Shown: one piece after another, positions 1-64,000 of the stretch
Layout: every line of letters begins with the position of its first letter
How positions within the stretch are numbered: position 1 is the first letter of the stretch
Assembly (NCBI GenBank): GCA_903877385.1
Contig: CAIRDP010000033.1
Coordinates: forward strand, 17,042-81,041
Source: an uncultured Bacteroidales bacterium
Lineage (GTDB): Bacteria > Bacteroidota > Bacteroidia > Bacteroidales > FEN-979
Direction: 5' to 3'
DNA length: 64,000 bases
Translations under genes and position numbers: made by a program
Notes under the pieces: model-generated
Seen by the model: the letters and a program-made list of their open reading frames with translations, nothing else
The model's database searches: none
What the model was told of the DNA's origin: nothing

Positions 1-339
1 ATTATTGACACTCTCAAATGAATCGTCATATTGACCAATATTCAAATATGAAACCGCTCTGCTGCTCTCAACTTTAGCCCTTAACTCATCATTTTTCCTG
101 TGAGGTAAAATATTTTCAGCCTTTTTACTGGAATCAATACTTTCAAGGAATAGTCCGGTATTATTAAAATAGGATGCAAGGTTGATGAAGTAAATTGCCC
201 ACAGAATATTTGTTTGAGGAATCTTTTCAAGCAATTGGCAGGCTTGTTGAAGATATGAATATGCCAGCGCAAAATTATTATCCTGTTGAGCGTTAATAAA
301 TTTCTCGAATAATGAACTTATAGCTGGATTGATGTTCAT
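1..339 (-). CDS. TPR-like protein, partial (runs off left edge)
   Basis: The ORF track missed this frame because it is open at the window edge. From an ATG at 339 the minus strand reads 113 codons without a stop, beginning MNINPAISSLFEKF. The peptide is helical, with the A/Y/L periodicity of tetratricopeptide repeats (ALAYSYLQQACQLL, AVSYLNIGQYDDS), so a scaffold or protein-binding role is likely. It starts 28 bp after the hsdR stop codon on the same strand and is probably the last known gene of the restriction operon. The C-terminal part, and any effector domain, lie outside the window. The TPR call is by eye from spacing and composition. Confidence 0.6.
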   Translation of the reverse strand, partial: MNINPAISSLFEKFINAQQDNNFALAYSYLQQACQLLEKIPQTNILWAIYFINLASYFNNTGLFLESIDSSKKAENILPHRKNDELRAKVESSRAVSYLNIGQYDDSFESVNN

Positions 340-367
340 GCAGGATTGAATCTTAACTTAACGGTGG

Positions 368-3300
368 TTAATACTTCCCATAAACACTCAAACCTCCTCC
401 ATAGTATTGATGCTTGAGATGTTCATATACTAAATTTGTCCGCAGGTCGATGTCATCGGTATGATAGGTGGGGTAAGGCAATGCTTCAAACAGGGTTTTA
501 CTAACTGCATTAAAAACTGCTGCTGCTGTTACAGATTTGTCGGCCCATTGTTCAACCTTTAATTTGTCTTTTTTGAGTTCCTCTAAAAGTTCAATGGCGA
601 TTTCTTTAATCTTCTTCTTATCCGATGCCGATAAGTCAGGTTTGCGGAGGATGTCAAAAATTGCTTTTTGCTCTTCGGTGAGTCCCTCTCTTTTGGTGTC
701 GGCTTCTTCAGCTGACAAGGAATTCACAAACTCTATCAGTTTTTTGAAGGTTTCCTCAATGGTAACAGCATCTTTGCCGCGGTTGTAATCGTCAATGATT
801 TCCTGATAGCGTTTGTAAAAATCGACCCGTAATGGATTTTGGTCGACCATTTGTTTCAAATGGTTCTCAATTTTGTCTTTTAATGATTGTACAACAGTGT
901 TTTTATTTGGCGTTTTCAGAAAATACTGTTCCAACAATGAAAAGTTCAATCCACTCAGGTCAATGATTTTTCCATAATCATGTGTAGGCTCTGCTACCAT
1001 ATTTGCAATTGATTCATCTACAATTTCCTGGATTTTTTTCATAATCTCTGCCACATCAGCACTTTCAACATTTTCTTCAATAGCAGTATAAATTACATCG
1101 ATTGCATTCTTCCTGGGTGAATATTGATTCAGAACCTTATCGGGCTGCAGCGCTTTGTATTTTTTGAAAACTTCGCGGGCTAAAATTTGAAATTTGCTTT
1201 TTGTTTCGTCGTTGGTATAAACGGCATTTACGCCTTTTTCCATTGCCGCCAGTTTTTCCAGACCGGTTGCTTTGATCAGTTCATTAAGGTTAAATCCAAC
1301 TTCATCCAGCAAAAAGGTCTCAGTATTTAGCAATGTCTCTTCCAATTGACGAATCAATTCTTCTTTTGGCTTTACAGGAGGTTCAGTGGTTTCACCTCCG
1401 CTCCCACCTTCATCCCCATCGGTGCCATAAATTGCCAAAGCATCCAGCAAAGAGGTATAGGTTTCAATGTAGTCAACGATTAACCCATTGTTTTTACCTT
1501 CTGAGATGCGGTTAGCCCTTGCTATGGCCTGCATCAGAGTATGTGATTTCAAAGGTTTGTCAAGGTATAAGGAGGAGAGCGTAGGTACATCAAAGCCCGT
1601 AATCCACATGGCACATACAATAACAAAACGGAACGGGTCATCTTCTGATTTGAACCTTGTTTCAAGATCCTGGGTATTCATTTTTTCGCGATGGGGCTCT
1701 ATATCCAAATCCCATTGCCGGAATTTTTGAATTTCGTTCTGTTCCGAACTTATGACAACGCAGATTTCTGTTTCTTTTATCCATTGCAGTTCCCGGCTTT
1801 TTTCCAACATCTCCTGATCGCCATACCTGGCCCTCTTAATCTCATTTTCCAACTGCTCAATCTGAAGATTCCAATAATGCGAGATAAAATCATACATCCT
1901 TACGGCTGTGATTTTGTCCAGCGCGATAAACATTCCTTTGCCTTTATAACCCCTGTTACAGAAATGCCAAACGACATCCTTTGCTATGGCTTCCAGCCTT
2001 TTCTTGGCAGTAAGTATCGGATATTCCCTTGCAAACAGTTGTTCTACCCTGCTTCGCTGGTCACTGTCCAGGTCTTCCCCTTCCGAATCAATTACGGCTC
2101 TGATCTGTTCGTTGATCACCGGATTTTTCAAACCAAGATATTCGCCCCTGTTTTCATAATAGAGCGGAACAGTTGCGCCATCATCCACACTTCGTTTAAA
2201 ATCGTACCGGGAAACATAATCACCAAAAATTCGCCGGGTCAACTCATCATCTTTAAACAGTGGTGTGCCTGTAAACCCTATGAATGAAGCATTGGGCAAA
2301 GCGTTACGCAAATTCATTGCCAGTTGGCCGCCTTGTGTGCGGTGCGCTTCATCGGAAATTACAATGATGTTGTCCCGTTGCGTGATTTCTTCCTCGAAGT
2401 TGAATTTGTGGATAAGGGTAAACAAATAGCGGTGTTCTGAACCCAGCAAATCTTTTAAATGTCGTCCGCTGTTTGCTTTCAGTGAGTTTTTAGCGCCCGC
2501 TTTTATTTGCGGGATAGCCCCCACCCCACTGAATGTTCCGTAAATCTGGGTATCCAGCTCATTGCGATCGGTGACAATCAAAAAAGTATAACTACCGGTA
2601 AACTTGCGGTGTATCTTCTGGCTCATGAAAACCATGGAATAGGATTTTCCGCTTCCCTGCGTATGCCAGAACACACCCAATTTCTGCTTTTCCTCCAAAC
2701 TGATTTTGCCGAGTTTACAAAGCTGTTCCTTGTGTTTGATGTTTTCAATGGCCTTGTTTACACCGATATACTGATGGTTTCGGGCAATCAATTTTAGAAC
2801 TTTACCCAACGAATTATCAAAAAGAATAAAATTTTCAAACAGGTCCAATAAACGCTGCTTCTCGCAAACCCCAATGATAATTCTGTCTAACGCCACAATG
2901 CCTTCGTCCTCCTCGGTGATGCGTTTCCATTCGTGGAAATGCTGATATTTCCCTGTAACGCTTCCTATGCGGCTTTCTATACCGTTGCTCAGAATCACAA
3001 AGGCGTTGTAATAAAAGAGCTTGGGTATGACATCTCTGTAATCGGTGAAATTATCGTTGTAAGCGTTTTCCAGTTTCCGGTGAGCCGCTTTCAATTCTAT
3101 AAAGACCAAAGGAATGCCATTTACAAAACCAATGATATCTGGCCTTCTTTCACGGTTACTCTTTCCCTGGATCCGTAGCTGCCTAACGGCCAGGAAATCA
3201 TTATTCCCAGCTTCTTCGAAATCGAATACTTTAAGGGTTTTGTTCTTAATCTGCTCGCCCTTTTCGTTGATAAAATCAATTGGAATCCCATCCCGCAGCA

Positions 3301-3592
3301 ACTGATGTTTCTCAAAATTAATCTCGGCTAAAGATTTGATGCTGCTCTCCTCGGTAATTTTTGTGTAGGCCTCTTCATATGCCTTTTGTGGTAGTCTTGG
3401 ATTGAACTCTTTTAGCTTTTCGAAAAATATTCGCTTGATGATTACCTCTTTCTTATTCAGCCGGCCTAACGTACTGCCTTCGCCAAAGCTCTCCTTATTG
3501 TAGGCCAACACCGTTCGCCAATCCAATTTGTTTAAAAACAAATCGATGGCAGTTTGTTCTATGAGGTTATCTTCGGAGTATTCCCAGGTCAT
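368..3592 (-). CDS. hsdR: Type I restriction enzyme R subunit (HsdR)
   Basis: This is the ATP-dependent translocase and nuclease subunit of a type I restriction-modification complex, acting with HsdM and HsdS on unmethylated DNA. The N-terminal nuclease domain shows PD at about 151 and ELK at 166-168. SF2 helicase motifs follow: Walker A GSGKS at 313-317, DEAH at 414-417, TGTP at 441-444, and the late motif QAIARANR. Its 1074 aa is normal for HsdR. The ATG overlaps the stop of the upstream DUF262 gene by ATGA, so translation is probably coupled. Six kilobases of accessory genes separate it from hsdS, an unusual distance. The frame is intact and no key motif is missing. Confidence 0.96.
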   Translation of the reverse strand: MTWEYSEDNLIEQTAIDLFLNKLDWRTVLAYNKESFGEGSTLGRLNKKEVIIKRIFFEKLKEFNPRLPQKAYEEAYTKITEESSIKSLAEINFEKHQLLRDGIPIDFINEKGEQIKNKTLKVFDFEEAGNNDFLAVRQLRIQGKSNRERRPDIIGFVNGIPLVFIELKAAHRKLENAYNDNFTDYRDVIPKLFYYNAFVILSNGIESRIGSVTGKYQHFHEWKRITEEDEGIVALDRIIIGVCEKQRLLDLFENFILFDNSLGKVLKLIARNHQYIGVNKAIENIKHKEQLCKLGKISLEEKQKLGVFWHTQGSGKSYSMVFMSQKIHRKFTGSYTFLIVTDRNELDTQIYGTFSGVGAIPQIKAGAKNSLKANSGRHLKDLLGSEHRYLFTLIHKFNFEEEITQRDNIIVISDEAHRTQGGQLAMNLRNALPNASFIGFTGTPLFKDDELTRRIFGDYVSRYDFKRSVDDGATVPLYYENRGEYLGLKNPVINEQIRAVIDSEGEDLDSDQRSRVEQLFAREYPILTAKKRLEAIAKDVVWHFCNRGYKGKGMFIALDKITAVRMYDFISHYWNLQIEQLENEIKRARYGDQEMLEKSRELQWIKETEICVVISSEQNEIQKFRQWDLDIEPHREKMNTQDLETRFKSEDDPFRFVIVCAMWITGFDVPTLSSLYLDKPLKSHTLMQAIARANRISEGKNNGLIVDYIETYTSLLDALAIYGTDGDEGGSGGETTEPPVKPKEELIRQLEETLLNTETFLLDEVGFNLNELIKATGLEKLAAMEKGVNAVYTNDETKSKFQILAREVFKKYKALQPDKVLNQYSPRKNAIDVIYTAIEENVESADVAEIMKKIQEIVDESIANMVAEPTHDYGKIIDLSGLNFSLLEQYFLKTPNKNTVVQSLKDKIENHLKQMVDQNPLRVDFYKRYQEIIDDYNRGKDAVTIEETFKKLIEFVNSLSAEEADTKREGLTEEQKAIFDILRKPDLSASDKKKIKEIAIELLEELKKDKLKVEQWADKSVTAAAVFNAVSKTLFEALPYPTYHTDDIDLRTNLVYEHLKHQYYGGGLSVYGKY

Positions 3593-5634
3593 ACTGTTTC
3601 AATAAAGTATTTTGTTAAAAACCTTTTAATTTCATCTCTATGTTTTTCACATAAATTCCAATCCCAGGTTTCATTCTCAAAGATCAAGGCGGATTTTAAT
3701 GAATCTAATCGTTTATTGTTTGCCTTAGCTAAAAACTCTTCTCTTTTAACTCTGTAGATTTTACTGTGATATTCAGAATTCATGTTTGCAGTCAATAAAA
3801 CCAAATTGCCCAAATCATCAAGTTTCCTCTCTTTTTCATCCAGGCTATCGTTCTCATCCCAAACCAGGTTTTGGTCTTCCTCTCTCTTGTTTTGCGGGGA
3901 GATGTGTTCGACGGAATTTTTTGAGGTCATTCTGTAGCTTTCCCAATCTTCTTTTATCGTTGCTACAAGATGTTTTTCCTCGAAAACATGATCTCTTAAA
4001 TACCATAAAACAAAGTCTAATTTATAAAAGATATAGCTTGGATAGTCCGTGCCTTTATAATCGTCTATTTCGAGATATTTAATTGCAGGCTTTATTGTAG
4101 TGATGTCTTCACGCAGTAATTGCCAACTTCTCTGGCTTAAAGCCAATGTGTTTCCAGCACAAAACATTGCATTGTCAATTTTTATCAGGTATGCATAAAG
4201 ATCATCGGGATTATCCGTGGTCCTTAACATATTTAAAAGTGGAGTCAGCCAATAGTGTGTTATGATTTGTTGAGAATGATAAAGCATACTTTGCAATAAT
4301 GCAAAACCGTCATTTTTTTCCGACTCTTTTCTTTGCAATGCATCTTTGTTCAAATACAATTTTTTAATCCCATGAATTTTCAGGTTATTGTCTTTTATAA
4401 TCCACTTGATAATATGTTTATCAAATCCAATCCGGATTTTCCATAATAACCGAAAAAACTCCTTTACATTGTTTTCAATTTCCCTTTTATCCGTCAGATT
4501 CAAATACCTGTTAAACCCCTTTTCAAATATTTTTAAAAACTTTTTCTCGTCAACAACTACAATTTCTTCTTCCGGAAGAGTTTGCGTTTTATCAAACTCA
4601 AACTGATAAATACGTAACACATGTAGCAGGAGCATGGGAAAGCTGATGATGCTTTCCACCTTTCCTGAATCATATCCTATTTCTGATCCATTATTATCAT
4701 TGTTCTGGCTTTTATTTTGTTTGTTCTTATCCGTTAAAACAGCTAACAGATGAGTTTTATTTACTTCTTCTATTGCTTTTATTCTAAACAGGATATCATC
4801 TGGTATGTCAACCTGCTTTTCTGTTTCATCTGGCTGAAAAGTCAAATCTTTCCAAGTCAATCCAGCGATATCTTTTATGTTTTTTTCAATATATTCATCC
4901 ATGATGGAACAAGCGTCCCATAGTTTAGCATATTGCGATCTCTCTTCACTATTTAATATATGTTTTAGCAATCGTGCCTTTAATATCTCATGATGCTGTA
5001 ACTGGACTCCCCTGTTATTCAGCACTTCAAACAATTTGTTTTCATCCGTATTCTTCGGCATTTCCGTAACCATAAAGAGAACACTATTCATCACAAATTC
5101 AGAAAACTCTTTTTTGACAGTTTCATCAAAATGGTTATCCTCGAAATATCTTTTAATGGTTCGGATAGCATTATCAATCGGTTGCAACTCTGTCAAATTC
5201 TCAGTCGCATATTTGTGGGTATTTTTAAAGTCTTCCGTGTTATTGAAAAAGTCATTTGCATAATCTCGGATACTAAAACTTAACCTGGCCGTTCTTTTAT
5301 TTATTCCTGTCAAATAATTGAACTGTACCAGGTCGTTTTTTATAATACTACCAATCAGCCATAATGTAGTAAACCTTTGCTGACCATCAATTAAGTCATA
5401 TTTACTCTCCTGATTTAACGATACCATTACCCCCCCCAAATAGTAATGTTCAGTTTTTTCTATAAATCCTTTGTTCAAATCTTCCAGCAATGTCCTAATC
5501 TGGTCATCGCCCCAGACAAATAGCCTTTGGTAAATGGGGATATTGAACAACGACTCATCATTTACAATGTCAGATAACGTGCAGAACGTTGAAGATACAG
5601 AATATTCTTTATTAATAATTTTGAAGCTTTGCAT
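3589..5634 (-). CDS. DUF262-DUF1524 (GmrSD-type) restriction protein
   Basis: A 681-aa protein with an N-terminal DUF262 domain, recognised by IPIYQRLFVW and the DGQQR motif at 83-87 followed by TTLW. A C-terminal DUF1524 HNH-like nuclease domain has the VEHISPQN signature (His 577) and LGNLVLLTANMNS. In the GmrSD/SspE/BrxU families DUF262 binds and hydrolyses nucleotide and gates the DUF1524 nuclease, which often cuts modified phage DNA. It overlaps the upstream DUF262 gene by 23 bp and hsdR by 4 bp, so it is embedded in the type I operon. It could be an independent type IV activity or one controlled by the HsdMS complex. The fold assignment is solid; the target is unknown. Confidence 0.88.
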   Translation of the reverse strand: MQSFKIINKEYSVSSTFCTLSDIVNDESLFNIPIYQRLFVWGDDQIRTLLEDLNKGFIEKTEHYYLGGVMVSLNQESKYDLIDGQQRFTTLWLIGSIIKNDLVQFNYLTGINKRTARLSFSIRDYANDFFNNTEDFKNTHKYATENLTELQPIDNAIRTIKRYFEDNHFDETVKKEFSEFVMNSVLFMVTEMPKNTDENKLFEVLNNRGVQLQHHEILKARLLKHILNSEERSQYAKLWDACSIMDEYIEKNIKDIAGLTWKDLTFQPDETEKQVDIPDDILFRIKAIEEVNKTHLLAVLTDKNKQNKSQNNDNNGSEIGYDSGKVESIISFPMLLLHVLRIYQFEFDKTQTLPEEEIVVVDEKKFLKIFEKGFNRYLNLTDKREIENNVKEFFRLLWKIRIGFDKHIIKWIIKDNNLKIHGIKKLYLNKDALQRKESEKNDGFALLQSMLYHSQQIITHYWLTPLLNMLRTTDNPDDLYAYLIKIDNAMFCAGNTLALSQRSWQLLREDITTIKPAIKYLEIDDYKGTDYPSYIFYKLDFVLWYLRDHVFEEKHLVATIKEDWESYRMTSKNSVEHISPQNKREEDQNLVWDENDSLDEKERKLDDLGNLVLLTANMNSEYHSKIYRVKREEFLAKANNKRLDSLKSALIFENETWDWNLCEKHRDEIKRFLTKYFIETV

Positions 5635-7075
5635 TGATCCATTGTTGTTTACTTGTTAATTCTGAATTCTCCGGCTTCTCAAAATATATTTCTAATTGTC
5701 TTTTATACCGTCCCTGAACCCCGTTTCCGCTAACCTGATAATCATAATAGTCTTCCTGTGTTATTGAAAGCAGAAACTCAATTATTTCATCAGGTAAAAA
5801 AGCACCATCAATAATATCTAACAGGTTTTGGTTTTTTTCTTTTAAGATTTTGACGGGAGTTTGGGCTACAATGCTTTTTTGCTTGATACGATATGAACCC
5901 AATAGATAATCAAGCCATAGCGCAAACGCAAGCAATTTACAATCTTCAAATTTGTCAAAGTATAGTATGATACACAACTTAAATAAATCGGTAAAATAAT
6001 GACTGAACCCGGATGCCTGATAAACTATCTCATAAAATTCCCTTAATTGATGCAAAGCTGTTCCATCCTTATGATTTTCGAGAAAAATATACCTGAACAA
6101 CGAGTTGTATTTTTCCGTGAACAGGAAAAAACTCATTCCTTTTTCAATAGGCTGCCTGAATGAAAAAGGGTAATCAATTGGACTGATCTGCAAAGAGATA
6201 TTGTTGGTGTTTATATTAATCCCCTTTTTAATTGAGAATATGATGGAGGAAGCCAGCCTGTTTTTGCTATTCGCAAACAGACTAATGCTGTCATCTTTGG
6301 GTTTAGGTCGTGTTCTCAACTGAAACTCCCGTAATATCTTGTCCTTGTTTTCGTAATCGACCTTATTCCCTTTCCATACTCTACCTCGCCACAAGTACAC
6401 ATTGAACAGCATATCTAAAAACTGGTTTTGGTTTGATTTATCCCAGTTTTTAGCGGCAATTCTCTGCTTATCGGTTTCTTCATTTTCTCCTTTCAGGGCT
6501 TTCAGGTGGTAGGATTTTAAAAAATCTACCGCACTTAATTTGACACCCCGGTTGTTTTGCGTATCGAAAAAAACAAAGGCATCATCTTCAGATTTGGTAA
6601 CAATGACAGTAAAGATTAATTTCTCAAGGATATTATTCAGTTGATTATTTGAAAAGAAATGTTCTTTATTATTAATGATGTATTGTTCATTGCTAACAAT
6701 ATTTTCTTGAGACACAGGTGAATTGTAGAACAGTTGCAATTGATCTTCCCGGTTTAGAATGAGGCTGCTTTCTGCGTTAATGATATAATCCAAAATTAAC
6801 AGCGTGGTGATTCGCTGCTGCCCGTCAATTATCTCCAAACTCTTCCCGTTTTTTTGGTGAAGAAGAATTGCACCCATATAATAGACCTGTTCTGGAATAT
6901 TCGGATCTAATTCTTCAGAAATATCTTTAAAAAGCGTGGCAAGTTTTTCTTTATCCCATACATAAGGCCTTTGGTAATCAGGAATAGAAAATGAAAAACC
7001 GGGATTTAGAACAAACAAATCCTTTAAATTATTTATCCCTATTGCTATTTTATCACTATCATTTTTAATACTCAT
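5612..7075 (-). CDS. DUF262 protein without DUF1524 nuclease domain
   Basis: A 487-aa DUF262 protein with the family signature IPDYQRPYVWDKEK near residue 31, DGQQR at 84-88 followed by ITTLLIL, and NNRGVKLSAVDFLKSY in the middle. Unlike its downstream partner it lacks the VEHI.PQ nuclease signature, so it probably acts as a nucleotide-dependent sensor or partner subunit. The 23-bp overlap with the 681-aa gene suggests they work as a pair, perhaps with the nuclease supplied only by the second. A 165-bp gap separates it from the upstream 227-aa gene, the largest gap within this part of the operon. Confidence 0.85.
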   Translation of the reverse strand: MSIKNDSDKIAIGINNLKDLFVLNPGFSFSIPDYQRPYVWDKEKLATLFKDISEELDPNIPEQVYYMGAILLHQKNGKSLEIIDGQQRITTLLILDYIINAESSLILNREDQLQLFYNSPVSQENIVSNEQYIINNKEHFFSNNQLNNILEKLIFTVIVTKSEDDAFVFFDTQNNRGVKLSAVDFLKSYHLKALKGENEETDKQRIAAKNWDKSNQNQFLDMLFNVYLWRGRVWKGNKVDYENKDKILREFQLRTRPKPKDDSISLFANSKNRLASSIIFSIKKGININTNNISLQISPIDYPFSFRQPIEKGMSFFLFTEKYNSLFRYIFLENHKDGTALHQLREFYEIVYQASGFSHYFTDLFKLCIILYFDKFEDCKLLAFALWLDYLLGSYRIKQKSIVAQTPVKILKEKNQNLLDIIDGAFLPDEIIEFLLSITQEDYYDYQVSGNGVQGRYKRQLEIYFEKPENSELTSKQQWINAKLQNY

Positions 7076-7240
7076 ATATTTTTTTATAATACTATCTTCC
7101 CAGTTATCAATACAGTTGACAAAATATCACAGGTTTCGCCAGGTTCAGCAACCAGATGGTAGTGAAATCTATGATCTGTTCTCGGGCCCATGCTTTTTCT
7201 CAAGCCTTTCCCGTTCCAGTTTTGTAAGTAAATCGCCAAA

Positions 7241-7924
7241 TTATTTCTCGTAATTATGGAACTGATTTACAATATATTCAGACATCTCATCAGCAAAAGC
7301 ACGGGCCCCGGATTCAGAATATCCGGCAAGGATTGCTTTTTCATATTCTGAAGCTTCAACAAAGCAACAGAATTCTGAGTTTTCACCGTACGCTAATAAA
7401 TCAGCATAGTGATTTGCAAAAAGTTCAGATTTGCCTGAACTGATTTGCTTTTTGTAGATTTCCGAAAACTTTATTGCCTGTTCCTCTACCGAGGGCGTAT
7501 GGGTCGGAGCATCCACATCGAGAAGGAAAACGACATGCCTGATGAAATCCTCATCCCTGCCGATCAGTGTGGCATATCTGCGGAGATCTGCTATCGCCTT
7601 TTCACGATCAATTTCCCTGATAGCATCGTAGGCATATGCCAAGACATGCTCCTGTTCATTCTGAAGGATACCATGCGCATAGGTTTTTGACCATTCTATG
7701 CTCATGCCTTTTTCTCTTTCGACAAGAAATAATTTCATATAATCATCCACGTAACTGAGGATCTGATTTTCATAATCCTTTTCAAGCCCAACTCTTAACT
7801 CGTCATTAATGATATAATCAAGAAACCGAATAAACTCATTATACGCGATCTTGTCGTATTTACTGTTTTTTGCAATTTCTACGATCTTTTCCTTATCAAA
7901 ATACTTTTCAATTAATGGTGTCAT
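7241..7924 (-). CDS. Unknown helical protein in restriction operon
   Basis: A 227-aa protein I do not recognise. It looks wholly alpha-helical and contains loosely repeated A/Y-rich helices (SKTYAHGILQNEQ, LAYAYDAIREI, SELFANHYADLLAYG, ARAFADEMSEY), as in Sel1/TPR-like solenoids. There is no signal peptide or membrane segment. It starts 11 bp downstream of the 187-aa gene in the same operon. After its TAA stop the same frame continues for 23 charged, helix-like codons (FGDLLTKLERERLEKK) to a TAG, so the stop may be a recent change. A protein-interaction role is an inference from the helical repeats. Confidence 0.7.
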   Translation of the reverse strand: MTPLIEKYFDKEKIVEIAKNSKYDKIAYNEFIRFLDYIINDELRVGLEKDYENQILSYVDDYMKLFLVEREKGMSIEWSKTYAHGILQNEQEHVLAYAYDAIREIDREKAIADLRRYATLIGRDEDFIRHVVFLLDVDAPTHTPSVEEQAIKFSEIYKKQISSGKSELFANHYADLLAYGENSEFCCFVEASEYEKAILAGYSESGARAFADEMSEYIVNQFHNYEK

Positions 7925-7935
7925 AATGTTTTTGT

Positions 7936-8499
7936 TTAAAAGTCCTCATTCATTATTTTCTCAATCTCAACATACCCCCTGTTCCTTGGCTTGAAGTCAT
8001 TCACATCACCGTATATCAGGTAATACTTTTTAATCCATGACCCGCCGTATCTTAAAAGATCATTGATAGCATCCACAATGTTTGCACCTTGCTTCTCCTT
8101 ATTCGAGGCAGCCGGTAATTGTTTACTGGAAAGTATCTGAATAAAGACACCGCGATTATCCATATCATACCGGGAATTATTTGCCAACTGGCACATAATC
8201 GCCGTGGCTGAAGTGAATGCTTTTCCATAGATACGAACAGGGGAAATGTCGCTTTCCTCGATTTCGCATACTAGTTTGACCTTCTCGTTTTTTAATACCA
8301 AGATGTCAACATTGGTGATCTCGGTGTCGTTATGAGCGTTGATTGAAAGAAAAAATGGAAGGTGTTGAAATATTGTGCCGGTAGTTTTGTTCACACAGGC
8401 TTCATCCAATTGAATTATAAGGCCATGTTTTGGTGCGATACTTTCAAATGTCTTTGCTACTTGTTCATGTAATGAATGTATCATAATCCAATATTTCAA
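7936..8499 (-). CDS. Unknown protein with possible PD-(D/E)XK-like core
   Basis: A 187-aa protein of no recognised family. The segment NVDILVLKNEKVKLVCEIEE (D65, E79, E81) has the strand-turn-strand shape of a PD-(D/E)XK nuclease core, with Glu in place of the usual Lys. A helix with a basic residue (RIYGKAFTSATA) follows, as expected in that fold. The nuclease reading is an inference. The gene sits between the Vsr-like nuclease gene (26 bp upstream) and the 227-aa gene (11 bp downstream). An alternative start lies at Met7 (MIHSLHEQ). No signal peptide is present, so it acts in the cytoplasm. Confidence 0.65.
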   Translation of the reverse strand: MKYWIMIHSLHEQVAKTFESIAPKHGLIIQLDEACVNKTTGTIFQHLPFFLSINAHNDTEITNVDILVLKNEKVKLVCEIEESDISPVRIYGKAFTSATAIMCQLANNSRYDMDNRGVFIQILSSKQLPAASNKEKQGANIVDAINDLLRYGGSWIKKYYLIYGDVNDFKPRNRGYVEIEKIMNEDF

Positions 8500-8524
8500 T
8501 TGTCAACCAGATGATGAACTGATT

Positions 8525-9205
8525 CTATTTTTTTAGATTTTCCTTAACTACGCTGATATCCTTCTCCTTGTTCCTGACCAATTGCTTTTTCCGAGTATGA
8601 TCAAAATCATTGTATCCCAATTCGATCAGTTTTATTCCATGTTGTGGTAAAACCTCTCTCCGTCGCTGGTCATAAAGTTTGCGTTGCTCCCCGCGGCTCA
8701 TCCCGCTTACCGTTTTTCGTTTGTCAAAAAACTTCACTTCTTCGGTATGTTGCTTCTCGCAGTATTCAATCACCAGGTGCAATTCGGGATAATATGCATC
8801 CACCGGTAACCTGGCACCTGAATCGCCTTTCAGGAAATCAAAACGGTGCTGCCTTAATGCCTTTTTTTGCAATACTTCATCGCAGAGATCGATGAAATAA
8901 GTTTCATCACTATGGTTTCTTTTACCAGAAAGCGGCTTGTCTTGATTAGGTTGTTCTTTAGCAGGTTTGATTGTGGATGCCTGTTTCGATGGTGGTATTG
9001 AAACGTTTCCTTCGATTTTAGCGAATCTTAGGAAATCAGCTACCGTATATCCTCCGCCTAAACCAAAATCATCTGCCCAAAATCCAATCCTGCGAATTTT
9101 TGCCCGAATCCCTTTTTGCTTTACTGTGTCTGCTTTGAGCTTCTCTTTTATAAGAGCAATGATAAGATCCGCTTCAGCACGGGTAAAATATGCTTTTGTC
9201 CTCAT
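8525..9205 (-). CDS. Vsr/DUF559-like endonuclease-fold protein
   Basis: A 226-aa protein with two parts. Residues 1-65 form a small helical, probably DNA-binding module (FTRAEADLIIALIKEKL, YTVADFLRFAK). Residues 100-205 resemble the very-short-patch-repair/DUF559 nuclease fold: a strand with D136 (LPVDAYYP), a strand with E147 (LHLVIEYCEKQH), then YDQRRREVLPQHGIKLIEL, where such enzymes usually read YDxxR...L...G. A basic, low-complexity linker joins the parts. It lies 21 bp after hsdS in the operon. It could be an accessory nickase or a nuclease of its own; the fold call is by pattern only. Confidence 0.7.
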   Translation of the reverse strand: MRTKAYFTRAEADLIIALIKEKLKADTVKQKGIRAKIRRIGFWADDFGLGGGYTVADFLRFAKIEGNVSIPPSKQASTIKPAKEQPNQDKPLSGKRNHSDETYFIDLCDEVLQKKALRQHRFDFLKGDSGARLPVDAYYPELHLVIEYCEKQHTEEVKFFDKRKTVSGMSRGEQRKLYDQRRREVLPQHGIKLIELGYNDFDHTRKKQLVRNKEKDISVVKENLKK

Positions 9206-9226
9206 TTTATCTATTTGGTTTCTTTG

Positions 9227-10423
9227 CTAAACTTCTATCTCCCCATTCATCAACCTCGGCAACAAAATATCCCGGGCCTCTTGGAGTTTTGAGTTTTGCT
9301 TTAAAAGGTTTTTAATGTGTAGAAAGTACGGTTTAACTCTTATGCCAAAATTCTGAATAACAGGACTGTCTGGCAATAATATTGGCATTGCTTTTACAAT
9401 TTTAGAGTTTATAGCTGTACCAATTGCAGATGTATTACCTAATGAGTCGTAAGGAAAAGTCTTTAAATAGAAGTAAATATATTCAAAATTCATTCTGGTC
9501 TCATTATCAATATTAAAATGAGCAATTGCTTCATTAGTAACCATTTCTTCTGTCGTAATCGCAACCTTCCCTACCGTTAATTTGAAACTTAACAGGACTG
9601 TGTCTATTTGTGTCACGTTCATATTGAATTTCCCTACTGCATTTTCAGTTACTGTTTCAGTTGTACCCAAAATAAAAACAGAAGAATTGTTTATATCTTT
9701 AATTGAAACCCATTTAATACCAGAATCACTATCATTAAACCATTCTTCTTGTCCGCGAGGTGGTGTCTTACCAATATTAATTCTGAATATCTCATCAGCT
9801 CTTTGAACTGTCCATCCTTGTGGTAATTGATTAACTTCATTGGAGGGTTTGAAGAACCCAAATTCACCGATATAAATTAGCTCAGCAACTTCCTCCAACA
9901 ATTTTATCCGCTTCAAATTGTTTTCTATCAAATGATCATAGGCTGATAAAATGGAGGCGATGCGGCGTTGGGTTGGAAGGGGTGGTGTGGGTATTTTGAA
10001 GGTCAGCAGTTTTTCTAAACTTAAATTGTCTTGCGCTGCTCCAGTCGAAATACTTTTCATTCGTGCTTGAAATACATCAAAAAAATACTTGACAAATCTC
10101 ACATCACTTTTATTTTCATCAGACACAAAACCAATAACGCTATCAGGAAAACAGGCATCCATTCCGAGAATTGCAGTATCAGCAATGTTTGCTGCAATTG
10201 TAATGCATAATGTTCCTTCTTTCCAGAGTTTACTTTGTGCCAGTCCTGCTTCGTTGTATGTTTGACTAAATGCTGTGATCCTGAAGTTTGCAGCTTTAAT
10301 ATCACCAGTCTGAATAAATGGATATTCACCACCATATAAATGCTCAGCATTTCTGGGTCTATGTCTTGATTTACCCCTTCCGATAAATCCTATTTCGTCT
10401 AATGATTTTTGTTCCCAGGTCAT
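9227..10423 (-). CDS. hsdS: Type I restriction enzyme specificity subunit (HsdS)
   Basis: A 398-aa DNA-recognition subunit of the type I complex. It has two target recognition domains, each followed by a conserved helix: the first ends PTPPLPTQRRIASILSAYD near 155 and the second ends near LQEARDILLPRLMNGEIEV at the C-terminus, a classic HsdS ending. The two variable halves should recognise the two parts of a bipartite DNA site. It overlaps the upstream 99-aa gene by ATGA, implying translational coupling. The recognition site cannot be predicted by eye. Confidence 0.95.
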   Translation of the reverse strand: MTWEQKSLDEIGFIGRGKSRHRPRNAEHLYGGEYPFIQTGDIKAANFRITAFSQTYNEAGLAQSKLWKEGTLCITIAANIADTAILGMDACFPDSVIGFVSDENKSDVRFVKYFFDVFQARMKSISTGAAQDNLSLEKLLTFKIPTPPLPTQRRIASILSAYDHLIENNLKRIKLLEEVAELIYIGEFGFFKPSNEVNQLPQGWTVQRADEIFRINIGKTPPRGQEEWFNDSDSGIKWVSIKDINNSSVFILGTTETVTENAVGKFNMNVTQIDTVLLSFKLTVGKVAITTEEMVTNEAIAHFNIDNETRMNFEYIYFYLKTFPYDSLGNTSAIGTAINSKIVKAMPILLPDSPVIQNFGIRVKPYFLHIKNLLKQNSKLQEARDILLPRLMNGEIEV

Positions 10424-10719
10424 ATCGCCAACCCTTTATTGTCAATAGAATCATTATCCCACATTTCACGGTAGGTGTGTATATAAAAAGCCGTTGCCTG
10501 CGGGTTGATGGTGAAATAATACCGACATAATTTTTTAAACAACAGGAGCATATTAGCATCGAAACAAAAATCAAGAATGCCATCGAGCGTGTGTTCAATT
10601 CGATTCTGGTCGGTGGTCTCAGAAATAATTATGTTTTCAACCAACACAGAATATTCTGAAAGTGCTTGCCTGGCCAGATTTTGTTGGACAACTATCAGAT
10701 CCTTAATTTCATCAATCAT
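10420..10719 (-). CDS. Small unknown protein coupled to hsdS
   Basis: A 99-aa helical protein, MIDEIKDLIVVQQNLAR..., with a Cys-containing aromatic stretch (LFKKLCRYYFTINPQATAFYI). I do not recognise a family. It overlaps the DUF1016 gene upstream by 8 bp and hsdS downstream by 4 bp (ATGA), so its translation is tied to both. That arrangement argues that it is a real gene and perhaps a structural or regulatory partner of HsdS. It has no signal peptide and no nuclease motif. Confidence 0.7.
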   Translation of the reverse strand: MIDEIKDLIVVQQNLARQALSEYSVLVENIIISETTDQNRIEHTLDGILDFCFDANMLLLFKKLCRYYFTINPQATAFYIHTYREMWDNDSIDNKGLAI

Positions 10720-11899
10720 TGTTTTGGGTTATCTGGCCGGGGGCCAATGCTTCTTCAATTTCTTCGATACTTGGCAAACTGCCCTTGAAATTGTCGGGCA
10801 ATGCCCGGGTGAGTTTGTAATCAGAAATACCGATGGGCTTGTTGATGTCTTTGAGTGAATATTCAGCGAACAGTTTGTCTTTGCCCTGGCATAAAATAAG
10901 TCCAATGGTTGGTTGGTCGGTGGTGTGTTTGAGCATATCATCAACAGCTGAACAGTAGAAATTCATTTTCCCGGCATATTCCGGAATAAAATCACCTTTC
11001 TTCAATTCAATAACTACAAAACAACGCATCCTGAGGTGATAAAACAACAGGTCGATATAAAAATCCTTATCGCTGATTTCCAACTTATACTGTCGTCCTA
11101 CAAAGGCAAAACCAGCTCCCAGTTCCAGTAAAAACTTCTCTACATTCTTCACCAGGCCCAACTCGAGTTCCCTTTCGGTAAATGGCGCAGCCAGCGTCAT
11201 AAAATCGAAGATGTAGGGATCCTTGAACAATTGTATTGCTAAATCGGATTGGGGTGGTGGTAGAACACGGTCAAAATTACTGACCACATGTCCCTGGCGG
11301 AGGTGCAATTGGCTTTTAATCATATCGACCAGGGTATCACGACTCCATCCATTAGCGATTAATTGCTGCATGAACCAAAAGCGGATTGAAAGGTCTTTTA
11401 CATTTTGGATGAGGATTATATGGTGAGCCCAACCAGTAAGGTTAATAAGTTGAATCTTGATTTGCTGGTTATTCAATTGTGAAACAGGTAGTTTCGCAAT
11501 TTCATTAAAGGATTTTGCAACGGATAGTTGCAAAATTGAAGGGTCCTCTGTTTTAGCCACTGGCTGTGTCCAAATTGCCGGGTTTTCTAATTTTGCAACG
11601 GGCGGTTGCAAAATTACCATATCAGGATATTCCTTATAAAACACCAGCATGTTACCTATGTTTCTTTCTGAAAAGCCCTTAACATCAGCCAGTTCATTTT
11701 TCAAATCTTTTGCCAGACGTGGGATTACTCCTTTTCCCCATCCTTCTTCTTACTGTCGATGGTGTATGATCCTGCCAATATCCCAATAAGTGGAAAGCAT
11801 TTCCGAATTTGCAGATAAATTGGCCCGCAATTGTCCCTGACGAATCCTTATTTTAATTTCGTCAAGCAAATTTTTATACAATATCAACGCTCCCTTCAT
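10712..11899 (-). pseudogene. DUF1016/YhcG PD-(D/E)XK nuclease gene interrupted by in-frame TAA
   Basis: The ORF track starts this gene at a TTG (11704), but the frame continues upstream to an ATG at 11899 that overlaps the hsdM stop by ATGA. Codons 1-49 read MKGALILYKN...STYWDIGRIIHHRQ, then a TAA at 11750-11752, then EEGWGKGVIPRLAKDLKNEL directly into the known ORF. The peptide on both sides matches the start of the YhcG family (YWDIG..I...Q-EEGWG), so a single base change, probably CAA or CAG to TAA, broke the gene. The C-terminal nuclease core remains (DFYIDLLFYH, CFVVIELKKGDF). Restart at an internal codon, readthrough or sequencing error are the alternatives to loss of function. The family is common beside hsd genes. 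Confidence 0.88.
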
Positions 11900-13968
11900 A
11901 AAATCATACCCTTAAAATTTTCAGAAATCGCATTTGCTAAAGCAATGGCTTCTTCATTCAATCCCTCCAACTCGATATGTATCTCCCTGAGGCGTTCTTC
12001 ATAGTCAACGCCATCATCAGTAGCGGCATCCACACCAACATATCTTCCCGGACTAAGGCTCCAATCTTTGGTTTCAATGTCAAATTGGGTTACGACTTTG
12101 CATAATCCTTCCACATCAGTATAACTGCCGGCGGGGAAACGGCTTTGCAGCCAGTGGGCTTGTCTCCAAAAGTATTCGGTTTCATGTAGCAGACCGGGTT
12201 CTTCTTCATCAGGGTTCCCGCTGAGTTGTTGTTGCAAGGCTTTCAGTTGATCGAGCTGTACTTTCAGGTTAAGTTCTTTCCAGTCTTTATTTTTGTTCAA
12301 TTGGTGTTCTTTTGTGGCTATGGCGATGATATCCAGCAGTTGTTTGATGAGCTTATCCTGCGGTTTACGGAGTGTCTTGCATTGATGGGCAATGTTTTCC
12401 AATATCTCAATCTCGGCAAATACCTGGCTAATATCGGCTACCAGTTTGTTTTGTTGTTCATACATACCCATTGCTTCTTCGAAAATCAACGAATCGGCAA
12501 ATGACCTGGCATTCTCATTTTCACTGGCATATCTGATCGCAAAGCCAGTCACTGTTTTAACCACTTTTTGCAATTGCTTTTGCAGTTCGGTAGTGGCATC
12601 GGCAGTTTGCCGTGCTAAATCTGCAGATGTTTCCATATAGCGTTTAACCGTAGCTTCAAACTTCTCGGTATTGCCCCGATACAGGTTTACAATGCAAATG
12701 AGGTTTTGCAATTGCTCTAAGCTAAAATCGTTTACCTTGGAAGTTACTTTCCGGTAGATTTTACGAGCATCGAGCATAAGGACCTGATCCTTTGTCTGCC
12801 TATTTTGTTCTTTAGACCGGTCGAAAAACCATAAGGTACAAGGCAATGAACGAGTGTAGAAAAAGTTATTGCCAATGGCCATCATTACATCTACGGCTCC
12901 GGTTTTTATCAATTTTTCACGGATTTCTTTTTCACTGTGGCCGGCATCGCTGGCCGAAGAAGCCATCACAAACCCTGCCCGGCCGGTGGGCTTCAGGTAA
13001 TTGTAGAAATATTGAATCCAAAGATAATTGGCATTGTCGTTTTTCGGCAGGTTTACGATGCCATCCAATATCAAACGAGGGTCCTTCTTGACTGTATCTT
13101 TTCCTTTATCAACCCCATCCACATTAAAAGGTGGATTAGCCATTACAAAATCACATCCATGCAGCAGGTTGTGTTTGTCTTCATAAAATGTGTTTCCCTC
13201 TTGTATATTACCTTCCAACCCATGTACAGCCAGGTTCATTTTAGCAATCTTTGTATTAACCTCGGCCTTTTCCTGTCCGTAGAAAGTAACTTTCTCTGCA
13301 GGTCGCGAACCTTCGCTTTCAATGAAATAGCCGGTTTGCACGAACATACCTGCAGAGCCAGTGGCCGGGTCGAATACTATACCATGATCGGGCTCAATTA
13401 CATTCACAATGGTTTGGACTAGGCTCATTGGCGTAAAGAACTCGCCACCCTCCTGGGCGCCGGTCATGGCAAATTTATTGAGGAAATATTCGTATATCTT
13501 TCCAAAAAGGTCACCTTCGGCCTTCTGCATCACCTCTTTGTTGAAAATGCGTAGTAGTTCCCTCAGCAAGTCTTTGCTGAAAATGGAATAGTTCTTTGGC
13601 AACACGCCTTTGAGGTTATCGTATTCATCCTCAATTAACTTCATGGCATTGTCAATGGCATCGCCAATGTCAGCGCTTTCGGGCAAAGAAACCAAATAAT
13701 CAAATTGTGACTTATCGGGCAGGAACATCGAGTTCTTTTCTTCAAAATCCTTTTTGTTCAAAGGTCGTTTGCCCCGCTGCGGATGCATTGGCACCTCTTT
13801 TTCTACTTCAATTTTTACTTTTTGAAACCTGTTATAAGCATGTCTCAGAAATATCAGGCCAAGAACGGGCATTGAATATTCCGAAGCTGTTAGTTTGCTG
13901 TTTGCCCTGAGTTGGTCGGCGGCACGCCATAGTTCGGCTTCCAGCAGTCTTAGTTGTTTTCCTTGCAT
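11896..13968 (-). CDS. hsdM: Type I restriction-modification DNA adenine methyltransferase (HsdM)
   Basis: A 690-aa N6-adenine methyltransferase subunit. The N-terminal helical HsdM domain (residues 1-165) includes LWRAADQLRA. AdoMet motif I is FDPATGSAGMF (199-209) and catalytic motif IV is NPPF (278-281). A long C-terminal helical region of about 250 residues, probably coiled coil, extends beyond the usual 500-550 aa and probably contacts HsdS. It is the first gene of the operon. Its stop overlaps the DUF1016 start by ATGA. No TAnnTTTG box was found in the 190 bp upstream. Confidence 0.95.
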   Translation of the reverse strand: MQGKQLRLLEAELWRAADQLRANSKLTASEYSMPVLGLIFLRHAYNRFQKVKIEVEKEVPMHPQRGKRPLNKKDFEEKNSMFLPDKSQFDYLVSLPESADIGDAIDNAMKLIEDEYDNLKGVLPKNYSIFSKDLLRELLRIFNKEVMQKAEGDLFGKIYEYFLNKFAMTGAQEGGEFFTPMSLVQTIVNVIEPDHGIVFDPATGSAGMFVQTGYFIESEGSRPAEKVTFYGQEKAEVNTKIAKMNLAVHGLEGNIQEGNTFYEDKHNLLHGCDFVMANPPFNVDGVDKGKDTVKKDPRLILDGIVNLPKNDNANYLWIQYFYNYLKPTGRAGFVMASSASDAGHSEKEIREKLIKTGAVDVMMAIGNNFFYTRSLPCTLWFFDRSKEQNRQTKDQVLMLDARKIYRKVTSKVNDFSLEQLQNLICIVNLYRGNTEKFEATVKRYMETSADLARQTADATTELQKQLQKVVKTVTGFAIRYASENENARSFADSLIFEEAMGMYEQQNKLVADISQVFAEIEILENIAHQCKTLRKPQDKLIKQLLDIIAIATKEHQLNKNKDWKELNLKVQLDQLKALQQQLSGNPDEEEPGLLHETEYFWRQAHWLQSRFPAGSYTDVEGLCKVVTQFDIETKDWSLSPGRYVGVDAATDDGVDYEERLREIHIELEGLNEEAIALANAISENFKGMIL

Positions 13969-14156
13969 TTATAGTTTGATGGGTCTGGCAGGTTATATAA
14001 ATTTCTTACAGTCCACAATGTTTCGGACCGTATAAAAATAACAAACTTTTACCTATCACAAAAGGTTTAAATCCAAACTACCCTGCAGCGGCGGATGGCG
14101 TAAAGAAATGCTCCAGCGGGTTTGGCCAGTGCGAAAGTTTGAGACTGTCAAATGAA

Positions 14157-15026
14157 CTATGGCCAATATGGTGCTGTAAAATTCCGAGGAATATTCAAAA
14201 TATTCAAAACTTCGGCCTTGCCGAATGCCCCATTTCCTTTATTTATCTGGAATATTAATCTATTTTCTTTGAATTTTCCCTTCAAACCGCTTATCATCAT
14301 AAGGTTTTCCAGGCAGTTCCCTTTATCATCCTGGATGATTTTATAACGATCAGGTTTAAAAAGGTAATATGCTTCGTCAATATTATCCAGATTGTTTAAT
14401 CCAGGGAACGAATCAATTGCTGGTGTTTCCAATGGGTGTTTGTCAATTTCTCTTTCAAGCTGGCTTAATACAACAATCGTAACATGATGCAATTCCGCAC
14501 ATTTCTTTAGTTTGGGTAATAAATCCGGCCTTGCATCTTCCTGCAACTGGTAATAATCGATAAAAACCACTTTCACAGGTTTTTCAACCTGTTGGCGTCC
14601 CACAATTGAATGGAAAGTTTCGAAGGGTACCTTGCTCCTATCGCAAATAAAAACATTCCGTCTGGCATCTATTAGGTTCCTGCCATCTTGCGCTCTATGT
14701 TCTATATCTTGTTTCAAAGAAGGGGATGCATATGTTTCACCCGTTATATCCAGGAACCTCTTGATCAACTGTTTGGATGATAATTCGAGTGAGAAAACCA
14801 AAACTGGTATTTGAGGCGAATCTTTTATGAGCGATAACATCAGGCTTGTTTTACCCTGTCCCGGCCGGCTGCCGATCATCACTACCTTCCCGTTGCAATT
14901 ACATAAATATTCCATGAATTCTGCAGGTTCCGGGAAAAAGCTGTCCTGGTAGTCCGATATAAAACCATTGTAATGGTTGGCAAAGTCTGTAAAACTGAGT
15001 ACACTGCCGATTTCACTTTCCATCAT
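14157..15026 (-). CDS. DnaB-like RecA-fold ATPase lacking the DnaB N-domain
   Basis: A 289-aa protein matching the C-terminal ATPase of replicative helicase DnaB. Walker A is SRPGQGKTS (53-61), then VFSLELSSKQLIKRFL, the family's H1a-like segment, Walker B VVFIDYYQL (D157), and LSQLERE, which matches the DnaB sensor LSQLxR. The DnaB N-terminal primase-binding domain and linker are absent, and the total is well below the usual 450-500 aa. Such stand-alone copies occur in mobile elements and defence loci. It lies 1 bp after the 112-aa gene, so the two form an operon. Helicase activity is not certain. Confidence 0.8.
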   Translation of the reverse strand: MMESEIGSVLSFTDFANHYNGFISDYQDSFFPEPAEFMEYLCNCNGKVVMIGSRPGQGKTSLMLSLIKDSPQIPVLVFSLELSSKQLIKRFLDITGETYASPSLKQDIEHRAQDGRNLIDARRNVFICDRSKVPFETFHSIVGRQQVEKPVKVVFIDYYQLQEDARPDLLPKLKKCAELHHVTIVVLSQLEREIDKHPLETPAIDSFPGLNNLDNIDEAYYLFKPDRYKIIQDDKGNCLENLMMISGLKGKFKENRLIFQINKGNGAFGKAEVLNILNIPRNFTAPYWP

Positions 15027-15027
15027 C

Positions 15028-15366
15028 TTAGGTCTGTTTTACATGACATGGCACCAAACGAAGAGTACTTCCTTCCTCATCAAAGTATTGGAAGCTAAGC
15101 AATGAATCCTCACGAATTAAAGTTGCTTTTGTGAACTTATAGTAACGTTGACCCCAATCATCAAAATCTCCATCAACTTCATTAACAGCACCCTCCGTTT
15201 GAAAGAGTAAAATGAGATCATTCGGATATAATCTGATTGGATAAAAACCATCCTTCTCTTTTAACCAATACATACCATCATACATCAGGGTGAAATCAGT
15301 AATTTCCCTTGTCGTTTTTTCATCATCTTTCATAACAGCTTGTCTTTGTTTGTTAACGAAAATCAA
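15028..15366 (-). CDS. Unknown small protein paired with DnaB-like ATPase
   Basis: A 112-aa acidic protein with beta-rich, aromatic content (FTLMYDGMYWLKEKDGFYPIRLYP, DWGQRYYKFTKATLI). I do not recognise a family. The start given is the longest; MKDDEKTTRE at 15333 is a more plausible start because the first eleven residues are basic and unrelated in character. One base separates it from the DnaB-like gene, so they are co-transcribed and probably act together. Confidence 0.6.
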   Translation of the reverse strand: MIFVNKQRQAVMKDDEKTTREITDFTLMYDGMYWLKEKDGFYPIRLYPNDLILLFQTEGAVNEVDGDFDDWGQRYYKFTKATLIREDSLLSFQYFDEEGSTLRLVPCHVKQT

Positions 15367-15372
15367 AAGTAA

Positions 15373-15549
15373 TATCTGAGCCAGACAAAGTATGTCGTTC
15401 TGGATTTAGCTATACAGCTTGCCGAACTTTTTGACACCTCCGTGCCCAATATCAGCATGCACATATCCAATATACTGAAAGAAGGAGAGTTGGCGCAAGT
15501 TTCAGTTATTAAGGATTACTTAACAACTGCAACTGACGGTAAGGAATAA
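15373..15549 (+). pseudogene. RhuM-family gene remnant
   Basis: Between a TAA at 15370-15372 and a TAA at 15547-15549 the plus strand reads YLSQTKYVVLDLAIQLAELF then DTSVPNISMHISNILKEGEL and IKDYLTTATDGKE. This matches the N-terminal DNA-binding part of RhuM-family proteins (Q.IAELF.TS..NI..HI.NI..EGEL). It has no credible start codon and stops after the HTH region, whereas intact RhuM proteins are about 300 aa. It is therefore a relic, typical of islands. The ORF track did not list it. Confidence 0.75.
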
Positions 15550-15555
15550 AGTTTT

Positions 15556-15611
15556 AAGTACACAACCTCCAGGAATAAGTACATAACCCCCAGGAATAAG
15601 TACACAACCCC
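15556..15611. repeat. 21-bp tandem repeat, about 2.7 copies
   Basis: Units read AAGTACACAACCTCCAGGAAT, AAGTACATAACCCCCAGGAAT and a partial AAGTACACAACCCC. They lie between the RhuM remnant and the 3' end of the DUF2779 gene. There is no spacer structure, so this is not CRISPR. Confidence 0.85.
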
Positions 15612-15612
15612 C

Positions 15613-16968
15613 TCACAGCATCGCTAGTATTTTTACCAAACTAAGCGTATCCATCTTGCAATACTCCAGTAGATTTGCCCGCTTTAGTCTTACTTGTTCT
15701 GGATCCTTATCATGATAGAGACTTTCATAAATGAGGCTGGCCGTTCCGCCTTCCTGTATTTCAAGGTCCGAATAGGATAAATCTTTCACCAAAGCCGGTA
15801 AAACTGCCTTCAGGGAATAGGAATCATTCATGTCGGGGGTATACAAATGTTTTCTGCGGAAGGGAACCATCAGATCAGCCACCCGTTCAAACAGGCAATC
15901 GATACGGTCAGCATATTCCGGGTAATCCCGGGCAATCTCCCTGAGTCTTGTGTTTTCAAAGGCCTGGTTCCAAACAATAATGCTCCCATGTTCCCCTAAC
16001 CGGGTCAAAAGGGATTGTATAAATTCCGGCCTTGGATCGGCCAGGGGTGTTCCAAGGTAATCGTGATGTTCAACTGGTCCTTCTTTGGTTTGTTGAACAT
16101 GCAATGAATACTGAAATGGTATTTGTTGGTAGGGTCGGCTTTCGTCATACATGGGTATGGCAAACTGTATCGCCTCGAAGTCCATGTAATACAAGGGGTA
16201 TACAAGTTCCTCCAGAAACTCATCCAGTTCATCCTGGTCCCGATTGGCTGGCCGGGCTTCATTAGTATTTTCGTCTTCAGGATAGCTTTGCTCACAGAAG
16301 TCTATAAAATCACAGGGGAATGGATTCCCGCATTGGGGTCCCATGGCTATTTCCGGCATTATACCTGCCTTGAGCATGTCCAACAGGGGGTATAGTCTCC
16401 CGGGTATAGCTGCCTGCATGGGCAGGATCCGCTCAGTCATCGATTCAATGGTAAACAATTGATGCAGGTCCAGTTCCCCATGCCTCACATACTGGTTGTT
16501 CAGATGCACCAGCGATACACGCCTTAGTGGTAAACCCGAACGGGTGATCACATAGTATTGAAAGGCCACATCATTCACCTGGTAATCTTTGACGTGGGTA
16601 GATGCCTTCACCTCATAGGCGGCCCATCCATCGGCTTCCTTCACCAGGATGTCCATATAACAAAGTGTCTCTCCGTCGCTGAAGGCAGCCTCATAGATTA
16701 CGGTCTCACCGCTGTTGATCAGTTCGGCTGTATAGGCAATAGCCTCGGCAACCTGCCCGGGTTCGCCCCTACTGGCATCGATGCCTCCGGGGAAGAGTTG
16801 CTGGGCCAGGTATCCCACGCTGTGCCCGGTGTCAAAGATATGTTGCTGGGTATCGCTGGTTTCATCCCGTTCATCAGGTTGGTTAAAGTTTAACCAGAGT
16901 GATTTGGGGCATTGTGTACCGCGGATAAAAGAAGATTTGGAGATGAGGCGGTGTTCCATGTTGTTCAT
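15613..16968 (-). CDS. DUF2779 nuclease: Cas4-like PD-(D/E)XK plus DEDD exonuclease-like domain
   Basis: A 451-aa DUF2779 protein. The N-terminal half looks like a Cas4-type nuclease: four cysteines (C20, C213, C219, C225) suited to an iron-sulfur cluster enclose a PD-(D/E)XK core with D106 (YMDILV) and EVK at 119-121. The C-terminal half begins YYMDFEAIQFAIP (D263, E265), the first acidic motif of a DEDD-type 3'-5' exonuclease fold, and ends EYCKMDTLSLVKIL. The combination suggests DNA processing in the cytoplasm. It lies 57 bp downstream of the NERD-helicase gene on the same strand, and the two may form a defence or repair pair. The biological role of DUF2779 is not settled. Confidence 0.85.
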   Translation of the reverse strand: MNNMEHRLISKSSFIRGTQCPKSLWLNFNQPDERDETSDTQQHIFDTGHSVGYLAQQLFPGGIDASRGEPGQVAEAIAYTAELINSGETVIYEAAFSDGETLCYMDILVKEADGWAAYEVKASTHVKDYQVNDVAFQYYVITRSGLPLRRVSLVHLNNQYVRHGELDLHQLFTIESMTERILPMQAAIPGRLYPLLDMLKAGIMPEIAMGPQCGNPFPCDFIDFCEQSYPEDENTNEARPANRDQDELDEFLEELVYPLYYMDFEAIQFAIPMYDESRPYQQIPFQYSLHVQQTKEGPVEHHDYLGTPLADPRPEFIQSLLTRLGEHGSIIVWNQAFENTRLREIARDYPEYADRIDCLFERVADLMVPFRRKHLYTPDMNDSYSLKAVLPALVKDLSYSDLEIQEGGTASLIYESLYHDKDPEQVRLKRANLLEYCKMDTLSLVKILAML

Positions 16969-17025
16969 TTCATTTTTGTAATGAACGGTAAAGATAGAAT
17001 CATACTACGCCAAAGTATGACGTGG

Positions 17026-18765
17026 TTAGGAATAAATCACAAACACCTTCCCTTTCGCCCTTGATGCGCCAATAAATAACTGGAACAGATTCTTTGGCTC
17101 GGTCAGGGATGAACAAACCAGGAAAACCGTATCCCATTCCAGCCCTTTTGAACGCAATGCAGTGGTATATCGAACTTTTTCAGATGGGCTGTCCAGGTTT
17201 TCAACAGTGAGCAATTCTATTTCAGGTTCTTCCCTGATGAGTTCTTTCAGCGCTGAGCCTGTCTTTAAAAGATCGAAAGTGAATAGTACGACCATGTTTT
17301 CAGGCTTACACTGACTGAGCGTTTTTTCCTGGTTAATGTATTGCCTCAGTATACCGGTAACCTCCTCTGGTCTTTTCCAGGCAATAAACTTCACATCATT
17401 CCCGTAATTTTTGAGTGGATCGGCCTGTCCATGCCCTGCATCCTGTATCAGTTCCGTGATGCCATGGCCTGTGTTCACTCGTAGGTTTGCGAACTGAATA
17501 TAATAAGCCGATGCCTCTTTGAGCGTCTCCCGGGTGCGGATGTAGGTATCCAGGTCCGCAAACTTCGGAAATGCCTGATTGTCGTCGAAAAACAGGTAAT
17601 AGTTTCCCTTTTGCAGTGGATTGTTTGCCTTAAGAAGTGATTTGATCACCTGGTCAAGGCCTTTATCGAACAGGTCCTGCGCCTCATCGGCCACGATAAA
17701 ATCATACCTGGGCAGCTTCTTTGCCTTATGAAGTCTGCCAAGGCATTCACGGATCAGATGACCGAATTCGCCTTTAGCTACGCTGTCATAGGTAGGCATC
17801 AGCGATGTTTCACCTAGCAGGGTGACCAGTTCTTCCAGAAAATGATAGTAGGCGGATATCTTTATCGTCGTATCAGATCGATTCTCCTGTAATGCGTTCC
17901 TCAGTTTATTCTCCATCCTCGCTGCAAGAAATTCGTTCCAGCAGAGGTAAAGCCCCTTTTTTTCCTTTGATCTGCACAACCCAACCATCAAATCGAAAGC
18001 ATAAGTCGATTTCCCGCTTCCCGGAGGGCCCTGCACCATGATCCTCTGGTTCTCGCTTAATCCATGCAGAATATGCAAGCCCTGCTCAAGCCTGCGCTCC
18101 GATTCCCCAAGGTTAAGCCGTGATTGTGAAAGGGAACGACTCGGATCGAATTCAGGTTTCAGCATCTCGGTAATGGTAGCGATCCGGTCTTCATCCAGGG
18201 TTTCCCACGTAATACGCATCGCAACATTCCGTTCATCCTGCTTCTCATAGGATTCAGTAATCTGTTCCTGCATCGAATCCAGGATCATCCTCAGCCATTC
18301 CTTATCATAACCCCGGTGCCACAGGTATTTAAACTCCACCCCTTCACAATCAAAAACACATTCAGGGAAACACACAACCGAACCCACGAAAATATTGATC
18401 AGCCCCTTTTCCCTCAAGAAACTTTGGATTGCATGCGCATTTTCATCCACCTGGTTAAAAGGATTTTTAACCATCTCCCTTTGATCATCACCCGTAAGCC
18501 GGTAAAAGCCATAATCGTTATGGTCTGTAGGTCCATAACCCATGATCCCACCCTTAACCTCAATCACCATGATCCCCAGCTTCGACAAGATCACAAAATC
18601 ACATTCCCCCGACATCTGCACCCGGTGATATCGCGATGAAATTCTCAAACTATGAATCACATGAACAGGCTCATCCTCCATATTTCCCATCAGCATCAAC
18701 TGCCTGTCAGCCTCACGCTCGCCATCATTCGTAATTTGCCAGGGATTATATAACCGCTTGATCAT
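17026..18765 (-). CDS. NERD nuclease-domain / UvrD-like helicase
   Basis: A 579-aa fusion. Residues 10-115 form a NERD domain, with GECDFVILSKLGIMVIEVKGG holding the acidic and Lys residues of the nuclease-related core. A superfamily 1 helicase follows: Walker A QGPPGSGKS (245-253), Walker B FIVADEAQD, and the late motif LRSKGLEWDTVFLV then GASRAKGKVFVIYS. The helicase half resembles the DUF2075/UvrD-like group. It probably acts on DNA ends in the cytoplasm. It is the first gene of a two-gene unit with the DUF2779 nuclease. Both domains appear intact. Confidence 0.87.
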   Translation of the reverse strand: MIKRLYNPWQITNDGEREADRQLMLMGNMEDEPVHVIHSLRISSRYHRVQMSGECDFVILSKLGIMVIEVKGGIMGYGPTDHNDYGFYRLTGDDQREMVKNPFNQVDENAHAIQSFLREKGLINIFVGSVVCFPECVFDCEGVEFKYLWHRGYDKEWLRMILDSMQEQITESYEKQDERNVAMRITWETLDEDRIATITEMLKPEFDPSRSLSQSRLNLGESERRLEQGLHILHGLSENQRIMVQGPPGSGKSTYAFDLMVGLCRSKEKKGLYLCWNEFLAARMENKLRNALQENRSDTTIKISAYYHFLEELVTLLGETSLMPTYDSVAKGEFGHLIRECLGRLHKAKKLPRYDFIVADEAQDLFDKGLDQVIKSLLKANNPLQKGNYYLFFDDNQAFPKFADLDTYIRTRETLKEASAYYIQFANLRVNTGHGITELIQDAGHGQADPLKNYGNDVKFIAWKRPEEVTGILRQYINQEKTLSQCKPENMVVLFTFDLLKTGSALKELIREEPEIELLTVENLDSPSEKVRYTTALRSKGLEWDTVFLVCSSLTEPKNLFQLFIGASRAKGKVFVIYS

Positions 18766-18854
18766 GAAACGAAGTTAATCAATAACCGCTTGACCTGAGG
18801 TTTATCTGATCTCATTTCATTAACCTCAATGCAAATCTCACCAAAGATATCTCC

Positions 18855-18963
18855 GTAAATTTATAATCCGCAAGGCCTTTGCCCTCCGGGTGCCGTCATT
18901 TTTTTCCATTGTAAATCTTCTGGGGTAAAAAAATGACCGGCAGCCTTGCATATTAAAATTTAC
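18855..18963. repeat. Long imperfect inverted repeat
   Basis: The left arm GTAAATTTATAATCCGCAAGGC, followed by TGCCGTCATTTTTTT, is matched by the reverse complement of the right arm (AAAAAAATGACC, GGCAGCCTTGCATA, TTAAAATTTAC). The left arm has about 14 extra bases. The arms enclose about 20 bases. It sits in the leader of the small gene at 19036 and could be an RNA structure or a MITE-like remnant. Confidence 0.7.
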
Positions 18964-19030
18964 TCCGCTGTTTAGTGCTTACAATTTGCATTTTATGCAA
19001 TAAACCATTTGTAAAACTTAAAAGCGGAGG
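18963..19030 (+). promoter_or_regulatory. Leader with pairing that can hide the ribosome site
   Basis: CTCCGCT at 18963-18969 is exactly complementary to AGCGGAG at 19023-19029, which contains the AGCGGAGG ribosome-binding site of the next gene. A smaller hairpin TTGCAT-TTT-ATGCAA lies between them. Pairing would mask the ribosome site, so translation may be controlled. A strong Shine-Dalgarno sequence is also unusual for this phylum. Confidence 0.45.
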
Positions 19031-19035
19031 TTTGT

Positions 19036-19284
19036 ATGTCAACAACAATCAATCATTCATCAACTCAGGTAATCCATGAATTAGCCTGTGATTATCATGT
19101 CAATGAAAATGGTCAGGTCATCCTGCACCATAATGGCCAGCCTGTCAAGTGGTCGTCCACGATTAAGATCACCTTGTTTTCGCCAACCGGTAAAGAGGCC
19201 GCACGGTTCAGGTTCCTCAATATCCATGAGGCCATGAACTTCATCCGCCTCAATGAGCCGCCCAGGTATATGATATGGGGGTGA
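19036..19284 (+). CDS. Small unknown protein with strong RBS
   Basis: An 82-aa protein of no family I recognise. It contains short beta-like stretches (YHVNENGQVILHHNGQPVKW, STIKITLFSPTGKEA) and ends RYMIWG. GGAGG lies 7 bp before the ATG, and a strong terminator follows, so it is probably expressed as a single gene. It has no signal peptide, membrane segment or catalytic motif. It is the only plus-strand gene in the island and lies next to tRNA-Val. Its structured leader suggests regulated translation. Confidence 0.65.
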   Translation: MSTTINHSSTQVIHELACDYHVNENGQVILHHNGQPVKWSSTIKITLFSPTGKEAARFRFLNIHEAMNFIRLNEPPRYMIWG

Positions 19285-19308
19285 TTTTCCTGGTCTTAAT
19301 ACCTGGGG

Positions 19309-19344
19309 TTTCCCTGCGGGTGCTAAACCTGCAGGGAAATTTTT
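19309..19344 (+). terminator. Rho-independent terminator
   Basis: TTTCCCTGCGGGT pairs with ACCTGCAGGGAAA (13 bp with one G-U pair) over a five-base loop, followed by TTTTT. It lies 24 bp after the 82-aa gene. Confidence 0.85.
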
Positions 19345-19467
19345 GCTTTCTGGAGAACGTAAAATCGACACTTTGAATTCCAGGAAATAGGATTTAACCT
19401 CTGTGAAGCCTTGAAGCCGGTTTCAAAAATATCGGTTTAACTTAAAATGGAAGAAAATAAATGAGAA

Positions 19468-19508
19468 ACGCTCCTTTCGGAGCGTCGGACCGAAGATGCT
19501 ATCTTCGG
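19468..19508. repeat. Two tandem perfect hairpins
   Basis: ACGCTCC-TTTC-GGAGCGT (19468-19485) is followed by CCGAAGAT-GCT-ATCTTCGG (19490-19508). They lie between the 82-aa gene and the tRNA. No T-tract follows, so they are not simple terminators; a small RNA or REP-like element is possible. I see no gene in 19345-19650. Confidence 0.6.
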
Positions 19509-19626
19509 TGATGTTTCAGTGAGGCAAAGATAATGAAGTATTCCAGTTCAATTATAACCCACAATATTTCAACGGAATTTTATTTCACATCTTTTTTGAA
19601 AAACAATATTTTAATCCAAAACTTTG

Positions 19627-19647
19627 ATGTGTACTTTCATGTGTACT
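19627..19647. other. Direct repeat near tRNA 3' end, possible attachment-site arm
   Basis: ATGTGTACT occurs twice, 12 bp apart, about 50 bp beyond the 3' end of tRNA-Val on the island side. Recombinase arm sites often look like this. No integrase gene is in the window, so the role is inferred. Confidence 0.3.
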
Positions 19648-19650
19648 AAT

Positions 19651-19686
19651 TAAAAAAGCCACCTACTTTTTTATTTGTAAGTGGCT
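19651..19686 (-). terminator. Terminator of tRNA-Val
   Basis: On the minus strand AGCCACTTAC pairs with GTAGGTGGCT over an A-rich loop and is followed by TTTTTT. It lies just 3' of the tRNA. Confidence 0.85.
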
Positions 19687-19698
19687 GATTTTGAGGGT

Positions 19699-19772
19699 GG
19701 GAGCAACAGGATTCGAACCTGTGACCCTCTGCTTGTAAGGCAGATGCTCTGAACCGGCTGAGCTATGCTCCC
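19699..19772 (-). tRNA. tRNA-Val (anticodon TAC)
   Basis: A 74-nt cloverleaf on the minus strand: acceptor GGGAGCA pairs with TGCTCCC, D-loop GCTCAGCCGGTTCAGAGC, anticodon stem TCTGC/GCAGA with loop CTTACAA (anticodon TAC, reads GTA), and T-arm ACAGG-TTCGAAT-CCTGT. CCA is not encoded. Its 3' end points into the defence island, the orientation used by tRNA-targeting integrases. Confidence 0.97.
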
Positions 19773-19786
19773 TGAATTCGAGGGTG

Positions 19787-19794
19787 CAAAAGTA
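19787..19794 (-). promoter_or_regulatory. Promoter -7 element of tRNA-Val
   Basis: The minus strand reads TACTTTTG, matching the Bacteroidota TAnnTTTG element, 15 bp before the mature 5' end of the tRNA. Confidence 0.65.
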
Positions 19795-19853
19795 CAAATT
19801 ATTTTCATATCCGAAAAGCCTTTACGATAATTTTCGATCTGAATAATTCTCTG

Positions 19854-19861
19854 TACTTTTG
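19854..19861 (+). promoter_or_regulatory. Promoter -7 element of tamL
   Basis: TACTTTTG matches TAnnTTTG. Because it abuts the track start at 19863, the later TTG at 19887 is a better translation start. Confidence 0.55.
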
Positions 19862-19886
19862 TTTGTTATTGATAATTCCCTGTGAT

Positions 19887-22244
19887 TTGAAGCCGTTACA
19901 AACTCCAGCCCGGATATGCTTATTCTGTCTTTTAATAATCCTGGCGGCTTGTAATGTTACAAAAAACCTGGGCCCCAAAGAATACCTCCTCATTCAAAAC
20001 AGGTTTCATATCAATACCTCCAAGGTCACATCCGATGATCTTAGCGGTTACCTTCAACAGCAACCAAATAAGAAACTTTTCGGCCTGTTCAGGTCAAACA
20101 TAGCTTTGTATAATATGGGGAGCAAGGGCAAAGACAGCAAGTTTAAAAAGTGGCTCCGAAATACTGCAGGAGCAGCTCCGGTGCTTCTCGACACTTCAAT
20201 GGCACTGATCGCCTGCAAGCAAATGAATCTTTACCTGGCGAATAAGGGATATTTTAACTCTACGGTCAAAGACTCTGTTGTAATAAAGAAAAAAAAAGCC
20301 ACTGTCCATTACATGGTCAAAACAACAAAGCCTTATAAAATCAGGAAAATCGAATATGCCATCCCTGATACAGCAGTTAAAAGGTTCGTGATGGCCGATA
20401 CATCCAAAGCCCTGGTCAAATCAGGCATGAATTACGATGCCTACAAGCTTGACGATGAGCGAACCCGTATTACAACCAACCTTAACAACAAAGGTTATTA
20501 CAGGTTTACGACGAATTATATTATTTACCGTGTCGACAGTAGTCTTTCCCAGCATAAAATGGATATAACCGCTGAAATTACCGACCCTGTTGTTCCCTCC
20601 CTGGATAATACAAGCCTTATGGTGACTGTTCCCCATAAACGGTTTTACATCAACAAACTTTACATTTACCCTGAGTTTGATCATCTTATGGGCGACACGG
20701 TGCATTATGATAGCCTGATGATCAAGCTTGAAGGACCGAAAAAAGAGAAATCCACGTATACGTATTATTTCCTGTACAAGGATAAAATGTCGATCAAACC
20801 CCGTACAATCACCCAGTCGATCTTCGTGGAGCCAGGCAATTACTACAACCTTAACGAGGTTAACCAGACTTACAACCGCCTGGCCAGTTTGCAGGTTTTT
20901 AAATACATTAACCTGCGCTTTACACCTGCTGATCTGAAAACTGATACCACAAGGAAAAATTCAGACCCCCTCGATTGCCGTGTTCAACTTGCACGATCGG
21001 CAGGCCACTCTTTCAGTGTTTCCACCGACGGGACCAACTCGGCCGGGGCATTCGGACTCCAGGGAGGCCTTACCTATTCAAACAGGAACATATTCAGGGG
21101 GGCACAGCTTCTCAGAATCGGGCTTAACGTTTCGGCCCAGACTCAGCCTCCCCTGACAGATGATCAGCCAAAAAGAATTTTTAATGTGCTGGAGGTCGGT
21201 ATAAACGCAAGCCTGACTTTTCCCCAGTTTCTTTTCCCGATAAAACCTGAGAAACTGCCAAAAAAGATGAAACCGAAAACCATGATCACCATCGGGTATG
21301 ACTTCCAGAGGCAGGTGGATTATGACCGGCATATAACCAATACCAGTTTCGGGTACAACTGGGTTCAGAACAACCAGCTCAGCCAGACGTTCAACCCTGT
21401 TGAAATTGCCTTTGTGAAAGTCTTTGGGGATTCTGCATTCACTAACTATTTAAGTACACTCCAGGACCAGCGCCTGAAATATCAATACACGAACCACCTG
21501 GTTGCCGGATTGAGATACACTCTGCAGTATACGAGCCAGCAATTGAACAAGCTTCACGACTATATTTACATCAGGTCAAACTTTGAAACAGGCGGAAACC
21601 TTTTATACGCCATTGACAACATTTTCAAACCGCCAAAAAGCAGCAGCGGGTACTATACTCTTCTCAATGTCCAGTATGCCCAGTATGTAAGGCCCGACTT
21701 CGATTTTCGCTATTATGAAAAGTTTGACCAGCAGCAGATGTTAGTGTACCGGTTTTATGCAGGTATAGGTATTGCCTATGGTAATTCGATAGCCCTGCCT
21801 TTTGAAAAAGCCTTTTTCGCGGGCGGCGCAAACGACCTGAGAGGATGGAAAATGGGGTACCTGGGCCCGGGCAGTTATCATAACGATACCTTAGCCGCGA
21901 ATTACAGCCAGTTTGGCGATATGCAGCTCGAAGCCAATATCGAATACCGCTTCCCTATCTATAAAGTGGTCAAAGGTTCTTTCTTTTTAGACATGGGAAA
22001 CGTATGGCTCCTCAAACCCTCTGTAGATCTGCCCGGTGGCGCCATCACACTTTCATCTTTCCTGCCCGATATCGCTATCAGCGCCGGTCTTGGCATTCGT
22101 CTCGACTTCAACTTCTTTATGATCCGCCTTGATCCTGCCATCCCGATAAGAGTCCCCTGGTACCCCGAAGGGAACCGCTGGTATTTCAATAAAATGCAAT
22201 TAAGGGACATTGTTTGGAATTTCGGGATAGGTTATCCTTTCTGA
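19887..22244 (+). CDS. tamL: TamL-type Omp85 outer membrane lipoprotein
   Basis: An Omp85/BamA-TamA family protein. The N-terminus MKPLQTPARICLFCLLIIL ending in AAC is a lipoprotein signal peptide with an ILAAC lipobox, the feature that separates TamL of Bacteroidota from other TamA proteins. POTRA-like segments follow, then a C-terminal barrel carrying GGANDLRGWKMGYLGPGSY, the conserved RGW-type motif of the inward loop, and a terminal Phe (FGIGYPF). It would act in the outer membrane, with TamB, in protein or lipid export. The track start at 19863 lies at the promoter; TTG at 19887 gives a proper signal peptide. There is no ATG choice. Confidence 0.88.
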   Translation: MKPLQTPARICLFCLLIILAACNVTKNLGPKEYLLIQNRFHINTSKVTSDDLSGYLQQQPNKKLFGLFRSNIALYNMGSKGKDSKFKKWLRNTAGAAPVLLDTSMALIACKQMNLYLANKGYFNSTVKDSVVIKKKKATVHYMVKTTKPYKIRKIEYAIPDTAVKRFVMADTSKALVKSGMNYDAYKLDDERTRITTNLNNKGYYRFTTNYIIYRVDSSLSQHKMDITAEITDPVVPSLDNTSLMVTVPHKRFYINKLYIYPEFDHLMGDTVHYDSLMIKLEGPKKEKSTYTYYFLYKDKMSIKPRTITQSIFVEPGNYYNLNEVNQTYNRLASLQVFKYINLRFTPADLKTDTTRKNSDPLDCRVQLARSAGHSFSVSTDGTNSAGAFGLQGGLTYSNRNIFRGAQLLRIGLNVSAQTQPPLTDDQPKRIFNVLEVGINASLTFPQFLFPIKPEKLPKKMKPKTMITIGYDFQRQVDYDRHITNTSFGYNWVQNNQLSQTFNPVEIAFVKVFGDSAFTNYLSTLQDQRLKYQYTNHLVAGLRYTLQYTSQQLNKLHDYIYIRSNFETGGNLLYAIDNIFKPPKSSSGYYTLLNVQYAQYVRPDFDFRYYEKFDQQQMLVYRFYAGIGIAYGNSIALPFEKAFFAGGANDLRGWKMGYLGPGSYHNDTLAANYSQFGDMQLEANIEYRFPIYKVVKGSFFLDMGNVWLLKPSVDLPGGAITLSSFLPDIAISAGLGIRLDFNFFMIRLDPAIPIRVPWYPEGNRWYFNKMQLRDIVWNFGIGYPF

Positions 22245-22249
22245 TTTAT

Positions 22250-22257
22250 TACATTTG
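22250..22257 (+). promoter_or_regulatory. Promoter -7 element of FkbM gene
   Basis: TACATTTG matches TAnnTTTG and lies 22 bp before the ATG at 22280, just after the tamL stop. Confidence 0.55.
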
Positions 22258-22279
22258 CAAAAAATCAAGAATCTGGGGG

Positions 22280-23083
22280 ATGGCTAATAAGATCTCAACA
22301 TATATCCGGTATTTCAAAGATTATGCAAAGCACAGGGAATATGGTTTTATCTGGACTGCCATTGGGTACCAGTTGTTCAACCGCCCGGTAAAAAAATCGG
22401 CTGAATATACCAGCAGCCTCGGAAAATTTCATGTAAGAAGCGGGACTATCGATTTTCAGTTTGCCAACTATGCGTATGAGTGGGATGTAAAGAAGTTCTT
22501 CCTTGAACATTACAAGGATTATACGGTTTTCCTCGACATTGGTGCAAACATTGGCACTTACAGTATACCGATGGCCCAAAAGGGCTTGAAATGCCATGCC
22601 TTTGAACCCATGCCCGAGAATTACAAGGCTATGCTCCAAAACATCTCGCTAAACAATCTCGATCATGAGATCCGATGCCACCAGCTGGCTTTAGGAAGTG
22701 AAGACGTGAACAGCGAATTTATTTACGAGAAAATCAATACCGGGGCTTCAAGGCTTGCGACCAACAGTTCCGATTACAAAGGGCCAAAAAACAGCCATGT
22801 CAACCTCTTTGTAAAAGTCATCAGGCTCGATCGTCTGGCGGCCGAACTCTCAATACCTCCCGATGAAAAAATTCTTATCAAGATGGATGCCGAGGGGATG
22901 GAGCATATGATCCTGGTCGGTGCCATTGAATTTCTCAGAACCCACAGGAATATTCTCATGGTAATGGAGAAAAAATACCAGTCAGTCGCCAGGTTTAATG
23001 AACTTCTCGCCCTTTCAGGCGAATACGAATGCCTTCCCGTTGACAAGTACAACGTTGCTTACCGTAAAATCAGATCAACCTAG
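22280..23083 (+). CDS. FkbM-family methyltransferase
   Basis: A Class I AdoMet methyltransferase of the FkbM family, whose members often O-methylate sugars. AdoMet motif I is VFLDIGANIGTYSIPMA, followed by CHAFEPMPENY (motif II acidic residue) and later LIKMDAEGMEHMIL, typical of FkbM. The track start at 22214 translates the end of tamL; the ATG at 22280 follows a GGGGG stretch and its own promoter element and gives MANKISTYIRY, 267 aa. The 3' end overlaps the convergent T9SS plug gene by 4 bp. Substrate unknown. Confidence 0.85.
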   Translation: MANKISTYIRYFKDYAKHREYGFIWTAIGYQLFNRPVKKSAEYTSSLGKFHVRSGTIDFQFANYAYEWDVKKFFLEHYKDYTVFLDIGANIGTYSIPMAQKGLKCHAFEPMPENYKAMLQNISLNNLDHEIRCHQLALGSEDVNSEFIYEKINTGASRLATNSSDYKGPKNSHVNLFVKVIRLDRLAAELSIPPDEKILIKMDAEGMEHMILVGAIEFLRTHRNILMVMEKKYQSVARFNELLALSGEYECLPVDKYNVAYRKIRST

Positions 23084-24360
23084 TTTTGCTGTATTGAGTT
23101 GATGTCCTGAACTGCTATCAACTGGTCAGTGTGTATGCCCCCCGAACGGTAGTATACATAAATTGTATAAATATGGGGCGTTTCCCAGTGGCTGCCTTCT
23201 ACCAGGGATTCGTCCCCTGTTGTTTTGCCTTTCCGCTGAAGCACATAGATGTAATTATAATAGCCCTGCTTCAGGAAAATGCTGATCTCATAGCGCCTGC
23301 TTTTTACATTAAACTGCAGCCTGCTGTTCCCATCCATCCTCCAGTTTGTAAGCGCCCCCATCAGATAAAAATCACCATCGGTAAACTGAACGGGAAAAGG
23401 AAGAATAAAATGGACAAGCGCATAATCCGACTCTATATTAAAATTGGTTGCATTCACCTCATTTTTAATTAAAAACCTCCCGTTTATATCCTTCTCGTAA
23501 ACGTAATTCTTATAGGTTCGGGGCTTGTCTTCAAGCAGTAAAACCTGGTTCAGGGTATCATAATAAATCTTGTCAATGCGGTCGGTCTGGTATGTCAGGC
23601 TTTTAATGTCGAAATTACGGTAAGGGCTGCCCCCGTTGAATACATTATTCCCGTCGTAGCGGTAATCCAGCTCTTCACCCCTGACAAACCTGGGTTGGAT
23701 ATTCCTGAGCGCATTATCCCAGCGGTCGTCCTGCTGAACCACAACAACCAGCTCCCGACCAATATCCATCACCCTGAACCCGTTCAGCCTGACGATAAAA
23801 TCAATTTGCTGTTTGGAAAGCTGATCCCCGTTATTCGAACCCTGCTGCACCGAGGCTTCTATGGAAACGGGTGATACCTCGGTAACCATAAACCTGCGGG
23901 TAAATACAGGTTCCGACGATTCCCCGGTATAAACAATGAGCAGGTAGTTTCCCGAGATCCTGGGCCTCATGTCAGGTGTTGGCAAGGATGCGCTGTAATG
24001 AACATACTTTACCATCGTATTCACCGAATAATGGAAATCCCTGATGTTCTCCTCGGTATATCCACTGATATACTCCGATGGTTTAAGGTCAACCGAAGTG
24101 GTCCAATCCGATTCGCAATGCCTGATAGTATATTTATACGCTTTGGAGCCATCATCGAGGTCGTCGAAACCCAGGTCAAGTCCTTCAGTGGAATTCAGCT
24201 GGAAAATCGGCGCCGACATCTCAAATCCCTGCTTGTAAAGCTGGACTGTCTTTATATTTGAAGCGTATGTTATATTCTCATTAGGGAAATCGGCTGCACT
24301 GCTGTAAAAGGGCAAAACCGCCAGGCCGGAAAGCAAAAACAAATATTTTATGATTTTCAT
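23080..24360 (-). CDS. Type IX secretion system plug protein (DUF5103)
   Basis: A 426-aa secreted protein with signal peptide MKIIKYLFLLSGLAVLPFYSSA. It is beta-rich and matches DUF5103, now described as the T9SS plug protein, which seals the lateral or periplasmic side of the SprA translocon. Typical segments are KTVQLYKQGFEMSAPIFQL and YKYTIRHCESDW. Other T9SS genes in this window (porU, porV, gldJ) support the role. It is monocistronic and has a TAnnTTTG element 35 bp upstream. Confidence 0.85.
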   Translation of the reverse strand: MKIIKYLFLLSGLAVLPFYSSAADFPNENITYASNIKTVQLYKQGFEMSAPIFQLNSTEGLDLGFDDLDDGSKAYKYTIRHCESDWTTSVDLKPSEYISGYTEENIRDFHYSVNTMVKYVHYSASLPTPDMRPRISGNYLLIVYTGESSEPVFTRRFMVTEVSPVSIEASVQQGSNNGDQLSKQQIDFIVRLNGFRVMDIGRELVVVVQQDDRWDNALRNIQPRFVRGEELDYRYDGNNVFNGGSPYRNFDIKSLTYQTDRIDKIYYDTLNQVLLLEDKPRTYKNYVYEKDINGRFLIKNEVNATNFNIESDYALVHFILPFPVQFTDGDFYLMGALTNWRMDGNSRLQFNVKSRRYEISIFLKQGYYNYIYVLQRKGKTTGDESLVEGSHWETPHIYTIYVYYRSGGIHTDQLIAVQDINSIQQN

Positions 24361-24394
24361 CAGCCGTTACCGGGAATGTTTACAATTTCACCGG

Positions 24395-24402
24395 CAAAGG
24401 TA
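24395..24402 (-). promoter_or_regulatory. Promoter -7 element of T9SS plug gene
   Basis: The minus strand reads TACCTTTG, 34 bp before the ATG at 24360. Confidence 0.55.
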
Positions 24403-24408
24403 CAATTT

Positions 24409-24921
24409 CTATAGCTGAAAATATTCAGGAACGCTTACCAGGGCTTTTTCCAATACCTTGACAAGCTGTGAACTGGTCTCATCCCGTACAAACCTTTCCC
24501 TGAAATCAGAGTCAGGATATAATTTTTTCAACGAAGGATAGGTTGAAGCGGAATCAACCCATATCTTTTTATAGTTTGACTGCATTGCCCAATCCACTGC
24601 TGTTTCGAGCAGATTATTCCCCCACTTCAGAAATGTCATGGAGGGACGCACGTAAAATTTCTGTATCTGGACAGTGTTATAATTTACTTTTCTAAGAGCG
24701 ATAAATCCTATGCTCTGACTGTTGGCCTTAAGCAGGAACCCGACTCCCCTGGGCATCTTGTAAATATCTTTTATTGAAGCTGATTCACGCAGTAATTGCT
24801 GGTAATCGAGTTCAAAATCAATCGCTGTTGCGAATTCAATACATAGTTCCTTCATGTCAAGAAAATCCCTGTCTCGTACTACAGGGGTTATTTGCCAGGG
24901 GCCATTTACTGTTGTGCTCAT
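24409..24921 (-). CDS. GNAT-family N-acetyltransferase
   Basis: A 170-aa acetyltransferase-like protein. GFIALRKVNYNTVQIQKFYV matches the central beta4-beta5 strands of the GNAT fold and WGNNLLETAVDWA the following helix, although the usual Q/RxxGxG/A acetyl-CoA loop is poorly conserved (FLKWGNNL). It is a single gene, and its substrate is unknown. The 237 bp upstream, to the next gene at 25159, hold no gene that I can see. Confidence 0.7.
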   Translation of the reverse strand: MSTTVNGPWQITPVVRDRDFLDMKELCIEFATAIDFELDYQQLLRESASIKDIYKMPRGVGFLLKANSQSIGFIALRKVNYNTVQIQKFYVRPSMTFLKWGNNLLETAVDWAMQSNYKKIWVDSASTYPSLKKLYPDSDFRERFVRDETSSQLVKVLEKALVSVPEYFQL

Positions 24922-25158
24922 TGGAAAATGTATTAATAAATGTAAATACGTTCCTCTTATCTCCGGTAAATTTAGGCTCGCAGCAATGCAATAGCAATCA
25001 CAAACAGGTATATGTAAATGAATTATTAGTAAATGTGCTCAGAAATCGTGATGATGTGACCAGGGTGATGGCATGATGAATATAATGAGCATATTTATCG
25101 TAAAGGCAAGAAATGGGACTGGATTAACTGGGCAATAATGATGATGCCGCCCGATGCT

Positions 25159-25977
25159 TTACTGCTGAACATTAATCCTGCGGCGAAATTCATAAATTAT
25201 CACAGCTGCAGCAACGGCTGCATTGAGTGATTCGGCTTTCCCGTTCACCGGGGATCCGAATGAAGGGATAAAAAGCCTGTCGGTTATAAAACCAGACAGT
25301 TCTTCTGAAATTCCGTGTGCCTCGCTGCCGATGAGAATTATCCCCTTACTGCTTAATTTCCTGCCGTAAACCGGATCCCCCTCCAGGAAAGTTCCGTAAA
25401 CAGGCAAACTGCCTTTAAGTTTCTCAAGTAACTCAGGGAGGCCGGTATACAAAACCTTTACCCTTGCAACCGATCCCATACTCGACTGCACAACTTTAGG
25501 ATTGAACAGTTCAACGCAATTATCAGAACAGATCACATGCCTTATCCCGAACCAGTCGGCAATCCTCAGCAGGGTCCCTAAGTTCCCGGGATCGCTTATA
25601 CCTTCAAGCATAAGTGAAAGATCGTTGAAAATTCCCGGGATTACACTTTCGATGGCCGTAAGTCCAGCGTTTTCAGGAATTTCACCGGCATCAGGCGGAA
25701 TTTTCACTATGGCCAGGACCGGGCTTGGGCTTGAAAGGGAAGTGATCCTTTCCATATCTCCAGGCTCGGTTTCAAAAACAGTTAATTTGTTATTCCTTAT
25801 AAGGTCCAGGCTGGAAGTGATCCATGCACTCAGGGCGTACACCCCTGCAATTTCATAAGGGCTGTTGACCAGATCGGTAACCAGGGTGTTGCCTTCGGCT
25901 ATAAACTCCCTGTACTCCTCCCTGTATTTCTTGATCTTCAGGGCATTGATATGTTTAACCTGGCTGTTTGAAAGCAT
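25159..25977 (-). CDS. TrmH/SpoU-family RNA 2'-O-methyltransferase
   Basis: A 272-aa SPOUT-class RNA methyltransferase. The N-terminal substrate-binding domain begins SNSQVKHINALKIKKYREEY. The SPOUT core shows the three family motifs: LEGISDPGNLGTLLRIADWF, ILIGSEAHGISEEL and IPSFGSPVNGKAESLNAAVA. The last two form the deep trefoil knot that binds AdoMet. The target, rRNA or tRNA 2'-OH, cannot be told from sequence. It starts just after the terminator of the ribosomal protein operon, so it must have its own promoter or receive readthrough. Confidence 0.93.
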   Translation of the reverse strand: MLSNSQVKHINALKIKKYREEYREFIAEGNTLVTDLVNSPYEIAGVYALSAWITSSLDLIRNNKLTVFETEPGDMERITSLSSPSPVLAIVKIPPDAGEIPENAGLTAIESVIPGIFNDLSLMLEGISDPGNLGTLLRIADWFGIRHVICSDNCVELFNPKVVQSSMGSVARVKVLYTGLPELLEKLKGSLPVYGTFLEGDPVYGRKLSSKGIILIGSEAHGISEELSGFITDRLFIPSFGSPVNGKAESLNAAVAAAVIIYEFRRRINVQQ

Positions 25978-26006
25978 AAAAAAATCCCGGAATGATATTC
26001 CGGGAT
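25978..26006 (-). terminator. Terminator of rpsF-rpsR-rplI
   Basis: The minus strand reads TCCCGGAAT-ATC-ATTCCGGGA followed by a T run. It lies 97 bp after rplI, directly before the TrmH-family start. Confidence 0.85.
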
Positions 26007-26102
26007 AAAAGTAGTAAATTCTGCTGTGAAGTGATTACCCGAATACCCGATTAACGAATTTTGAATTACGAATTTCGCTTATGGCTCATGGCTCATGGCT
26101 TT

Positions 26103-26552
26103 CTATTCACCAAACACTTCGAATTTGATTTCAACATGCAGATCCTTATGAAGGGTAACCTTTGCCTTGTAAAGACCAAGCTCCTTGATGTGTTCATGGT
26201 CAACATGGATCTTGCGGCGGTCAACTTCAAAATTGAACTGGTCCTTCAAAGCCTGGGCAACCTGCAGTGCATTCACCGATCCGAAGATCTTTCCGCTTTC
26301 GGCCGCCTTTGCGCCGATTTTAACAGTTACATTAGCCAATGCCTTAGCAAGCTCTTCGGCACTCTTGAAGATCTTCTCCTCCTTGTGAGCCCTCTGCTTC
26401 ATGGTCTCGGCAAGAATCTTTTTGTTGGTTTCGGTTGCAGTAATTGCAAGCCCTTTGGCAATTAAAAAATTGCGTGCGTAACCGGCTTTTACATTCACCT
26501 TTTCGTTCGCGTATCCCAGATTGGGAACATCCTGTTTTAAAATAACTTCCAT
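26103..26552 (-). CDS. rplI: Ribosomal protein bL9
   Basis: A 149-aa large-subunit ribosomal protein. MEVILKQDVPNLGYANEKVNVKAGYARNFLI is the conserved N-terminal rRNA-binding domain of L9, with KIFGSVNA in the C-terminal domain. Length is typical. It is the last gene of rpsF-rpsR-rplI, 12 bp after rpsR. Confidence 0.98.
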   Translation of the reverse strand: MEVILKQDVPNLGYANEKVNVKAGYARNFLIAKGLAITATETNKKILAETMKQRAHKEEKIFKSAEELAKALANVTVKIGAKAAESGKIFGSVNALQVAQALKDQFNFEVDRRKIHVDHEHIKELGLYKAKVTLHKDLHVEIKFEVFGE

Positions 26553-26564
26553 CGTTTTCCCTCC

Positions 26565-26837
26565 TTATTTTAACATGTCAGCAACGTAAGGTAATAAAGC
26601 CAGGTGGCGGGCGCGTTTCACTGCCTGGGCCACTTTCCTCTGGTACTTTGTCGAGGTGCCGGTAATACGGCGGGGAAGGATCTTTCCCTGTTCATTAATG
26701 AACTTGAGCAGGAAATCTGCATCCTTGTAATCGATATACTTAATACCGCTTTTCTTGAAACGGCAGTATTTTTTCTTTTTGGTATCTACCGCGATCGGGG
26801 TTAGATATTTTATTTCGCCTTGTTGTTGTGTAGCCAT
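26565..26837 (-). CDS. rpsR: Ribosomal protein bS18
   Basis: A 90-aa small-subunit protein with [16 protein letters not shown] and the conserved [18 protein letters not shown], which binds 16S rRNA with S6. It is the middle gene of the rpsF-rpsR-rplI operon. Confidence 0.98.
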
Positions 26838-26855
26838 TTTTACTGATTTTTTAAA

Positions 26856-27218
26856 TTATTCCTGAACTTCTTTTTCCTTCTTCTTGTCTCTTGATTTCGC
26901 ACGTTTCTTCTCATTGTAAGCAAGTGAATGCTTGTCGAGAACTATCGTAAGAAAGCGAAGGATGCGTTCATCACGTTTAAAGGTTACTTCCCATTCGCGG
27001 ATTGTTGTGGGTTCGGCTTTGAATTCAATCAAATGATAAAAACCCGTGCTCTTCTTCTGAATGGGATAGGCGAGCTTTTTCAATCCCCAATGTTCCTCGT
27101 GAATGACCTCGGCCTTTTTACTGACGAGGAACTTCTGATACTTTTCTACCGTTTCCTTCATCTGTTCTTCAGATAAAACGGGAGTCATAATGAAAACGGT
27201 TTCGTACTGGTTTAACAT
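26856..27218 (-). CDS. rpsF: Ribosomal protein bS6
   Basis: A 120-aa small-subunit protein, MLNQYETVFIMTPVLSEEQ, with the ferredoxin-like S6 fold (GLKKLAYPIQKKSTGFYHL) and a lysine-rich C-terminal tail. First gene of the operon; a TAnnTTTG element lies 46 bp upstream. Confidence 0.98.
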   Translation of the reverse strand: MLNQYETVFIMTPVLSEEQMKETVEKYQKFLVSKKAEVIHEEHWGLKKLAYPIQKKSTGFYHLIEFKAEPTTIREWEVTFKRDERILRFLTIVLDKHSLAYNEKKRAKSRDKKKEKEVQE

Positions 27219-27263
27219 TTCTTGTTGATTTTAATGAATTTATTGGTTTTATAAAACGGGCTG

Positions 27264-27271
27264 CAAAAGTA
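27264..27271 (-). promoter_or_regulatory. Promoter -7 element of rpsF operon
   Basis: The minus strand reads TACTTTTG, leaving a leader of about 40 nt. No room is left for a structured S6:S18 leader motif. Confidence 0.6.
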
Positions 27272-27315
27272 CAAAGAAGAAAGCATATAACCAAACCATC
27301 TGGAATTTAATTGCC

Positions 27316-27323
27316 TATCTTTG
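27316..27323 (+). promoter_or_regulatory. Promoter -7 element of membrane protein gene
   Basis: TATCTTTG overlaps the TTG that the ORF track used as a start at 27321, which favours the ATG at 27351 as the real start. Confidence 0.55.
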
Positions 27324-27350
27324 GAAACGCTTTACCGGTATAGTAAAACC

Positions 27351-29225
27351 ATGCCCTTTCCAACAGCAAAGTCTAAAGCCAAACCAGGGACGGGATTCCG
27401 CAATTCCCGGATCACATTATGGATCCTTGCCATACTTCTGGGCGTGTTTTTTGGTTATTCCAGGTTCTTCGAAGGCGGCGGGAAAGGGTGGAAATCGGTT
27501 ATTTCAAGCGATGGTATAGGGTATTATGCCTACCTGCCTTCTTTAATTATATACGCCGACCCTTCCTGGGAAAAATTTACGGCAGCCGAACGCGCCAATT
27601 ACGGCAGGCCCGATTATAACCCCCAGTACCTTACAAACGTAAACGGTAAACAGGTCAACAAATATTTCTCGGGGGAGGCCATTCTCCTTCTGCCCTTTTT
27701 TCTTACCGCAATCATTTTCTCATGGATCACCGGCGCCGACATCAACGGCCTCTCGTTCTGGTTCCAGCTTTTCACCGGCCTGGGCTCCCTGTTTTACCTT
27801 TTCTGCGGATTGTATTTCCTGAAGAAGATACTGGCCTGGTTCAGATTCAGCGAAAATGCGACGTCAATCACCCTGGCAGCGGTTATTGCGGGCACCAACC
27901 TGCTTTATTATGCCATGTCACAGCCTGCCATGTCGCATACCTTCTCCTTTTTTGCGATCAATTCCTTCCTTTGGCTAAGCATTCGATTCAGTGAAAACCC
28001 GGCCAGGCCGTACGGAACTCTTTGCGGACTGATGCTGGGATTGGTAATCCTGCTCCGGCCCACCAATTTAATCCTTGTATTTGCCCTGCCCCTCTTTTTA
28101 AACCGGGCCCGTTTATCAGCATACATTAAAAATATTTTAAACCTGAAAAAACCTGGATTTATTGCCGGGCTCGCAGCCATACTCCTGGTGCAGGCCCTGC
28201 TATGGCGCATACAAACCGGGCAATGGCTCATTATCTCGTATCCCGATGAGGGCTTTTATTTTTCAAGCCCCCGTATCGCCGATTTCCTGTTTTCCTTCCG
28301 CCGGGGCTGGTTCATTTATACCCCTTTGATGCTCATATCATTACCCGGCATTTTTTACCTTCCGGGGCAAAAAGCCGGGAAACTGCTGTTATTCCTCCTT
28401 TTTGTTTCTTTACTCGTTTACATAAGCTCAGCCTGGTGGTGCTGGTATTATGGCGACGGGTTCGGACAAAGGCCCCTGGTTGATTTCTACGGTATATTCA
28501 TGGTATTGCTCGCCGCCCTGCTTAACGGGGCCAGGTCAAAACCCTTATTCAGGTTCATCTGTACATTGACCGCGCTATGTATCCTTCTGAATATCTTTCA
28601 GATATGGCAATACCGCGAAAAGTTCATCAGCAGGGATAATATGAATGCTTCAAAATATTTTTATGTTTTTTTCAGGACTGCGGATGAGTACCGCGACTGT
28701 CTCGGAGGTTGTGCCGAAGAACCTTTCTATAAGGCGGATCTCATCCGCCCAATGGCAAGCTTTCTGAATGGCTTTGAGAAGCCGCAGCCCCACTGGATAA
28801 ACCAGGATCCATGGCTTGCCGGATCCAAAGCTGCCGCCGGCAAAGCGGTTTTCCTGTTCAGGCAGGATAAGGAATTCGGGCCCGGGATTGAAATCCCATA
28901 CGACAGCCTGAGTAAAACCCCTTCAATGGTCTTTTGCGAAATCAGTCTGATGCTCCGCGACAGTATCCCTGCAGCTTCAAACCAGGCGATGCTTGTGATC
29001 ACGGCCGACAGTATCAACAGGTCCTATAATTATTATAATGCTTTCCGTTTAAATGACATCCCGTACTGGAGCACGGCAGGCTGGCGCTCGCTGCATTTCA
29101 CACTAAACCTGCCGAAATTCACGAACCGGAATGCCAGGCTTAAAATTTACCTCTGGAACCCTGCGAAAGGCGTATTTATGGTGGATGAAATGGGGATCAG
29201 CTTATACGGGAAAGCGGCAAAATGA
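27351..29225 (+). CDS. Polytopic membrane protein, possibly glycosyltransferase-like
   Basis: A protein of about 624 aa with a basic N-terminus, a first membrane helix (ITLWILAILLGVFFGY), then a loop holding SSDGIGYYAYLPSLI and eight or more further hydrophobic segments to about residue 430. The DGIGYYAYLP loop after TM1 resembles the acidic extracytoplasmic loop of GT-C glycosyltransferases, and a soluble C-terminal domain of about 200 residues follows. I cannot name the family; lipid-linked sugar transfer is one possibility. It is monocistronic and ends 5 bp before the convergent ispF gene. Confidence 0.7.
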   Translation: MPFPTAKSKAKPGTGFRNSRITLWILAILLGVFFGYSRFFEGGGKGWKSVISSDGIGYYAYLPSLIIYADPSWEKFTAAERANYGRPDYNPQYLTNVNGKQVNKYFSGEAILLLPFFLTAIIFSWITGADINGLSFWFQLFTGLGSLFYLFCGLYFLKKILAWFRFSENATSITLAAVIAGTNLLYYAMSQPAMSHTFSFFAINSFLWLSIRFSENPARPYGTLCGLMLGLVILLRPTNLILVFALPLFLNRARLSAYIKNILNLKKPGFIAGLAAILLVQALLWRIQTGQWLIISYPDEGFYFSSPRIADFLFSFRRGWFIYTPLMLISLPGIFYLPGQKAGKLLLFLLFVSLLVYISSAWWCWYYGDGFGQRPLVDFYGIFMVLLAALLNGARSKPLFRFICTLTALCILLNIFQIWQYREKFISRDNMNASKYFYVFFRTADEYRDCLGGCAEEPFYKADLIRPMASFLNGFEKPQPHWINQDPWLAGSKAAAGKAVFLFRQDKEFGPGIEIPYDSLSKTPSMVFCEISLMLRDSIPAASNQAMLVITADSINRSYNYYNAFRLNDIPYWSTAGWRSLHFTLNLPKFTNRNARLKIYLWNPAKGVFMVDEMGISLYGKAAK

Positions 29226-29230
29226 GGGGT

Positions 29231-29701
29231 TTACATCAGCAATGCCACTGCATATGCCGATACTCCCTCTTCCCTGCCGATAAACCCAAGCTTCTCGCTG
29301 GTCTTGGCCTTAACATTGACCTGGCCCGGGCTTATATCGAGTGCAGATGAAAGGGCTGTGATCATAGATGGGATATGGGCGGCAATCTTTGGCTGCTGAA
29401 GCACAATGGTGCAGTCGATGTTCCCTATGGAAAATCCCTGCTCAAGAATCAACTGAAGCGTTTTCCGGAGTAAAATGCCGCTGTCTATCCCTTTGTAATC
29501 ATCGGAAGTGTCGGGGAACTGCCGGCCTATATCGGGGAGTCCTGCTGCTCCAAGCAAGGCATCAATAATGGCATGAATGAGTACATCTGCATCGGAATGT
29601 CCAATGGCGGCTTTTGAATGTTCTATGCTCACACCGCCAAGCCGAAGGGGGCCTCCGGGTTCAAGTTTATGAGTATCGAAACCAAATCCTATACGGATCA
29701 T
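29231..29701 (-). CDS. ispF: 2-C-methyl-D-erythritol 2,4-cyclodiphosphate synthase
   Basis: The 156-aa MEP-pathway enzyme that closes the cyclodiphosphate ring to make MEcPP. GFGFDTHKL carries the metal-binding Asp and His, GHSDADVLIHAI carries the third ligand and signature, and KAKTSEKLGFIGREEG matches the C-terminal catalytic loop. The length is typical. It lies 48 bp downstream of porV on the same strand and may be co-transcribed with it. Confidence 0.97.
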   Translation of the reverse strand: MIRIGFGFDTHKLEPGGPLRLGGVSIEHSKAAIGHSDADVLIHAIIDALLGAAGLPDIGRQFPDTSDDYKGIDSGILLRKTLQLILEQGFSIGNIDCTIVLQQPKIAAHIPSMITALSSALDISPGQVNVKAKTSEKLGFIGREEGVSAYAVALLM

Positions 29702-29749
29702 AAAACATCAGGTTCATCATGGCGATAGCGATCACGCCGACAAGAGCTG

Positions 29750-30952
29750 TTATTCCGAGGCCTGTTTGGTCTTCTTTTCAGTGTCAAAATTGAACAGCAG
29801 GGTAAACTGCATGGTATTCTGCAAAGGATTATTATTCTTAACCGGGATGAGGTAAGAGAAATCAAGACCGAAAACATTGTATCTCAGGCCTGCCCCAAGC
29901 GTAAAGAACTGCCTGCCACCCTTGTATTTTGATTCATAGAAGTAACCTGTACGGATCGAAAAAAGCTTGTTGTACCAATACTCGGCAGCGATGGAAACAT
30001 CGATTTCCTGCAGTTCTTCCTTGAAACCATAGGGTGCATCGTAAAACGACTGCATTATGCCGCGAATCGCCGAAACATTATTATCCATGCCCTTGATGAT
30101 GACATAGGTTTTCGTAACGCTGTCGTACTGGGTCACGGGAGGTGTGGGAACGAGCAGCTTGGAAAGATCGAGAGAAAAGGAGATGCTGTTATAATCATCG
30201 ATATTCAGTGTAAATGATGGCCCCAGCCTGAGGTTGGTAGGGATGAAATTGCTCTGGACCGAAGAACTACTGTATGAAATCTTGGCGCCGATATTCGAAA
30301 TATCGAAGCCGAATGCGATTATGCCGCCGCTGGTTCCTTTTATTTCCAAAGGATGGCGGTAATAGAAGGCAATGTCGGCGGCCACGGAATAGCCAGGCCT
30401 TACACTTGCATCTGTGTTCTGGTAGCCCGGGATAAGGTTTGAATAAATAAACCTGCCTGCTACGGCGCCTGAAATTTCCCTTGAAAATTTCCTGGAATAC
30501 GTTGCGTCAACGGCAAATTCATTCGGTTTGTAATTGCCAAGTGAATTTCCGTGATCATCGGTATACTGAACTTCACCCATCGAAAAATATCTCAGCGACA
30601 TGGCTACTGCCTGTTTGTCGCCTATCTTGTAAAATGCTGCAACTGATGCCAGGCCGATATCGTTCACCAGGCCCCTGAGCCAGGGAACATATCCTATGCC
30701 AACACCCAAAGTTTTATCGCTGAACGCATACTTTGCCGGGTTCCAGAACATGGAATATACGTCGGGGGAAGTTGCAGCTCCAACGTCGCCCATACCTCCC
30801 GACCTTGCATCAGGCGCAATCGTTAAAAACGGCACCGAGGTTGAGATAACCCTGGAACCATCAGTAGGTTCAGGGGGTAACTGTGCAAATAAATCTGACA
30901 TTACGAAGGTGCAAATCAACAATAAAACAACTCTGCTTTTAATCTGTCGCAT
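29750..30952 (-). CDS. porV: Type IX secretion outer membrane shuttle protein PorV
   Basis: A 400-aa outer membrane beta-barrel of the FadL-like PorV/LptO family. The signal peptide ends near LLICTFVMSDLFAQ, and the family hallmark TSVPFLTIAPDARSGGMGD is followed by WNPAKYAF. PorV collects substrates from the SprA translocon and passes them to the PorU sortase. It is the third gene after two porU genes, which reproduces the porU-porV order known in this phylum. It has its own TAnnTTTG element upstream. Confidence 0.95.
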   Translation of the reverse strand: MRQIKSRVVLLLICTFVMSDLFAQLPPEPTDGSRVISTSVPFLTIAPDARSGGMGDVGAATSPDVYSMFWNPAKYAFSDKTLGVGIGYVPWLRGLVNDIGLASVAAFYKIGDKQAVAMSLRYFSMGEVQYTDDHGNSLGNYKPNEFAVDATYSRKFSREISGAVAGRFIYSNLIPGYQNTDASVRPGYSVAADIAFYYRHPLEIKGTSGGIIAFGFDISNIGAKISYSSSSVQSNFIPTNLRLGPSFTLNIDDYNSISFSLDLSKLLVPTPPVTQYDSVTKTYVIIKGMDNNVSAIRGIMQSFYDAPYGFKEELQEIDVSIAAEYWYNKLFSIRTGYFYESKYKGGRQFFTLGAGLRYNVFGLDFSYLIPVKNNNPLQNTMQFTLLFNFDTEKKTKQASE

Positions 30953-30988
30953 TCCTGAATGATTATATGTACTTACTTAAATAGGTTT

Positions 30989-30996
30989 CAAAATTA
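30989..30996 (-). promoter_or_regulatory. Promoter -7 element of porV
   Basis: The minus strand reads TAATTTTG in the 103-bp gap between porU and porV, so porV may have its own promoter. Confidence 0.45.
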
Positions 30997-31055
30997 ACGA
31001 ATGAAAATGATCAATATTGCCCCGGTTCTGAAAATTCGAAATATTACAATGCCGA

Positions 31056-34000
31056 TCAATGAATTATCGCAATCTTTCCTGAAGTATTCAAAAATGATCC
31101 GTTGGTCCCGCTGAATTTAACAGTAAAGGGATAGAGCCCGGTAACAAGTTTGTTCGCGCTGCCGTCGGTCAGGTCCCAGTTTATAGTTATGGTGCCTGTT
31201 CCTGATTCAGGGTAAGTTGCCGTGATGGATCTCATTTTAACCCCCCATAGGTTGTAGATGTCAATGCTTACATCAAAGCTGCCAAGGGTGTTCACGGGAT
31301 TAAAAGAAAAGTGGGTCAGGGTTGTGGCAGGGTTCGGATAACAGAAGATATTCTGTATGCTCATGGATGTTTGGCCGAAAACCCGGAAATAGATATCCTT
31401 TTCTGAAGAATTATCATAGAGGTCAAAGGCCCTCAAGGTAATTTTATGTTCGCCGGAGCTCAGGCCTGCAAGCTGGTAGCTTACCGAGCCCCGTGTATAA
31501 CTGCCGAGCATGGGCTCATAAGAGTCGTCAAGGTTGATAACATGGGCCCAGTCATCATCCAGCACCGCCACGATATCATGCCCTATCCCGAATCCGACCG
31601 CATTGATTCCGGTTGTATCATACAGGTCGGCCAGGAAAAGAGGGTCAGAACCGGTGCTTCCACCCGAGATAAACTTGCGTGAATCCATGTAAAGGGATAA
31701 AGCCGGTCCGGTTGTACCCGGAATGATATCGGGATCCCTGCCTCCGAAAATTGCATTCTTTGTATAGCCTTTGGCATCCGTTATGCCATTCCCCGCATAA
31801 TAGCTTATTTTCCCGCTTCCGAAATTCATTCCCACTTCTTTGGGCACCGTAAAGGAAAAACTGAACTGGCCATTGGTCACGGGCACTTTTACACGGTTCA
31901 TGAGATGGTCCTGGAGAGTGAATTTCTGGGGGAAACTCCCGTTATACTGCCCGTAAGTGTTGCCAAGAGTACTGTACATCGTGGGCTTATCAAACATTTT
32001 TGCAGTAAGAACCCCGTTGAAATCGTTAACGGGTTTACCCTGGTAATCTTCCACATGACCTGCCACGGTAATTGTCGACAATCCCAGGGCGGTATCAGGC
32101 TGATTGGCCGGTTGCCCGTTGATACTTGTCGTAACGATGTCATGGTTTGGAAAAGCCATCTGCTGGGCTGGATCTCCAAGCAGGACGAAATTTTTCAGAA
32201 GGGGGTTGTTCTGGTTGTTGTTTTTCGACAGCATGATGAGTTCGCCCATCCTGATATACCTTCCGTCTATTCTTTCCATCATATGGCGGAAGAAGCTGGT
32301 GTCGAGGTTCTGGTTGGTGCCCGCGAAAGTTGTGCGGGTCGTGGAGAACATGGCAATTCCGCCTCCCCCTGGGCGTACAAAGATCTCTTCACCCGCCGAA
32401 AAACGTTCAGGGTTGTCAAACCTGCTGAATTCACAGGTCGCGGTCACAAATACAGGGAGCTTCTCGGAATTCGTCCATGCGCTGATGTCGGCCATGGTGA
32501 GCACCTGTCGGTTGCTCCAGCCGGTTTCGCCTCCGTGCCCGATATAATTGATCAGCATGGTACCTTTCTGAACCGCATCGTTCAGGGCTTTATTGGCTTC
32601 GGGGAAACGGGCTCCCGCCGGAATGGTCACCATGGGGTAGGCATCAAAGTAAATCTTGTTTAAATTGATAACCGGGTACTTTGCAGCCACGATAGAGGCC
32701 AGCTCCTCGCTATTGCCGACGAAGTAATTCCGGTCCCCTTCATCACAGGCCAGGGCCAGGTTATTGCGCCAGTCGGCATATATTGTATCGGTATACGTGC
32801 TGTAGTGTATGATCTTATCAACAACGTTTTTGGCCTGTTCAACAGTATTTACGGGAAACCTCCCAACCCCCAGGTCGATCGACCCTGATGCATCGTAACC
32901 TTCGAGATCGCCCATGATAGCGTAGAAGTCATCGGTCACAAAGGATGCTGTGGTGGATAAGGACTCCTGGGATTCAAGGCCGGGGATGAAATTATCATTG
33001 TCGGGGGTCCTGTTCTTGGGATCGTAAGATCCGTCGCCGAAAAGCAGGAGGTATTTCGGCGGGGACGATGGCAGCCCCCTGTCGAACAGCATCTTGACAA
33101 AATCCCTTATCCCCCCCGGATCAGGCTGTCCGCAGGAAAACTCATTATAGATCTCGGGCACTGAAACGATCAGGGATTCAATCTGGCTGTCGGTCAGGTG
33201 GAAATCGGCAAGCCGTTGTGCCTCACCGGCAAAGATGGGAGGAACAATCATTACCATTTGTTTGGGTTGCAGGGCATGAAGGTTCTGGTTTGCGACTATG
33301 CCGACAAAACTTACAGTATCAAAATATGTATTATTGAAGGCGAAAAAAGTATGCAGTGAATCGGTCTTTACTGTGAACCTTAAAATACTGTCGGCAGCCA
33401 TGGTAGTACTGAGCTGGTAAATATCAGACATATCGGTGATGTCCCAGACTATGATCCCCGGTTTCGCTTTTCTCATCCTGAACTGGGTGATCCTGCCCGG
33501 CCCCACCGAGTTGAAATCACGGAAAGTCAACTGAGGCCCGATCCAGTAAAGTTTTCTTGACAACTGCATTTCTATGTAATCAAGCCAGCCTACCGATGGA
33601 TCTGTGGGTACATTATATTCAAGCGAGATCCTGAATTTTGTATTGGGATAAAGAAGGTAGTCAGTCCTATCCACCCCCTCGGCATAGGGCCCCTGCGCAT
33701 CAAGCGCAACCGAATCAAAACTTAAACTGTCAATTTTAACCCCGTCCCTGTATACCATGAACTGGCTTACGACATCCGAACGTCCCACGAGACTGAGTTT
33801 CATCCTGGCAGGTGAGATACTGTCGATATAAGGGAATGAAAAATCAAAATCATACCTTGGTTTGTTTTTTGTAAATTGTTCACCCATCCATCGCTTACCC
33901 GATTTAATGATGTTCTGAAGGTCAAGCTCATGAAACATCATATCGTCCCAGCGTACCGAAGTATGGTTGAACGCACTATCCCCTATGGGTTTGAGAGTAA

Positions 34001-34463
34001 TCCTGCGGCCTGCCCCAAGGTCGAGGGTCATAAAATAATAGCTTACGTCAGAATACAGGTTCTTGGAATGGGTGAATACGTTGGTTGTGGTGTTCAGTTT
34101 CCATCCGTCAGGACCTTCCCCGTAAAAGAGAATATAATCGTTCGTGTCGAATTTCCCGTCACCTCCGTCCTGAACAAGAATTGAAATCTCCCTCAGGTCA
34201 TCAATCCTTGCCGTGGCATTGCTTTCGGGGATCATCCCACTCCCGTTCCCGTAAATACGGATATTTGCCGTATTGATAGTTGAGGGCGTTATCCCCATTT
34301 TTTCCAGGTCATGGTACCCAATACGATGCAAGCCGGTATTCCTTATCATGAATTTGTACCACTTGCCTGTCGAAAGCACCGAATTTGTTGACAAGGGTTT
34401 TCCTGCAAATAAAACCCAGGGGAGGATAATCAGCAGGATAAGGAAACGGTAATGCAATTTCAT
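31056..34463 (-). CDS. porU: Type IX secretion sortase PorU (second tandem copy)
   Basis: A gingipain-like cysteine peptidase that cuts the C-terminal signal from T9SS cargo at the cell surface. The catalytic pair is in NYIGHGGETGW (His) and FVTATCEFSR (Cys), 34 residues apart. An N-terminal domain with GLHRIGYHDLEKMGI precedes it, and a C-terminal FlgD/CTD-like beta domain ends FLNTSGKIAIIH. The track start at 34496 adds eleven residues without a signal; MKLHYRFLILLIILPW at 34463 gives a proper one. It follows a full-length paralogue by 16 bp. The length, about 1135 aa, is normal for PorU. Confidence 0.92.
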   Translation of the reverse strand: MKLHYRFLILLIILPWVLFAGKPLSTNSVLSTGKWYKFMIRNTGLHRIGYHDLEKMGITPSTINTANIRIYGNGSGMIPESNATARIDDLREISILVQDGGDGKFDTNDYILFYGEGPDGWKLNTTTNVFTHSKNLYSDVSYYFMTLDLGAGRRITLKPIGDSAFNHTSVRWDDMMFHELDLQNIIKSGKRWMGEQFTKNKPRYDFDFSFPYIDSISPARMKLSLVGRSDVVSQFMVYRDGVKIDSLSFDSVALDAQGPYAEGVDRTDYLLYPNTKFRISLEYNVPTDPSVGWLDYIEMQLSRKLYWIGPQLTFRDFNSVGPGRITQFRMRKAKPGIIVWDITDMSDIYQLSTTMAADSILRFTVKTDSLHTFFAFNNTYFDTVSFVGIVANQNLHALQPKQMVMIVPPIFAGEAQRLADFHLTDSQIESLIVSVPEIYNEFSCGQPDPGGIRDFVKMLFDRGLPSSPPKYLLLFGDGSYDPKNRTPDNDNFIPGLESQESLSTTASFVTDDFYAIMGDLEGYDASGSIDLGVGRFPVNTVEQAKNVVDKIIHYSTYTDTIYADWRNNLALACDEGDRNYFVGNSEELASIVAAKYPVINLNKIYFDAYPMVTIPAGARFPEANKALNDAVQKGTMLINYIGHGGETGWSNRQVLTMADISAWTNSEKLPVFVTATCEFSRFDNPERFSAGEEIFVRPGGGGIAMFSTTRTTFAGTNQNLDTSFFRHMMERIDGRYIRMGELIMLSKNNNQNNPLLKNFVLLGDPAQQMAFPNHDIVTTSINGQPANQPDTALGLSTITVAGHVEDYQGKPVNDFNGVLTAKMFDKPTMYSTLGNTYGQYNGSFPQKFTLQDHLMNRVKVPVTNGQFSFSFTVPKEVGMNFGSGKISYYAGNGITDAKGYTKNAIFGGRDPDIIPGTTGPALSLYMDSRKFISGGSTGSDPLFLADLYDTTGINAVGFGIGHDIVAVLDDDWAHVINLDDSYEPMLGSYTRGSVSYQLAGLSSGEHKITLRAFDLYDNSSEKDIYFRVFGQTSMSIQNIFCYPNPATTLTHFSFNPVNTLGSFDVSIDIYNLWGVKMRSITATYPESGTGTITINWDLTDGSANKLVTGLYPFTVKFSGTNGSFLNTSGKIAIIH

Positions 34464-34479
34464 GGATTTTTCCTTTTGT

Positions 34480-37400
34480 CTAACGGGTAAAAACAAGCTT
34501 GGCCGATCTTGAGGTCTCCGATCCGTCGGGCAATATTACTTTAATACGGTAAACATACATCCCTGAGCCAAGTAAAACACCTGAATCGGAGCGGCCGTCC
34601 CAAACAAAGGGCTCCACCCTGTACCCTCCGGCATACAAAGTTGTTTTAAACGTCTTCTCAAGTTCTCCGTAAATGGAGTACACCCTGATCTCAACAGCCA
34701 GGTCATTATCGGTCTGGTTGGTCTGAAACGAAAAAGTAGTATGGTCACTAAACGGGTTGGGGTAGTTCATAACCTGGTCAAGGGCAAAGGTGATGGTGGA
34801 TTCCACGACAAAATCGATGCCCGCTTCTGTCGAATTATTATACACATCCCATACTTTCAAATCCAGGTGGTGAGGGCCGTCCGGAAGGTTGAATATGGGA
34901 TACTGGATAACACCCCTTGCATAGGTATCAAGTCCTGTCACATAATAATCGTTCAAAATCATCGGGTTCTTGGTGTCATTGTCAAGGATAGCCGAAATAT
35001 CATGGCCGATGCCGTTCCCGACGGTATTGATGCCAGATTCATCTGACACATCCGCCAGTAAAACAGGATTCTGGCTGCATACTCCTCCGCTTACAAAATT
35101 ACGGTCGTTCATGTATAGTGTTACTGAAGGGCCTGAAGTATCGGTCAAAGCCTGGTTGTCATAACCTCCAACTACAAGGCCTTCATCATAGCCGTTTGCA
35201 TCGGTAGTCTTGCCGCTGGCGTAATAACTTATCCTGCCAACTCCATATTTATAATCTATATCCTTGGGTACAATAAAGGTAAAAGAGAACTTCCCGCTGG
35301 TGACATTGGACTTTCCGCTGTAAACGATATTCTTTCGGAGGTAAAACGGAAAAGGAGGGGCCAGCTGGTCGTTTGCCTTGGTGATGATCAGGGATTTTTT
35401 ATCGAAAATCGTCGGCAGGACTGTTCCGTTGAAATCCGATGCAAGGCTGTTGCCATCCCTTACCTCTCCTTCTATCGTAACCTGGGTAAGCGCTTTCAGG
35501 GTGTCATTTTCAGCCTGCGGTGTGCCTGTTTTTATGGAAGTTGTGACCACATTCAGGTTTGGGTATGCAATCAAGAGGGCGGGATCGCCGAGTAATACGA
35601 ATTTCCTTGTATTGGGATCGCTGTCGGTTTTTGAGAGCCTGATGAGGTCGCCCATACGGTGATACGCCCCGTTTTCCTTTTCAAACAGGTGGCTGTAAAA
35701 GTTCATTGAAAGAGTAAGGTTCCCTCCGGCATAGGTTGCCCTGGTGGTAGTAAAAAGAGCAATACCGCCTCCCCTGGGGTTCAAAAAGACCAATTCGCCT
35801 GCCGAAACTATCGCCGGGTCGTCCATCCTGCTGAACTCGCAGGTTGCCGTAAGAAATACAGGGAGTTTATTATAATTCGTCCAGTTTTGTATGTCGGGCA
35901 CTTCCAGCACACGTTCATGAGCCCATCCCAGTTCGCCTCCATGGCCCACGTAATTGATCACCAGGGTGCCTTTTGCTATCCTTTTGTTGATTGCATCGTT
36001 GACTTCGGGGTACCTGGCCCCGCCCGGGGTGGAAACCTGCGTATATGCATCAAGATAGATCTTGTCAATATTATAGGTAGGACTGACCATGGCGGCCAGA
36101 GTTTCTGAATCCTCCATGAAAGTGTCGCCCCCCCCATTGTCCTGGTCGTCAGCCACAAAAGTTACAAGGTTCCTCCAATCCGATTCAACTGAATCGGAAT
36201 TGCTCGAATAATGTATGATCTTGTCTACCGCATTCATTGCATCCTGATCGGTCCTCACCGGGAACCTGCCTATCCCGATACACATGGTATCGGCCTTGGT
36301 TCCCCCTTTTAACAATCCGAAGTAATCATCCGACACATAGGAGTCAACAGGAGAAAGTGAATTCAGGGACTGGTAGGAAGGAATAAAATTTGTATTGTTC
36401 GTTACCCGGTTTTTATAATCATATGAAGCATCCCCCAGCAGCAAAAGGTATTTGATCTGGTGGCCTGATGAAGACCGGGTGTAAAGCATTTTCATAAAGT
36501 CCCTGATGCCCGAAATATCCTGGACCCCCGAGGAAAATTCATTATAGACTTTGTCGGGTGTGGTAATATAAACATTCAGCCCCGAATAGGTCCTGTGGAA
36601 AGCGGCCAGGCGTTCCGCCTGGTCGGTAAAATCGGGGTAGGATATCATCACGTAATCTACATTGGACAGATTATGAAGGTTCTGGTTGGCCACGGTACCG
36701 GCAAAAACCGGGGTGTTGAATGCGCTGCCGTCGAATGCAACAAATTCCTTCAGCGTATCTGTTGCAAGCCTTATCGAATATACATTGCCGTTTTGCTGCG
36801 TTTCAAGGTTCCTTACATTGTATGGCAGGGTCACGTCCCATATTGTTAAAGCCTGGCCCTGTGAAGCCAGCTGAAACTCGCTGACCCTGTTAGCTTGCCA
36901 TGAAGCGGCATTCCTGAAATTCATCTGGCTGCCTGTCATGGTAAGCAAGCGCATTGCGTTAAGCTCAAAATAATTCAGGTACCCTGTTGCACCCGAAACC
37001 ATGGGATTGTAAACCAGGTTCAGGTTGATCGTCGGGTTTGTTGTTGCATAGGTTTTGCTTACAGTACCGTCAAAAGCATAGTAATCCTCAAAATTGGTGG
37101 TGACAGCTGCTATTGAAAGCGAAGTCAACAGCTTGTCATCGGCTTTCAGATCAAAATACGATGAGACATCGATTGACCGGGAAGCGGCACTCAGTGTTAT
37201 GGTAACAGCTGTACGGGAATCAAGGTTGGGAAAGGTAAACGAATAATTCCTTGAAGTGGTGAGGTCAAAAGTTTCCTTGTCGTACCATATCCTGCCTGAA
37301 TTTATCAGGTTGATATCATCACGGTCATAGGCAATATAATCATTGAAATTGGTGTAAACAGCATTTGCCGAAGCATGATTGAAAGCCTGGGTCTGGATAC

Positions 37401-37884
37401 GTTTCCCTTCGCCCTGGTCGCAACTCAGGAAATAACAGCTAACATCAGAATAAATGTTCCTTACATGATGGTAATTTTTGTCGGATTGGCTGTATTTCCA
37501 GCGATCGGGCCCGCTTCCGTAAAACAGTATGTAATCCCCCTCATTGAATACACCGTCATCCTGTCCATATACAAAAATCGGGTTCTCAACAAGGTCATCC
37601 AGCCTTGCGCTGTCATTGGATTCGGGAAGCATACCTCCCCCGTTCCCATAGATCCTGATATTTTTAGGGTTGATTGATCCGACCGGGACACCGGCATTCT
37701 TAAGGTCGGTATAACTTAACCGGTAAACGCCGTCGGCCGAAATGGTAAATTTGAACCAGCTTCCTGCCGAAAGAACAGAGTTGGCTGCAAACGAGCCCTG
37801 AGCCTGGCTTTTTATTGAAGGGTTTAAAACCAATAAAACCAGAATAAGAAATACAAGCCTGGGTGAAAAATTTCGTTTAATCAT
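34480..37884 (-). CDS. Type IX secretion sortase PorU paralogue (first tandem copy)
   Basis: A 1134-aa PorU homologue of the same layout as the downstream copy: signal peptide (MIKRNFSPRLVFLILVLLVL), N-terminal domain (GVYRLSYTDLKNAG), peptidase core with His 648 in NYVGHGGELGW and Cys 682 in FLTATCEFSRMDD, and a C-terminal domain ending SARSAKLVFTR. Both catalytic residues are kept, so it is probably active. PorU is normally single copy; I cannot tell which copy is the orthologue. No TAnnTTTG element was found upstream. It is divergent from porP, with 179 bp between them. Confidence 0.9.
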   Translation of the reverse strand: MIKRNFSPRLVFLILVLLVLNPSIKSQAQGSFAANSVLSAGSWFKFTISADGVYRLSYTDLKNAGVPVGSINPKNIRIYGNGGGMLPESNDSARLDDLVENPIFVYGQDDGVFNEGDYILFYGSGPDRWKYSQSDKNYHHVRNIYSDVSCYFLSCDQGEGKRIQTQAFNHASANAVYTNFNDYIAYDRDDINLINSGRIWYDKETFDLTTSRNYSFTFPNLDSRTAVTITLSAASRSIDVSSYFDLKADDKLLTSLSIAAVTTNFEDYYAFDGTVSKTYATTNPTINLNLVYNPMVSGATGYLNYFELNAMRLLTMTGSQMNFRNAASWQANRVSEFQLASQGQALTIWDVTLPYNVRNLETQQNGNVYSIRLATDTLKEFVAFDGSAFNTPVFAGTVANQNLHNLSNVDYVMISYPDFTDQAERLAAFHRTYSGLNVYITTPDKVYNEFSSGVQDISGIRDFMKMLYTRSSSGHQIKYLLLLGDASYDYKNRVTNNTNFIPSYQSLNSLSPVDSYVSDDYFGLLKGGTKADTMCIGIGRFPVRTDQDAMNAVDKIIHYSSNSDSVESDWRNLVTFVADDQDNGGGDTFMEDSETLAAMVSPTYNIDKIYLDAYTQVSTPGGARYPEVNDAINKRIAKGTLVINYVGHGGELGWAHERVLEVPDIQNWTNYNKLPVFLTATCEFSRMDDPAIVSAGELVFLNPRGGGIALFTTTRATYAGGNLTLSMNFYSHLFEKENGAYHRMGDLIRLSKTDSDPNTRKFVLLGDPALLIAYPNLNVVTTSIKTGTPQAENDTLKALTQVTIEGEVRDGNSLASDFNGTVLPTIFDKKSLIITKANDQLAPPFPFYLRKNIVYSGKSNVTSGKFSFTFIVPKDIDYKYGVGRISYYASGKTTDANGYDEGLVVGGYDNQALTDTSGPSVTLYMNDRNFVSGGVCSQNPVLLADVSDESGINTVGNGIGHDISAILDNDTKNPMILNDYYVTGLDTYARGVIQYPIFNLPDGPHHLDLKVWDVYNNSTEAGIDFVVESTITFALDQVMNYPNPFSDHTTFSFQTNQTDNDLAVEIRVYSIYGELEKTFKTTLYAGGYRVEPFVWDGRSDSGVLLGSGMYVYRIKVILPDGSETSRSAKLVFTR

Positions 37885-38038
37885 TTGATGGAATTTACTG
37901 TCTGATGTGTATGACCGTAATTTATCCTAAATAGTTTGCCGTGATTATAAATTTTTTCTGAGTACGAAATAATATTCTTTAACGTTTTATTCTTTTTTAT
38001 ATTGTAGAAAAGATTGGACCAAACCGGGGATTTTTTTC

Positions 38039-38046
38039 TAAATTTG
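38039..38046 (+). promoter_or_regulatory. Promoter -7 element of porP gene
   Basis: TAAATTTG matches TAnnTTTG, and TTG at 38014 sits at a distance suited to the -33 element. Confidence 0.6.
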
Positions 38047-38063
38047 CGCTCTCCTGGGCCTGT

Positions 38064-39074
38064 ATGATGAAAATCGGGATTGTGTATCGGAGATCATGTT
38101 ATACTGTTTTTTTTCTTTTTGCCAGCTTGTGGTCATGTTTTGCCCAGGATCCGGAGTTTTCGCAGTTTTACGCCAACCCCCTTTATCTGAACCCTGCGCT
38201 TACCGGGGCCACCATTTGCCCCAGGCTTACCGGTAATTACAGGAACCAGTGGCCGGGCCTGGGAAATGCATTCAACACCTACAGTTTTTCCTATGACCAG
38301 TACCTGGGCCTGGTTCACGGGGGAATAGGGCTGTTGTTCATGGCCGACAGGGCCGGGGGCGGAAGCCTGAATACAACCACGATAGGGCTCTCTTATGCCT
38401 ACAAATTCAAAATCACCCAGAAACTGGATGCCAGCCTGGCCGTGAGGGGGTCATACTACCAGAGGCACATCGTATGGGAAAAATTCATTTTCGAAGATCA
38501 GATCAACCGGGTTACAGGGCAGGTTGATCAGCCCACCAGCGAAAAACCACCCGATAATCCCACAGTCTCAACTGTTGATTTCTCTTCAGGGTTTATGCTT
38601 GATTATGACGGCCTGGTTTATGGCGGATTTTCGGCAGACCATATGACCCAGCCTAAAAACGGATTTTACACCGACAATGTTTCGCATCTGTATATTAAAT
38701 ATACTGCCGAAGCAGGTGCGTCCATCAATCTCAAAAAGGGATCGGGCGATGATGAAGACAAGGAGTTCTCAGTTTCGCCCAACATATTGTACCAGCAGCA
38801 GGGCGGGTTTCACCAGCTGAATATCGGGGCCTACCTCACCATTGATCCCCTGGTTTGCGGGTTATGGTTCCGCCATAACTTTGAGAATGCGGATGCCGTG
38901 ATTGTTATGGCCGGTATCCACTATAAAAACCTCAGGGTGGGTTACAGTTACGACCTCAATGTATCACGCTTATTCTCAGTGTCGGGCGGGGCTCACGAGG
39001 TTTCTGCCTCCTGGCAATTTCCATGCATCGAAAGAAAAAGAAAGATCAGGGCAATAAAATGCCCAAGATTTTAG
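38064..39074 (+). CDS. PorP/SprF-family outer membrane protein
   Basis: A 336-aa outer membrane beta-barrel with a signal peptide ending WSCFAQ and the family signature DPEFSQFYANPLYLNPALTG. PorP/SprF proteins hold a cell-surface partner or anchor T9SS components in the outer membrane. The internal pattern GLVHGGIGLLFMADRAGG and the C-terminal GYSYDLNVSRL are typical. It lies directly before gldJ, though gldJ has its own promoter element. Confidence 0.9.
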   Translation: MMKIGIVYRRSCYTVFFLFASLWSCFAQDPEFSQFYANPLYLNPALTGATICPRLTGNYRNQWPGLGNAFNTYSFSYDQYLGLVHGGIGLLFMADRAGGGSLNTTTIGLSYAYKFKITQKLDASLAVRGSYYQRHIVWEKFIFEDQINRVTGQVDQPTSEKPPDNPTVSTVDFSSGFMLDYDGLVYGGFSADHMTQPKNGFYTDNVSHLYIKYTAEAGASINLKKGSGDDEDKEFSVSPNILYQQQGGFHQLNIGAYLTIDPLVCGLWFRHNFENADAVIVMAGIHYKNLRVGYSYDLNVSRLFSVSGGAHEVSASWQFPCIERKRKIRAIKCPRF

Positions 39075-39084
39075 TTATATAGAT

Positions 39085-39092
39085 TATATTTG
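39085..39092 (+). promoter_or_regulatory. Promoter -7 element of gldJ
   Basis: TATATTTG lies 17 bp before the ATG at 39109, in the short gap after porP. Confidence 0.5.
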
Positions 39093-39108
39093 CAAAAAAT
39101 TTCCACGG

Positions 39109-40581
39109 ATGAAAGTTCAAAAATGGTTTCATGTAAGCGCTGTCGTTGCAGCCTTACTGCTTACAGGCGCCTGCAAAAAAGAAGTTTCCCGCTCAACAGG
39201 TTGGGAGTATAATAACTCCAAGAACGGAGGCTTTGAAGTCCGTTCCTTCCAGGACCAGGGTACCGGTCCTGGCCTTGTATTTATTGAAGGTGGAACATTT
39301 ACCATGGGCCAGACCCAGGATGACGTTCTGTTTGAGTGGAACAACCAGCCCAAGAGGGTGACAGTGACCAGCTTTTACATGGATCAGACCGAAACTCGTA
39401 ACCTGGATTACCTGGAGTACCTTTACTGGCTTAGTCGTGTTTATGGAGCAGATTACCCCGGCGTTTACCGCAAAGCTCTTCCCGACACCCTGGTCTGGCG
39501 CGACCGCCTTGCCTATAATGAGCCCCTTGTGGAATATTATTTCCGCCACCCTGCCTACAGGAATTATCCCGTTGTTGGAGTAACCTGGGTGCAGGCAAAC
39601 GACTATTGCGCATGGAGAACCGACAGGGTGAACGAAATGCTGCTCATCCGCAAAGGCATTCTTGCCATGGATCCTGCCCAGAAGAATGAAAATAATTTCA
39701 ATACCGAAGCTTACCTGGCCGGTCAGTATGAAGGGCTTGTGGATAAGCCTTTGCCTGACCTCAATCCGAACGGCAGCGGTACCCGTAAAGTTAAAATGGA
39801 AGACGGCATCATGCTGCCCAAATATCGTCTCCCGACCGAAGCCGAATGGGAATATGCAGCCCTCGGGCTGATAGGGAATACTGTTTACGAAAGGGTTGTC
39901 GAACATAAAAACTATCCCTGGAATGGTTCCTACGTGCGAACAAACCAGTCACGCTATTACGGCACATTCATGGATAACTTCAAACGCGGAAAAGGTGACT
40001 ATATGGGCGTTGCAGGCAACCTCAACGACGGGGCCGACATTCCCGCCGCATGCGGTTCCTATTTTCCCAACGACTATGGCCTGTACAATATGGCCGGTAA
40101 TGTAAGCGAATGGGTCGCTGATGTGTACCGCCCGCTTTCATTCAACGACATGTCGGATATCCGCCCCTACCGCGGGAACGTATTTCAGACCCCGGTAAGG
40201 GATGCCGAAGGCTTCCTTTCCGAAAAAGACAGCCTGGGTCATATTAAATACAGGGATGTCACGACCGCCGAAGCCAAGAACCGCAAGAATTACCGACAGG
40301 CCGACAATATCAATTACCTTGACGGCGATTACCAGTCAAACATCAGCGGTGAATACTGGAAAGAAACCCGTGATACAAGCGCTACAAACGCGATGTATGA
40401 GTACGGCAAAAGTTCACTTATCAGCGATAAGGCCCGCGTATACAAAGGTGGCAGCTGGAAAGATCCCGCTTATTATATGAGCCCCGGCATGCGCCGCTAC
40501 CTTGATGAAACCGATGCATCCGACGCTATTGGCTTCCGTTGCGCCATGACCCGCGTTGGCGGAGCTATTCCAGGCAAATAA
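39109..40581 (+). CDS. gldJ: Gliding motility/T9SS lipoprotein GldJ
   Basis: A 490-aa lipoprotein with lipobox LTGAC after MKVQKWFHVSAVVAALL. The rest is a formylglycine-generating-enzyme-like (sulfatase-modifying factor) fold: GPGLVFIEGGTFTMGQTQDD, LPTEAEWEYAALG, YNMAGNVSEWVADV, GFRCAMTR. GldJ is the family member with ATGW/STGW and DQTETRN near the start, and it stabilises the T9SS motor and the periplasmic ring (GldK). A terminator follows. The catalytic Cys pair of true FGE is absent, as in GldJ/GldK generally. GldK is the alternative, less likely because of the sequence order. Confidence 0.9.
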   Translation: MKVQKWFHVSAVVAALLLTGACKKEVSRSTGWEYNNSKNGGFEVRSFQDQGTGPGLVFIEGGTFTMGQTQDDVLFEWNNQPKRVTVTSFYMDQTETRNLDYLEYLYWLSRVYGADYPGVYRKALPDTLVWRDRLAYNEPLVEYYFRHPAYRNYPVVGVTWVQANDYCAWRTDRVNEMLLIRKGILAMDPAQKNENNFNTEAYLAGQYEGLVDKPLPDLNPNGSGTRKVKMEDGIMLPKYRLPTEAEWEYAALGLIGNTVYERVVEHKNYPWNGSYVRTNQSRYYGTFMDNFKRGKGDYMGVAGNLNDGADIPAACGSYFPNDYGLYNMAGNVSEWVADVYRPLSFNDMSDIRPYRGNVFQTPVRDAEGFLSEKDSLGHIKYRDVTTAEAKNRKNYRQADNINYLDGDYQSNISGEYWKETRDTSATNAMYEYGKSSLISDKARVYKGGSWKDPAYYMSPGMRRYLDETDASDAIGFRCAMTRVGGAIPGK

Positions 40582-40603
40582 GTATTTAAAACATATTTTT
40601 CAG

Positions 40604-40635
40604 AAGCTGCTTTGACCATAAAGCAGCTTTTTTTA
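40604..40635 (+). terminator. Terminator after gldJ
   Basis: AAGCTGCTTT pairs with AAAGCAGCTT over a six-base loop, followed by a T run. Confidence 0.88.
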
Positions 40636-40658
40636 TATGTATTCTATTTGAATTGTAG

Positions 40659-40666
40659 TAAATTTG
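40659..40666 (+). promoter_or_regulatory. Promoter -7 element of murF-anmK
   Basis: TAAATTTG overlaps the TTG used as a start in the ORF track at 40664, so the ATG at 40685 is the better start. Confidence 0.6.
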
Positions 40667-40684
40667 CACCGAAATTATGAATTG

Positions 40685-41983
40685 ATGTTCAGCGTTCTTA
40701 CTGAAATATATACTATCTTCCTTCAGCATCCAGTAATTGTCACCGACAGCCGGAACCTCAGCCCGTCCTGTATTTTCTTTGCCCTGAAGGGAGACCGGTT
40801 TAACGGCAATCACTTTGCTGCAGAAGCTCTTGAAAAGGGAGCCTCCTGGGTGGTTGTCGACGAACCTGAGTATAAAATAAACCACCAATGCCTCCTGGTT
40901 GAAGATGTATTGAAAACGCTTCAGGATCTTGCAAGGCTTCATCGCAGGAGTTTTCAGATCCCTGTTATCGCAGTCACGGGGACTAATGGAAAAACAACTA
41001 CCAAAGAGCTTATAAATGCCGTCCTTTTAAAAAAATATTCTGTAGTAAGCACTGCCGGCAACCTGAACAACCACATTGGGGTTCCGCTCACCCTGCTCAG
41101 GCTCAGAAAGGATACTCAAATTGCGGTGATTGAAATGGGAGCCAACCACCCTGGCGAAATAGATTTCCTTTGCAGTATTGCATCTCCAGTTTATGGTATT
41201 ATAACCAATGTAGGGAGGGCCCATCTTGAAGGTTTCGGAAGTTTTGAAGGGGTTGTAAAAACCAAAACCGAACTGTACCGCTTTCTGGCTGAAGCCAAAG
41301 GGAAGGTGTTTGTGAATTGCGATGATCAACTGCTGATGCAGCAATCGGATAAGATGGAAAGGATTACCTACGGTTTTGATGATTCTGCATGGTTGCGAGG
41401 GCTCAGCAGGAAAACCGGTGATTTTGTTGATCTTACGATTCAAGAGCCAGGGAAAGACGCCTTTGATGTTCCTTCGAAACTTTTCGGGGATTACAATGCA
41501 GTCAATATTCTGGCATCAGCCTGTATCGGCAGGTATTTCAGCGTAAGTAACGAAGCCATTAAACAGGCCATTAAGTCCTACGAGCCTTCTAGTAACCGTT
41601 CCCAGCTCAAAAGCTCTGGGAAAAATACTCTGCTCATGGATGCATACAATGCAAATCCAAGCAGTATGGAGGCAGCCCTCCGCTATTTCGCATCCTCGGC
41701 TTATGACAATAAAGCTGTGATCCTGGGCGACATGCTCGAGCTTGGCACTGAATCGGACAGCCTGCATATATATATTTTAAAACTCCTTGAAGAATTATCC
41801 TTTACCGACGTTTGCCTGGTAGGGCCTGTTTTTACAAGGCTTAATACGAAAAGGGAATTCCTTTGCTTCGGCGACAGCGAACTTGCCCGCTTGTGGTTCA
41901 GCCACCATACTCCTGGGGGGAAAACCATAATGCTCAAAGGCAGCCGCGGCATTAAACTTGAAACGATCTCAGACATCCTTTAA
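40685..41983 (+). CDS. murF: UDP-N-acetylmuramoyl-tripeptide-D-Ala-D-Ala ligase
   Basis: The cytoplasmic Mur ligase that adds D-Ala-D-Ala to the UDP-MurNAc-tripeptide in cell-wall synthesis. The N-terminal domain has DSRNLSPSCIFFALKGDRFNG, the ATP-binding loop is VTGTNGKTTTKELI, then LNNHIGVPLTLLR and the C-terminal MDAYNANPSSMEAAL, which is characteristic of MurF. From the ATG at 40685 it is 432 aa. Its TAA is followed immediately by the ATG of anmK, so the two are co-transcribed, joining wall synthesis and recycling. Confidence 0.96.
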   Translation: MFSVLTEIYTIFLQHPVIVTDSRNLSPSCIFFALKGDRFNGNHFAAEALEKGASWVVVDEPEYKINHQCLLVEDVLKTLQDLARLHRRSFQIPVIAVTGTNGKTTTKELINAVLLKKYSVVSTAGNLNNHIGVPLTLLRLRKDTQIAVIEMGANHPGEIDFLCSIASPVYGIITNVGRAHLEGFGSFEGVVKTKTELYRFLAEAKGKVFVNCDDQLLMQQSDKMERITYGFDDSAWLRGLSRKTGDFVDLTIQEPGKDAFDVPSKLFGDYNAVNILASACIGRYFSVSNEAIKQAIKSYEPSSNRSQLKSSGKNTLLMDAYNANPSSMEAALRYFASSAYDNKAVILGDMLELGTESDSLHIYILKLLEELSFTDVCLVGPVFTRLNTKREFLCFGDSELARLWFSHHTPGGKTIMLKGSRGIKLETISDIL

Positions 41984-43036
41984 ATGGACCGGTACAAAGT
42001 AATAGGACTGATGTCGGGAACCTCGCTGGATGGCGTGGATATAGCCTGCTGCCAATTTTACAATGACCATGGACAGTGGGATTATTCCATACTTCATGCT
42101 GAAACAATACCCTATTCCGAAGACTGGCTCAAGCGACTCTCGGGCCTGCCGGGGTCCACTGCCGTGGAATTTGCCGCTACCGACCATGCTTTTGGCCACC
42201 TGCTGGGCAGCCTTTGCATGAACTTCATTGAGAAATATAATATTAAAGCAGATTTCATCGCATCACACGGGCATACAGTTTTTCACCAGCCAGGCCAGGG
42301 CTTTACATCACAGGTCGGTAACGGGGCTGCTATTAAAGCCGAAACAGGGCTCCCGGTAATCTGCGACTTCCGTTCGGGCGACGTTGCCAACGGGGGACAA
42401 GGCGCCCCTCTTGTGCCGGCCGGGGACAGGCTTCTTTTTTCTGCTTATGACTTTTGCCTTAACCTCGGAGGATTTGCAAATATTTCATTCGAGAGCAGCG
42501 GCAACAGGATAGCATTTGACATATGCCCGGTAAACATTGTCCTGAACAGCCTTTCAGGGCTTGCAGGTCTGCCTTTTGATAAAGACGGACGCCTGGCCCA
42601 AAGTGGGAAGGTAAGTCCCTCACTGCTGGAGCAACTCAACAGCCTGCCGTATTACATGCAGTCCGGCCCTAAATCCCTTGGAAAGGAATGGGTTGAGGAA
42701 AACATCAATCCCATTCTCAGCGATTCCGGACTTATTTTAATCGACATTTTGAGTACATTTGTGACTCATATTGCACAGCAGATTTCCCTGCAAACAGGGA
42801 AAGAAAGCAGTAAGAAATTGTTCATTACAGGAGGAGGGGCACATAACAAATACCTGGTCTCAATGATCCGGTCCCTGGTAAAGCCTCAGATAATAATACC
42901 TGATTTATTGACCGTTGATTTTAAAGAAGCAATTATTTTTGCTTTTCTTGGAGTTCTGCGATGGAGAAAGGAAATTAACTGTTTTAAAACCGTTACCGGG
43001 TCAAAACAGGACGGTTCTTTTGGGGCCGTGTATTGA
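41984..43036 (+). CDS. anmK: Anhydro-N-acetylmuramic acid kinase
   Basis: A 350-aa ASKHA-fold kinase that phosphorylates and opens anhydroMurNAc during wall recycling. LMSGTSLDGVDIACC is the conserved N-terminal phosphate-binding motif, with ASHGHTVFHQP, GDVANGGQGAPLVPAGD and FITGGGAHNKYLV further on. It starts directly at the murF stop. The length is somewhat short of the E. coli enzyme but normal for the phylum. Confidence 0.96.
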   Translation: MDRYKVIGLMSGTSLDGVDIACCQFYNDHGQWDYSILHAETIPYSEDWLKRLSGLPGSTAVEFAATDHAFGHLLGSLCMNFIEKYNIKADFIASHGHTVFHQPGQGFTSQVGNGAAIKAETGLPVICDFRSGDVANGGQGAPLVPAGDRLLFSAYDFCLNLGGFANISFESSGNRIAFDICPVNIVLNSLSGLAGLPFDKDGRLAQSGKVSPSLLEQLNSLPYYMQSGPKSLGKEWVEENINPILSDSGLILIDILSTFVTHIAQQISLQTGKESSKKLFITGGGAHNKYLVSMIRSLVKPQIIIPDLLTVDFKEAIIFAFLGVLRWRKEINCFKTVTGSKQDGSFGAVY

Positions 43037-43055
43037 CTTTTGAATTTAATTGTTT

Positions 43056-43063
43056 TATCTTTG
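43056..43063 (+). promoter_or_regulatory. Promoter -7 element of folC
   Basis: TATCTTTG matches TAnnTTTG, with TTG at 43033 at about the -33 distance. Confidence 0.6.
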
Positions 43064-43123
43064 TTAACGATGAGTTGAGTCATTATATAAAGAGTTGATT
43101 ACTGAACACTTAAAATTACAATT

Positions 43124-44419
43124 ATGAGTTATAAAGAAGCTATTGAATACATGAACGCACAGCTCCCCATGTTTCACAGGGTTGGGGCTGCAGCGTACCG
43201 GGCAAACCTTGACAATACCCTTGCTCTGTGCTCGGTGCTTGGAAATCCGCAGGATAACTTCAAGTGCATTCATATTACAGGAACAAATGGTAAGGGTTCT
43301 GTCGCGCACATGCTGGCATCCATCTTGCAGCAAAAAGGAGTCAGGGCCGGATTGTACACTTCACCGCATCTCAAAGATTTCCGTGAAAGGATACGCGTTA
43401 ACGGCAAAAAGATCTCAAAAGCCTATGTTCCGGCTTTCATTTCAAAACACATGGAGGAATTTGAAAAAATAAACCCCTCGTTTTTTGAACTGGCTGTGGC
43501 AATGGCATTTCAATATTTCAAGGAACAGCATGTTCATGTTGCTATCGTTGAAGTTGGGATGGGGGGAAGACTTGATTCGACTAACATTATTACTCCGCTT
43601 CTTTCGGTTGTTACAAATGTAAGTCTTGACCATATGCAGTTTCTGGGCGACACACTGCCAAAAATCGCACAGGAAAAAGCAGGTATCTTTAAACCGGGAG
43701 TTCCGGTTTTGATCGGTGAGAGACAGGAATCTGTGGATTCCGTTTTCAGGAAGCAGGCAAAACTCACGAAATCTGAGATAAATTATGCGTCAGACCATTA
43801 TTCTGTTGTTAAGATCCGGAACTGGGGACGTAAGGCTATTCACCTGAACGTGGATGTTTACAAGGACAAGGAAGTATTCATCAAGAAGATCCCCTGTCCT
43901 CTGGGCGGAGATTACCAGATGAAGAACCTGGTCACCCTTATGGGTATAATCGAAGAACTAAACAAGCAGGGTTTCGCGATTACAGCCGATCATATTAAAA
44001 AGGGAATACGCTATTCAGCTATCAGGACCGGGTTCAAGGGAAGATGGCAGGTACTTAGCCTTAAACCGCTGACAATTTGTGATACGGGTCATAATGAAGC
44101 CGGTATCCAGGAAGTGGTTGCACAGCTTGCAAATATTTCCTACGGCAAACTTCACCTTGTTATAGGAACAGTGAGTGATAAAGATCCTTCACTTATCCTT
44201 AAACACCTGCCTGTCAAAGCAACTTATTATTTCTGCAAGGCCGACATTCCCAGGGGTCTCGACGCAGATTCGCTTAAGCAGCTGGCATCGGAGCACAAGC
44301 TTAAAGGGAAAAGTTATAAGAGCGTAAAACTTGCTTACGAAGCTGCAAAACATGCAGCCGCAGAAGATGATCTCATTTTCGTGGGCGGAAGCACGTTTGT
44401 GGTTGGAGAAGTCATCTGA
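43124..44419 (+). CDS. folC: Folylpolyglutamate/dihydrofolate synthase
   Basis: A 431-aa Mur-ligase-like enzyme that adds glutamate to folates and makes dihydrofolate from dihydropteroate. The P-loop is HITGTNGKGSVAHML; YTSPHLKDFRERIRVNG, VGMGGRLDSTN and NVSLDHMQFLG are FolC signatures. The C-terminal domain has DTGHNEAGIQEVV. Length normal. It has its own promoter element and ends at an inverted repeat shared with the convergent thiS gene. Confidence 0.96.
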   Translation: MSYKEAIEYMNAQLPMFHRVGAAAYRANLDNTLALCSVLGNPQDNFKCIHITGTNGKGSVAHMLASILQQKGVRAGLYTSPHLKDFRERIRVNGKKISKAYVPAFISKHMEEFEKINPSFFELAVAMAFQYFKEQHVHVAIVEVGMGGRLDSTNIITPLLSVVTNVSLDHMQFLGDTLPKIAQEKAGIFKPGVPVLIGERQESVDSVFRKQAKLTKSEINYASDHYSVVKIRNWGRKAIHLNVDVYKDKEVFIKKIPCPLGGDYQMKNLVTLMGIIEELNKQGFAITADHIKKGIRYSAIRTGFKGRWQVLSLKPLTICDTGHNEAGIQEVVAQLANISYGKLHLVIGTVSDKDPSLILKHLPVKATYYFCKADIPRGLDADSLKQLASEHKLKGKSYKSVKLAYEAAKHAAAEDDLIFVGGSTFVVGEVI

Positions 44420-44427
44420 TGTACAGT

Positions 44428-44486
44428 GTACCATGTACAAATGAATTCCTGAGTAAAACTCCTGATCCCTCATTTGTACATGGTAC
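44428..44486. terminator. Inverted repeat between convergent folC and thiS
   Basis: GTACCATGTACAAATGA (44428-44444) is an exact inverted match to TCATTTGTACATGGTAC (44470-44486), with extra TGTAC repeats outside. It probably ends transcription or protects transcripts from both sides. Confidence 0.65.
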
Positions 44487-44506
44487 ATGGTACATTGTAC
44501 ATTCTT

Positions 44507-44710
44507 TCACCCCCCGCTCACCAGGTGAAGTACCATCACATCGTCACTGTCCCTGATGGTTGCTGAATTGTATTCGTCTTTTTTTATGAGGGTCCCGTTA
44601 ATCCTGACCACCAGCATTTTAAAAGTGAATGTTTTGGCTTCCAACAGCTCATTAACGGTCATTTTATCCTGCTTAAAAGTTTCCTGAGTATTATTTAAAA
44701 TTATCTTCAT
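44507..44710 (-). CDS. thiS: ThiS/MoaD-like sulfur carrier protein
   Basis: A 67-aa ubiquitin-like sulfur carrier ending HLVSGG; the C-terminal Gly-Gly is adenylated and thiocarboxylated. The fold is ThiS-like (MTVNELLEAKTFTFKMLVVRINGTLI). It follows the ThiF-like gene by 35 bp. No other thiamine genes are nearby, whereas an AOR and cofactor genes are, so service as the sulfur donor for molybdopterin/tungstopterin is a real alternative to thiazole synthesis. The symbol reflects sequence family, not proven pathway. Confidence 0.85.
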   Translation of the reverse strand: MKIILNNTQETFKQDKMTVNELLEAKTFTFKMLVVRINGTLIKKDEYNSATIRDSDDVMVLHLVSGG

Positions 44711-44729
44711 TCAAAATTTATTAGAGCAA

Positions 44730-44746
44730 AACCCCTATCAGGGGTT
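44730..44746 (-). terminator. Hairpin between thiF and thiS
   Basis: AACCCC-tatca-GGGGTT starts at the thiF stop codon; on the minus strand TTG and a T/A stretch follow. It could reduce readthrough into thiS. Confidence 0.45.
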
Positions 44747-45327
44747 CATGATTTTAATAAAATCTCAAGTACAACATTCGCCTGCATGTTCGCAACCATT
44801 CCCACTCTCGGGGCCAGCGGGGGGAATTCGTTGCTGATCCCGGTGACTTCATCCCCGCAAATATGCAGGTTCCCCTCATGCCGGTAATGTATGCCTGCAT
44901 TCATCCCCCATCCAGCCATCCCCAGGCCCACGACCAAAGGTTTCTCAGGAAAAGCCGATAACACCGTCTCGATGAACATTTCCTTTTCTTCGGCCTGGTC
45001 AAAAGCTTCAACAATGACGTCGCAATCCCTGAAATATCTCAGGATGTGTTCAGGATCAAGTTTTACTTCATAGGCAATCACGCTAACCGACGGGTTGATC
45101 TGGTGAATGACCCGTTTAAGCGAAGGAGCCTTGGGCTCCCCAACCTGGCTGAGAAAATAATACTGCCGGTTCAGGTTGGACTCAGTGATTATGTCAAAAT
45201 CAGCCAGTATCAATGTACCCACCCCTACCCTTGCCAGAGCAACGGCGCAATTAGAGCCAAGTCCCCCGCAACCGGCAATGCCTACCGTCCTGCTTTTGAG
45301 CTTATCTTTTATCTCTGCGGATGTCAT
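44746..45327 (-). CDS. thiF: ThiF-family sulfur carrier adenylyltransferase
   Basis: An E1-like enzyme that adenylates the C-terminus of its carrier. The nucleotide loop is VGIAGCGGLGSNCAVALARVG, then LADFDIITESNLNRQ (the Asp and Arg of the E1 active site). At 193 aa from the MTSAEI start it is the short ThiF form without a C-terminal zinc-Cys cluster (no CxxC pairs). The track start at 45366 overlaps the TAAATTTG promoter element, so ATG at 45327 is chosen. The operon is thiF-thiS, divergent from the AOR gene. Confidence 0.88.
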   Translation of the reverse strand: MTSAEIKDKLKSRTVGIAGCGGLGSNCAVALARVGVGTLILADFDIITESNLNRQYYFLSQVGEPKAPSLKRVIHQINPSVSVIAYEVKLDPEHILRYFRDCDVIVEAFDQAEEKEMFIETVLSAFPEKPLVVGLGMAGWGMNAGIHYRHEGNLHICGDEVTGISNEFPPLAPRVGMVANMQANVVLEILLKS

Positions 45328-45363
45328 CAGGAAAACATTTAAAATTTTACTGAACTTCAAACA

Positions 45364-45371
45364 CAAATTTA
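45364..45371 (-). promoter_or_regulatory. Promoter -7 element of thiF-thiS
   Basis: The minus strand reads TAAATTTG, 37 bp before the ATG at 45327. The 370-bp stretch from here to the AOR gene holds no convincing gene or riboswitch. Confidence 0.55.
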
Positions 45372-45629
45372 CAAAAAGAAGGCATAAATGATTACTTCAT
45401 GGAGCATGAAAAGTAAAAAATACTCCCGCAGGTTTTCTCAAATTAATCCAATCAAAGCCGTAAAACCCCCGATTTCCTGCCCCCGCTCCCGCATCAGGCT
45501 GAGTGGAATTTATGGGGAGAGAATAAACTCTTCAGCATACTGTACAAGTCCGGGCAGGGTGGAATCGTTATGCAATGGAAAACATATCGAACTTTTTGAT
45601 TTACGGCGCTTTGCGATGAAATTTTTACG

Positions 45630-45637
45630 TATTTTTG
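45630..45637 (+). promoter_or_regulatory. Promoter -7 element of AOR gene
   Basis: TATTTTTG matches TAnnTTTG and leaves a leader of about 95 nt containing degenerate GATGCAGGATACAGGATGC repeats. Confidence 0.5.
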
Positions 45638-45739
45638 CAACGTTAATTGATTAACAGTTGCAAGATAAAGAGCACTTCGTGCTGCTGATGCAGGATACAG
45701 GATGCAAGATATCTTACATCCAGATCAAAACCCAAACAT

Positions 45740-47899
45740 ATGACCTTCAAAGAATTCCAAAACACCCACAAACTCCTCGCACAGTATAAATACAGCTGGG
45801 CTCCTATCGAAAAAGGATATAACAACCGTACCATTTACGTTAATGTAGGGGACCTTACAATAAAGGAAAAACCTGTAAATCAGCAGATGAAAGATAAATT
45901 CGTCGGCGGCAAGGGTTTTGACCTGCGGCTTCTCTGGGATTCAACTAAACCTGATACCAAATGGAACGACCCGGAGAATGAAATTGTAATTTCAGGCGGA
46001 CCATGTTGCGGGATCACCCAGTATTCCGGTGCAGGCAAGGCGATCTGCTGTGCCATCAGCCCTCAAACAGATATTGTTGTTGATTCGAATGTGGGCGGAT
46101 TTTTTGGTCCCTTCCTCAAATTTTGCGGGTTCGATGCGCTGGAAATACAGGGGAAGTCGGATCAGGAGGTAATGGTGGTTTTTGAAGAAGAACGGGAAGT
46201 GGTTGAGATCTATGAAGCAGGGGACCTGCCTACCGACAGCCATATCCTTGCCGAGATACTGCACGAAATAATGGCTAAACCCGAAAATGAAAAGGACAAG
46301 TACAATGTTTCGGTAGTTTCGGCCGGCACTGCTGCGGACCATTCCCTCATAGGGATGCTTAACTTCACGTTTTACGACATCAAGCGTAAAAAAGTCCGCC
46401 TGAAACAGGCCGGCCGCGGAGGGATTGGCACGGTTTTGCGCGACAAAAAGATCAAAGCCATGGTAGCCCATGTTAAAACCATTGGAGGGAACCGCAACAA
46501 CGTTGTGAACATGGAAGCCATACAGGAACGCGGGCGCACCTTCAACAAGGAAATGCGTGAGCTTGACGACAAGCAATGCGAAATGCGTTCGAAAGGCACG
46601 GCCCACCTCACCCACATCATGAATGATTACGACCTGCTCCCGGTCCATAATTTCAAATTCGGGAGCCATCCCAACGCCCACCTGATCAAGGGCGATGTAT
46701 GGAAGTCGTTCTTCACACAGAACGTACCCGACGGTTGCTGGGTAGGCTGCAATATGGCCTGCGCCAAAGGGGTTGATAATTATGAACTCCGAAGCGGTCC
46801 GTATAAAGGCGAGAAGGTCATCGTAGACGGGCCTGAATATGAGACCACATCATCCCTGGGTTCCGTTGCAGGTATTTTCAACCCTGACTTTACCATTGAA
46901 GCTAACTTTTACTGCGATACCTATGGCATCTGCACTATTTCCTGGGGAACCATCCTTGGTTTTGTGATGGAATGTTATGAGAATGGGATCATCAATGAAG
47001 AGAGAACTGGCGGACTTAAGCTGAATTTCGGCAATGCTGATGCGGCAATGGAGCTGCTTCACCAGGTTTCAAGGGGTGAAGGCTTCGGGCTTATCGCCGG
47101 CCAGGGTGTTCGAAAAATGAAAGGGATCTTTGCAAAGAACGGCTGGGGTGATCCCGGTTTCATGCAGGATATCGGCATGGAAAACAAAGGCCTCGAATAT
47201 TCCCAGTATGTTTCAAAGGAATCTCTGGCACAGCAGGGGGGTTATGCAATGACTAACAAGGGCCCCCAGCATGACGAAGCCTGGCTCATTTTCATGGACA
47301 TGGTCAACAACCAGATCCCCACTTTCGAGAAAAAGGCCGAGGCCCTTCATTATTTCCCTATGTTCCGCACCTGGTTCGGACTTGCAGGATTCTGTAAACT
47401 TCCCTGGAACGATGTGGAACCCGAAAACAATGCCCAGAGCGCTGAACCCGCCAAAGTTCCCGAGCATGTCGACAATTATGTTACCATATTCAATGCTGTT
47501 ACCGGCCTGACAATCGATAAAACAGAGCTCGTACGAATGTCCGAAAGGGTATATAATTTCCAGAGGATCTTAAGCATCCGCAGGGGTTACGGGCTCAGGA
47601 TGCACGACGCCCAGCCATACCGTGCCTGCGGTCCCGTTACAAAAGAAGAATACGAATCGAGGGCCGACCGCTACGATAAGCAGTTGCTTGAGAAAGTCGG
47701 ATTCGACCCTGCAGGTAAATCCACAGAAGAAAAAATGGCTGTCCTCAGGAAACACCGCGAAGAACAGTATGAAAAGCTCCTCGATGCAGTTTATGAACGA
47801 AGGGGCTGGACAAAGAACGGGGTCCCGAAGATCGAACATCTGAAAAACATAGGGATGGACCTGCCGGAACTGCTGGAAGTAGTAACACCTCTGCAATAG
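45740..47899 (+). CDS. Aldehyde:ferredoxin oxidoreductase-family tungstopterin enzyme
   Basis: A 719-aa AOR-family protein, usually a tungsten bis-pterin enzyme oxidising aldehydes to acids with ferredoxin. The N-domain includes FVGGKGFDLRLLWD, SGGPCCGITQYSGAGK and AGRGGIGTVLRDKKIKA, the pterin-binding parts. The cubane cluster ligands are C333, C337, C341 (CX3CX3C, against CX2CX3C in the archaeal AOR) and C552 in AGFCKLPW. It is about 100 residues longer than classic AORs, with a charged C-terminal extension. Substrate cannot be told. The wtp/moa operon 6 kb away would supply metal and cofactor. Confidence 0.9.
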   Translation: MTFKEFQNTHKLLAQYKYSWAPIEKGYNNRTIYVNVGDLTIKEKPVNQQMKDKFVGGKGFDLRLLWDSTKPDTKWNDPENEIVISGGPCCGITQYSGAGKAICCAISPQTDIVVDSNVGGFFGPFLKFCGFDALEIQGKSDQEVMVVFEEEREVVEIYEAGDLPTDSHILAEILHEIMAKPENEKDKYNVSVVSAGTAADHSLIGMLNFTFYDIKRKKVRLKQAGRGGIGTVLRDKKIKAMVAHVKTIGGNRNNVVNMEAIQERGRTFNKEMRELDDKQCEMRSKGTAHLTHIMNDYDLLPVHNFKFGSHPNAHLIKGDVWKSFFTQNVPDGCWVGCNMACAKGVDNYELRSGPYKGEKVIVDGPEYETTSSLGSVAGIFNPDFTIEANFYCDTYGICTISWGTILGFVMECYENGIINEERTGGLKLNFGNADAAMELLHQVSRGEGFGLIAGQGVRKMKGIFAKNGWGDPGFMQDIGMENKGLEYSQYVSKESLAQQGGYAMTNKGPQHDEAWLIFMDMVNNQIPTFEKKAEALHYFPMFRTWFGLAGFCKLPWNDVEPENNAQSAEPAKVPEHVDNYVTIFNAVTGLTIDKTELVRMSERVYNFQRILSIRRGYGLRMHDAQPYRACGPVTKEEYESRADRYDKQLLEKVGFDPAGKSTEEKMAVLRKHREEQYEKLLDAVYERRGWTKNGVPKIEHLKNIGMDLPELLEVVTPLQ

Positions 47900-47914
47900 A
47901 GATTTGATGAAGTA

Positions 47915-49471
47915 ATGAAATTCCCCATCTGCATCCTGATATCTCTGATCCTGCTTACCGGATCCATTGCTTTTGCCCAGACCGGCACCAATTATATTCT
48001 GTTGCCTGAGGGCTTGCCGGTAGATTCTGTTGTTAAAACAGCGGCACATATTTCACCTTCAGCCAGGCAGGCCGCCTGGCAGGAACTGGAATTTACCGTA
48101 TTTTTCCATTTCGGCATCAATACGTTTGCCGGCCTGGAATGGGGGAATAAGGATGTGAAAACGAAAATATTCAACCCTTCGGAGTTGGATGCAAGGCAAT
48201 GGGTACGCACAGCAAAAGAAGCCGGTGCAAAGCTTGCCATCCTCGTTGCCAAACACCATGACGGGTTTTGCAACTGGCCAAGTAAGTATACTGAGTACAG
48301 TGTTAAAAATACTCCCTGGAGGGATGGGAATGGAGACCTGGTTAAGGAAGTTTCGGATGCCTGCAAAGAGTACTCACTCAAATTCGGGGTTTATGTCTCT
48401 CCCTGGGATATACATTCGGAATTATATGGAACGGACCAGTACAATACTTACTTTGAAAACCTGCTCAGAGAGGTCCTCACACTTTACGGTGAAATAAGCG
48501 AGGTATGGTTTGACGGGGCCTGCGGTGAAGGGCCAAACGGCAAGAAACAGGTATATGACTGGATGGGATATTATAAACTTGTGAGGGAACTTCAGCCAAA
48601 AGCGGTTATTGCTATCATGGGGCCTGATGTGAGATGGGTAGGAACTGAATCGGGTTATGGCAGGGAAACTGAATGGAGCGTGGTTCCACTGCCCCGGGTT
48701 TCAATAGAAAGTATGGGTGTGGGGTCAAAACACGCTTCCTCCGAGGATATATTTTTGCCGCCGGGAGATATGATGCAAAAAGAGCTGGGCAGTGATGAGA
48801 GGATAAAAGAGGCGGCCGGTCTCGCCTGGTATCCTTCGGAAGTCGACGTCTCGATCCGCCCGGGCTGGTTTTATCATGAGAAAGAAGACTCACTCGTGAA
48901 AAGCCCTGATAAACTTGTGGATATATGGTTCAGTTCGGCAGGGAGGAATTCGGTCCTTCTTCTTAACCTGCCTCCCGACAAACGGGGGCTTATTAATGAG
49001 AACGACGTTAAAAGCCTTAAAGGCATGCGAGCTATCCTGGATTCGGCATTCCGTAACAACCTTGCAGCCGGGGCTGCTATAATACCGGCAAACGGCAATC
49101 CGAAGTTCAAACCCGAAAACATGACCGACTCAAAGCCAGGGACTTACTGGACCAATAAAAAAGGGAGCAAAACCGCTTCAATTATCCTGGAACTTAAACA
49201 ACAATGCTCCTTCAATTGCCTCGGCATACAGGAATATTTCAGGGACGGGCAGAGGGTTGAATCCTTCTCTCTCGAGATCCCTGATGGCAAATCATGGAAA
49301 ACTGTCGCTTCAGGAACCACTATCGGTTATAAAAGACTTCTACGTTTTCCCACTGTACATGCAAAAAGCGTGAGGATCAGGATAAACTCTTCAAGGGATA
49401 ATCCTGAAATTTCGGAAATCGGGTTATATTCGCTTCCCGAACGTCTTATCCCGGTCGAAATACAAAAATAA
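47915..49471 (+). CDS. Alpha-L-fucosidase, GH29
   Basis: A 518-aa exported glycoside hydrolase that removes alpha-L-fucose. The signal peptide is MKFPICILISLILLTGSIAFAQ. The GH29 barrel shows FTVFFHFGINTFAGLEWG, LAILVAKHHDGFCNWPS, GVYVSPWDIHS and VWFDGACGEG, whose Asp is the nucleophile position. A C-terminal F5/8-type sugar-binding domain (about 360-518) is likely. It starts 15 bp after the AOR gene, so is probably on the same transcript, which is an odd pairing. No SusCD pair is nearby. Confidence 0.93.
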   Translation: MKFPICILISLILLTGSIAFAQTGTNYILLPEGLPVDSVVKTAAHISPSARQAAWQELEFTVFFHFGINTFAGLEWGNKDVKTKIFNPSELDARQWVRTAKEAGAKLAILVAKHHDGFCNWPSKYTEYSVKNTPWRDGNGDLVKEVSDACKEYSLKFGVYVSPWDIHSELYGTDQYNTYFENLLREVLTLYGEISEVWFDGACGEGPNGKKQVYDWMGYYKLVRELQPKAVIAIMGPDVRWVGTESGYGRETEWSVVPLPRVSIESMGVGSKHASSEDIFLPPGDMMQKELGSDERIKEAAGLAWYPSEVDVSIRPGWFYHEKEDSLVKSPDKLVDIWFSSAGRNSVLLLNLPPDKRGLINENDVKSLKGMRAILDSAFRNNLAAGAAIIPANGNPKFKPENMTDSKPGTYWTNKKGSKTASIILELKQQCSFNCLGIQEYFRDGQRVESFSLEIPDGKSWKTVASGTTIGYKRLLRFPTVHAKSVRIRINSSRDNPEISEIGLYSLPERLIPVEIQK

Positions 49472-49477
49472 TAAGGA

Positions 49478-50578
49478 ATGAAGGCAGATAAAAAACTCAG
49501 GGCAAGACTTCAAACCGAGGTAGATACGGCCTATCTGTACCGTCGTGTTGCCTTGATGGAGGATGATCCCGAGATAAGTGCCATCTACCTTGAGATGGCA
49601 AGGATAGAGGAATTGCATAAGTCGAAGGTAATGGAAAAAGTGAGGGCCATCGACAAGGCTGCAAGGGAACCAAAACCCTCGCCAAGGGCAAGGATCATTT
49701 CCAAGCTTGGAGGATTGTTCGGCCGGAACATGATACTGGGAATCCTGCTTGAGGCCGAAAAAAGCATTACAAATGCTTCTCTTTCAAAGAAGGATAAAAG
49801 CGGTGAAAAATCAAACGGGGCCGAGGACAGGCATGTCAAGATACTCCAGTCGCTCGATCAGTTAAGCGGTGATAAAGTAAGAAAAATGGAGCGCGGCCAC
49901 CGGAATGTGGGCGGCAATGCATTAAGGGCTGCCGTTTTAGGGGCCGATGACGGGCTTGTAAGCAACCTCAGCCTGGTTATGGGTGTGGCGGGTGCCACCC
50001 AGGGAGGCAATGCAGTGCTCATTGCAGGACTAGCCGGTTTGCTTGCAGGCGCTTTCTCCATGGCCCTGGGTGAATGGATATCCGTAAAAAGCTCACAGGA
50101 ACTTCTCGAAAGGCAGATTGAGATCGAAATGGAAGAGATTGAAAACAGCCCGGAAGAGGAATTCGAGGAAATCATCCTTCTTAACCGTGCCAAAGGAATT
50201 CCCGAGGATGAAGCAAGGGAGATTGCCAACAAGATATTTTCCAATAAGGATAATATGCAGGCCTTGCTGGTTAAGGAAGAACTGGGGCTGAATCCGGATG
50301 ATCTGAAAGGTTCTGCCTGGGAAGCGGCAATAGCATCTTTCGTGCTTTTCGTGACAGGGGCAATCATTCCCCTTGCGCCTTTCATTTTTCTAAAAGGACA
50401 GCAGGCTGTCATCACCAGTGTGGTACTAAGCACCATTGCCCTCTTTACAATAGGAGCGGCAATTACCCTCATCACGGGTAAAGGAGTGTTCAAATCGGGG
50501 ATGCGGCAGGTCCTTATAGGGCTTGCAGCCGCTGCAGTTACTTTTTCATTGGGAAGACTGATCGGTGCAAACCTCTGA
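49478..50578 (+). CDS. VIT1/CCC1-type transporter with ferritin-like N-domain
   Basis: A 366-aa protein in two parts. Residues 1-130 look like a half ferritin/rubrerythrin helical pair (TEVDTAYLYRR, YLEMARIEELHK with EExxH). Residues 140-366 match VIT1/CCC1 iron/manganese transporters: LRAAVLGADDGLVSNLSLVMG, GAFSMALGEWISVKSSQELLERQ, and five membrane helices, ending LGRLIGANL. It resembles MbfA-type metal exporters. It lies 6 bp after the fucosidase gene. Confidence 0.88.
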   Translation: MKADKKLRARLQTEVDTAYLYRRVALMEDDPEISAIYLEMARIEELHKSKVMEKVRAIDKAAREPKPSPRARIISKLGGLFGRNMILGILLEAEKSITNASLSKKDKSGEKSNGAEDRHVKILQSLDQLSGDKVRKMERGHRNVGGNALRAAVLGADDGLVSNLSLVMGVAGATQGGNAVLIAGLAGLLAGAFSMALGEWISVKSSQELLERQIEIEMEEIENSPEEEFEEIILLNRAKGIPEDEAREIANKIFSNKDNMQALLVKEELGLNPDDLKGSAWEAAIASFVLFVTGAIIPLAPFIFLKGQQAVITSVVLSTIALFTIGAAITLITGKGVFKSGMRQVLIGLAAAAVTFSLGRLIGANL

Positions 50579-50610
50579 TCAGCGTTTCCTCTCCTGCCCC
50601 GTCAATAGCC

Positions 50611-51156
50611 CTAAGCAGGGATAGTCCGTTCAAGGTAAGCAGAATAATCCCTAACCTTGGGATGATATTCCTCATCCATCAGGGGCGATGAGATCAGATA
50701 GTCCGCAGTGGAACGATTGCAGGCCGAGGGGATGTTATAAAGAACCGAAATCCTTAGAAGGGCTTTTACATCCACATCATGGGGATGAGGTTGCATGGGA
50801 TCCCAGAAGAAAATCAGTATGTCGACCCTGCCTTCGGCTATCATGGCGCCAAGTTGCTGGTCACCTCCGAAAGGACCGGATTTAAGACGTATTATCTTTA
50901 TCTGGGCTGGTTTTTTCTTTTCGTCGGTCCTTGCAGGTTTATCCTGTTTAACAACCGAAACATCCGCATCGGGGTCTTCCACTCCCATTTCTATTTTACC
51001 CATCAGGGTATCGTTGACCAGCTTCCCCGTGGTGCCTGTGCAGATCAACTGATGTTTCATCAGTATCTGCCAGTTCCAGCCAACCCATTCCACTATATCC
51101 TGCTTGCAATTATCGTGTGCCACAAGGGCTATACGTTTCCTTTTTATTGTTGCCAT
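50611..51156 (-). CDS. mgsA: Methylglyoxal synthase
   Basis: A 181-aa enzyme turning dihydroxyacetone phosphate into methylglyoxal. IALVAHDNCKQDIVEWV, CTGTTGKLV, SGPFGGDQQLGAMI (catalytic Asp) and LIFFWDPMQPHPHDVDVKAL are family hallmarks. It is longer than the usual 152 aa because of a charged insert of about 30 residues (MGVEDPDADVSVVKQDKPAR onward) before the catalytic loop. A minus-strand TAnnTTTG element lies upstream, divergent from the Rieske gene. Confidence 0.95.
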   Translation of the reverse strand: MATIKRKRIALVAHDNCKQDIVEWVGWNWQILMKHQLICTGTTGKLVNDTLMGKIEMGVEDPDADVSVVKQDKPARTDEKKKPAQIKIIRLKSGPFGGDQQLGAMIAEGRVDILIFFWDPMQPHPHDVDVKALLRISVLYNIPSACNRSTADYLISSPLMDEEYHPKVRDYSAYLERTIPA

Positions 51157-51173
51157 AGTCTCATATTAAAGTA

Positions 51174-51181
51174 CAAAGATA
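51174..51181 (-). promoter_or_regulatory. Promoter -7 element of mgsA
   Basis: The minus strand reads TATCTTTG, 18 bp before the ATG at 51156. Confidence 0.55.
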
Positions 51182-51199
51182 CGACATCCGAATTTGTCC

Positions 51200-51207
51200 T
51201 ACATTTG
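51200..51207 (+). promoter_or_regulatory. Promoter -7 element of Rieske gene
   Basis: TACATTTG lies 27 bp before the ATG at 51235, back to back with the mgsA element. Confidence 0.55.
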
Positions 51208-51234
51208 CCGGTACATCTAAAAAATTATTCCAAC

Positions 51235-52239
51235 ATGATCCCGAACCAATGGTATGTAATCCTGGAGTCTGGCGAAATCAGGAAAAACCAGCTTAAAGGC
51301 TTCACCCGTTTTGGTGAAAAACTCCTGGCCTGGAGAGACTCTGACGGAAAACTTGCCGTGTTCCGCGACAAATGCCCCCACCGGGGCATACAGTTCAGTC
51401 TTGGAAAGATCAGGGATAATCATCTCCAATGCCCCTTTCACGGTTTTGAATTCGATACCACGGGCAGCTGTGTTCTTATCCCTGCTAACGGAAAGGCATC
51501 ACAGCCACCTGCTTATATCAGGGCCAATGCCTATCCGCTCAAAGAAGCCAACGGTTTCGTTTATGTTTGGTACACCCCTGATCCCCCGGCCGGTACTGCA
51601 ATTCAGGCAGATAAGCTTCCCGAAGTCCCATGGTTCGACAATCTTGACGGCAGCCTGGTATCTTCGGGTTTCACCGACCTCTGGAAAGCGCATTATTCCA
51701 GGGCAATAGAAAACCAGCTGGATGTGGTACACGTTCCTTTCATACATAAGACCACCATCGGCAGGGGCATAGGACCGGTAGTAAATGGTCCGTATATAAA
51801 GGAGACTGAAAACTCAATTTCTTTCTGGCCCTTCAATGAACAGGACAAAGGACAAAAGCCCCTCAGGCCGGACCAGGTAGAGGAACCACCGAAAAAAAGC
51901 ACCTACCTGACGTTCATCTTCCCTAACCTCTGGCAAAACCATATCATGGATTCCATGAGGATAGTCGTTGCTTTTGTCCCCATCGACGACAACCATACCC
52001 TCTTTTACCTGAGGACCTACCAGAAAATGGTCAAACTCCCGGTACTGAAAGAGCTGTACTTCGCCTTCACAAAGCTCTTTAACCTGATCGTTCTGAAGCA
52101 GGACCGCACTGTGGTCGAAACCCATCAGCCCCAGGCGACATCGCTTAAAATGGATGAACACCTGATAACAGGCGATCAGCCAGTCATCTTGTACAGGAAG
52201 ATGAGGGAAAAACTTAAAGCCATAAGCCATGAGGCATGA
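51235..52239 (+). CDS. Rieske non-heme iron oxygenase
   Basis: The ORF track extends this gene to 50779, but that part is antisense to mgsA; ATG at 51235 after its own promoter is preferred, giving 334 aa. The Rieske [2Fe-2S] site is CPHRG (C47, H49) and CPFHG (C66, H69). The mononuclear iron site is DVVHVPFIH (D163, H166, H171), as in ring-hydroxylating and demethylating oxygenases. No reductase or ferredoxin partner is adjacent, and substrate is unknown. An O2-using enzyme beside an oxygen-sensitive AOR cluster is notable. Confidence 0.9.
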   Translation: MIPNQWYVILESGEIRKNQLKGFTRFGEKLLAWRDSDGKLAVFRDKCPHRGIQFSLGKIRDNHLQCPFHGFEFDTTGSCVLIPANGKASQPPAYIRANAYPLKEANGFVYVWYTPDPPAGTAIQADKLPEVPWFDNLDGSLVSSGFTDLWKAHYSRAIENQLDVVHVPFIHKTTIGRGIGPVVNGPYIKETENSISFWPFNEQDKGQKPLRPDQVEEPPKKSTYLTFIFPNLWQNHIMDSMRIVVAFVPIDDNHTLFYLRTYQKMVKLPVLKELYFAFTKLFNLIVLKQDRTVVETHQPQATSLKMDEHLITGDQPVILYRKMREKLKAISHEA

Positions 52240-52276
52240 GGCATATTCCGATTCGCATGTCATGGCTCATGCCTTA
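52225..52276. repeat. Imperfect inverted repeat between convergent genes
   Basis: GCCATGAGGCATGAGGCAT is followed by the partly complementary ATGTCATGGCTCATGCC. It lies between the ends of the Rieske and pruA genes. Similar ATGGCTCATGGC text occurs at 26081-26100. Confidence 0.45.
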
Positions 52277-53914
52277 ATGGCACTTATTGGCCTTCATATA
52301 GGGGTAGGTAAACTCCGTCGGGGGGATCAGGGTTTCCTTGATCGTCCTCGGGCTGGTCCAGCGTAACAGGTTCAAATGGCTGCCGCTTTTATCGTTCGTA
52401 CCTGAACCCCTGGCCCCGCCGAATGGCTGCTGCCCTACGACTGCTCCCGAAGGCTTATCGTTGAAATAAAAATTCCCGGCTGAATACCTCAGTATCCTGC
52501 AGGCCACGTTCAGGGCTTCACGGTCCTTTGAAAATACAGAGCCTGTAAGCGCATAGGGCGAAGTTTGATCACAGATCCCCAAGGTCTCCTCAAAATCCTT
52601 GTCTTTGTATACATAGACTGTCATAACAGGGCCGAATATCTCCTCCTCCATCGATTTGAAATGCGGATTTTTCGTCAGGATCACTGTCGGTTGCACAAAG
52701 TAGCCTTTTGACTTATCCCCTGTACCTCCGTATACGATTTCGGCATCGTCCGACTTCTTTGCATGCTCAATATATCCCATGATGTTGTCAAAAGAGGTTT
52801 CATCAATGACTGCATTCATGAAATGGCTGAATTCACGCACGTCACCAACCGTCACTGTCGACAGCATCTCCCCTATCTTCGTCTTGATATCGGGCCATAA
52901 TGAGGAGGGAATATAAGACCTGGAAGCAGCCGAACATTTTTGTCCCTGGTATTCAAAAGCCCCGCGGATTATGGCAACCGCCACTTCCTGGGGGTCGGAA
53001 GAAGGATGGACAAAAATAAAATCCTTGCCCCCGGTCTCCCCCACTATCCTCGGATAAGACCTGTAAGCGCTCATATTGTCGGCAACACTTTTCCATATCC
53101 CGTTGAAAACACCCGTGGAACCTGTAAAATGAATGCCCGCAAGGCTGCGATGACCCAGCGCCGCCTTCCCTACCAGGCTTCCCGGGCCGGGAATAAAATT
53201 GATGACCCCATCAGGCAATCCGGCTTCCCTGAATGTTTTCATCAGGATATAATTGGAAAGTACCGAGGTCGAGGAGGGCTTCCATAACGTGGTATTTCCC
53301 ATAACCACGGGCGCCATGTTCAGGTTCGAGGCGATGGCGGTGAAATTGAAAGGCGTGACCGTGAAAACAAAGCCCTCCAGCGGCCTGTATTCAATGCGGT
53401 TGATGATCCCCTTCTGGGAATGCGGCTGCTCCTTGTATATTTCGGTTGTGAAATACGCATTGAACTTAAGAAAATCTATGCTCTCGCACGAAGAGTCGAT
53501 CTCGGCCTGGAAAACGCTTTTTCCCTGCCCCAGCATGGTGGCTGCATTGATAATCTGCCTGTATTTGGTTGATATCAGTTCGGCGACCTTCAGGCTTATT
53601 GAAACACGCTCAACCCATGAAACTGATTCCCATTCCTTATGCGCTTTCAGCGCGGCCTCTATTGCCATTCCAACCTCCTTCTCACCGGCTATGTGGAAGT
53701 TTGCCAGGACGTGACTATGGTCGTGTGGCATGACAACCCTGCCCGTCTTTCCAGTCCTTACTTCCCTGCCCCCTATGAGCAGGGGAATATCCAGAACCTC
53801 GCTGCTCATCCTGTCAAGTTCCTGGTTCAGCATTTTTCTTTCCCTGCTCCCGGGAACGTAATTGAGAGTGGGTTCGTTTTCGGGTCTCTCAAGATTAAAA
53901 ATTGCATTGTTCAT
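52274..53914 (-). CDS. pruA: 1-pyrroline-5-carboxylate (L-glutamate gamma-semialdehyde) dehydrogenase
   Basis: A 546-aa aldehyde dehydrogenase making glutamate from glutamate semialdehyde in proline breakdown. Family marks are TVTPFNFTAIASNLNMAPV, HFTGSTGVF, IVGETGGKDF and the catalytic Cys in EYQGQKCSAASR. Length and N-terminus are those of the single-domain P5C dehydrogenase. The promoter lies about 200 bp upstream, leaving a long leader that holds a perfect 16-bp hairpin. Confidence 0.95.
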   Translation of the reverse strand: MNNAIFNLERPENEPTLNYVPGSRERKMLNQELDRMSSEVLDIPLLIGGREVRTGKTGRVVMPHDHSHVLANFHIAGEKEVGMAIEAALKAHKEWESVSWVERVSISLKVAELISTKYRQIINAATMLGQGKSVFQAEIDSSCESIDFLKFNAYFTTEIYKEQPHSQKGIINRIEYRPLEGFVFTVTPFNFTAIASNLNMAPVVMGNTTLWKPSSTSVLSNYILMKTFREAGLPDGVINFIPGPGSLVGKAALGHRSLAGIHFTGSTGVFNGIWKSVADNMSAYRSYPRIVGETGGKDFIFVHPSSDPQEVAVAIIRGAFEYQGQKCSAASRSYIPSSLWPDIKTKIGEMLSTVTVGDVREFSHFMNAVIDETSFDNIMGYIEHAKKSDDAEIVYGGTGDKSKGYFVQPTVILTKNPHFKSMEEEIFGPVMTVYVYKDKDFEETLGICDQTSPYALTGSVFSKDREALNVACRILRYSAGNFYFNDKPSGAVVGQQPFGGARGSGTNDKSGSHLNLLRWTSPRTIKETLIPPTEFTYPYMKANKCH

Positions 53915-53996
53915 AGTAAACTGTTTTTCTTTTTTTGACTGCGGATATCTGATTCCCTGGTCCTTGACTGTTTGCTTTTGAACAAACGGGCCCTCT

Positions 53997-54031
53997 CCCG
54001 AACAGCAAAAGCAAAGCTTTTGCTGTTCGGG
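53997..54031. repeat. Perfect 16-bp hairpin in pruA leader
   Basis: CCCGAACAGCAAAAGC is followed by AAA and then its exact complement, between divergent pruA and the ModE-like gene. It would be transcribed within the pruA leader. No T-tract follows on either strand. The rest of 53915-54237 shows only the two promoter elements. Confidence 0.8.
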
Positions 54032-54120
54032 CTGTTTAGCATGTCAGGCTCTTTCAATATGGCCTGAACCGGGTTTTATATTCGTTTCTATTTTTATTTA
54101 GTCTTAATTAATTTTATTTA

Positions 54121-54128
54121 CAAAGATA
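54121..54128 (-). promoter_or_regulatory. Promoter -7 element of pruA
   Basis: The minus strand reads TATCTTTG; the resulting leader is about 200 nt. Confidence 0.5.
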
Positions 54129-54181
54129 CACACTTCCCCGATACCATGGATATGCATCTGAAAACATATCGAAAAAAATGT

Positions 54182-54189
54182 TACTTTTG
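54182..54189 (+). promoter_or_regulatory. Promoter -7 element of modE-wtp-moa operon
   Basis: TACTTTTG matches TAnnTTTG, 49 bp before the ATG at 54238. A regulator of metal uptake could act here. Confidence 0.6.
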
Positions 54190-54237
54190 CTTATCGGGGC
54201 TTTATTTTACTGACTTCCCACCAATTACAAACAGTCT

Positions 54238-54618
54238 ATGGAAACAAAATTCAAACCCGGCCTGGAGCAAATTAAACTGGATTACAAGATCTGGCTTGCC
54301 GATAAGGACGGGAACGGGATCCTTGGGGACGGCAAATGGAAAATGCTTAAACTGATTGGCGAGAAAGGATCCCTGAAGGCAGCCTGTGAAGAGCTGGGCT
54401 ATACCTACCGCAGGACCTGGGGGAACATTAAAAAGATAGAAGATTTTTTCGGGTTCCCCCTGCTAGAAAAGCACCGTGGAGGAGCCGAGGGAGGAAGCAT
54501 GGCACTGACCGAAGAAGGGAAACTGCTGGTGAAGGCCTTTGAAAAATTTCATTCCAATGCCGACACCCTGATTCAAAAAGGATTCCGGGAATTCCTTGAT
54601 GATATTTCCAATAAATGA
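54238..54618 (+). CDS. ModE-type winged-helix regulator without TOBE domains
   Basis: A 126-aa DNA-binding protein of the ModE N-terminal (LysR-like winged helix) type: GDGKWKMLKLIGEKGSLKAACEELGYTYRRTW then KKIEDFFGFPLLEKHRGG and MALTEEGKLLVKAFEKF. The molybdate-binding TOBE domains of E. coli ModE are missing, so it cannot sense oxyanion the same way unless by a partner. It heads the tungstate/molybdate operon and probably controls it. Confidence 0.88.
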   Translation: METKFKPGLEQIKLDYKIWLADKDGNGILGDGKWKMLKLIGEKGSLKAACEELGYTYRRTWGNIKKIEDFFGFPLLEKHRGGAEGGSMALTEEGKLLVKAFEKFHSNADTLIQKGFREFLDDISNK

Positions 54619-54643
54619 ATATAACTCTATAAAAATCCTATCC

Positions 54644-55603
54644 ATGAAGCGACTTCTTTCGATTCTTTTATGCAGCATGCTTGCGCTGCCCGTTGCCTTT
54701 GCCCAGAGACCTGCTGACCTTAGCGGGGATCTAATCATTTTTCATGCCGGCAGCCTTTCGGTTCCGATGAAAGAGATCAAAGCCGAATTCAATAAGCTTT
54801 ACCCTAAAGTGAACGTATTGCTGGAATCGGCCGGCAGCGTGGAATGCGCCAGGAAGATCACCGATATTAAAAAGCCATGCGACATCATGGCTGCTTCGGA
54901 TTATAAAGTGATCGATAACCTGCTGATCCCGGCTTATGCCGACTGGAACATTAAATTTGCAGCCAATGAAATGTGCATTGCTTATACTAATAAGGCAAAA
55001 TACAAGGACCAGATCAATGCAAAAAACTGGTATGAGATCCTTATGAAACCTGAGGTTGCATTCGGCCGTGCCGACCCCAATGCCGATCCCTGCGGATACC
55101 GCTCGGTGATGTGCATGCTGCTGTCGGAAACGTACTACAAAAAACCTGGCCTTGCCAAACAGCTCAGCTCAAAGGACCTCAACTACATCAGGCCCAAAGA
55201 GGTGGATCTCGTGGCATTGCTGGAATCGAATAATATAGACTATATGTTTCAGTACAGGTCGGTGGCAGTACAGCATAATCTGAATTACGTGATCCTCCCC
55301 GACCAGGTCAACCTGAAAAACATCAGGTATGCTGATGAATACAGCAAAGCTGTGGTTGATATTAAAGGCAAGGAGCCCGGGAAAACAGAGCAGATGAAAG
55401 GCGAGCCAATGGTTTACGGACTGACCATGGTAAAGAATGCCCCGCATAAAGAAGCCGCCATCGCCTTTTTGGAATTCATGCTCTCGAAGGACAAAGGGAT
55501 GAAGATCATGGAAAAGGATGGACAGCCCTCGGTGATCCCTATGGAAGAAAAAAATTATACTGCCGTTCCCGACCGCCTCAAACCCTTTGTCAAGAAGCCG
55601 TAA
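54644..55603 (+). CDS. wtpA: Tungstate/molybdate-binding protein WtpA
   Basis: A periplasmic oxyanion-binding protein, 319 aa from the ATG at 54644 (MKRLLSILLCSMLALPVAFAQ, signal peptide). The track start at 54596 lies inside the modE gene. LIIFHAGSLSVPMKEIKAEF, LLESAGSVECARKITDI, CDIMAASDYKVIDNLL and FGRADPNADPCGYRSVM are WtpA/ModA hallmarks, and the last matches WtpA best. It delivers the metal to WtpBC encoded downstream. Selectivity for W against Mo cannot be read from sequence, but the AOR nearby favours tungstate. Confidence 0.92.
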   Translation: MKRLLSILLCSMLALPVAFAQRPADLSGDLIIFHAGSLSVPMKEIKAEFNKLYPKVNVLLESAGSVECARKITDIKKPCDIMAASDYKVIDNLLIPAYADWNIKFAANEMCIAYTNKAKYKDQINAKNWYEILMKPEVAFGRADPNADPCGYRSVMCMLLSETYYKKPGLAKQLSSKDLNYIRPKEVDLVALLESNNIDYMFQYRSVAVQHNLNYVILPDQVNLKNIRYADEYSKAVVDIKGKEPGKTEQMKGEPMVYGLTMVKNAPHKEAAIAFLEFMLSKDKGMKIMEKDGQPSVIPMEEKNYTAVPDRLKPFVKKP

Positions 55604-55615
55604 ATAATTGTTAAT

Positions 55616-56701
55616 ATGAAAACCAGGTATATCATTGCAGCAGGAATAATGTGTATTTTACCTTCAAGGTTTATGGCACAGGATAACAATAACGCGAAAC
55701 CTCCCGATAAGGGGCTGAAAGTTGTTACAGCCGCTGATCCCGGCGACAGGAACAACAATTTCTACGATAATGCCGACACTTATGCCCTTCCGGGCGGTGA
55801 AATCACTGTTGAGGGTGAAGTGGAGAATCCCGGGAAAGTTGATTTAACGGCACTTCTAAAACATTCAATCATCGTCAAAGAGGCGGTTCTTGGAGAGGAG
55901 GGTAAAAACCGTTTTACAGGCGCTTACCGTTACGACGGGTATTCCCTCTTCGACATCCTCAGCAGCAGGATACTGAAGAAAAAGAACAAGCAGGAGTTCT
56001 CCCCTGTTATTGACCTGTACGTAATTATCGAGAATGCCAAAGGTGATAAAGTTGTCCTGAGCTGGGGTGAGATCTTTTACCCGAACAACCTGCACAAATG
56101 CATCATCGCTACTGAAATTACAAGGATAGTCCCAAGCAAAACGAAAGATCTCTGGCCCCTTCCTTCGGAACGGAAGCTGGTCATGGGCAATGACCTCCTG
56201 GGCGAAAGAAATATCAGCAACCCTGTTAAAATCACAGTAAGGACACCCTCAAGAAGCATCCCGGTGAACAGGGACATGAACCCGCTATATTCACCCGGTA
56301 TAAGTATCACCCAAGGGAGTAAAGAGCTTCGAAAGATTGATTCGATCGCCCCTTCGGTACAAAATGAAACATACAATACCGTTTTTTACGGAAGGGGAAG
56401 GGGAATCCACAGCACTACACCATTTACCGGCATAAAACTGAAAGACCTTCTTGAACCCTACATTAAAATAACTCATGAATCCCTTCAGAATACCCTGCTT
56501 ACCTTCATTGCCGTGGACGGTTACAGAACGGTGTTTTCATTGAGCGAGGTGATGAACCGCTGCGACCAGGAAGAGGTTCTTCTTATTCCGTATACCGGCA
56601 GGGAAGATGGTGGAAAGTTCAGGTTATTTCCTGGTGGTGATTTCTTTTCCGACAGGGCAATCAAGTCCATTTCAGAGATATCGGTAAGTCCTGCTGAATG
56701 A
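55616..56701 (+). CDS. Duplicated SUOX-like periplasmic protein inside wtp operon
   Basis: A 361-aa exported protein (signal MKTRYIIAAGIMCILPSRFMAQ) made of two similar halves. Each has a motif like that of sulfite-oxidase-fold molybdopterin domains: ITVEGEVENPGKVDLTALL with YRYDGYSLFDILSSR in the first, GIKLKDLLEPYIKI with FIAVDGYRTVFSLSEVMNRC in the second. The metal-binding Cys of true SUOX enzymes is not obvious. It lies between wtpA (12 bp) and wtpB (ATGA overlap), so translation is coupled to the permease. A role in oxyanion or cofactor handling is inferred; I know no named family member in this position. Confidence 0.7.
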   Translation: MKTRYIIAAGIMCILPSRFMAQDNNNAKPPDKGLKVVTAADPGDRNNNFYDNADTYALPGGEITVEGEVENPGKVDLTALLKHSIIVKEAVLGEEGKNRFTGAYRYDGYSLFDILSSRILKKKNKQEFSPVIDLYVIIENAKGDKVVLSWGEIFYPNNLHKCIIATEITRIVPSKTKDLWPLPSERKLVMGNDLLGERNISNPVKITVRTPSRSIPVNRDMNPLYSPGISITQGSKELRKIDSIAPSVQNETYNTVFYGRGRGIHSTTPFTGIKLKDLLEPYIKITHESLQNTLLTFIAVDGYRTVFSLSEVMNRCDQEEVLLIPYTGREDGGKFRLFPGGDFFSDRAIKSISEISVSPAE

Positions 56702-57477
56702 AAAAACAAGGGCTTCAGTGGGTGTTTTCGATACTGGGAGGTCTGATCCTGTTATTTGTTTTGGGCCCGGTTCTCGGGCTGATGTTCTCATCCTCCCCCC
56801 ATAAATTATTTGAAACTGCACAGGATCCCGAAGTCAAGAACAGCATCATGCTTACCTTGGGCACTTCGATGGCAGGCACATTTCTCTTTGCCTTGGCAGC
56901 TGTTCCTTTTTCCTGGATACTTGCCAGGTACCAGTTCCCCCTGAAGAAACTGGTCACAGCCATTATCGACCTGCCCGTGGTGATCCCCCATTCGGCTGCC
57001 GGCATCGCTGTGCTGGGTTTCATTTCAAGGGATACCCTGCTGGGCAGGGCAGGATCACTAGCCGGGTTTAATTTCGTAGGCCACCCTGCAGGCATTATGA
57101 TTGCGATGGCGTTTGTAAGCCTGCCCTACCTCATCAATGCCGCAAGGGACGGCTTCCTTTCGGTTCCCGAGCGCCTTGAAAAAGCCGCCCTCACCCTGGG
57201 AGCCTCGCCCATAAGGGTATTTTTTACGGTTTCCCTGCCCCTGGCCTGGAAAAATATTCTGTCGGGGCTCATACTGATGTTTGCCAGGGGGATGAGCGAA
57301 TTCGGGGCTGTAGTCATCATTGCTTATCATCCGATGATAACACCTGTTCTGATTTACGAACGCTTTACTTCGTTCGGATTAAAATACGCCCAGCCGGTTT
57401 CAGTGATCTTTATCCTGGTCGTCCTTGTGTTTTTCATGATCCTCCGCCTACTGCTTTCAAATTCCAAAAAAAGCTGA
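56698..57477 (+). CDS. wtpB: Tungstate/molybdate ABC permease WtpB
   Basis: A 259-aa inner membrane permease with six hydrophobic segments, starting KKQGLQWVFSILGGLILLFV. The EAA loop that contacts the ATPase is AALTLGASPIRVFFTVSLPL, the usual motif of ModB/WtpB. It overlaps the SUOX-like gene by 4 bp and precedes wtpC by 4 bp. Confidence 0.92.
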   Translation: MKKQGLQWVFSILGGLILLFVLGPVLGLMFSSSPHKLFETAQDPEVKNSIMLTLGTSMAGTFLFALAAVPFSWILARYQFPLKKLVTAIIDLPVVIPHSAAGIAVLGFISRDTLLGRAGSLAGFNFVGHPAGIMIAMAFVSLPYLINAARDGFLSVPERLEKAALTLGASPIRVFFTVSLPLAWKNILSGLILMFARGMSEFGAVVIIAYHPMITPVLIYERFTSFGLKYAQPVSVIFILVVLVFFMILRLLLSNSKKS

Positions 57478-57481
57478 ACCC

Positions 57482-58528
57482 ATGCTTAAACTTACAGGGA
57501 TTAACAAGGATTTCAAAGGGTTCAAGCTAAGTGATATTTCGTTTACCGTTGAGAAGGGAGATTACTTTATATTGCTTGGCCCCTCGGGAGCCGGCAAATC
57601 CCTCTTGCTGGAGATTATCGCAGGCCTGGCGATACCCGATTCGGGCAGCCTGGAGCTTTACGGGAGGGACATTACCCAATTGCCAATTCAAAAGCGCAAG
57701 GTAGGACTGGTTTTCCAGGATCACGCGATCTTCCCTCATATGAAAGTCAAAAGCAATCTCGCATACGCCCTTCACGGGCAGCCGGGCGAGAGCATTCATC
57801 AGAAGATCATGGCCATGAGTGCAAACCTGGGTATTGGCGAACTGCTTGAGCGTTATCCTTCGACCCTTTCGGGCGGAGAGTTGCAGAGGGTTGCCCTGGC
57901 CCGTACCCTGATCCAGGAGCCTGAAATCCTCCTTCTCGATGAACCCCTCTCATCCATGGACACCCGGCTGAGATCGGGTACCAGGTCGTTGCTGAGGAAG
58001 ATACACCGGGCAGGACAGACTATCATTCACGTCACCCATGATTACGAAGAGGCGCTTTCGCTGGGGAACAGGATAGCCGTGATGGACCACGGGAATATTT
58101 TGCAAACAGGCACACCCGATGAAGTATTCCACAGTCCCAGAAACGGGTTTGTTGCCCATTTCATCGGGATCAGGAATTTCTTCCCGGCTAAAATCCGTTT
58201 GCATGACGGCATCCCCTGGGCCGAAACAGTCGGAAACCTGAAATTCCGCCTTCAGCAGGGACAAGATAATGAGTCGGGATTCGTTATGATACGGGGTGAA
58301 GATATTGTTCTTTCGGCATCGGCCCTCGATTCATCCGCCTCGAATGTTCTGGCAGGCAGGGTGCAGGAGACCACCACCACACCCCTGGGATGCGATGTAT
58401 GCATTGAATGCGGTGAAACGATTCACGCCTTGATCACTGCTGAATCCGTCTCAAACATGAGCCTGGATGAAGGCTCGGAGATCTGGATGAGCATTAAAGC
58501 CACGGCAGTTAAATTTATAGACGAATGA
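57482..58528 (+). CDS. wtpC: Tungstate/molybdate ABC ATPase WtpC
   Basis: A 348-aa ATPase energising oxyanion import. Walker A GPSGAGKSL (33-41), Q-loop Q79, signature LSGGELQR (129-136), Walker B ILLLDEP (149-155), and the switch His in HVTHDYEEA. A C-terminal TOBE-like region (from about 285: LAGRVQETTTTPLGCDVCIE) may bind oxyanion and inhibit transport. The last codons overlap moeA by ATGA. Confidence 0.93.
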   Translation: MLKLTGINKDFKGFKLSDISFTVEKGDYFILLGPSGAGKSLLLEIIAGLAIPDSGSLELYGRDITQLPIQKRKVGLVFQDHAIFPHMKVKSNLAYALHGQPGESIHQKIMAMSANLGIGELLERYPSTLSGGELQRVALARTLIQEPEILLLDEPLSSMDTRLRSGTRSLLRKIHRAGQTIIHVTHDYEEALSLGNRIAVMDHGNILQTGTPDEVFHSPRNGFVAHFIGIRNFFPAKIRLHDGIPWAETVGNLKFRLQQGQDNESGFVMIRGEDIVLSASALDSSASNVLAGRVQETTTTPLGCDVCIECGETIHALITAESVSNMSLDEGSEIWMSIKATAVKFIDE

Positions 58529-59703
58529 TACCTTTTGAAGAAGCTTTAGAGATTGTTTTAAACAACGCCATCCCTTCGGGAGAGGAAATTGTGGGCATGG
58601 AATCCGCCGCCTCCAGGGTTTTAAGCCGGGATGTGTTTTCAGATATCGACATGCCTCCGTTCGATAAATCGGCCGTGGACGGGTTTGCGTGCAGGATGCA
58701 GGATGCCGCAGCCGGGATGGGATTGCGCCTTGTTGAAACCATTCCTGCAGGTACCATTCCCGAAAAGCCTGTTCATGAAGGTGAATGTTCGAAGATAATG
58801 ACCGGCGGCATGCTGCCGAACGGGGCCGATACAGTGATCATGGTCGAGGATACGGAGATGTCATCCGCAGACCAGGTAAAATTCACAAAAGAAATTACCA
58901 CCAGGAATATCTGTTACAGGGCCGAAAACATTAAGAAAGGCCAGAAGGTTCTTGAAAAAGGGACGAGGCTGGAACCCGCCCATTTTGCAGTTCTCGCATC
59001 CGTGGGAAATACCGGGATATGGGTTGCCCGTCAGCCCCATATCGGTGTCATCTCAACAGGGAATGAGCTGGTTGAACCTGAGCATTTCCCTTCAGGGTCG
59101 CAGATAAGGAATTCCAATGCCTGCCAGCTTGTCGCCCAGGCCAGGCAGATACCCTCATTGTGCTCGTATTTCGGCATTGCCGATGATTCGCCCGAAGAGC
59201 TTAAGGATAAGATTTCCATGGGCCTTTACGAGGCCGACATCGTGATCCTTACGGGGGGAGTTTCAATGGGCGACTTTGATTATGTGCCCGGGGCCATGGA
59301 AAGCCTGGGAGCAAAGATCCTGTTTAAAAGCCTTGCCATACAGCCCGGGCGGCCTACCGTTTTTGCCTGTTATAACGATCAGTTCATCTTCGGTTTGCCT
59401 GGAAATCCGGTGTCTTCGTTTGTGCTCTTTGAACTGATGGTCAAACCTTTTGTGCTGAAAATGATGGGTTCCAACGAACAGCCAAGAATGCTTAAACTGC
59501 CTATGGGGGTTGATTTTTCAAGAAGAAAGAATTACAGGAAATCTGTTATTCCTGTGACTGTGGATGAAGGAGCTGTTTACCCCCTTGAATATCATGGTTC
59601 GGCGCATATCAATGCTTACACCAAAGCCGGGGGTATGATGATCATGGACATAGGGCAGACTGAAATTAAAAAAGGAGAACCGGCCAATGTACGATTCCTT
59701 TAA
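58525..59703 (+). CDS. moeA: Molybdopterin molybdotransferase MoeA
   Basis: A 392-aa enzyme that inserts molybdate or tungstate into adenylated molybdopterin. Marks include the N-terminal FDKSAVDGFAC, MTGGMLPNGADTVIMVEDTE, GVISTGNELVEP, VILTGGVSMGDFDYVP and GLPGNPVSSFVLFELMV. Length and domain order are usual. It overlaps wtpC by 4 bp and moaA by 17 bp. A dedicated copy beside wtp and AOR suggests it serves the tungsten form of the cofactor. Confidence 0.95.
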   Translation: MIPFEEALEIVLNNAIPSGEEIVGMESAASRVLSRDVFSDIDMPPFDKSAVDGFACRMQDAAAGMGLRLVETIPAGTIPEKPVHEGECSKIMTGGMLPNGADTVIMVEDTEMSSADQVKFTKEITTRNICYRAENIKKGQKVLEKGTRLEPAHFAVLASVGNTGIWVARQPHIGVISTGNELVEPEHFPSGSQIRNSNACQLVAQARQIPSLCSYFGIADDSPEELKDKISMGLYEADIVILTGGVSMGDFDYVPGAMESLGAKILFKSLAIQPGRPTVFACYNDQFIFGLPGNPVSSFVLFELMVKPFVLKMMGSNEQPRMLKLPMGVDFSRRKNYRKSVIPVTVDEGAVYPLEYHGSAHINAYTKAGGMMIMDIGQTEIKKGEPANVRFL

Positions 59704-60487
59704 GCGCCGGATCAATTACCTTAGGGTTTCGGTAACCGACCGCTGTAACCTCCGCTGTACTTACTGCATGCCCGCCGAAGGGGTAAAAATGCTGTCGCAT
59801 GCCGATATCCTTACCTACGAAGAGATCTTCGAAGTTATACAGATGGCTGTATCCATGGGGATTGACAAAGTAAGGATAACCGGGGGCGAACCCCTTGTAA
59901 GGAAAGGCATTGTGGAGTTTATCGGCCGGGTTGCAGGTATAAGGGGGATTAAAGACCTGGGACTTACAACCAACGGGATCCTCCTCGAAGAATTCGCCCT
60001 GGCCCTTGCCGGTGCAGGGCTTCAAAGGATCAACATCAGCCTCGACACCCTGGATCCGGTAAAGTACCGCCAGCTTACCCGGGGCGGAAAGCTTACGTCT
60101 GTTTTAAAGGGAATCGACGCAGCCCTGAAAGCAGGTCTTGAGCCGGTAAAAATCAACTGCGTCATCCAGAATTCTTCGGATGAGCCTGATGCCAGGGCCG
60201 TCAGGAAATTTTGCCTGGCCGCCGGGCTTGAAGCCAGGTTCATTCACCAGATGAACCTGGGCGAAGGTTGTTTCACCATAGTGGAGAACGGGCATGGAGG
60301 CGACTGCAGGCATTGCAACCGCCTGCGTTTAACCGCCAACGGTAAAATCAAACCCTGCCTCTTCAGCGACCTGGAATTCGACATCCGCACACTGGGAATA
60401 AAAAATGCAATTGAAGCTGCGACAGGGATGAAACCCGAAAAGGGAACAAGCAACAGCTCGGATTTTTTTCATAATATTGGAGGATGA
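59687..60487 (+). CDS. moaA: GTP 3',8-cyclase MoaA, short form
   Basis: A radical SAM enzyme for the first step of pterin cofactor synthesis. The SAM cluster is C20-X3-C24-X2-C27 (DRCNLRCTYC), GGEP is at 66-69, and the C-terminal cluster is C207-X2-C210-X13-C224 in DCRHCNRLRLTANGKIKPC, keeping the GTP-binding Arg pair. The GG C-terminus needed for catalysis is present (FFHNIGG). At 266 aa it is about 55-60 residues shorter than usual; the deletion is between RFIHQM and the second cluster. AAAGGAGA precedes the ATG. It is a shorter variant, not obviously broken. Confidence 0.9.
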   Translation: MYDSFKRRINYLRVSVTDRCNLRCTYCMPAEGVKMLSHADILTYEEIFEVIQMAVSMGIDKVRITGGEPLVRKGIVEFIGRVAGIRGIKDLGLTTNGILLEEFALALAGAGLQRINISLDTLDPVKYRQLTRGGKLTSVLKGIDAALKAGLEPVKINCVIQNSSDEPDARAVRKFCLAAGLEARFIHQMNLGEGCFTIVENGHGGDCRHCNRLRLTANGKIKPCLFSDLEFDIRTLGIKNAIEAATGMKPEKGTSNSSDFFHNIGG

Positions 60488-60526
60488 TTGACTGACTGAC
60501 TGATTGATTGATTGATTGATTGATTT
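60485..60526. repeat. Tetranucleotide repeat (TGAC)3-(TGAT)5-6
   Basis: The array begins at the moaA stop codon and fills most of the 66-bp gap to moaC. Slippage would change the spacing between the two genes but not either protein. Confidence 0.85.
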
Positions 60527-60553
60527 ATAGTTAAGAATGATGAAGGATTGTTT

Positions 60554-61006
60554 ATGTCTAAACTAACACATACTGATTCGTCGGGCAAGGCTGACATGGT
60601 CGATGTATCGGCAAAGCCTGAACAGCTGCGGACTGCTATGGCAACAGGCCATATTACCCTGGCCGGGGCCACTATAAACCTCATCCGCCAGAATAAGATG
60701 AAGAAAGGCGATGTGCTTACCGTGGCTGAGATTGCCGGGATACTGGGAGGAAAAAAAACCTCTGAGCTCATCCCCCTATGCCATCCCCTGGGTATAACAA
60801 AAATGGAAGTAAAAGCCGGCCTGGATAAAACCGGGGTTCGTATCAACAGTCTCACCCGTTGCACCGGCAAAACCGGGATCGAGATGGAGGCGCTTACTGC
60901 TGTTTCGGTTGCCCTGCTTACGATTTACGATATGTGCAAGGCTGCCGACAAGGCTATGGTCATCGATGAGGTGAGGCTGTTAAGCAAGACGAAGGAAGAT
61001 CTTTAA
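60554..61006 (+). CDS. moaC: Cyclic pyranopterin monophosphate synthase MoaC
   Basis: A 150-aa enzyme that forms cPMP from the MoaA product. KADMVDVSAKPEQLRTAMA, ELIPLCHPLGITKMEV (the catalytic His region) and CTGKTGIEMEALTAVSVALLTIYDMCKA are MoaC signatures. The track start TTG at 60548 is less likely than the ATG at 60554. It lies 66 bp after moaA, the widest gap in this operon, across the repeat. Confidence 0.96.
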   Translation: MSKLTHTDSSGKADMVDVSAKPEQLRTAMATGHITLAGATINLIRQNKMKKGDVLTVAEIAGILGGKKTSELIPLCHPLGITKMEVKAGLDKTGVRINSLTRCTGKTGIEMEALTAVSVALLTIYDMCKAADKAMVIDEVRLLSKTKEDL

Positions 61007-61027
61007 GGTTAAATCAAATTCCCTGTA

Positions 61028-61960
61028 ATGGAGCAGCTTAAAGTAGTATCTGTAAATATTTCCGAACAAAAAGGAACCATCAAGAAGTCTGTGCCCTCGA
61101 TCATCCTGACACACCAGGGTGTGGAAGGCGATGCTCACTCAGGTCCCTGGAACCGGCAGCTGAGCATACTGGGGATGGGAAGCATACGAAAGTCTGAAAA
61201 ACAGGCCGGCCGCAGTATCTCCCCCGGTGAATTCGCCGAAAATATCAGCCTTGAAGGATTCGATTACCTACAGGCGCATCCCCTTGACCGTTTGACCTGC
61301 GGCGAAGTGGAGGCCGAGATAACCCAGATTGGAAAAGAATGTCACGGAACTTCCTGTTCAATTTTCAAAGAAACCGGGGATTGCGTGATGCCCAAAGAAG
61401 GGGTGTTTGCCCGTGTGCTTCATCCGGGCTGTATAAACAAAGGGGATACCGTTGAATTTCATCCGAAGATGTACAGGGCTCTCGTTCTAACCCTTAGCGA
61501 CAGGGCCAGTGCAGGGGAATACGAAGATAAATCGGGGCCCCGGCTGCAGGAAATTTTACAGGAATTTTTTAAAGAAAAGGGATTAAACCTCTATTTCCAT
61601 TATACACTGATACCCGACGACAGGCACAAGCTTGACGAACTGGTCAACCAGGCCAAGGATGAGCTTGTCGATTTTGTATTCACTACCGGTGGCACAGGGA
61701 TCGGCCCCAGGGATTTCACCGTGGATATTATCAAGCCTTTGCTCGACAAGGAAATTCCGGGTATCATGGAGATGATCAGGATAAAATACGGTGCTGTCAA
61801 AACCCAGGTCCTGCTCAGCCGCTCGGTTGCAGGTGTCATGGGTAAAACCCTGGTGTTTACACTGCCAGGCAGCGTCAAAGCTGTTAACGAATATATGGAC
61901 GAGATCCTGAAATCAATGATGCACCTGGTTTATATGATGCACGGGCTGGATGTTCACTGA
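61028..61960 (+). CDS. MOSC-MogA fusion protein
   Basis: A 310-aa fusion. Residues 1-145 are a MOSC domain (GVEGDAHSGPWNRQLSIL, ENISLEGFDYL, CHGTSCSIF with a candidate sulfur-binding Cys). Residues 147-310 are a MogA/MoaB-like pterin-binding domain (LVLTLSDRASAGEYEDKSG, FTTGGTGIGPRD, TLPGSVKAVNEYM), which adenylates molybdopterin before MoeA. It closes the cofactor operon, 21 bp after moaC. It couples adenylation to a sulfur-handling domain, a fusion known in some anaerobes. MoaE and a dedicated MoaD are not in the window. Confidence 0.92.
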   Translation: MEQLKVVSVNISEQKGTIKKSVPSIILTHQGVEGDAHSGPWNRQLSILGMGSIRKSEKQAGRSISPGEFAENISLEGFDYLQAHPLDRLTCGEVEAEITQIGKECHGTSCSIFKETGDCVMPKEGVFARVLHPGCINKGDTVEFHPKMYRALVLTLSDRASAGEYEDKSGPRLQEILQEFFKEKGLNLYFHYTLIPDDRHKLDELVNQAKDELVDFVFTTGGTGIGPRDFTVDIIKPLLDKEIPGIMEMIRIKYGAVKTQVLLSRSVAGVMGKTLVFTLPGSVKAVNEYMDEILKSMMHLVYMMHGLDVH

Positions 61961-62007
61961 GCGGGAAAGTTCCTGCCGGGCTCTTTTGCCTGGCTCATGG
62001 GCTATTG

Positions 62008-62988
62008 CTATCGGGGCTTTAAGGACAGGGCGGGTTGAAAAAAATCATTATAACCAAAGTTGAATTCTGCATTATAATGATTTTGCATTATGTCCATTGC
62101 TTTTCTGAAATCTTCAGGATTAAGTTCGGTGGGCCTTACACCCTTTCCTTTGATGTCCTGCATCTCCAGTATCTTATCAAGCATCCATTTCTGGTGTGCC
62201 CTGGTTGCCGGAACCTGCGCTTCGTTCATCAGCCTGATGACCAGGTTGATCGTATATTCCTTGTTCAGTGCTGCATACTCCCACCCCCTGAGGGTGGCTT
62301 GCACAAATGCCTTCAATGCTTCCTTTTTCGATGATGAGGTTTCTCTCAAAACATACAAACCATCCTCTGGCACATCGAATCCATAGTCCGACATGAAAAA
62401 AGTATTGATTTCGTCCCTGTTAACTCCACTTAGGTATACCTGGTCATATTCATTGTAATACATCACTGTCATGATGTCGATACCTCCCCGCATAAAAAGA
62501 TTTACTGTAGATTGAATGGGTACCCATTCAATCCCGAGCTGATTTTTATTCACTAAAGCTTTAGGCACCTCATCAAATCCACTTAGCCAGATACCGATCT
62601 TTTTCCCGTTGAATTTTGACAGTTCATTGATGCCGTTTTTCTTCAGGCTGACGAACATAATGGCCGAATGTTGTGATACCTGGGCAATGTTGACCAGGTC
62701 CAGACCTTTTTGCCGGTGGTTGATCCCGGTGGTTAAAAACAAGGAAATGATATCGGCTTTGCCGGCCTTTAAAAATGCCACGGCATTGACTGTTGCTGAG
62801 GGGTGGATGATCTCGACATCAAGTCCTGCCTGCTTGTAAAATCCCTTGTCCTTTGCAACGTAGTAGCCTGCAAACTGGGCCTGCGGCAACCATTGCGTAC
62901 AAAAAACCAGTTTTTGTTGCTGGGCATGAACATTTAAAAAACAAAAAAACACAAGGATTCCAACTGACATCTTCCGTAAGGGACTCAT
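62008..62988 (-). CDS. NMT1/THI5-like periplasmic binding protein
   Basis: A 326-aa protein from MSPLRKMSVGILVFFCFLNVHA (signal peptide); the track start at 63030 adds 14 residues without a signal. It belongs to the NMT1/THI5 group: VFCTQWLPQAQFAGYYVAKDKGFYKQAGLDVEI is split over the N-terminal lobe and a central GKKIGIW loop follows. Such proteins bind pyrimidine precursors, sulfonates or similar, usually beside an ABC permease, which is absent here. Ligand unknown. Confidence 0.85.
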   Translation of the reverse strand: MSPLRKMSVGILVFFCFLNVHAQQQKLVFCTQWLPQAQFAGYYVAKDKGFYKQAGLDVEIIHPSATVNAVAFLKAGKADIISLFLTTGINHRQKGLDLVNIAQVSQHSAIMFVSLKKNGINELSKFNGKKIGIWLSGFDEVPKALVNKNQLGIEWVPIQSTVNLFMRGGIDIMTVMYYNEYDQVYLSGVNRDEINTFFMSDYGFDVPEDGLYVLRETSSSKKEALKAFVQATLRGWEYAALNKEYTINLVIRLMNEAQVPATRAHQKWMLDKILEMQDIKGKGVRPTELNPEDFRKAMDIMQNHYNAEFNFGYNDFFQPALSLKPR

Positions 62989-63203
62989 TGACAGGATTTT
63001 TAAAATGCACTTATGGCTACCGGGCAGCAAAAAGCATTATAAGCCTGAAAGATATAAAAAAATCAGGAAATTGGAATCCCGGATGGTATGATCATCAGCT
63101 GAAATACAGGTGAATTGGATATTAACATTTCTACCTGATGAGTACTTCTGGAGTACTATATTAAACCGGTATAAGGCCCAGAGCAGAGCCCTGAACGCGG
63201 GTT

Positions 63204-63220
63204 CCGCCCCAGGAGGGCGG
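63204..63220. repeat. GC hairpin downstream of FISUMP gene
   Basis: CCGCCC pairs with GGGCGG over a five-base loop, 27 bp 3' of the FISUMP gene. A stem AGTACT/AGTACT lies nearby at about 63140-63160. The rest of 62989-63246 shows no gene. Confidence 0.45.
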
Positions 63221-63246
63221 GGAATTTACCGGGAGAGATTAAAACT

Positions 63247-63891
63247 CTAATCCCGAACGCAACGTACGCTGTAGCCACTGGTTTTATAGTTTGCACTTGG
63301 GTCTGCAATGCTTTGATTATAATTCAGGTCCAGCATATAGCCGGAACCTGAATCAAGTTCGGTCAAAGTCCACCAGTTACCTGTAACACCCATACTTCCG
63401 ATATTACCGGTGAAAGAACATTGGCCACCCGGGAGGGCCGAAAATCCTGTTTCGTTTGTCGCTCCCGTATTTGGATTTTGCCAATGAGCATACCCTGCTT
63501 CTTTTAATTTACCACCTGCGATAGTTGTTCCTCCAAGAAAGTCAGTCATAGTTTTCCATTCGGCCTGGGAAGGCACATGCCAGCCGTTGGGAGCTAAATT
63601 CCGGGAATCGGCAACAGCGAAGAAGTTGTAAAGAAAGCCGTAAGGGATCTTTGAAGTGGCGTTAAATTGGCAGTAGGCACCTGTAGTAAGGTCATGCCAT
63701 ACCGTCCAACTTAGCGATGGATCTGGAACAAAAGGAATGGCATCTCCGTTGCGGTAATGAGCAACTCTCAGGTTTTCGGCCATCCATACCTGTGTACCTA
63801 TCTGGACAAGATGATAATGGTTGCTTTCAATATCGGCAAGCGTAGTATCTATGGTCGTTACTGTCTTAGCCCCCTGAAAGATCAGACTGGA
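63247..63891 (-). pseudogene. FISUMP-domain protein, 5' end lost to IS insertion
   Basis: The ORF track starts at an internal Met in VWMAENLRVAHY. The same frame runs upstream through IESNHYHLVQIGTQV to a TAA at 63892-63894, so the domain begins earlier, but no signal peptide or start codon is found. The fold is the Fibrobacter succinogenes major paralogous domain: GTQVWMAENLR, GWHVPSQAEWKTMTDFLGG, GFSALPGGQCSF, CVRD at the end. These surface proteins are usually longer and secreted. The break coincides with the left end of an IS3-type element, which explains the missing 5' part. Confidence 0.75.
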
Positions 63892-64000
63892 TTATAGATG
63901 CAAATCTATACCTTTATGCTGATGAAAAAAAGAACCTTTACCACTGAAGAAAAACTACGGATCATTAAAGAGGCTTCAGAAAATGGCGTAGGTGTGACCA
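63875..64000 (+). mobile_element. IS3-family insertion sequence, left end, partial
   Basis: The left end is placed near TGAAAGATCAGAC, since IS3 elements begin with TGA and their orfA starts about 40-60 bp inside. The right end is outside the window. The boundary is inferred. Confidence 0.55.
63922..64000 (+). CDS. IS3-family transposase OrfA (HTH), partial
   Basis: The frame reads MKKRTFTTEEKLRIIKEASE then NGVGVT and runs off the right edge. This is the N-terminal helix-turn-helix of the IS3/IS911-type OrfA, which binds the element ends. In-frame ATGs at 63898 and 63916 are possible earlier starts. It was too short for the ORF track. Confidence 0.8.
   Translation, partial: MKKRTFTTEEKLRIIKEASENGVGVT

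Follow-up and report, generated by a model that had tools for sequence, protein, structure and literature searches.

A duplicated SUOX-like protein without the molybdenum-ligating cysteine is probably an accessory part of tungstate/molybdate uptake in Bacteroidales

Introduction

Tungstate is scarce, and WtpA is a high-affinity binding protein. Three ABC transporters for molybdate and tungstate are known, ModABC, WtpABC and TupABC, and their descriptions include neither an outer-membrane receptor nor a fourth periplasmic part (PMC6147048). The window analyzed here, a stretch of 64,000 nucleotides from an uncultured Bacteroidales bacterium (GCA_903877385.1, contig CAIRDP010000033.1, positions 17,042 to 81,041), raises the question of what an additional part could be for: a gene for an exported protein is located between wtpA and wtpB. 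A sequence-only reading of this DNA had taken the protein for a new component of tungstate uptake. We investigated where this protein comes from, with which genes it is found and which role fits its conservation.

The target operon

The target gene (55616-56701, plus strand, from the ORF list of the window) is open from its ATG start for 361 codons and encodes a protein of 361 aa. It is encoded in the order modE–wtpA–target–wtpB–wtpC–moeA–moaA–moaC–MOSC/mog, with all genes on the plus strand. The first gene (54238-54618) encodes a ModE-like DNA-binding protein of 126 aa containing only the HTH part (PF00126, 35.6 bits; TIGR00637, 67.9 bits, below the cut-off of 98.5). The tungstate-binding protein WtpA (54644-55603) scores above the cut-offs of both NF003196 (385 bits, NCBIfam equivalog cut-off 355) and TIGR03730 (341 bits). 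The wtpB-like permease (56698-57477) and the wtpC-like ATPase with a TOBE domain (57482-58528; PF03459) have their best matches in the Wtp models NF040839 (274 bits) and NF040840 (352 bits), below the respective cut-offs of 340 and 440. Of the known systems, WtpABC is the one encoded in the same operon as the target. The TGA stop codon of the target gene (56699-56701) overlaps the ATG of wtpB (56698-56700) as ATGA, which confirms the coupling to the permease gene noticed earlier.

The downstream genes moeA (58525-59703), moaA (59687-60487), moaC (60548-61006) and a MOSC-MogA/MoaB fusion (61028-61960) were identified by domain and family model matches. The MoaA protein is short (266 aa versus 336 in TIGR02666; 282.4 bits versus 284.05): the first half of the C-terminal domain is absent and the GGDCxxCNRLRL...C motif is kept. 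Its orthologs in L002, a near-identical contig, and in L032 have the same length. A gene for an aldehyde ferredoxin oxidoreductase (AOR), a presumed tungsten user, is located upstream on the plus strand (45740-47899; PF01314, 318 bits; PF02730, 149 bits). Two genes downstream of it, the product of 49478-50578 carries a VIT1-family C-terminal domain and an unannotated N-terminal part that looks ferritin-like by eye only. A search of the 40-64 kb region of the window for Rfam Moco/tuco riboswitches found none.

The target is a single-copy gene in the window's genome (G000, 98% complete). Its product starts with a Sec-type signal peptide without a twin-arginine motif (residues 1-22; 55616-55681), in line with the periplasmic location proposed from the sequence. 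The signal peptide ends in ...RFMAQ, and cleavage would place the mature start at or near Gln22/Asp23. About half of the homologs are lipoproteins. An identity as GEGP motif diheme protein (NF041762) was considered and rejected, since the score is 15.7 versus 300 bits and the sequence contains no CXXCH.

Origin of the two repeats

The sequence-only reading also saw two SUOX-like repeats in the protein, which the target sequence by itself could not show. A direct match to PF00174 fails (13.3 bits, cut-off 24), and only 4 of 34 family members match this model, at E values of 0.02 or worse. Profile searches of PDB with the single protein and with the family profile gave no match, and nothing over cut-off was obtained from NCBIfam and PHROGs with either the target or the family profile. 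AlphaFold, with the two near-identical sequences of the window and L002 as input, returned pLDDT values of 28 and 32 (whole protein and second half, in the order listed).

The evidence for the repeats comes from single-domain relatives. In 396 genomes of the phylum, a profile of the 34 family members (alignment A1) matched full-length homologs in another class and secreted single-domain proteins of about 165-220 aa. Some of the latter match the N-terminal and C-terminal halves of A1 alike, and some pass PF00174 (38.0, 31.4 and 28.9 bits). In HMM-HMM comparisons (hhalign), the single-domain family matched residues 58-212 with probabilities of 97.1-98.0 and residues 213-361 with 98.0-98.4; single-domain relatives matched true SUOX enzymes with 95.4. 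Compared directly, repeat 1 and repeat 2 match weakly (probability 36%, E 4e-4). Because single-domain relatives pass PF00174 and match each half separately, the target is homologous to SUOX domains and likely descends from one by tandem duplication; the two repeats proposed earlier are correct by this route. The common ancestry with the PF00174 proteins SUOX, MsrP and sulfite oxidase is distant. In contrast to these, the target is below the Pfam cut-off, duplicated, and has neither the molybdenum-ligand cysteine nor a Tat signal. No ordinary PF00174 protein was found in 41 relatives.

Repeat 1 comprises residues 58-212 (55787-56251), and here an invariant Lys88 and a nearly invariant Glu89 replace the ligand-cysteine region of SUOX. 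Repeat 2 comprises residues 226-361 (56291-56698) and contains the motifs FYGxGxG, with invariant Tyr258 and His265, NRxDQ and DFFSDR. Throughout the family, K88, R198, H265 and R315 are invariant and R105, R304 and R347 nearly so. Judged by conservation, these basic residues of both repeats would suit an anion site.

Distribution and linkage

Of 295 genomes of the order, 55 encode the conserved duplicated family, 94 WtpA and 114 AOR. WtpA was found in 53 of the 55 genomes with the target gene and in 41 of the 240 without it (Fisher 6e-30, an optimistic P value since the genomes are related). Among WtpA-positive genomes, AOR is present in 51/53 with the target and 40/41 without, thus there is no further association; among AOR-positive genomes the target gene still tracks WtpA. 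Since the gene follows WtpA, and does not follow AOR once WtpA is fixed, the target goes with the transporter rather than with the enzyme. A genome survey of the links to wtp and AOR genes had been proposed from the sequence; the former link was found, the latter does not extend beyond WtpA.

Within five genes of the target, wtp genes occur in 30 of 53 loci, a TonB-dependent receptor in 26 and modE in 14; wtp and receptor occur together in 14, and at least one of the three in 43. The commonest same-strand upstream gene is the TonB receptor (22/53), followed by wtpA (11), and wtpB is directly downstream in 15. These counts come from related loci and are not independent; they span about 39 family codes. 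No partner gene was found at 10 of the 53 loci, some of which are on short contigs or at contig ends. In another class, two loci (L103 and L105) show the order wtpA-wtpB-wtpC-target-moeA-moaA-moaC-MOSC/mog, and a third (L104) has a 541-aa ORF between wtpC and the target homolog, again followed by moeA-moaA-moaC-MOSC/mog. A recurrent link to wtp, the absence of which would have spoken against the sequence-only reading, thus extends over dozens of families and into a second class. The viral contigs and plasmids searched contained no duplicated members.

Some loci carry further genes. A gene for a 4Fe-4S membrane protein (Fer4_5; L045:7126-8523) separates the SUOX gene from the TonB receptor, and in L061, L062, L064, L065 and L068 the SUOX gene is followed by two unannotated genes for small membrane proteins of about 247 and 265 aa, which resemble cytochrome c biogenesis proteins by eye only.

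WtpABC is described as a three-part system (PMC6147048), as the sequence-only reading also had it, and 41 of 94 WtpA-positive genomes do not encode the target. A relative from the same family (L164) has the same operon including the boxes described below and no target gene; the target is therefore an accessory part that the core WtpABC does not require. Compared with three-part WtpABC, a fourth, exported part recurs here, at times together with an outer-membrane receptor. Beyond the 55 carriers, a 34-aa remnant of the gene is present in G145. At L076:7359-7460, in a genome that has WtpA, the C-terminal 34 codons of the SUOX gene are located beside a probable toxin-antitoxin pair, a recent loss.

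ModE-type boxes

Upstream of these operons we found a palindrome of 24 bp with the consensus CGWTATG-N10-CATAWCG. Its 24-bp geometry is that of the ModE site in E. coli, for which the consensus ATCGNTATATA-N6-TATATANCGAT has been given (PMC545781); the half-sites differ. ModE homologs consisting only of the HTH part are known in Desulfovibrio (PMC545781). In the window, one box (GGATATG-N10-CATATCG, 54148-54171) is located upstream of the target operon and a second one (CGTTATG-N10-CATATCG, 45566-45589, no mismatches) upstream of AOR. These are the only boxes with up to one mismatch in the 4.3-Mb genome; this number is not unusual (the backwards control gave two per strand), whereas their placement is.

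In 70 loci (1.03 Mb), 38 boxes with up to one mismatch were detected, and 35 of them precede a system gene by at most 350 bp; system genes here are modE, wtp, TonB receptor, SUOX or neighboring lipoprotein and secreted-protein genes. The reversed pattern gave no site in the same loci at this threshold. With two mismatches allowed, there were 61 sites, 50 of them upstream of system genes, compared to 13 and 1 in the reversed control. The spacing is specific as well: a shorter half-site gave 27 matches at N12 and no more than 12 at each of the other spacings. Boxes directly precede a SUOX gene that is the first gene in L066, L069 and L058.

The box data suggest that the target operon is part of a ModE-type regulon, and the local ModE-like protein may recognize the box. 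The boxes upstream of AOR and of the operon would link a tungsten enzyme and tungsten uptake in one small regulon. Compared with the known ModE regulon, the predicted targets here take in a TonB receptor, surface lipoproteins, the SUOX-derived gene and AOR. Together with the wtp linkage, the ModE-type regulon bears out the earlier proposal of an extra, recurrent part of tungstate/molybdate uptake, and the target is very probably a member of such a ModE-type system.

Single-domain relatives and outer-membrane partners

The closest relatives of the target are short secreted proteins of about 160-220 aa, named molybdopterin-dependent oxidoreductases in public databases and encoded beside TonB receptor, mod or nifQ genes, and they are likewise tied to Mo/W uptake and ModE. 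In contrast to the duplicated target they have a single domain and some of them the cysteine; their function is likewise putative, and the name given to them in databases probably misleads. Of 30 Bacteroidota loci with a single-domain gene, 22 have a TonB receptor directly upstream of it, and several of the others adjoin mod/wtp-like ABC genes. On a P. aeruginosa plasmid, TonB receptor and SUOX genes overlap and are located beside moaA and narIJHG. Deinococcus has the order modA-TOBE protein-SUOX-permease, so that the SUOX gene occupies the interval between binding protein and permease as it does in the window. In Caballeronia, nifQ and then a gene for a short LysR-type HTH protein follow the SUOX gene. 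This homolog (L123:4941-5429), directly before nifQ, has no evident signal peptide and is possibly a cytoplasmic version.

Upstream of SUOX-linked TonB receptors we found genes for lipoproteins of about 305 aa without a Pfam match (L065:12082-13002 and similar, alignment A6). They have an invariant lipobox cysteine followed by a Lys/Asp/Glu-rich stretch, and a ModE-type box is often located directly before them. The layout of TonB receptor plus lipoproteins is analogous to BtuB-BtuG-type uptake in Bacteroides (PMC10404256); compared with that system, the lipoprotein family is a different one and the context is Mo/W rather than B12. In the window's genome no homolog of the surface lipoprotein, no TonB receptor with a box and none linked to the target were found. 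The outer-membrane half is therefore not evident in this organism, and the target may serve WtpA alone there.

A different arrangement was found in L165, L167, L169, L172, L173, L174 and L182, where an alginate-export-type beta-barrel protein of about 418 aa (PF13372) is encoded between wtpA and wtpB. The barrel is possibly a dedicated tungstate porin. The SUOX protein is present in one of ten genomes with the wtpA-barrel-wtpB arrangement, compared to 52 of the 84 other WtpA-positive genomes. Barrel and SUOX protein look like alternatives to each other in the envelope, and this too speaks for a transport role of the target.

Discussion

As the best overall explanation we propose, with a probability of roughly 0.55, that the target is a SUOX-derived accessory periplasmic protein that relays or loads the ligand in ModE-controlled W/Mo uptake. 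It appears with either half of the system, the receptor side or WtpA, which is best explained by a carrier or loader between them. Of the roles suggested earlier, loading or carrying is our best guess. According to this proposal, a SUOX-domain protein would have lost the Mo-ligating cysteine and been duplicated, and its descendant would leave the cytoplasm through Sec, free of pterin cofactor. Many Bacteroidales would produce it along with a TonB-dependent receptor and surface lipoproteins; in others its gene is placed between wtpA and wtpB. The protein would bind the oxyanion, or a metal complex brought through the outer membrane, and hand its ligand to WtpA; this would allow WtpABC to work at very low external concentrations. 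Because the window's genome encodes WtpA and AOR, the ligand there would be tungstate rather than molybdate. For the specific relay mechanism we see even odds. A wider proposal is tentative and falls just short of an even chance: W/Mo would have a dedicated TonB route through the outer membrane (ModE box, receptor, surface lipoproteins) in Bacteroidota and, with single-domain relatives, in Pseudomonadota, and a cysteine-less, Sec-exported SUOX-derived protein would be its periplasmic carrier to WtpA or ModA.

The strongest of the other explanations, an unlikely one, is that the TonB receptor imports a pterin, Moco or Mo/W-metallophore complex, which the target binds and from which it removes the metal. 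The frequent position of the receptor directly upstream of both duplicated and single-domain genes would fit, TonB receptors usually import chelates, and SUOX folds normally hold a metal-pterin. However, the full set of Moco biosynthesis genes is encoded in the same operon, an unsystematic look recognized no metallophore synthesis genes near the loci, and several genomes, the window's among them, have the target and no linked receptor.

Slightly less probable is a protein that carries no metal and acts either as a sensor of W/Mo in the periplasm or as an assembly factor, through which WtpA docks to WtpBC or to the TonB receptor. The overlap with wtpB, a core transporter that can do without the target and conserved residues spread through both repeats are all consistent with this. 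But the target has no transmembrane or signaling domain, and ModE-type regulation already offers sensing in the cytoplasm. As for docking, the single-domain relatives pair with ModABC and WtpABC alike, making a fixed docking partner unlikely.

It is improbable that the target is a pterin-cofactor enzyme (Moco or Wco), such as an oxyanion reductase, that is controlled by ModE as a user of the metal, like AOR. The SUOX ancestry in the profile chain and the box before AOR, itself a metal-using enzyme, would agree with an enzyme, and some single-domain relatives retain a cysteine near the SUOX ligand position (VVC-x-SG). The Mo ligand of SUOX enzymes is a cysteine, yet the 34 duplicated members have no conserved cysteine column in either repeat, the lipobox excepted. 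The cysteine is also absent from several single-domain relatives, Deinococcus with its mod-operon SUOX gene included, so that the uptake-linked role is independent of it. Insertion of pterin cofactors takes place in the cytoplasm, and exported Moco enzymes are already folded when they cross the membrane; as a Sec substrate, the target should therefore arrive without cofactor. None of 54 duplicated members has a Tat signal when read from a credible start, compared to five of five control SUOX enzymes. The missing cysteine and Tat signal make an oxyanion reductase or another Moco enzyme unlikely and disfavor two suggestions of the sequence-only reading, reduction of the oxyanion and binding of a pterin cofactor. 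In addition, the gene follows WtpA and not AOR at fixed WtpA.

A passenger with some other periplasmic role that is only co-regulated, for which the ten loci without a partner gene could speak, is very improbable in view of the co-occurrence with WtpA, the boxes right before SUOX as first gene and the independent insertion between modA and the permease gene in Deinococcus.

A review of TonB-dependent transport contains no occurrence of molybd- or tungst- (PMC11658791). In the literature searched, most of it open access, we found no account of the target protein or of TonB-dependent molybdate or tungstate uptake.

If the accessory relay proposed here is correct, the scarce metals tungsten and molybdenum would have an energized outer-membrane path of their own, like iron and B12. 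Many short secreted proteins now called molybdopterin-dependent oxidoreductases would be parts of transport systems and not enzymes, and the fold of a molybdoenzyme would have been repurposed as a transport protein for metal oxyanions.
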